Assembly: GCA_024640385.1 (NCBI GenBank)
Contig: JAHEFC010000092.1
Coordinates: 1-11,633, forward strand
Source: Sphingobacteriales bacterium
GTDB taxonomy: Bacteria > Bacteroidota > Bacteroidia > Chitinophagales > Chitinophagaceae
DNA length: 11,633 nucleotides
Direction: 5' to 3'
Every line of letters starts with the position of its first letter. The stretch's first letter is position 1. The notes beneath the pieces were generated by a model, which was not told the origin of the DNA, searched no databases, and saw nothing but the letters and a program-made list of their open reading frames with translations. Positions 1-11,633 of this stretch are shown here, in pieces. The position numbers were made by a program, and so were the translations under genes.

Positions 1-1
1 A

Positions 2-421
2 CTGGAAGATAAAAAACTGAAGAAGACTTTTTACGTATTCAATGTACATTACGATCACCAGGGCGTAAAGGCCAGGGTGGAAAGCAGCAAACTGATACTC
101 CAGAAAATTAAATCGATCGCCGGAAATAAGGAAGTGATCCTAACGGGTGATTTCAACGGCAATCATGAAAGCGAATGGTACCTGGAACTGGCCAACAGCG
201 GTAGTTTGAAAGATGCTTTGTTCCAGACAACAAATGCTTACCGTAACACTGGCAGCTTTAATAGTTTCAAATGGGATAATCCGTCAAAAGATGTAATTGA
301 TCACATCTTTATAACTAAAGGATTTAAAGTAAGCAGGTATGGCATACTCACAGACAGTTACCATGGTAAATACCCCAGCGACCACTACCCGGTGTTAGCA
401 GAGCTAAGACCGGGAATGTGA
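2..421 (+). CDS. endonuclease/exonuclease/phosphatase family protein, 3' part only
   Basis: The open frame runs in from the left edge (first full codon at 2) and ends with TGA at 419-421; the N-terminal half lies outside the window. Visible motifs are those of the DNase I-like EEP fold: NVHYDH (a substrate or metal-side His/Asp region), GDFN with the catalytic Asp-Asn pair, DHIF, and the closing SDHYPV with the catalytic His. The family cleaves phosphodiester or phosphomonoester bonds with a divalent metal; substrate cannot be told from this part. A GTG at 77 is an internal Val codon, because the family motif VHYDHQG lies upstream of it in the same frame. The last two codons (Gly-Met) and the stop lie in the repeat unit GGGAATGTGA of the inverted repeat at 412-543. 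The gene is convergent with ftsY, with 112 nt between the two stop codons. Family assignment is firm, function open. Confidence 0.85.
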   Translation: MEDKKLKKTFYVFNVHYDHQGVKARVESSKLILQKIKSIAGNKEVILTGDFNGNHESEWYLELANSGSLKDALFQTTNAYRNTGSFNSFKWDNPSKDVIDHIFITKGFKVSRYGILTDSYHGKYPSDHYPVLAELRPGM

Positions 422-543
422 GGAATGTGATAAATGTGGGAATGTGGTCGAATGAATGTGATGAATGTGAGAATTCGTTTTCATTTTCACATTCATTTAG
501 CGAAGCGCCACATTTATCACATTCCTCACATTCTCACATTCCC
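412..543. repeat. tandem-unit inverted repeat between convergent EEP gene and ftsY (site A)
   Basis: The left arm holds six AATGTG cores (starting at 415, 424, 433, 441, 455 and 464, mostly 8-9 nt apart). The right arm holds five CACATT cores (488, 509, 518, 527 and 535). Positions 414-439 and 508-533 are exact reverse complements over 26 bp. A second nested pair, AATGAATGTGA at 451-461 and TCACATTCATT at 487-497, closes the inside, with GAATTC at 471-476 near the turn. As RNA from either strand this would form a long hairpin at the transcript end. A role as bidirectional terminator or 3'-end stabiliser for the convergent pair is inference. Both flanking genes stop inside the outermost units. 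Confidence 0.85.
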
Positions 544-1493
544 TTAAAAATGCTGTCTACGAATTCATGCTTGTTGAACACCAGCAGGTCTTCCATCTTC
601 TCACCAACCCCAACGAATTTCACCGGGATTGCAAACTGACTGGCAATAGCCAGTACCACACCACCTTTTGCAGTGCCATCGAGTTTAGTTATAGCAAGCG
701 CTGTAACATCAGTGGCAGCCGTGAAATGTTTGGCCTGCTCCAGCGCATTCTGGCCCGTTGACCCATCAAGCACCAGCAGCACTTCGTGCGGGGCATCAGG
801 GATCACTTTCTGTATCACCCGGCGGATCTTACTTAATTCGTCCATCAGGTGGGCTTTATTGTGTAACCTTCCTGCTGTATCGATGATCACTACATCTGAG
901 CCCCTGGCCATTGCACTGTTCACCGTATCAAATGCAACAGAAGCCGGATCGCTGCCCATATCTTTCTTCACAATGGGCACACCTGCCCTTTCACTCCAGA
1001 TGGTCAGCTGGTCCACTGCAGCAGCCCTGAAGGTGTCTGCCGCGCCCAGCAGAACAGATTTGCCGGCGGTTTTAAAATTATGTGCCAGTTTGCCTATCGT
1101 AGTTGTTTTACCCACACCGTTCACGCCTACCACCAGGATCACATAGGGTTTAGTACCCTGTGGCGTTGAGAAATCGCGGTAACTCTGCTCTTTGGCATCC
1201 ACCAGCATCGATTCGATCTCTTCCTGCAGGATCCTGTTCAGTTCACTGGTATTAAGATATTTGTCTTTTGCAACCCGCTGCTCAATGCGTTCAATGATCT
1301 TTACAGTTGTATCAATACCTACATCGGCACTTACCAATGCATCTTCCAGGTTATCCAGCACTTCTTCATCCACTGTACTCTTACCCGCTACGGCTTTGGT
1401 GATGCGCGAGAAAATATTTTCCCGGGTTTTTTCCAGGCCTTCATCCAGAGACTGCTTTTCCTTCTTTCCAAAAAACTTATCGAATAATCCCAT
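534..1493 (-). CDS. ftsY: signal recognition particle receptor FtsY (SRP GTPase)
   Basis: FtsY is the SRP receptor: it binds the SRP-ribosome complex at the membrane and, with Ffh, hydrolyses GTP to hand nascent membrane proteins to SecYEG. The 319-residue product has the NG domain almost from the start: a helical N domain (about 1-100), then the G domain with the P-loop GVNGVGKTT (123-131), DTFRAAAVDQL (153-163), DTAGRL (205-210), TKLDGTAKGG (269-278) and GVGEKMEDL (295-303). The long acidic A domain of E. coli FtsY is missing, as is common in Bacteroidota; membrane binding would rest on the N-terminal MGLFDKFF helix. The gene starts 9 nt after the GNAT stop, so the two are probably co-transcribed. 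The last residues, Gly-Met and TGA, come from the repeat unit of site A. Confidence 0.97.
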   Translation of the reverse strand: MGLFDKFFGKKEKQSLDEGLEKTRENIFSRITKAVAGKSTVDEEVLDNLEDALVSADVGIDTTVKIIERIEQRVAKDKYLNTSELNRILQEEIESMLVDAKEQSYRDFSTPQGTKPYVILVVGVNGVGKTTTIGKLAHNFKTAGKSVLLGAADTFRAAAVDQLTIWSERAGVPIVKKDMGSDPASVAFDTVNSAMARGSDVVIIDTAGRLHNKAHLMDELSKIRRVIQKVIPDAPHEVLLVLDGSTGQNALEQAKHFTAATDVTALAITKLDGTAKGGVVLAIASQFAIPVKFVGVGEKMEDLLVFNKHEFVDSIFKGM

Positions 1494-1502
1494 AGTCCAA
1501 AT

Positions 1503-2027
1503 TTAAAAATAGAGGTCGAACCTCATCAGGTAATCCTGTTGTATTTCATTACCAAACCGGAAACCTGTTGTTTCATATACTACAAAACCCGCATTTTGGT
1601 AGAACCTGATCGCTTTATGGTTCTGTTGCCATACCTGCAGCCAGATCACGGGATATTTTTCTTCTTTGGCCAGGGACTTGATCTTTTCCATCAAAGCCTT
1701 TCCCACATTATAGCCCTGGAATTCTTTCAATACATAGATCCTTTGAACCTCGAGTGTTTTGCCTTCAATAGCCTTCGGCTTCCTGTCGTTTCGGAGTTTG
1801 CAGAAACCCACCGGCGTTCCGTCCAGGTATGCAATATAAAACCTGGCATCCGGCGTACTCAGCTCTTCGGCAATGACCTCATTGGAAAAAGATTCGTTCA
1901 CATAGAGCTCAACATTTTTGGGATCGTTATACTCGCCATATGTTTCCACAAAAGTTTTGCGGGCCAGATCAAGTATAAAATCCGCATCCTGTGGTCTTGC
2001 CTTCTCTATGGTTATCGTTTTTTCCAT
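1503..2027 (-). CDS. GNAT family N-acetyltransferase
   Basis: This is a 174-residue single-domain GNAT enzyme that would transfer an acetyl group from acetyl-CoA to an amine. The acetyl-CoA motif A is visible as VQRIYVLKEFQGYNVGKALM (94-113), containing the Q-x-x-G-x-G/A-type pyrophosphate loop as QGYNVGK. Motif B follows with LQVWQQNHKAIRFYQNAGF (130-148), a typical C-terminal GNAT signature. The overall pattern resembles the PaiA-like polyamine acetyltransferases, but the substrate cannot be assigned from sequence. It lies between the ribosomal-protein/DUF4295 group and ftsY, 9 nt upstream of ftsY. It is probably a later insertion into an otherwise conserved neighbourhood (inference). Its start at 2027 follows the DUF4295 terminator by about 20 nt. 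Confidence 0.9.
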   Translation of the reverse strand: MEKTITIEKARPQDADFILDLARKTFVETYGEYNDPKNVELYVNESFSNEVIAEELSTPDARFYIAYLDGTPVGFCKLRNDRKPKAIEGKTLEVQRIYVLKEFQGYNVGKALMEKIKSLAKEEKYPVIWLQVWQQNHKAIRFYQNAGFVVYETTGFRFGNEIQQDYLMRFDLYF

Positions 2028-2050
2028 GCCTTAACTTTACCGGGGGCAGT

Positions 2051-2090
2051 AAAAATAAGAAAAGCTGTCCTGGTATATACAGAACAGCTT
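2051..2090 (-). terminator. hairpin terminator after DUF4295
   Basis: On the minus strand AAGCTGTTCTG (2090-2080) pairs with CAGGACAGCTT (2072-2062), giving an 11-bp stem with one G-U pair and a 7-nt loop. A T-rich tail (TTTTCTTATTTTTA region, down to about 2050) follows. It lies 26 nt beyond the DUF4295 stop and 35 nt before the GNAT start, so it would end or attenuate the rpmB-rpmG-DUF4295 transcript. The GNAT-ftsY pair may then depend on read-through or a promoter I cannot place securely. Confidence 0.8.
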
Positions 2091-2115
2091 CCCCGTCAAT
2101 GCGAATATCTTTGAA

Positions 2116-2289
2116 TTACTTCTGAGCCAGGAATTCCTTGATCTTATCCTTATGGACGATCTGCTCTTTAAAAGTATAGGCACCAGACTTTGGACTGCGT
2201 ACGGCCTTGATCACTTTGGTCCAGTTCTTTGCCTCGGCTGCTGCCTTCTGGTCTTTGGTCTTGATCGCCGTTTTTGCTGCTTTTGCCAT
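2116..2289 (-). CDS. DUF4295 family small basic protein
   Basis: A 57-residue Lys/Ala-rich protein starting MAKAAKTAIKTKDQK and ending KIKEFLAQK, read from ATG at 2289-2287 to TAA at 2118-2116. The size, the Trp-Thr-Lys-Val-Ile-Lys-Ala-Val core, the SPKSGAY segment and the position directly after rpmG match the DUF4295 family, which in Bacteroidota sits between rpmG and ftsY. No function is established for the family that I can name. Its strong basicity, small size and tight spacing (2 nt after the rpmG stop) suggest a ribosome-associated protein, which is inference. It starts MAK like several small ribosomal proteins. The hairpin at 2051-2090 closes the unit behind it. Confidence 0.9.
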   Translation of the reverse strand: MAKAAKTAIKTKDQKAAAEAKNWTKVIKAVRSPKSGAYTFKEQIVHKDKIKEFLAQK

Positions 2290-2291
2290 GA

Positions 2292-2474
2292 TTATTTAAT
2301 TTCCTTGTGAACAGTATATTTTTTCATGATCGGGTTGTACTTCTTCAGTTCCAAGCGCTCAGGAGTATTCTTCTTGTTCTTGGTACTGATATAACGGCTG
2401 GTTCCGGGAAGACCAGTGGTCTTATGCTCCGTGCATTCCAGAATCACCTGAACCCTGTTGCCTTTCTTTGCCAT
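2292..2474 (-). CDS. rpmG: 50S ribosomal protein bL33
   Basis: The 60-residue product, starting [18 protein letters not shown] and containing [25 protein letters not shown], is bL33 of the large ribosomal subunit, located near the E site. Only one Cys is present (in ILECTEHK), so this is the C-minus form without the four-Cys zinc ribbon. Length is normal for the family. It lies 23 nt downstream of rpmB and 2 nt upstream of DUF4295, so all three should be one transcript from the rpmB promoters. Confidence 0.97.
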
Positions 2475-2497
2475 TGTAGTTCGCTTTTGTAATTTTT

Positions 2498-2734
2498 TTA
2501 AATATGAGATCCGTTTGCCCTCATCTCCTTAACCACATTGTACAGACCCCTCTTGTTGATGGTTCTGATAGCATCAGCAGAAACCTTCAAAGTGATCCAT
2601 TTTCCTTCTTCAGCGAGGAAAAAACGTTTGGTTTGCAGATTAGGCAAAAACCTTCTCTTCGTCTTAATATTCGAGTGGGAAACGTAGTTTCCGCCAATCG
2701 GCCTTTTACCTGTTACCTGACATACTCTTGCCAT
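2498..2734 (-). CDS. rpmB: 50S ribosomal protein bL28
   Basis: The 78-residue product begins [20 protein letters not shown], the standard bL28 N-terminus, and contains RRFLPNLQ and the closing [22 protein letters not shown]. An in-frame ATG ten codons upstream (2764) is rejected as start: the family begins at MARVCQ, and a strong promoter -7 box (2755-2762) overlaps the upstream segment, so transcription would begin near 2749, about 15 nt before the chosen ATG. It is the first gene of the rpmB-rpmG-DUF4295 unit. Confidence 0.97.
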
Positions 2735-2754
2735 TATCTGAAATTTTGGGACGG

Positions 2755-2784
2755 CAAAGGTCAAATAATTTTGGGAATTTTCAA
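2755..2784 (-). promoter_or_regulatory. rpmB proximal promoter (Bacteroidota type)
   Basis: On the minus strand TTG (2784-2782), 19 nt, then GACCTTTG (2762-2755) matches the Bacteroidota sigma-A consensus TTG-N19-TAnnTTTG with one base off. Its predicted start point, near 2749, leaves a very short leader before the bL28 ATG at 2734. Confidence 0.75.
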
Positions 2785-2835
2785 AAAGAATTTCTGGTTA
2801 TTGTTAGACTAATTTCTTGATATTCCGGATAATAA

Positions 2836-2876
2836 CCCCTTACCCGGTCGAAATCAGCCTGATAGCCCCTTTCCCG
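2836..2876. repeat. short direct repeat in rpmB upstream region
   Basis: CCCCTTACCCG at 2836-2846 recurs as CCCCTTTCCCG at 2866-2876, one mismatch in 11, exactly 30 bp apart (about three helical turns). The preceding ATAA/ATAG is also shared. It lies between the two rpmB promoters, inside the leader of the distal one. A protein- or RNA-level control site is possible; nothing more can be shown. Confidence 0.45.
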
Positions 2877-2888
2877 CCAGGTTCAGCG

Positions 2889-2917
2889 CAAAGGTACACC
2901 GCTAAAGCTCAATACAG
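2889..2917 (-). promoter_or_regulatory. candidate distal rpmB promoter
   Basis: On the minus strand CTG (2917-2915), 18 nt, then TACCTTTG (2896-2889), an exact TAnnTTTG -7 box with a near-match -33. It would give a leader of roughly 150 nt before bL28, running through the direct repeat at 2836-2876 and the proximal promoter. Confidence 0.55.
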
Positions 2918-2931
2918 AAAATCGAGGTCCA

Positions 2932-2949
2932 AGGTGACCGAGGTCACCT
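2932..2949. promoter_or_regulatory. operator-like palindrome AGGTGACC-GA-GGTCACCT
   Basis: A perfect 8+8 inverted repeat with a 2-nt centre lies between the divergent promoters for rpmB and the DUF2892-trxA pair. GAGGTC also occurs directly repeated at 2924-2929 and 2940-2945. The right half overlaps the expected -33 position (about 2948-2950) of the plus-strand promoter, the usual place for a dimeric regulator. No regulator gene is in the window. Confidence 0.55.
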
Positions 2950-2977
2950 GTTTTGGCAGGAACTAAGGATAATTTTG
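2948..2977 (+). promoter_or_regulatory. promoter of DUF2892-trxA
   Basis: TAATTTTG at 2970-2977 is an exact TAnnTTTG -7 box; the -33 position 19 nt upstream reads CTG (2948-2950). Transcription would start near 2984, 18 nt before the ATG at 3002, which supports that start over any upstream one. Confidence 0.65.
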
Positions 2978-3001
2978 CATAATACAAGCAAAATCTTCAA
3001 C

Positions 3002-3223
3002 ATGACAAAGAATTTAGGAAACATCGACCGTACTGTCAGGGCCTTACTCGCAGTAGTTCTCGCAGTGCTATATTTCACAGGCGTGATCTCAGGCACTATG
3101 GGACTGGTTCTGGTGATATTAGGAGGCATATTTCTTGCCACCAGCCTGATCAGCTGGTGCCCGATCTATGCGGTATTGGGCATTAAAACCTGCCCGGCAA
3201 ATAAAAATCAGGCTGTACTATGA
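3002..3223 (+). CDS. DUF2892 (YgaP-like) small inner membrane protein
   Basis: The 73-residue protein begins MTKNLGNIDRTVRALLAVVL, the hallmark of DUF2892 (YgaP transmembrane domain) proteins. It has two hydrophobic segments (about 13-30 and 35-55) joined by the tight turn GVISGTMG, then SWCPIYAVLGIKTCP near the C-terminus with the two family-typical Cys. A TTG-initiated extension from 2975 would start inside the -7 box and is rejected. The stop overlaps the thioredoxin start as ATGA, so translation is probably coupled. In E. coli YgaP the domain is joined to a rhodanese; here its partner is a thioredoxin, which suggests a thiol-redox or sulfur role at the membrane (inference). Confidence 0.9.
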   Translation: MTKNLGNIDRTVRALLAVVLAVLYFTGVISGTMGLVLVILGGIFLATSLISWCPIYAVLGIKTCPANKNQAVL

Positions 3224-3528
3224 GTAAATTCCAGGAATTGATCAATGGGGAAACCCCGGTTCTGGTGGACTTTTCCGCCGAATGGTGCGGCCCCTGTAAG
3301 ATGATGGCCCCCGAACTCAAAAGACTGGTTGAGCGGGAAGGCGAACGGGTCAAAGTGATCAAAGTAGACGTAGACAGGAATCCACAGGCCTCCATGGCCT
3401 ACCAGGTAAGCAGCGTTCCAACACTGATCCTGTTCCATAAAGGCAAGCAGCTTTGGAGACAAAGTGGTGTGGCATCTGCGGCACAGCTTTCAGCGATCAT
3501 CAAAAAAATGGTCCCTAATCTGCCATGA
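3220..3528 (+). CDS. thioredoxin
   Basis: This 102-residue single-domain thioredoxin reduces protein disulfides in the cytoplasm, with no signal peptide visible. The active site WCGPC lies at 22-26 (Cys23, Cys26), the buried Asp in VDFSAEW at 17, and the cis-Pro loop SVPT at 65-68; the KVDVDRNP strand and C-terminal helix are complete, so length is normal. It begins with ATG overlapping the DUF2892 stop by four bases. Its last 14 bp overlap the end of the convergent transglutaminase-like gene, with no hairpin terminator visible between them, so the two transcripts probably share antisense 3' ends. Whether this is the housekeeping thioredoxin or a dedicated partner of the membrane protein cannot be told. 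Confidence 0.95.
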   Translation: MSKFQELINGETPVLVDFSAEWCGPCKMMAPELKRLVEREGERVKVIKVDVDRNPQASMAYQVSSVPTLILFHKGKQLWRQSGVASAAQLSAIIKKMVPNLP

Positions 3529-4468
3529 TCCTGTAAATGATTGCTGTTCGATTGGCATCCAGGGAAACATTGAGAAAATAATCGCCAGTTTCCCTTACCC
3601 GATAGCTGTATTCGTAGCCATTATTGACTCTCGAAAATCTTCCGAATTCAGGACTCAGGCCTTTTTTGTCGTCACTCCAGATCGCTATGCGATCCAGCGG
3701 TACAGCAGTATTGAACCGGAACCGTACCAGGTCGTTTTTCTTTACTTTTAATATGCCCGTTGCAGGTATAAACGCACTCACCTTCTTCTCATAATAAGGA
3801 TCGTGGAAAATGGGCCGGGAGAGAAAGGTCTGGGGATCCACAGGCTGGCTTATCAACTGCCAGCTGCTATCTGTAGGGAGATGGCTTAACGCAAGCATCT
3901 CCGGGTCGGGAAAGAAATAAAAAGGCGAAAAGGACCTGATCACCGTATCACAATTTTCACTGGCTTCCCCGCTGGCCCAGTTGGCATCCAATAATTTCCA
4001 TTCACCATTGACCTTTACAGCATTCCAGGCATGATTGGGCCTTGGCAGGTACTGCCAATAGAGGTCACGCCTGGCAGTTTTGGCTACGCCCCTGATCGCT
4101 ATGGATTCAAAACCCAATTGCTTAAGTGCATAATTGATCAGGCTGGAATAGCCTGAACAGGTTGACCTCCGGTTTTTGAGGATATTTTCAATCGACTGCA
4201 CCGAAGCACCACCGGGAGCTTCAATACCGCAATCGTACTCCAGGTTCAATGCGATCCAGGTGAACACGAACCTGACCTTTTCTTCGGGAAGGCTGAACAT
4301 TTTTCCAGCCCTTTCCAGCATGCTGTCCAGGGCGGAAAGTTCCGATATGGGGGCACTTAATTCCCTTGCAAAACGGTCTGCTTTCTCATAGTCAGGAGCC
4401 CGCTGGGCAAAGGATCCTGTGCAAAACAGGATCATCATTAAACATAAGGGGAATGAAGGCCTAGGCAT
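3515..4468 (-). CDS. secreted transglutaminase-like (papain-fold) protein
   Basis: The 317-residue protein starts with a signal peptide (about 1-21: MPRPSF, hydrophobic LCLMMILF, cleavage near SFA-Q). A transglutaminase-like core follows with the Cys-His-Asp triad visible as RRSTCSGYSSL (Cys104), RPNHAWNAV (His146) and WKLLDANWASG (Asp161). This spacing and the Trp-Lys-Leu-Leu-Asp motif match the bacterial transglut_core proteins, which act as proteases, amidases or cross-linkers; the reaction cannot be chosen here. Residues about 225-317 look like a beta-sandwich accessory domain (alternating hydrophobics, FIPATGILKVKKNDLVRFRF). Exported, probably periplasmic. Starts 63 bp from the divergent dihydrolipoyl dehydrogenase gene; ends in a 14-bp overlap with trxA. 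Confidence 0.87.
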   Translation of the reverse strand: MPRPSFPLCLMMILFCTGSFAQRAPDYEKADRFARELSAPISELSALDSMLERAGKMFSLPEEKVRFVFTWIALNLEYDCGIEAPGGASVQSIENILKNRRSTCSGYSSLINYALKQLGFESIAIRGVAKTARRDLYWQYLPRPNHAWNAVKVNGEWKLLDANWASGEASENCDTVIRSFSPFYFFPDPEMLALSHLPTDSSWQLISQPVDPQTFLSRPIFHDPYYEKKVSAFIPATGILKVKKNDLVRFRFNTAVPLDRIAIWSDDKKGLSPEFGRFSRVNNGYEYSYRVRETGDYFLNVSLDANRTAIIYRIMAD

Positions 4469-4531
4469 GTAACCGGATTAGATGAATACAAATTAGTATT
4501 TTCGCACCTCAATTAAATTATAATCATTGTT

Positions 4532-5938
4532 ATGGCATACGACGTAATTGTTCTGGGAAGCGGTCCGGGTGGTTACCCTGCTGCTATCAGGGCTTCTCAA
4601 CTGGGCCTCAAAGTAGCGATCGTTGAAAAAGAAAGTCTGGGTGGTGTTTGTCTCAACTGGGGCTGTATCCCCACCAAGGCACTTCTGAAAAGTGCCCAGG
4701 TGTATGAATACCTGAAACATAGTGCCGATTATGGCATTCAAAGCAGTGGCGTATCCCACGATTTTGGTGCAGTGATCAAAAGAAGCCGTGGCGTGGCCGA
4801 CAAAATGAGCAAAGGTGTGCAGTTCCTGATGAAGAAGAATAAGATCGATGTGATCATGGGATTTGGAAAGGTAGCAGGCAAGGGAAAACTTGAAGTGACT
4901 GCTGCAGATGGTAGCAAGCAGGTAGTTGAAGCAAAATATATCATTATTGCCACGGGGGCGCGCAGTCGGCAATTACCGGCTATGCCTATCGACGGAAAGA
5001 AGATCATAGGTTACCGGGAAGCCATGGTATTACCCCAACAGCCCAAATCCATGATTGTAGTAGGCAGTGGCGCAATAGGTGTTGAATTCGCAGATTTCTA
5101 CAACAGCATGGGCACTAAAGTGACCATAGTTGAATTCATGCCAAGGGTTGTTCCGGTGGAAGATGAAGAGATCAGCAAAGAGCTGGAAAAACACCTGAAG
5201 CGTAAGGGCATCACCATCATGACTTCAGCTGAAGTGACTAAAACAGATACTACCGGTGCGGGCGTAAAAGCTACTGTTAAGAGTGCAAGTGGCGAGTCGG
5301 TGCTGGAAGCGGATATATTATTAAGCGCTGTGGGTATCCAGTCTAATCTTGAAGGCATTGGCCTGGAAGAAAATGGGATCAAAACGGAGAAAGGTAAGAT
5401 CGTAGTGGACAAATACGGCCAGACCAGTGTTGCCGGTATTTTCGCCATTGGCGACTGTGCACCTGGCCAGGCACTGGCACACGTAGCCAGCAAAGAAGGC
5501 ATTAATACTTCTGAGTACATCGCATATCTGGAGAAAAAATCAACTCACCTGCCTGAAGCCATGGATTATAACAATATTCCGGGCTGTACATATTGCAGTC
5601 CTGAAGTGGCATCAGTAGGCTACACGGAGAAAGCTGCAAAAGAGGCAGGATATGAAGTGAAGGTGGGTAAGTTCCCCTTCATGGCCAGTGGTAAAGCCAG
5701 TGCATCAGGAGCCACAGAAGGATTTGTAAAAGTGGTGTTTGACGCTAAATATGGCGAGTTCCTCGGAGCCCATATGATCGGCCAGGGAGTTACCGAACTG
5801 ATCGCTGAAGTGGTAACCGCCAGGAAACTGGAGACCACCAATCACGAGTTACTGAACGCAGTGCATCCTCACCCCACCCTCAGCGAAGCTGTCAAAGAAG
5901 CAGTGGCTGCGGCGTATGGGGAAGCGATTGATATTTAG
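4532..5938 (+). CDS. lpdA: dihydrolipoyl dehydrogenase (E3)
   Basis: This cytoplasmic flavoenzyme reoxidises dihydrolipoamide in the pyruvate, 2-oxoglutarate and branched-chain dehydrogenase complexes and in the glycine cleavage system, passing electrons to NAD. The 468-residue protein is full length. It has the FAD dinucleotide fold VIVLGSGPGGYPAA (5-18), redox disulfide CLNWGCIPTK (Cys40, Cys45), NAD fold VVGSGAIGVEFADFY (about 176-190), second FAD motif GIFAIGDCAPG (about 303-313) and the C-terminal His-Glu dyad region HPHPTLSEAVKEA. It stands alone, not beside E1/E2 genes. A candidate -7 box TATTTTCG lies at 4497-4504. The stop TAG begins inverted repeat site B. Confidence 0.96.
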   Translation: MAYDVIVLGSGPGGYPAAIRASQLGLKVAIVEKESLGGVCLNWGCIPTKALLKSAQVYEYLKHSADYGIQSSGVSHDFGAVIKRSRGVADKMSKGVQFLMKKNKIDVIMGFGKVAGKGKLEVTAADGSKQVVEAKYIIIATGARSRQLPAMPIDGKKIIGYREAMVLPQQPKSMIVVGSGAIGVEFADFYNSMGTKVTIVEFMPRVVPVEDEEISKELEKHLKRKGITIMTSAEVTKTDTTGAGVKATVKSASGESVLEADILLSAVGIQSNLEGIGLEENGIKTEKGKIVVDKYGQTSVAGIFAIGDCAPGQALAHVASKEGINTSEYIAYLEKKSTHLPEAMDYNNIPGCTYCSPEVASVGYTEKAAKEAGYEVKVGKFPFMASGKASASGATEGFVKVVFDAKYGEFLGAHMIGQGVTELIAEVVTARKLETTNHELLNAVHPHPTLSEAVKEAVAAAYGEAIDI

Positions 5939-6057
5939 AGAGGCAGAGAGTAAGAGAGACAGAGAGACAGAAAAAATGCGGAGGAATTCTCCGCATTTTT
6001 TATTGAATATTTTATAGTGTCTTACTCTCAGCCTCTCTTCCTCTCTGACTCTCTTTA
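5936..6057. repeat. purine-arm inverted repeat between convergent lpdA and DUF4197 gene (site B)
   Basis: The left arm is made of GAGAG/AGAGACAG units from the lpdA stop to 5970; the right arm, 6019-6055, is the pyrimidine complement and reaches the DUF4197 stop. AGAGAGGCAGAGAGTAAG (5937-5954) matches the reverse complement of 6021-6038 at 17 of 18 positions. The pair flanks the compact terminator hairpin 5971-6001, with GAATTC at its turn. The architecture is that of site A with a different unit. Confidence 0.8.
5971..6001. terminator. bidirectional terminator between lpdA and DUF4197 gene
   Basis: AAAAAATGCGGA (5971-5982) and TCCGCATTTTTT (5990-6001) form a perfect 12-bp stem with a 7-nt loop, GC-rich in the middle, giving a run of Ts on the 3' side in both directions. 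It is well placed to end both convergent transcripts. Confidence 0.9.
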
Positions 6058-6804
6058 TTTCGCCCCAAACACCTGCTTGAGTATATCCGTTGTTCTCGCA
6101 ACTGGATCCGTACGGATCTTTTTTTCCTCTTCGGCAAGCTGTACAAAAATTCCTGATAATGCTTTTTCCGTTACATAAGCCGGAAGATCAGTGTTGACTT
6201 TCTCTTTGCTGAATTTATTGTAACTGGTAAACACCGTATTCCAGTATTTAGTAGCATCTACTTTTTTGAGGGACTCTTCAATCACCGGCCTGAATGCTTC
6301 TGTCAGCTGCGGAGTGGTTTTGGATTGCAGATAACTTGTTGCCGCATTATCCGATCCTTTGAGAATGCCCATGGCATCCTGGAAACTCATTTGCTTCACC
6401 GCATTAACAAAAATTGGCGTGGCAGATTTTGCCGCGTCTTCTGCAGCCCGGTTCATCGAAAGTATGGCATCATCCACCTGTTTACCCAAACCTACGCTCC
6501 TCAGCGTTTTCTCCACTTTTTTAGCTTCCTCAGGCATCAAAACCTTGATGGCTGCATTAGCGAAATACCCGTTGGGGGATGATACTGTTTTTGTGCACCT
6601 TTCGGTACCAACAGTAAGCGCTTCTTTAAGACCGGCTATCACCTGGTCGTTCGTGAGCGCCCCGCCCGATTTGGACTGCTTCATGAACTTATCCAGTTTA
6701 CTGCCAATACCAGATTTTGATGAGTCCTTTTTGGGAAATAACTGAGCGAAACTTTGCGCTGTAATAATAAGGGCCAATGCACTGAGGAGTAAGGATCTTT
6801 TCAT
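6055..6804 (-). CDS. DUF4197 family exported protein
   Basis: The 249-residue product has a signal peptide (MKRSLLLSALALIITAQSFA, cleavage before Gln21) and then a mostly helical DUF4197 domain. Recognisable family segments are ALTNDQVIAGLKEALTVGTE (49-68), the PNGYFANAAIKVLMPEEAKKVE stretch (82-103), DDAILSMNRAAEDAAKSATP (115-134), and the C-terminal TDLPAYVTEKALSGIFVQLAEEEKKIR. The family has no assigned biochemical role that I know; proteins are periplasmic or membrane-linked and about this length. It has its own promoter (6825-6854) and shares the terminator at 5971-6001 with lpdA. Confidence 0.9.
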   Translation of the reverse strand: MKRSLLLSALALIITAQSFAQLFPKKDSSKSGIGSKLDKFMKQSKSGGALTNDQVIAGLKEALTVGTERCTKTVSSPNGYFANAAIKVLMPEEAKKVEKTLRSVGLGKQVDDAILSMNRAAEDAAKSATPIFVNAVKQMSFQDAMGILKGSDNAATSYLQSKTTPQLTEAFRPVIEESLKKVDATKYWNTVFTSYNKFSKEKVNTDLPAYVTEKALSGIFVQLAEEEKKIRTDPVARTTDILKQVFGAK

Positions 6805-6824
6805 AGTTTCTGATCGGTTTTAAA

Positions 6825-6854
6825 CAAAGCTATTACCTTAAACGTGAAGGGCAG
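6825..6854 (-). promoter_or_regulatory. promoter of DUF4197 gene
   Basis: On the minus strand TAGCTTTG (6832-6825) is an exact TAnnTTTG box, with CTG (6854-6852) 19 nt upstream at the -33 position. It overlaps the stem of the protease-gene hairpin (6849-6879), packing end and start signals together. Confidence 0.65.
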
Positions 6855-6879
6855 GTTAATCTTGTGATTGAACCTGCCC
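6849..6879 (-). terminator. hairpin behind M43 protease gene
   Basis: GGGCAGGTT (6849-6857) and AACCTGCCC (6871-6879) form a perfect 9-bp stem, extendable by three A-T pairs with a bulge. It lies 23 nt past the protease stop. The T tail on the minus strand is poor, so termination may be leaky. Confidence 0.65.
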
Positions 6880-6902
6880 ATTTATTCCCTACCGAATAAA
6901 TA

Positions 6903-8195
6903 TTATTGCTTCACAAACCTTAGCACCTGTTTATCAGCGTTTTCTCCCAGCCTGATAAAGTAGATTCCACGGTGCAGAGAGGAAATATTAAGGTTGAAAA
7001 TGTTGGCACTGATGGTTCCGGCTGTCACTACCCTTCCGTCAACAGAATAAACAGCAAAGGTCTGGCCGGTAATGTTCTGCTCGCTTGTTGCAGCGATGGT
7101 GATTTTTTCAACTGCAGGGTTAGGATACAATTTAACCGGAGCGATCACTACCATTGGAGCTGGTTGGGATACTGTACCTGCATTTGTTCCGGAATTGGTA
7201 CCGGCAGTTACTGGTGTATTATTCCATGGCTCACCAAGCGCTTTTGAATAACGGATGCTTTCCCTGATGCCACCCGCATTGAAAAGGTTACGCATCCTGT
7301 TCACCTGGCCCTGTGTGAACATCATCATACTGGCGTCGTTGGTGAAATCCATGAAGTTCATGAACATTTCACCATAGGGATTAGCCGCTGAACAACCCAT
7401 TCCCATTTTAGGGAAAGTTGGCGTACCCTGGTTATACGTTTTTTGTTGGGGCGTATCGTCCACTTCATCAGATCCGCATTCTTTATCACCCCAAAGGTGT
7501 TTCAGGTTAAGCCAGTGGCCAACCTCATGAACTGCAGTTCTTCCCATATTGAAATTGCCTGAGGCAGATGTACCGAAAATGTTGAACTTGATCACAACGC
7601 CATCCTTGTCAGCAGGTGAACCAGGGGCTGATGAATAACCAAGAAGGCCGGGAACCAGGTTACAAACCCAGATGTTCAGGTAACTGCGGGTATCCCATGG
7701 GGTTACCCCGCCATATTCAGCCATCTTCACTTTATCATCATTGGTCCAGAGTTCGCGAACTGATTTGGTACGTGTGATACCGTTTGTAGCCCTTCCATTA
7801 GGATCTACTTTAGCCAGTACGAACCTGATATTTGAAACACCTGCAACACTGGCAAAAACGGCAGGCACTTTTGAAAAATCTTCGTTTTCCTTATTGAAAT
7901 TCCTGTTCAGCGCTTCGATCTGTGATTTGATCTGCTCATCAGTTACGTTGGCGTTGGCATTATAAAGAACATGCACAACAACAGGGATGGTAATTACAGT
8001 TTGTGAAGAAAGTTCTGCTGAAGACGCTCCGGTATTTGACGACTGCGGAGCAGCAAAACTCAGATTGTTCCTGAAAGAAGGGGCTTGAAATTCAAGACGT
8101 ACCCTGTCCAGGTAAGCGGAAGTTCCGCAATTCTTTTGGGCAAATACTGCCTGGGTAAAAAGTACCAGAACTACTAGAGAGGTAAGAGTTTTCAT
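6903..8195 (-). CDS. secreted M43 (pappalysin/cytophagalysin) zinc metalloprotease with T9SS sorting domain
   Basis: The 430-residue protein has a Sec signal peptide (1-19, cleavage near VFA-Q). A metzincin catalytic domain follows with the zinc motif HEVGHWLNLKH (223-233; His223, Glu224, His227, His233), and the Met-turn MNFMDFTND (279-287), as in MEROPS M43. Residues about 327-346 are a Thr/Gly/Asn-rich linker. The last ~75 residues (KLYPNP at 355-360, VYSVDGRVV, SSLHRGIYFIRL, closing KQVLRFVKQ) are a type A T9SS C-terminal domain, so the protein should pass the outer membrane by type IX secretion and be released or surface-anchored. It probably digests proteins outside the cell. The start codon lies in a possible 7-bp hairpin with 8216-8222. 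Confidence 0.94.
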   Translation of the reverse strand: MKTLTSLVVLVLFTQAVFAQKNCGTSAYLDRVRLEFQAPSFRNNLSFAAPQSSNTGASSAELSSQTVITIPVVVHVLYNANANVTDEQIKSQIEALNRNFNKENEDFSKVPAVFASVAGVSNIRFVLAKVDPNGRATNGITRTKSVRELWTNDDKVKMAEYGGVTPWDTRSYLNIWVCNLVPGLLGYSSAPGSPADKDGVVIKFNIFGTSASGNFNMGRTAVHEVGHWLNLKHLWGDKECGSDEVDDTPQQKTYNQGTPTFPKMGMGCSAANPYGEMFMNFMDFTNDASMMMFTQGQVNRMRNLFNAGGIRESIRYSKALGEPWNNTPVTAGTNSGTNAGTVSQPAPMVVIAPVKLYPNPAVEKITIAATSEQNITGQTFAVYSVDGRVVTAGTISANIFNLNISSLHRGIYFIRLGENADKQVLRFVKQ

Positions 8196-8272
8196 TCGAT
8201 TTGATTTCAGAGGTTTCGAATGGCTCTCAGAGAACTAAGGATTCTAGACTTTCAATAGATTTGGATAAACAA

Positions 8273-8356
8273 CATTTGGGTGCACAAACCCGGAGATTCT
8301 AAAGGATTGGAAGAAAATGATTTGGCCGCACAAGCCGAAGATTTCTAAAGGATTGG
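8273..8356. repeat. degenerate 47-bp direct repeat
   Basis: ATTTGG...GCACAA...TTCTAAAGGATTGGAA at 8273-8311 recurs at 8320-8358, with the block TTCTAAAGGATTGGAA identical. A weaker third copy starts near 8240 (GGATTCTAGACTTTCAATAG). Each clear copy has a small potential stem around a GCACAA loop (GGGT/ACCC in the first, GGC/GCC in the second). It lies in the leader or upstream region of the protease gene. Function unknown. Confidence 0.6.
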
Positions 8357-8548
8357 AATAAGACCAGGAAAACACCTGGATGGTAAGTCTCGGAAGTGGA
8401 TGATGGGCTCCGTAAATAATCGGATATTCTGGAGATCTGATCCGAATAACAGAGGTCTACAATGCAAAACAACAAAACTTAGCGAACAAATCAAAGCCAC
8501 TCAACGGATTTTTAACGCCATCTGTCGCCATGATCCCCGCCAATTCTC

Positions 8549-8556
8549 TACATTTG
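8549..8556 (+). promoter_or_regulatory. -7 box of glutaminyl cyclase gene
   Basis: TACATTTG is an exact TAnnTTTG box. I see no good TTG at the -33 position. Transcription would begin near 8563, upstream of the lipoprotein ATG at 8608 and downstream of the alternative ATG at 8530, which decides the start. Confidence 0.5.
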
Positions 8557-8607
8557 ATGAATAATCGATTGATAAAAAGAAGGTTAGCCCAGATCCCGCA
8601 TTTTATT

Positions 8608-9438
8608 ATGTTGAAAAATATTTTACCTGCCGTCCTTGTATTTTTGGCTCTTTCCTGCAATAATTCCGGTACTGAACAGTCTGGTACAGCTGAAGAACCA
8701 CAGGCGCCCCTGATTCCCGAAGCTGCCCTGGTACCTTACACCGTAGTTAACACCTATCCCCATGATACAGCTGCATTCACACAGGGGCTTGAATTTCATA
8801 ACGGCACACTCCTTGAAAGCACTGGCCTTGAAGGCCGGTCCAGCCTCAGAAAAGTGGACCTGCCAACAGGAAAGCCAAAAGAGTTGAAGCACCTGGAGGA
8901 TAAATTATTTGGAGAAGGGATCACCGTGCTGAACGACACACTTTATCAACTCACCTGGCAGAACCACAAGGTACTCATGTACAATCCCCAGAGCTTTAAA
9001 CCCCTGGGCGAGCTGAACTGGAGCAATGAAGGCTGGGGGATAACCAACGACGGAAAGTCGTTGTACATTTCAGACGGTAGCGATAAGATCTACGTAGTAA
9101 AACCAGGAACACTCAAACTCGAACGGGTGATCTCGGTAACTGATCACCTCGGCCCCCTGAATAACCTCAATGAACTGGAATATATCAATGGCAGCATTTA
9201 TGCCAACCGCATCGAATACAATTACATTGTGAAGATCGATCCGTCCAACGGACATGTAACCGGCAAACTTGATTTCACTGATATTTTGAAAAAATACAGC
9301 AAGATGGATCTCAGTTACCTGGAAAACAATCCGCATGGGGCAGTTTTGAACGGGATAGCATGGGATCCGTCTAAAAAGAAGATGTATATCACGGGCAAAC
9401 TCTGGCCCCTGGTATTTGAACTGCAGGTTGAGCCTTGA
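8608..9438 (+). CDS. glutaminyl-peptide cyclotransferase, lipoprotein
   Basis: This enzyme converts N-terminal Gln to pyroglutamate with loss of ammonia. The 276-residue product is a lipoprotein: MLKNILPAVLVFLALSC carries a lipobox (LALSC, Cys17), followed by a flexible Asn/Ser/Thr/Glu-rich linker. The rest is the five-bladed beta-propeller of plant/bacterial glutamine cyclotransferases (Glu_cyclase_2): FTQGLEFHNGTLLESTGLEGRS, LFGEGITVLNDTLYQLTW, EGWGITNDGKSLYISDGSD, LNELEYINGSIYANRI, and the closing NGIAWDPSKKKMYITGKLWP. An in-frame ATG at 8530 would put 26 charged residues before the lipobox and precede the -7 box, so 8608 is preferred. In Bacteroidota, many secreted proteins have Gln after signal-peptide cleavage (as do three here), natural substrates for it (inference). 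Confidence 0.92.
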   Translation: MLKNILPAVLVFLALSCNNSGTEQSGTAEEPQAPLIPEAALVPYTVVNTYPHDTAAFTQGLEFHNGTLLESTGLEGRSSLRKVDLPTGKPKELKHLEDKLFGEGITVLNDTLYQLTWQNHKVLMYNPQSFKPLGELNWSNEGWGITNDGKSLYISDGSDKIYVVKPGTLKLERVISVTDHLGPLNNLNELEYINGSIYANRIEYNYIVKIDPSNGHVTGKLDFTDILKKYSKMDLSYLENNPHGAVLNGIAWDPSKKKMYITGKLWPLVFELQVEP

Positions 9439-9463
9439 GTTTTCTGATCAATCCATATCTTTA
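9435..9463 (+). promoter_or_regulatory. promoter of the NagB/PIG-L fusion gene
   Basis: TTG (9435-9437), 18 nt, then TATCTTTA (9456-9463) fits TTG-N19-TAnnTTTG with the last base off. The -33 box overlaps the stop codon of the cyclase gene. The leader to the ATG at 9496 would be about 25 nt. Confidence 0.6.
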
Positions 9464-9495
9464 CGCCCCTGACTTTAACCGCTAAAACTATCTAC

Positions 9496-11403
9496 ATGAG
9501 CCTAGTTGATTCTTTTGAGAAGATACCCGTTCAGATCTATGAGAATGATAAGATCGCTTCGGCCAGTGTTGCCCGGGAAATATCTGACCTGATCAGGCAG
9601 AAACAAAAAGATGGCAAAACCTGTGTACTGGGTCTTGCTACGGGTTCCACGCCAAAAACATTATATAAGGAACTGGTTCGCCTGCATAAAACTGAAGGCC
9701 TGAGTTTCAAAAATGTGGTCACCTTCAATCTTGACGAGTATTACCCCATAGAACCCGACGCGCTGCAGAGCTATCACAGGTTCATGAATGTTCATCTTTT
9801 CGATCATATTGACATAGATAAAGCAAACACCCATGTTCCTGATGGAACCATAGAAAAGAATGACGTGAGGGCTTATGCGGCCGAATATGAGAAAAAGATA
9901 GAAATGGCTGGCGGTATAGATTACCAGGTGTTGGGCATAGGCATCAACGGGCATATCGGATTTAACGAGCCCGGTTCCGGAAGACAGTCTGGCACCCGCC
10001 TCGTTGCACTCGACAATACCACCAGGCTCGCCAACGCCTATGAATTCGCAAGCATCGCACAGGTTCCTCGGTTAGCCATCACCGTTGGTATAAATACCAT
10101 TTTGAAAGCAAAGAAGATCGTGTTGCTGGCCTGGGGTTCGCATAAGGCACCCGTGATCAGGGAGTCTGTTGAAGGCACTACCACGGATCATGTGCCTGCA
10201 TCTTTTCTGCAGGAACATAATAACTGTGTGTTTGTACTGGACGAAGGTGCCGCACAGGAACTGACCAGGTACAAATCGCCCTGGCTTACTGGTGAGATCG
10301 ACTGGACGGAAAAGCAGATCAGGAAAGCTGTTTGCAGTATGGCGCTGGACCTGAAAAAACCCATCCTCATGCTCACCAGCAATGATTACAATAACTATGG
10401 CCTGAGCGACCTCATGGTGAAATTCGGCTCAGCTTACGATATCAACCTGAGGGTGTTCAACGGTATGCGTGATACCATCACCGGTTGGCCCGGAGGAAAA
10501 TATTCTGAAGATGTACCCAGGCATCCTGAGCGCAGAGAGCCCAAAAGCAAAAGGGTGATCATCTTCTCCCCCCACCCGGATGATGATATCATCTCTATGG
10601 GTGGAACATTCATCCGCCTGCACGAGCAGGGACATGATGTGCATGTGGGCTACCAGACTTCCGGTAACATTGCAGTGAGTGATGAGTTTGTGATGAGGCA
10701 GATCGATTTCGCTGTTGAGTTCGACTCCATTTTCGGCATTGATAAAAGCCGCGCAAATGGCATCTGGCAGGATGCACGTGCCTTCATCAAAACCAAGAAA
10801 TCTTACCAGAAAGATACCGAGGAGATCAGGGCGATCAAAGGCCTGATCCGCCGTACGGAAGCCAGGGCCACCTGCCGTTATGTAGGGATCAAGGACGAGA
10901 ACATTCATTTCATGAATCTGCCGTTCTATGAAACGGGGCTTATCGAAAAAAATCCTCCAGGTGAAGCCGACGTGCAGATCACTATGGACCTGATCAAAAA
11001 AGTAAAACCTCACCAGATCTTTGCCGCCGGCGATTTCGCCGATCCCCATGGTACCCATAAAGTTTGCTTTGACATTATGATCGAAGCGCTGAAAAGGCTT
11101 AAAGCGGCAAATGATGAATCCATAAAAGACTGTGTACTCTGGTTATACCGTGGTGCCTGGGCAGAGTGGGATTGCTGGGATGTTGAAATGACGATCCCGA
11201 TGAGCCCTGACCAGGTAATGCAGAAGCGTAACGGGATATTCATCCACCAGTCTCAAAAAGACGGCGTGGTGTTCCAGGGCAGCGACAGCCGCGAATTCTG
11301 GCAGCGTGCCGAAGAGCGGAACTCAGGCACGGCCGACCTGTACGACAGGCTGGGATTGCCCAAATACGCGGCGCTGGAAGCCTTTATGAAATGGGAATAC
11401 TGA
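9496..11403 (+). CDS. nagB: glucosamine-6-phosphate deaminase-like / PIG-L deacetylase fusion
   Basis: A 635-residue two-domain protein. Residues about 10-265 are NagB-like (glucosamine-6-phosphate to fructose-6-phosphate plus ammonia): LGLATGSTPKTLY (45-57), TFNLDEYY (Asp80, matching E. coli Asp72), GINGHIGFNEPGSG (149-162; His153 and Glu158 match His143 and Glu148), TTRLAN (Arg177) and WGSHK (Lys217). At the place of catalytic Asp141 there is Asn151, and allosteric Lys160 is Val. Residues about 352-635 are a PIG-L/LmbE zinc deacetylase domain with SPHPDDD (His360, Asp362, Asp363) and DPHGTH (His518, His521). This domain order is known in Bacteroidota and is annotated nagB. One protein could deacetylate and deaminate an amino sugar, but substrates are inferred. 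Confidence 0.9.
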   Translation: MSLVDSFEKIPVQIYENDKIASASVAREISDLIRQKQKDGKTCVLGLATGSTPKTLYKELVRLHKTEGLSFKNVVTFNLDEYYPIEPDALQSYHRFMNVHLFDHIDIDKANTHVPDGTIEKNDVRAYAAEYEKKIEMAGGIDYQVLGIGINGHIGFNEPGSGRQSGTRLVALDNTTRLANAYEFASIAQVPRLAITVGINTILKAKKIVLLAWGSHKAPVIRESVEGTTTDHVPASFLQEHNNCVFVLDEGAAQELTRYKSPWLTGEIDWTEKQIRKAVCSMALDLKKPILMLTSNDYNNYGLSDLMVKFGSAYDINLRVFNGMRDTITGWPGGKYSEDVPRHPERREPKSKRVIIFSPHPDDDIISMGGTFIRLHEQGHDVHVGYQTSGNIAVSDEFVMRQIDFAVEFDSIFGIDKSRANGIWQDARAFIKTKKSYQKDTEEIRAIKGLIRRTEARATCRYVGIKDENIHFMNLPFYETGLIEKNPPGEADVQITMDLIKKVKPHQIFAAGDFADPHGTHKVCFDIMIEALKRLKAANDESIKDCVLWLYRGAWAEWDCWDVEMTIPMSPDQVMQKRNGIFIHQSQKDGVVFQGSDSREFWQRAEERNSGTADLYDRLGLPKYAALEAFMKWEY

Positions 11404-11474
11404 ACGATTGGCGGATTAGCGGATTGGCGGATTGACGGATTTTATAAAGAATTCGCCAATTCGCCAATCCGTTA
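11401..11474 (+). repeat. period-8 inverted repeat hairpin after the nagB fusion (site C)
   Basis: The left arm has units ATTGGCGG, ATTAGCGG, ATTGGCGG and ATTGACGG in exact 8-nt register from 11407. The right arm has ATTCGCCA, ATTCGCCA and ATCCGTTA from 11451, also in register. Positions 11417-11440 match the reverse complement of 11451-11474 at 20 of 24 positions. In plus-strand RNA three of the four differences are G-U pairs, leaving one A-C mismatch, with a 10-nt loop. GAATTC lies at the turn (11449-11454). It probably acts as the 3' end of the fusion transcript. Confidence 0.82.
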
Positions 11475-11487
11475 ATGCGATAATTCT

Positions 11488-11495
11488 TATATTTG
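11488..11495 (+). promoter_or_regulatory. -7 box of tRNA-Arg
   Basis: TATATTTG is an exact TAnnTTTG box, 20 nt before the tRNA 5' end. The -33 region falls in the end of repeat site C and has no clear TTG. A small CCCC-AAAC-GGGG hairpin (11499-11510) lies in the short leader. Confidence 0.6.
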
Positions 11496-11514
11496 CACCC
11501 CCAAACGGGGATAT

Positions 11515-11588
11515 GGCCCTGTAGCTCAATTGAATAGAGCATCTGACTACGGATCAGAAGGTTTCAGGTTTGAATCCTGACGGGGTCA
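11515..11588 (+). tRNA. tRNA-Arg (anticodon ACG)
   Basis: A complete cloverleaf of 74 nt. The acceptor stem GGCCCTG/CGGGGTC has two G-U pairs; discriminator A is at 11588. D stem GCTC/GAGC, anticodon stem TCTGA/TCAGA with loop CTACGGA (anticodon ACG at 11549-11551), five-base variable loop, and T stem TCAGG/CCTGA. CCA is not encoded. A34 would be edited to inosine by TadA to read CGU, CGC and CGA. Unusual: the D loop AATTGAATA has A at position 19 and the T loop TTTGAAT has T at position 56, so the normal G19-C56 contact is replaced by A19-U56. Confidence 0.95.
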
Positions 11589-11589
11589 C

Positions 11590-11621
11590 AAAGCCCTCGC
11601 AATTCTTGCGGGGGCTTTTTT
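11590..11621 (+). terminator. terminator of tRNA-Arg
   Basis: AAAGCCCTCGCAA (11590-11602) pairs with TTGCGGGGGCTTT (11606-11618), 13 bp with one T-G pair and a 3-nt loop, ending in a run of six Ts (11616-11621). It starts two bases after the tRNA, so the gene is a single-tRNA unit. Confidence 0.9.
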
Positions 11622-11633
11622 GTGTGCTGGCCG

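Follow-up and report, generated by a model that had tools for sequence, protein, structure and literature searches.

Results

The window, by which we mean the whole 11,633-nt stretch of DNA analyzed here (contig JAHEFC010000092.1 of a Sphingobacteriales bacterium of the Chitinophagaceae), contains three arrays, none assigned a strand, in which degenerate words repeated in tandem lead into their own reverse complement. This layout, proposed in the initial annotation, was borne out by direct reading at all three sites, as was the stop codon at which each begins (TGA 419-421, TAG 5936-5938, and TGA 11401-11403). Site A (412-543) is a two-arm array of family A between two convergent genes, one endonuclease/exonuclease-like (2-421, plus strand) and the other ftsY-like (534-1493, minus strand); these and the other protein-coding genes mentioned below are putative and were named by eye. 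Its words combine the core AATGTG with a linker of 2-3 nt, with a AATGAATGTG step close to the apex, and its arms (414-439 and 508-533) are complementary at 26 of 26 positions by direct reading. The array takes in the last codons and TGA of the upstream gene (GGAATGTGA) and also the TGA of the ftsY-like gene (534-536), so that each convergent gene has its stop codon within a repeat unit.

Site B (5936-6057), a two-arm array of family B with the core GAGAG and a 3-nt linker, is flanked by convergent lpd-like and DUF4197-like genes, and TAGAGAG includes the TAG that ends the left gene. By direct reading, its arms (5937-5955 and 6020-6038) are 95% complementary. They enclose a bidirectional terminator core of the ordinary type at 5971-6001 (AAAAAATGCGGAG..CTCCGCATTTTTT; A-tract, GC stem, T-tract; no strand assigned), and no GC stem with a T-tract was seen at A or C. 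Site C (11401-11484), a two-arm array of family C (GATTNNCG), lies between a nagB/PIG-L-like gene and a tRNA-Arg (ACG) at 11515-11589 on the plus strand. Its arms (11407-11441 and 11450-11484) are 80% complementary by direct reading; the layout first described there stands, but the right arm reaches about 10 nt further than had been thought. An Rfam scan of the window at gathering thresholds matched tRNA as its sole family, and a simple scan for terminators and promoters gave counts inside the range of shuffles.

The hexamer GAATTC had been placed in the turn of all three hairpins. That holds for A and B; at C, GAATTC sits in the 3' arm next to the loop. The window holds 11 copies, exactly eight of them elsewhere, in agreement with the earlier estimate of about eight. 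In 575 kb of the genome we counted 326 copies of GAATTC, close to the 293 that the frequencies of shorter words predict, and just 15 of the 64 two-arm elements have the hexamer in their spacers. A common GAATTC turn was therefore ruled out as a defining feature, and the hexamer is incidental to the layout.

BLAST searches of the three units against their own genome (both strands included, 40 candidates scored per search) returned at least 74, 60, and 70 matches at E ≤ 0.001 for units A, B, and C, respectively. The units are unrelated to one another, as had been claimed, but they are not one-offs, since each word is present dozens of times genome-wide. All three thus recur as dispersed repeats, an outcome that the initial annotation had itself named as a refutation; each is a family restricted to a lineage, and the earlier proposal of independent making at each site does not hold; with every word recurring dozens of times in the genome, the notion of arrays made afresh each time needs revision. 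The genome instead holds a set of dispersed, lineage-restricted families with one common layout, numbering at least five, of which A, B, and C are three. A full element comprises three to six degenerate words and then their reverse complement, directly behind a stop codon. The tandem words are 7-9 nt long, with a constant core of 4-6 nt and a variable linker of 1-3 nt, and the elements and element-bearing spacers span about 70-190 nt. Arrays are also present in the records of named isolates (among them Chitinophaga solisilvae, C. eiseniae, C. niastensis, and Pollutibacter soli).

Genes were called with our own simple script rather than a published caller, the word families and the strand assigned to each are manual definitions, and the labels "genus" and "order" are tool-assigned. 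The arm, wobble, G>C, word-order, core/linker, and tag counts come from the 575-kb set, which combines the window with 149 kb from 20 unselected contigs and with 40 further stretches that had mostly been picked for their hits. The unselected figures are the inverted-repeat count of 13 given in the Discussion and, below, the spacer counts of 7/15, 10/39, and 1/16 and the 19/61 gene ends. In the 575-kb set, 64 elements have an inverted second arm and 42 are single-arm arrays.

Core conservation was observed directly. With the middle unit left unconstrained, summed core substitutions amount to 7/222 positions in family A, 14/285 in B, 4/250 in C, and 1/110 in D, against 65/150 at the variable positions of family C. 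The arms differ among families in how they relate to each other. The suggestion that slippage plus template switching builds the hairpins finds direct support in family B, where the arms mirror each other beyond family expectation (0/5000 permutations) and runs of four words are common to different loci in five arm pairs (shuffled mean 0.0). It finds none in families A, C, and D, where 2142, 495, and 935 of 5000 permutations, respectively, reach the observed score, nor is there an excess of common word order between loci in family C (162 pairs against 190 shuffled). Local foldback at every site is accordingly without support in A, C, and D and is retained for B, while copying of segments is compatible with the data for A, C, and D. 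By eye, families A and B retain a recognizable internal order or tip, and the perfect 26-nt arm match at site A agrees with the word order usual in that family rather than with special mirroring.

The C-poor arm comes first in all 64 two-arm elements, and 64 of 68 tandem inverted repeats have more G than C in the 5' arm. Among named Chitinophagaceae, the rule is weak (G>C in the first arm, 11 to 6; purine-rich first arm, 7 to 10). Few independent families lie behind it, and it is not a consequence of the mechanism proposed below.

Arrays are concentrated at gene ends, as had been predicted. By a family-agnostic score, 19 of 61 gene 3' ends in the unselected contigs bear an array against 0 of 61 in shuffled sequence, counting each end of a convergent spacer on its own. 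In the hit-selected part, 57 of 122 ends bear an array, against two hits in shuffles. The expected preference for convergent pairs was also recovered. Arrays of the five hand-defined families occupy 7/15 convergent, 10/39 co-directional, and 1/16 divergent spacers in the unselected contigs (convergent versus divergent, p 0.016; all 3' junctions versus divergent, p 0.053), and 37/59 convergent versus 10/67 divergent spacers in the partly hit-selected contigs. Divergent spacers are not array-free by the family-agnostic score (3/15 in the unselected sample, against the 19/61 gene 3' ends, with longer stretches scanned in the divergent case), which is a weak point of the explanation that we favor. 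Families also differ in context, with 18 convergent, five co-directional, and one divergent location for B and 0, 18, and two for C (convergent versus co-directional, p 1.7e-7, contigs partly hit-selected). Single arms in co-directional spacers lie in the sense-strand orientation in 20 cases versus 9 (p 0.06), and we claim no bias.

Lineage restriction was apparent when words were searched in other genomes. Among the matches listed from a BLAST search of 60 genomes, site A was found in its own genome alone and site C in three (its own; G031, three matches; and G022, one match). In a search of 37 genomes, and again among the matches listed, a word of G022 matched G022 only, and one of G011 matched ten genomes, all of one genus. 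At a first orthologous junction, searched in ten genomes (both flanks in nine, a single flank in G010), one word is common to G006, G012, G014, and G009, another occurs in G017, and a third in G016. At that junction the anchors are only 11 nt apart in G004 and 15 nt apart in G002, and G011 has 165 nt without an array; G017 has 95/99% protein identity to the first of these species. That orthologous sites keep the hairpin and change the unit therefore holds at one well-resolved site, and it was also seen in further comparisons. At a second orthologous site G011 has an array, whereas the seven other genomes with both flanks were judged by eye to lack one. In four of 12 array-bearing pairs, G000 has an element of 77-104 nt and the relative a spacer of -1 to 6 nt at the corresponding place, with gene ends from our own caller and one case (L042:0) possibly reflecting a miscalled gene in the relative. 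Between G006 and G012, all three left-arm differences fall in linkers, whereas the right arm differs in a core and in linkers and by one added word (by eye). Orthologous junctions thus vary both in presence and in word.

Discussion

Sites A, B, and C are, in a reading to which we give an even chance of being correct, members of at least five REP-like, non-coding hairpin families that are spread and remodeled by DNA copying between gene ends. We infer that word segments would be copied at the DNA level and that copying would switch at the core, which provides the homology. Words may be gained or lost by slippage, and the second arm could come from snap-back at a terminator or hairpin. No dedicated enzyme came to light. 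Insertions would be least harmful at gene ends, and a hairpin there may double as a transcript boundary.

An alternative is that the hairpins are terminators, RNase barriers, or antisense-transcription shields, rebuilt repeatedly by selection for 3' RNA structure, as the initial annotation also envisaged. Stem-loops do occur at gene 3' ends across bacterial phyla, according to parts of PMC13155455 and PMC1590033, and the placement of the arrays at gene ends, strongest in convergent spacers (7/15 versus 1/16 divergent, unselected), fits this idea. So do the very stable folds (A, -69.9 kcal/mol, z -10.2; B, -55.0, z -6.9; C, -44.8, z -8.0), which none of 200 shuffles equaled at any of the three sites, and the ordinary terminators that form some cores (site B; Chitinophaga solisilvae L139). 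Selection on the transcript is nevertheless unsupported by a strand-specific wobble test, in which arm mismatches in 30 co-directional elements keep a G-U pair in the sense RNA no more often than in the antisense RNA (53 versus 56, p 0.85). Deviations in convergent elements, where left and right are arbitrary (family B, 3 versus 15, p 0.008; pooled, 17 versus 33, p 0.03), are taken as noise, and we have no explanation for them. The array is missing at the same junction in close relatives, the arms of A, C, and D lack covariation beyond the family pattern, and a simple intrinsic terminator (GC-rich stem, T-tract) is as frequent at ends with arrays (15/132) as at the others (16/144, which lack families A-E, some bearing other words). 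Like intrinsic (Rho-independent) terminators, the arrays place a stem-loop behind the stop codon, and some elements, such as site B, enclose a terminator, but they have longer arms, mostly no T-tract by the simple test, tandem words, and dispersed families. We consider repeated rebuilding by selection unlikely, while a 3'-boundary function of the hairpin is possible but unproven. Sequence-specific proteins might also bind the cores as phased arrays of sites, with unread linkers varying freely; nearly constant cores and variable linkers in families A-D, and the different contexts of B and C (p 1.7e-7, contigs partly hit-selected), agree with this. It is improbable in our view: the binders would have to change quickly, since several unrelated cores with one layout coexist in one genome and close species have different cores at one site. 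The window's genome is a draft of 585 contigs, but that the arrays are chance low-complexity sequence or an assembly artefact is barely credible given their presence in the named isolates and the 13 comparable inverted repeats in the unselected sample (some of them not word arrays) against 0, 0, and 0 in three shuffles.

Classical REP/MITE elements moved in trans by a RAYT/Y1-type transposase are another alternative. Like the arrays, REPs as described in parts of PMC3733652, including GTAG/CGTC REPs and BIMEs, are small, non-coding, palindromic, and dispersed in tens to hundreds of copies, some families being species-restricted; they lie near the 3' ends of genes in convergent and co-directional spacers and sometimes supply the stop codon. 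The genome has two Y1 transposase matches, and families A and B keep their order or tip. Mobilization by RAYT is unsupported all the same. The arrays lack the unpaired GTAG or CGTC (TGTC) foot tag, each of six tag strings (tags or complements) occurring in at most 4/64 elements per side. No A-D array was seen in the 2.2 and 2.6 kb examined around the two Y1 genes, in contrast to the RAYT genes flanked by GTAG-type REPs. Of these genes, L306, the weaker Y1 match (26 bits, cut-off 23), is flanked by another, GTAG-containing family and L305 by no inverted repeat, and the REP-type repeat flanking the transposase is a separate family from the word arrays. Words of the draft genomes G011 and G022 recur there by the dozen, yet neither genome has a Y1 match, and family C has no inherited word order. 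REPs measure 20-40 bp with a stem of 5-13 bp, whereas the arrays reach about 70-190 nt, their arms are tandem 7-9 nt words with a constant core and variable linker, and several unrelated families share one layout, with the word changing between species at an orthologous site. A classical REP origin is thus quite unlikely.

Among other repeats, the TAACTGA direct heptamers of Beggiatoaceae, cyanobacteria, and five Bacteroidetes are likewise short intergenic tandem words dispersed in the genome (PMC4679880). In the main genome described there they are mostly direct repeats of a single heptamer located just upstream of start codons, with one inverted case, while the arrays have an inverted second arm (64 elements) and degenerate words; the passages of PMC4679880 on TAACTGA/STRR-type repeats describe no stop-codon hairpin layout. 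A Porphyromonas gingivalis MITE with an internal minisatellite also places tandem repeats inside a small dispersed inverted-repeat element in the Bacteroidota, but its description, in the parts of PMC4596501 concerned, includes no family of unrelated words with one gene-end layout. In the open-access literature, we found no paper whose title or opening abstract describes such arrays.

Returning to copying between gene ends, we suggest tentatively that a process writes hairpin word-arrays at Chitinophagaceae gene ends, in which a self-propagating word would keep its core as its own copying homology or template while the linkers are randomized, with each lineage having its own words and one displacing another at the same gene end among close species. 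Such a process would perhaps, though we would not count on it, be so far undescribed. Because orthologous junctions can keep the layout while differing in word, process and sequence can be told apart here, which provides a natural experiment on the birth, copying, and replacement of bacterial intergenic repeats. For annotation, it is a warning that a repeat can supply the stop codon and last residues of a protein. In the unselected sample of this genome, about one third of gene 3' ends (19/61) are followed by an array, and isolates of the same family have related ones; the arrays therefore shape 3' UTRs, operon junctions, and the evolution of intergenic DNA on a large scale.

Gene-end arrays in the window and its genome

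All three gene-end sites of the window have the layout given in the initial annotation, with small corrections: degenerate short words run along the C-poor strand and are followed by a turn and a second arm that is their reverse complement. As read from the sequence, convergent genes border both site A (412-543) and site B (5936-6057), and site C (11401-11484) lies between the nagB/PIG-L-like gene and tRNA-Arg. Similarity of nagB to that of named records puts the genome within or close to Chitinophagaceae; among the matches listed, the best is Pollutibacter soli at 85%. The predicted RNA folds of sites A, B and C (-69.9, -55.0 and -44.8 kcal/mol; z -10.2, -6.9 and -8.0) were each equaled in 0 of 200 shuffles, and a bidirectional terminator of the ordinary kind lies inside site B. 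GAATTC, noted earlier in each turn, proved incidental, with 326 copies against 293 expected in 575 kb of the window genome and a presence in 15 of 64 two-arm element spacers there. At site A, both convergent genes (stops 534-536 and 419-421) finish in ...G-M-stop, coded by the repeat unit GGAATGTGA, so that the final residues of both proteins come from the array.

Nor are the three sites unique. Each recurs across the 4.08-Mb draft genome (585 contigs, the window being contig 75), with at least 74, 60 and 70 matches to sites A, B and C, respectively (both strands counted, 40 candidates scored per search). In 20 unselected contigs (149 kb), 13 gapless inverted repeats, including some that are not word arrays, passed the threshold, whereas three dinucleotide shuffles gave 0, 0 and 0; none of the 13 was genic. 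Five hand-defined word families (A, AATGTG; B, GAGAG; C, GATTNNCG; D, CAGGT; E, AAAGT) were present in 7 of the 15 convergent spacers of this sample, 10 of the 39 co-directional ones and 1 of the 16 divergent ones, and by eye several convergent spacers without them hold other words. Rough arithmetic by proportion from these 18 spacers in 149 kb gives about 490 genome-wide. A family-agnostic score, applied to the unselected sample, detected an array at 19 of the 61 3' ends of genes versus 0 of 61 shuffled ends. Of 388 coding windows 1 passed this score, as did 3 of 15 divergent spacers, so that arrays are not absent from divergent spacers by this measure.

Word structure, polarity and position

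Core positions vary little and linkers much. With a middle unit left unconstrained between two exact neighbors and sums made by hand, core substitutions numbered 7/222 in family A, 14/285 in B, 4/250 in C and 1/110 in D; variable positions of family C were substituted in 65/150. Word order is scrambled in family C, with no excess of two-word runs common to arms of different loci (162 vs 190 shuffled) or to the two arms of one locus (5 of 20 loci vs 5.1). In family B, both arms had common two-word runs at 8 of 23 loci (1.2 shuffled), and five arm pairs from different loci had common four-word runs (0.0 shuffled). An alignment permutation test of arms agrees: the observed score is reached by 0 of 5000 permutations in family B, against 2142, 495 and 935 of 5000 for A, C and D.

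The C-poor arm comes first in 64 of 64 two-arm elements of the 575-kb set, which also holds 42 arrays with a single arm. Tandem inverted repeats found in the window genome without the word list had G>C in the 5' arm in 64 of 68 cases (reverse 3, tie 1). For simple inverted repeats, the G>C count was 19 to 7 in the window genome and 7 to 19 in relatives. Named Chitinophagaceae records followed the rule weakly (11 to 6 for G>C), with a purine-rich first arm in 7 against 10. Because the members of a family do not count as independent, the effective sample for this rule is the number of families.

Among ends with at least three sense words, the first word began within 9 nt past the stop codon in 18/25 (A), 28/38 (B), 18/18 (C) and 12/14 (D), overlapping the stop in 6, 9, 11 and 0. 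Context preference differs between families: in the partly hit-selected 575-kb set, B was 18 convergent, 5 co-directional and 1 divergent, and C was 0, 18 and 2.

Distribution in relatives

Among matches listed from 60 genomes, the site A sequence occurred in its own genome only, and that of site C in its own genome, G031 and G022. In 20-140 kb samples, arrays of other words were found in several members of the same genus (G019, G031, G033, G022, G020 and G011), with 5-12% of gene 3' ends carrying one in relatives that have them; the 3'-end score detected none in the samples of G032, G005, G007, G008 or G015. In 39 named Chitinophagaceae records, arrays stood at 14 of 213 3' ends, with one shuffled hit. 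Among the matches listed from 37 genomes, a G022 word was found in G022 alone (45 matches) and a G011 word in 10, G011 itself giving up to 89 matches.

Orthologous junctions were compared in 12 pairs with an array in the window genome (11 junctions, tallied by hand). In four pairs the relative's spacer measured -1 to 6 nt (in one of these a gene may be miscalled), and in five it was longer and array-free; the relative had another word in two pairs and the same word in one (G031, family C). Twelve further pairs without an array in the window genome included two with an array in the relative.

One co-directional junction was searched in 10 genomes of close species, with both flanks obtained from nine. 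GTTGAAG words occupy it in G006 and G012 (95 and 104 nt between anchors, common apex) and in G014 and G009 (123 and 118 nt, a different apex). G017, whose flanking proteins are 95/99% identical to those of G006, has a different word (GTTTAAGGG, GTTTAGGGG) over 169 nt, this word being close to a variant within the G006 array, and G016 has a third word (77 nt). Only 11 nt separate the anchors in G004 (proteins 90/98%) and 15 nt in G002 (81/93%); G011 has 165 nt and no array. Between G006 and G012, linkers hold 3/3 left-arm differences, and right arms differ by eye in linkers, one core and an added word. At a second junction G011 has an array and, by eye, the seven other genomes that yielded both flanks have none; from G014 the locus was recovered in part. 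At fixed gene ends, close species therefore differ both in whether an array is there and in its word.

By eye, most of 66 named nagB loci have a short terminator or no array at the 3' end, and six (L137, L139, L149, L163, L166 and L174) have long hairpins of differing sequence. Just behind nagB in L139 (Chitinophaga solisilvae), an inverted repeat that is almost perfect (arms nearly 60 nt, GGAATTCC in the apex) prolongs a terminator and is a candidate for recent snap-back duplication. Several Chitinophaga and Flavihumibacter records have an inverted repeat made of CCCATATATAACCC-like words at a similar distance behind nagB (L145 7769, L152 7626, L154 7541, L188 7542, L195 8083), with a C-rich 5' arm, the opposite polarity to the window genome's arrays.

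Other repeats were also seen. Convergent genes in G020 flank an inverted repeat with 89-nt arms that contain smaller palindromes (L249 785-1034). Unlike the short-word hairpins, two long arrays in G031 (L229 6532-6738; L273 near 10043-10433) are direct and have a longer unit, TTTTGGAAACCTATGG. Long tandem repeats reading as Lys/Ala/Pro codons (AAGAAAGCTGCTCCT; L255 2155-2406, L260 7273-7500) perhaps encode histone H1-like proteins that the simple gene caller overlooked.

Comparison with known repeats

The nearest known kind is the REP element. REPs, in the part of the source consulted, are located close to 3' ends, where they sometimes provide the stop codon (PMC3733652); word-arrays likewise adjoin 3' ends and can overlap stops, but lack the REP tag, REP length and RAYT link. 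An internal contrast is found on contig 82 of the window genome (L306), where a gene (739-1314) with a weak Y1 (RAYT-like) transposase match has inverted tandem copies of CCTACCTCCAAGGT/ACCTTGGAGGTAGG on both flanks (702-735, 1402-1463). This string has 20 hits in 580 kb, and the CCTACCTCCAAGGT arrays contain GTAG on the opposite strand. These look like true REPs, and the whole like a REP/RAYT system that itself takes the form of tandem inverted arrays. TAACTGA repeats, in the portion of the report consulted, are for the most part direct repeats placed ahead of start codons (PMC4679880). Surveys find stem-loops to be enriched at the ends of genes or in the DNA between them (PMC13155455, PMC1590033, PMC4060949); tandem-word hairpins are not among what their consulted sections describe. 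Among the open-access papers listed by our searches, none described hairpin word-arrays.

Function and mechanism

The word-arrays may possibly act as transcript boundaries at gene ends. However, arm mismatches gave no sign of selection on the sense-RNA hairpin (53 vs 56), and simple terminators are as frequent at ends with arrays of families A-E as at ends without them.

We observe that the arrays are dispersed and lineage-restricted, that they are present or absent at junctions that can be tight, that words can differ at a single site and that cores stay constant; in family B, the two arms also mirror each other and different loci share multi-word runs. We infer that the arrays may spread by DNA copying from gene end to gene end, with the core as homology; slippage would set word number, and snap-back copying would supply the second arm. 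The variant word taking over in G017 fits this scheme of copying, slippage and snap-back.
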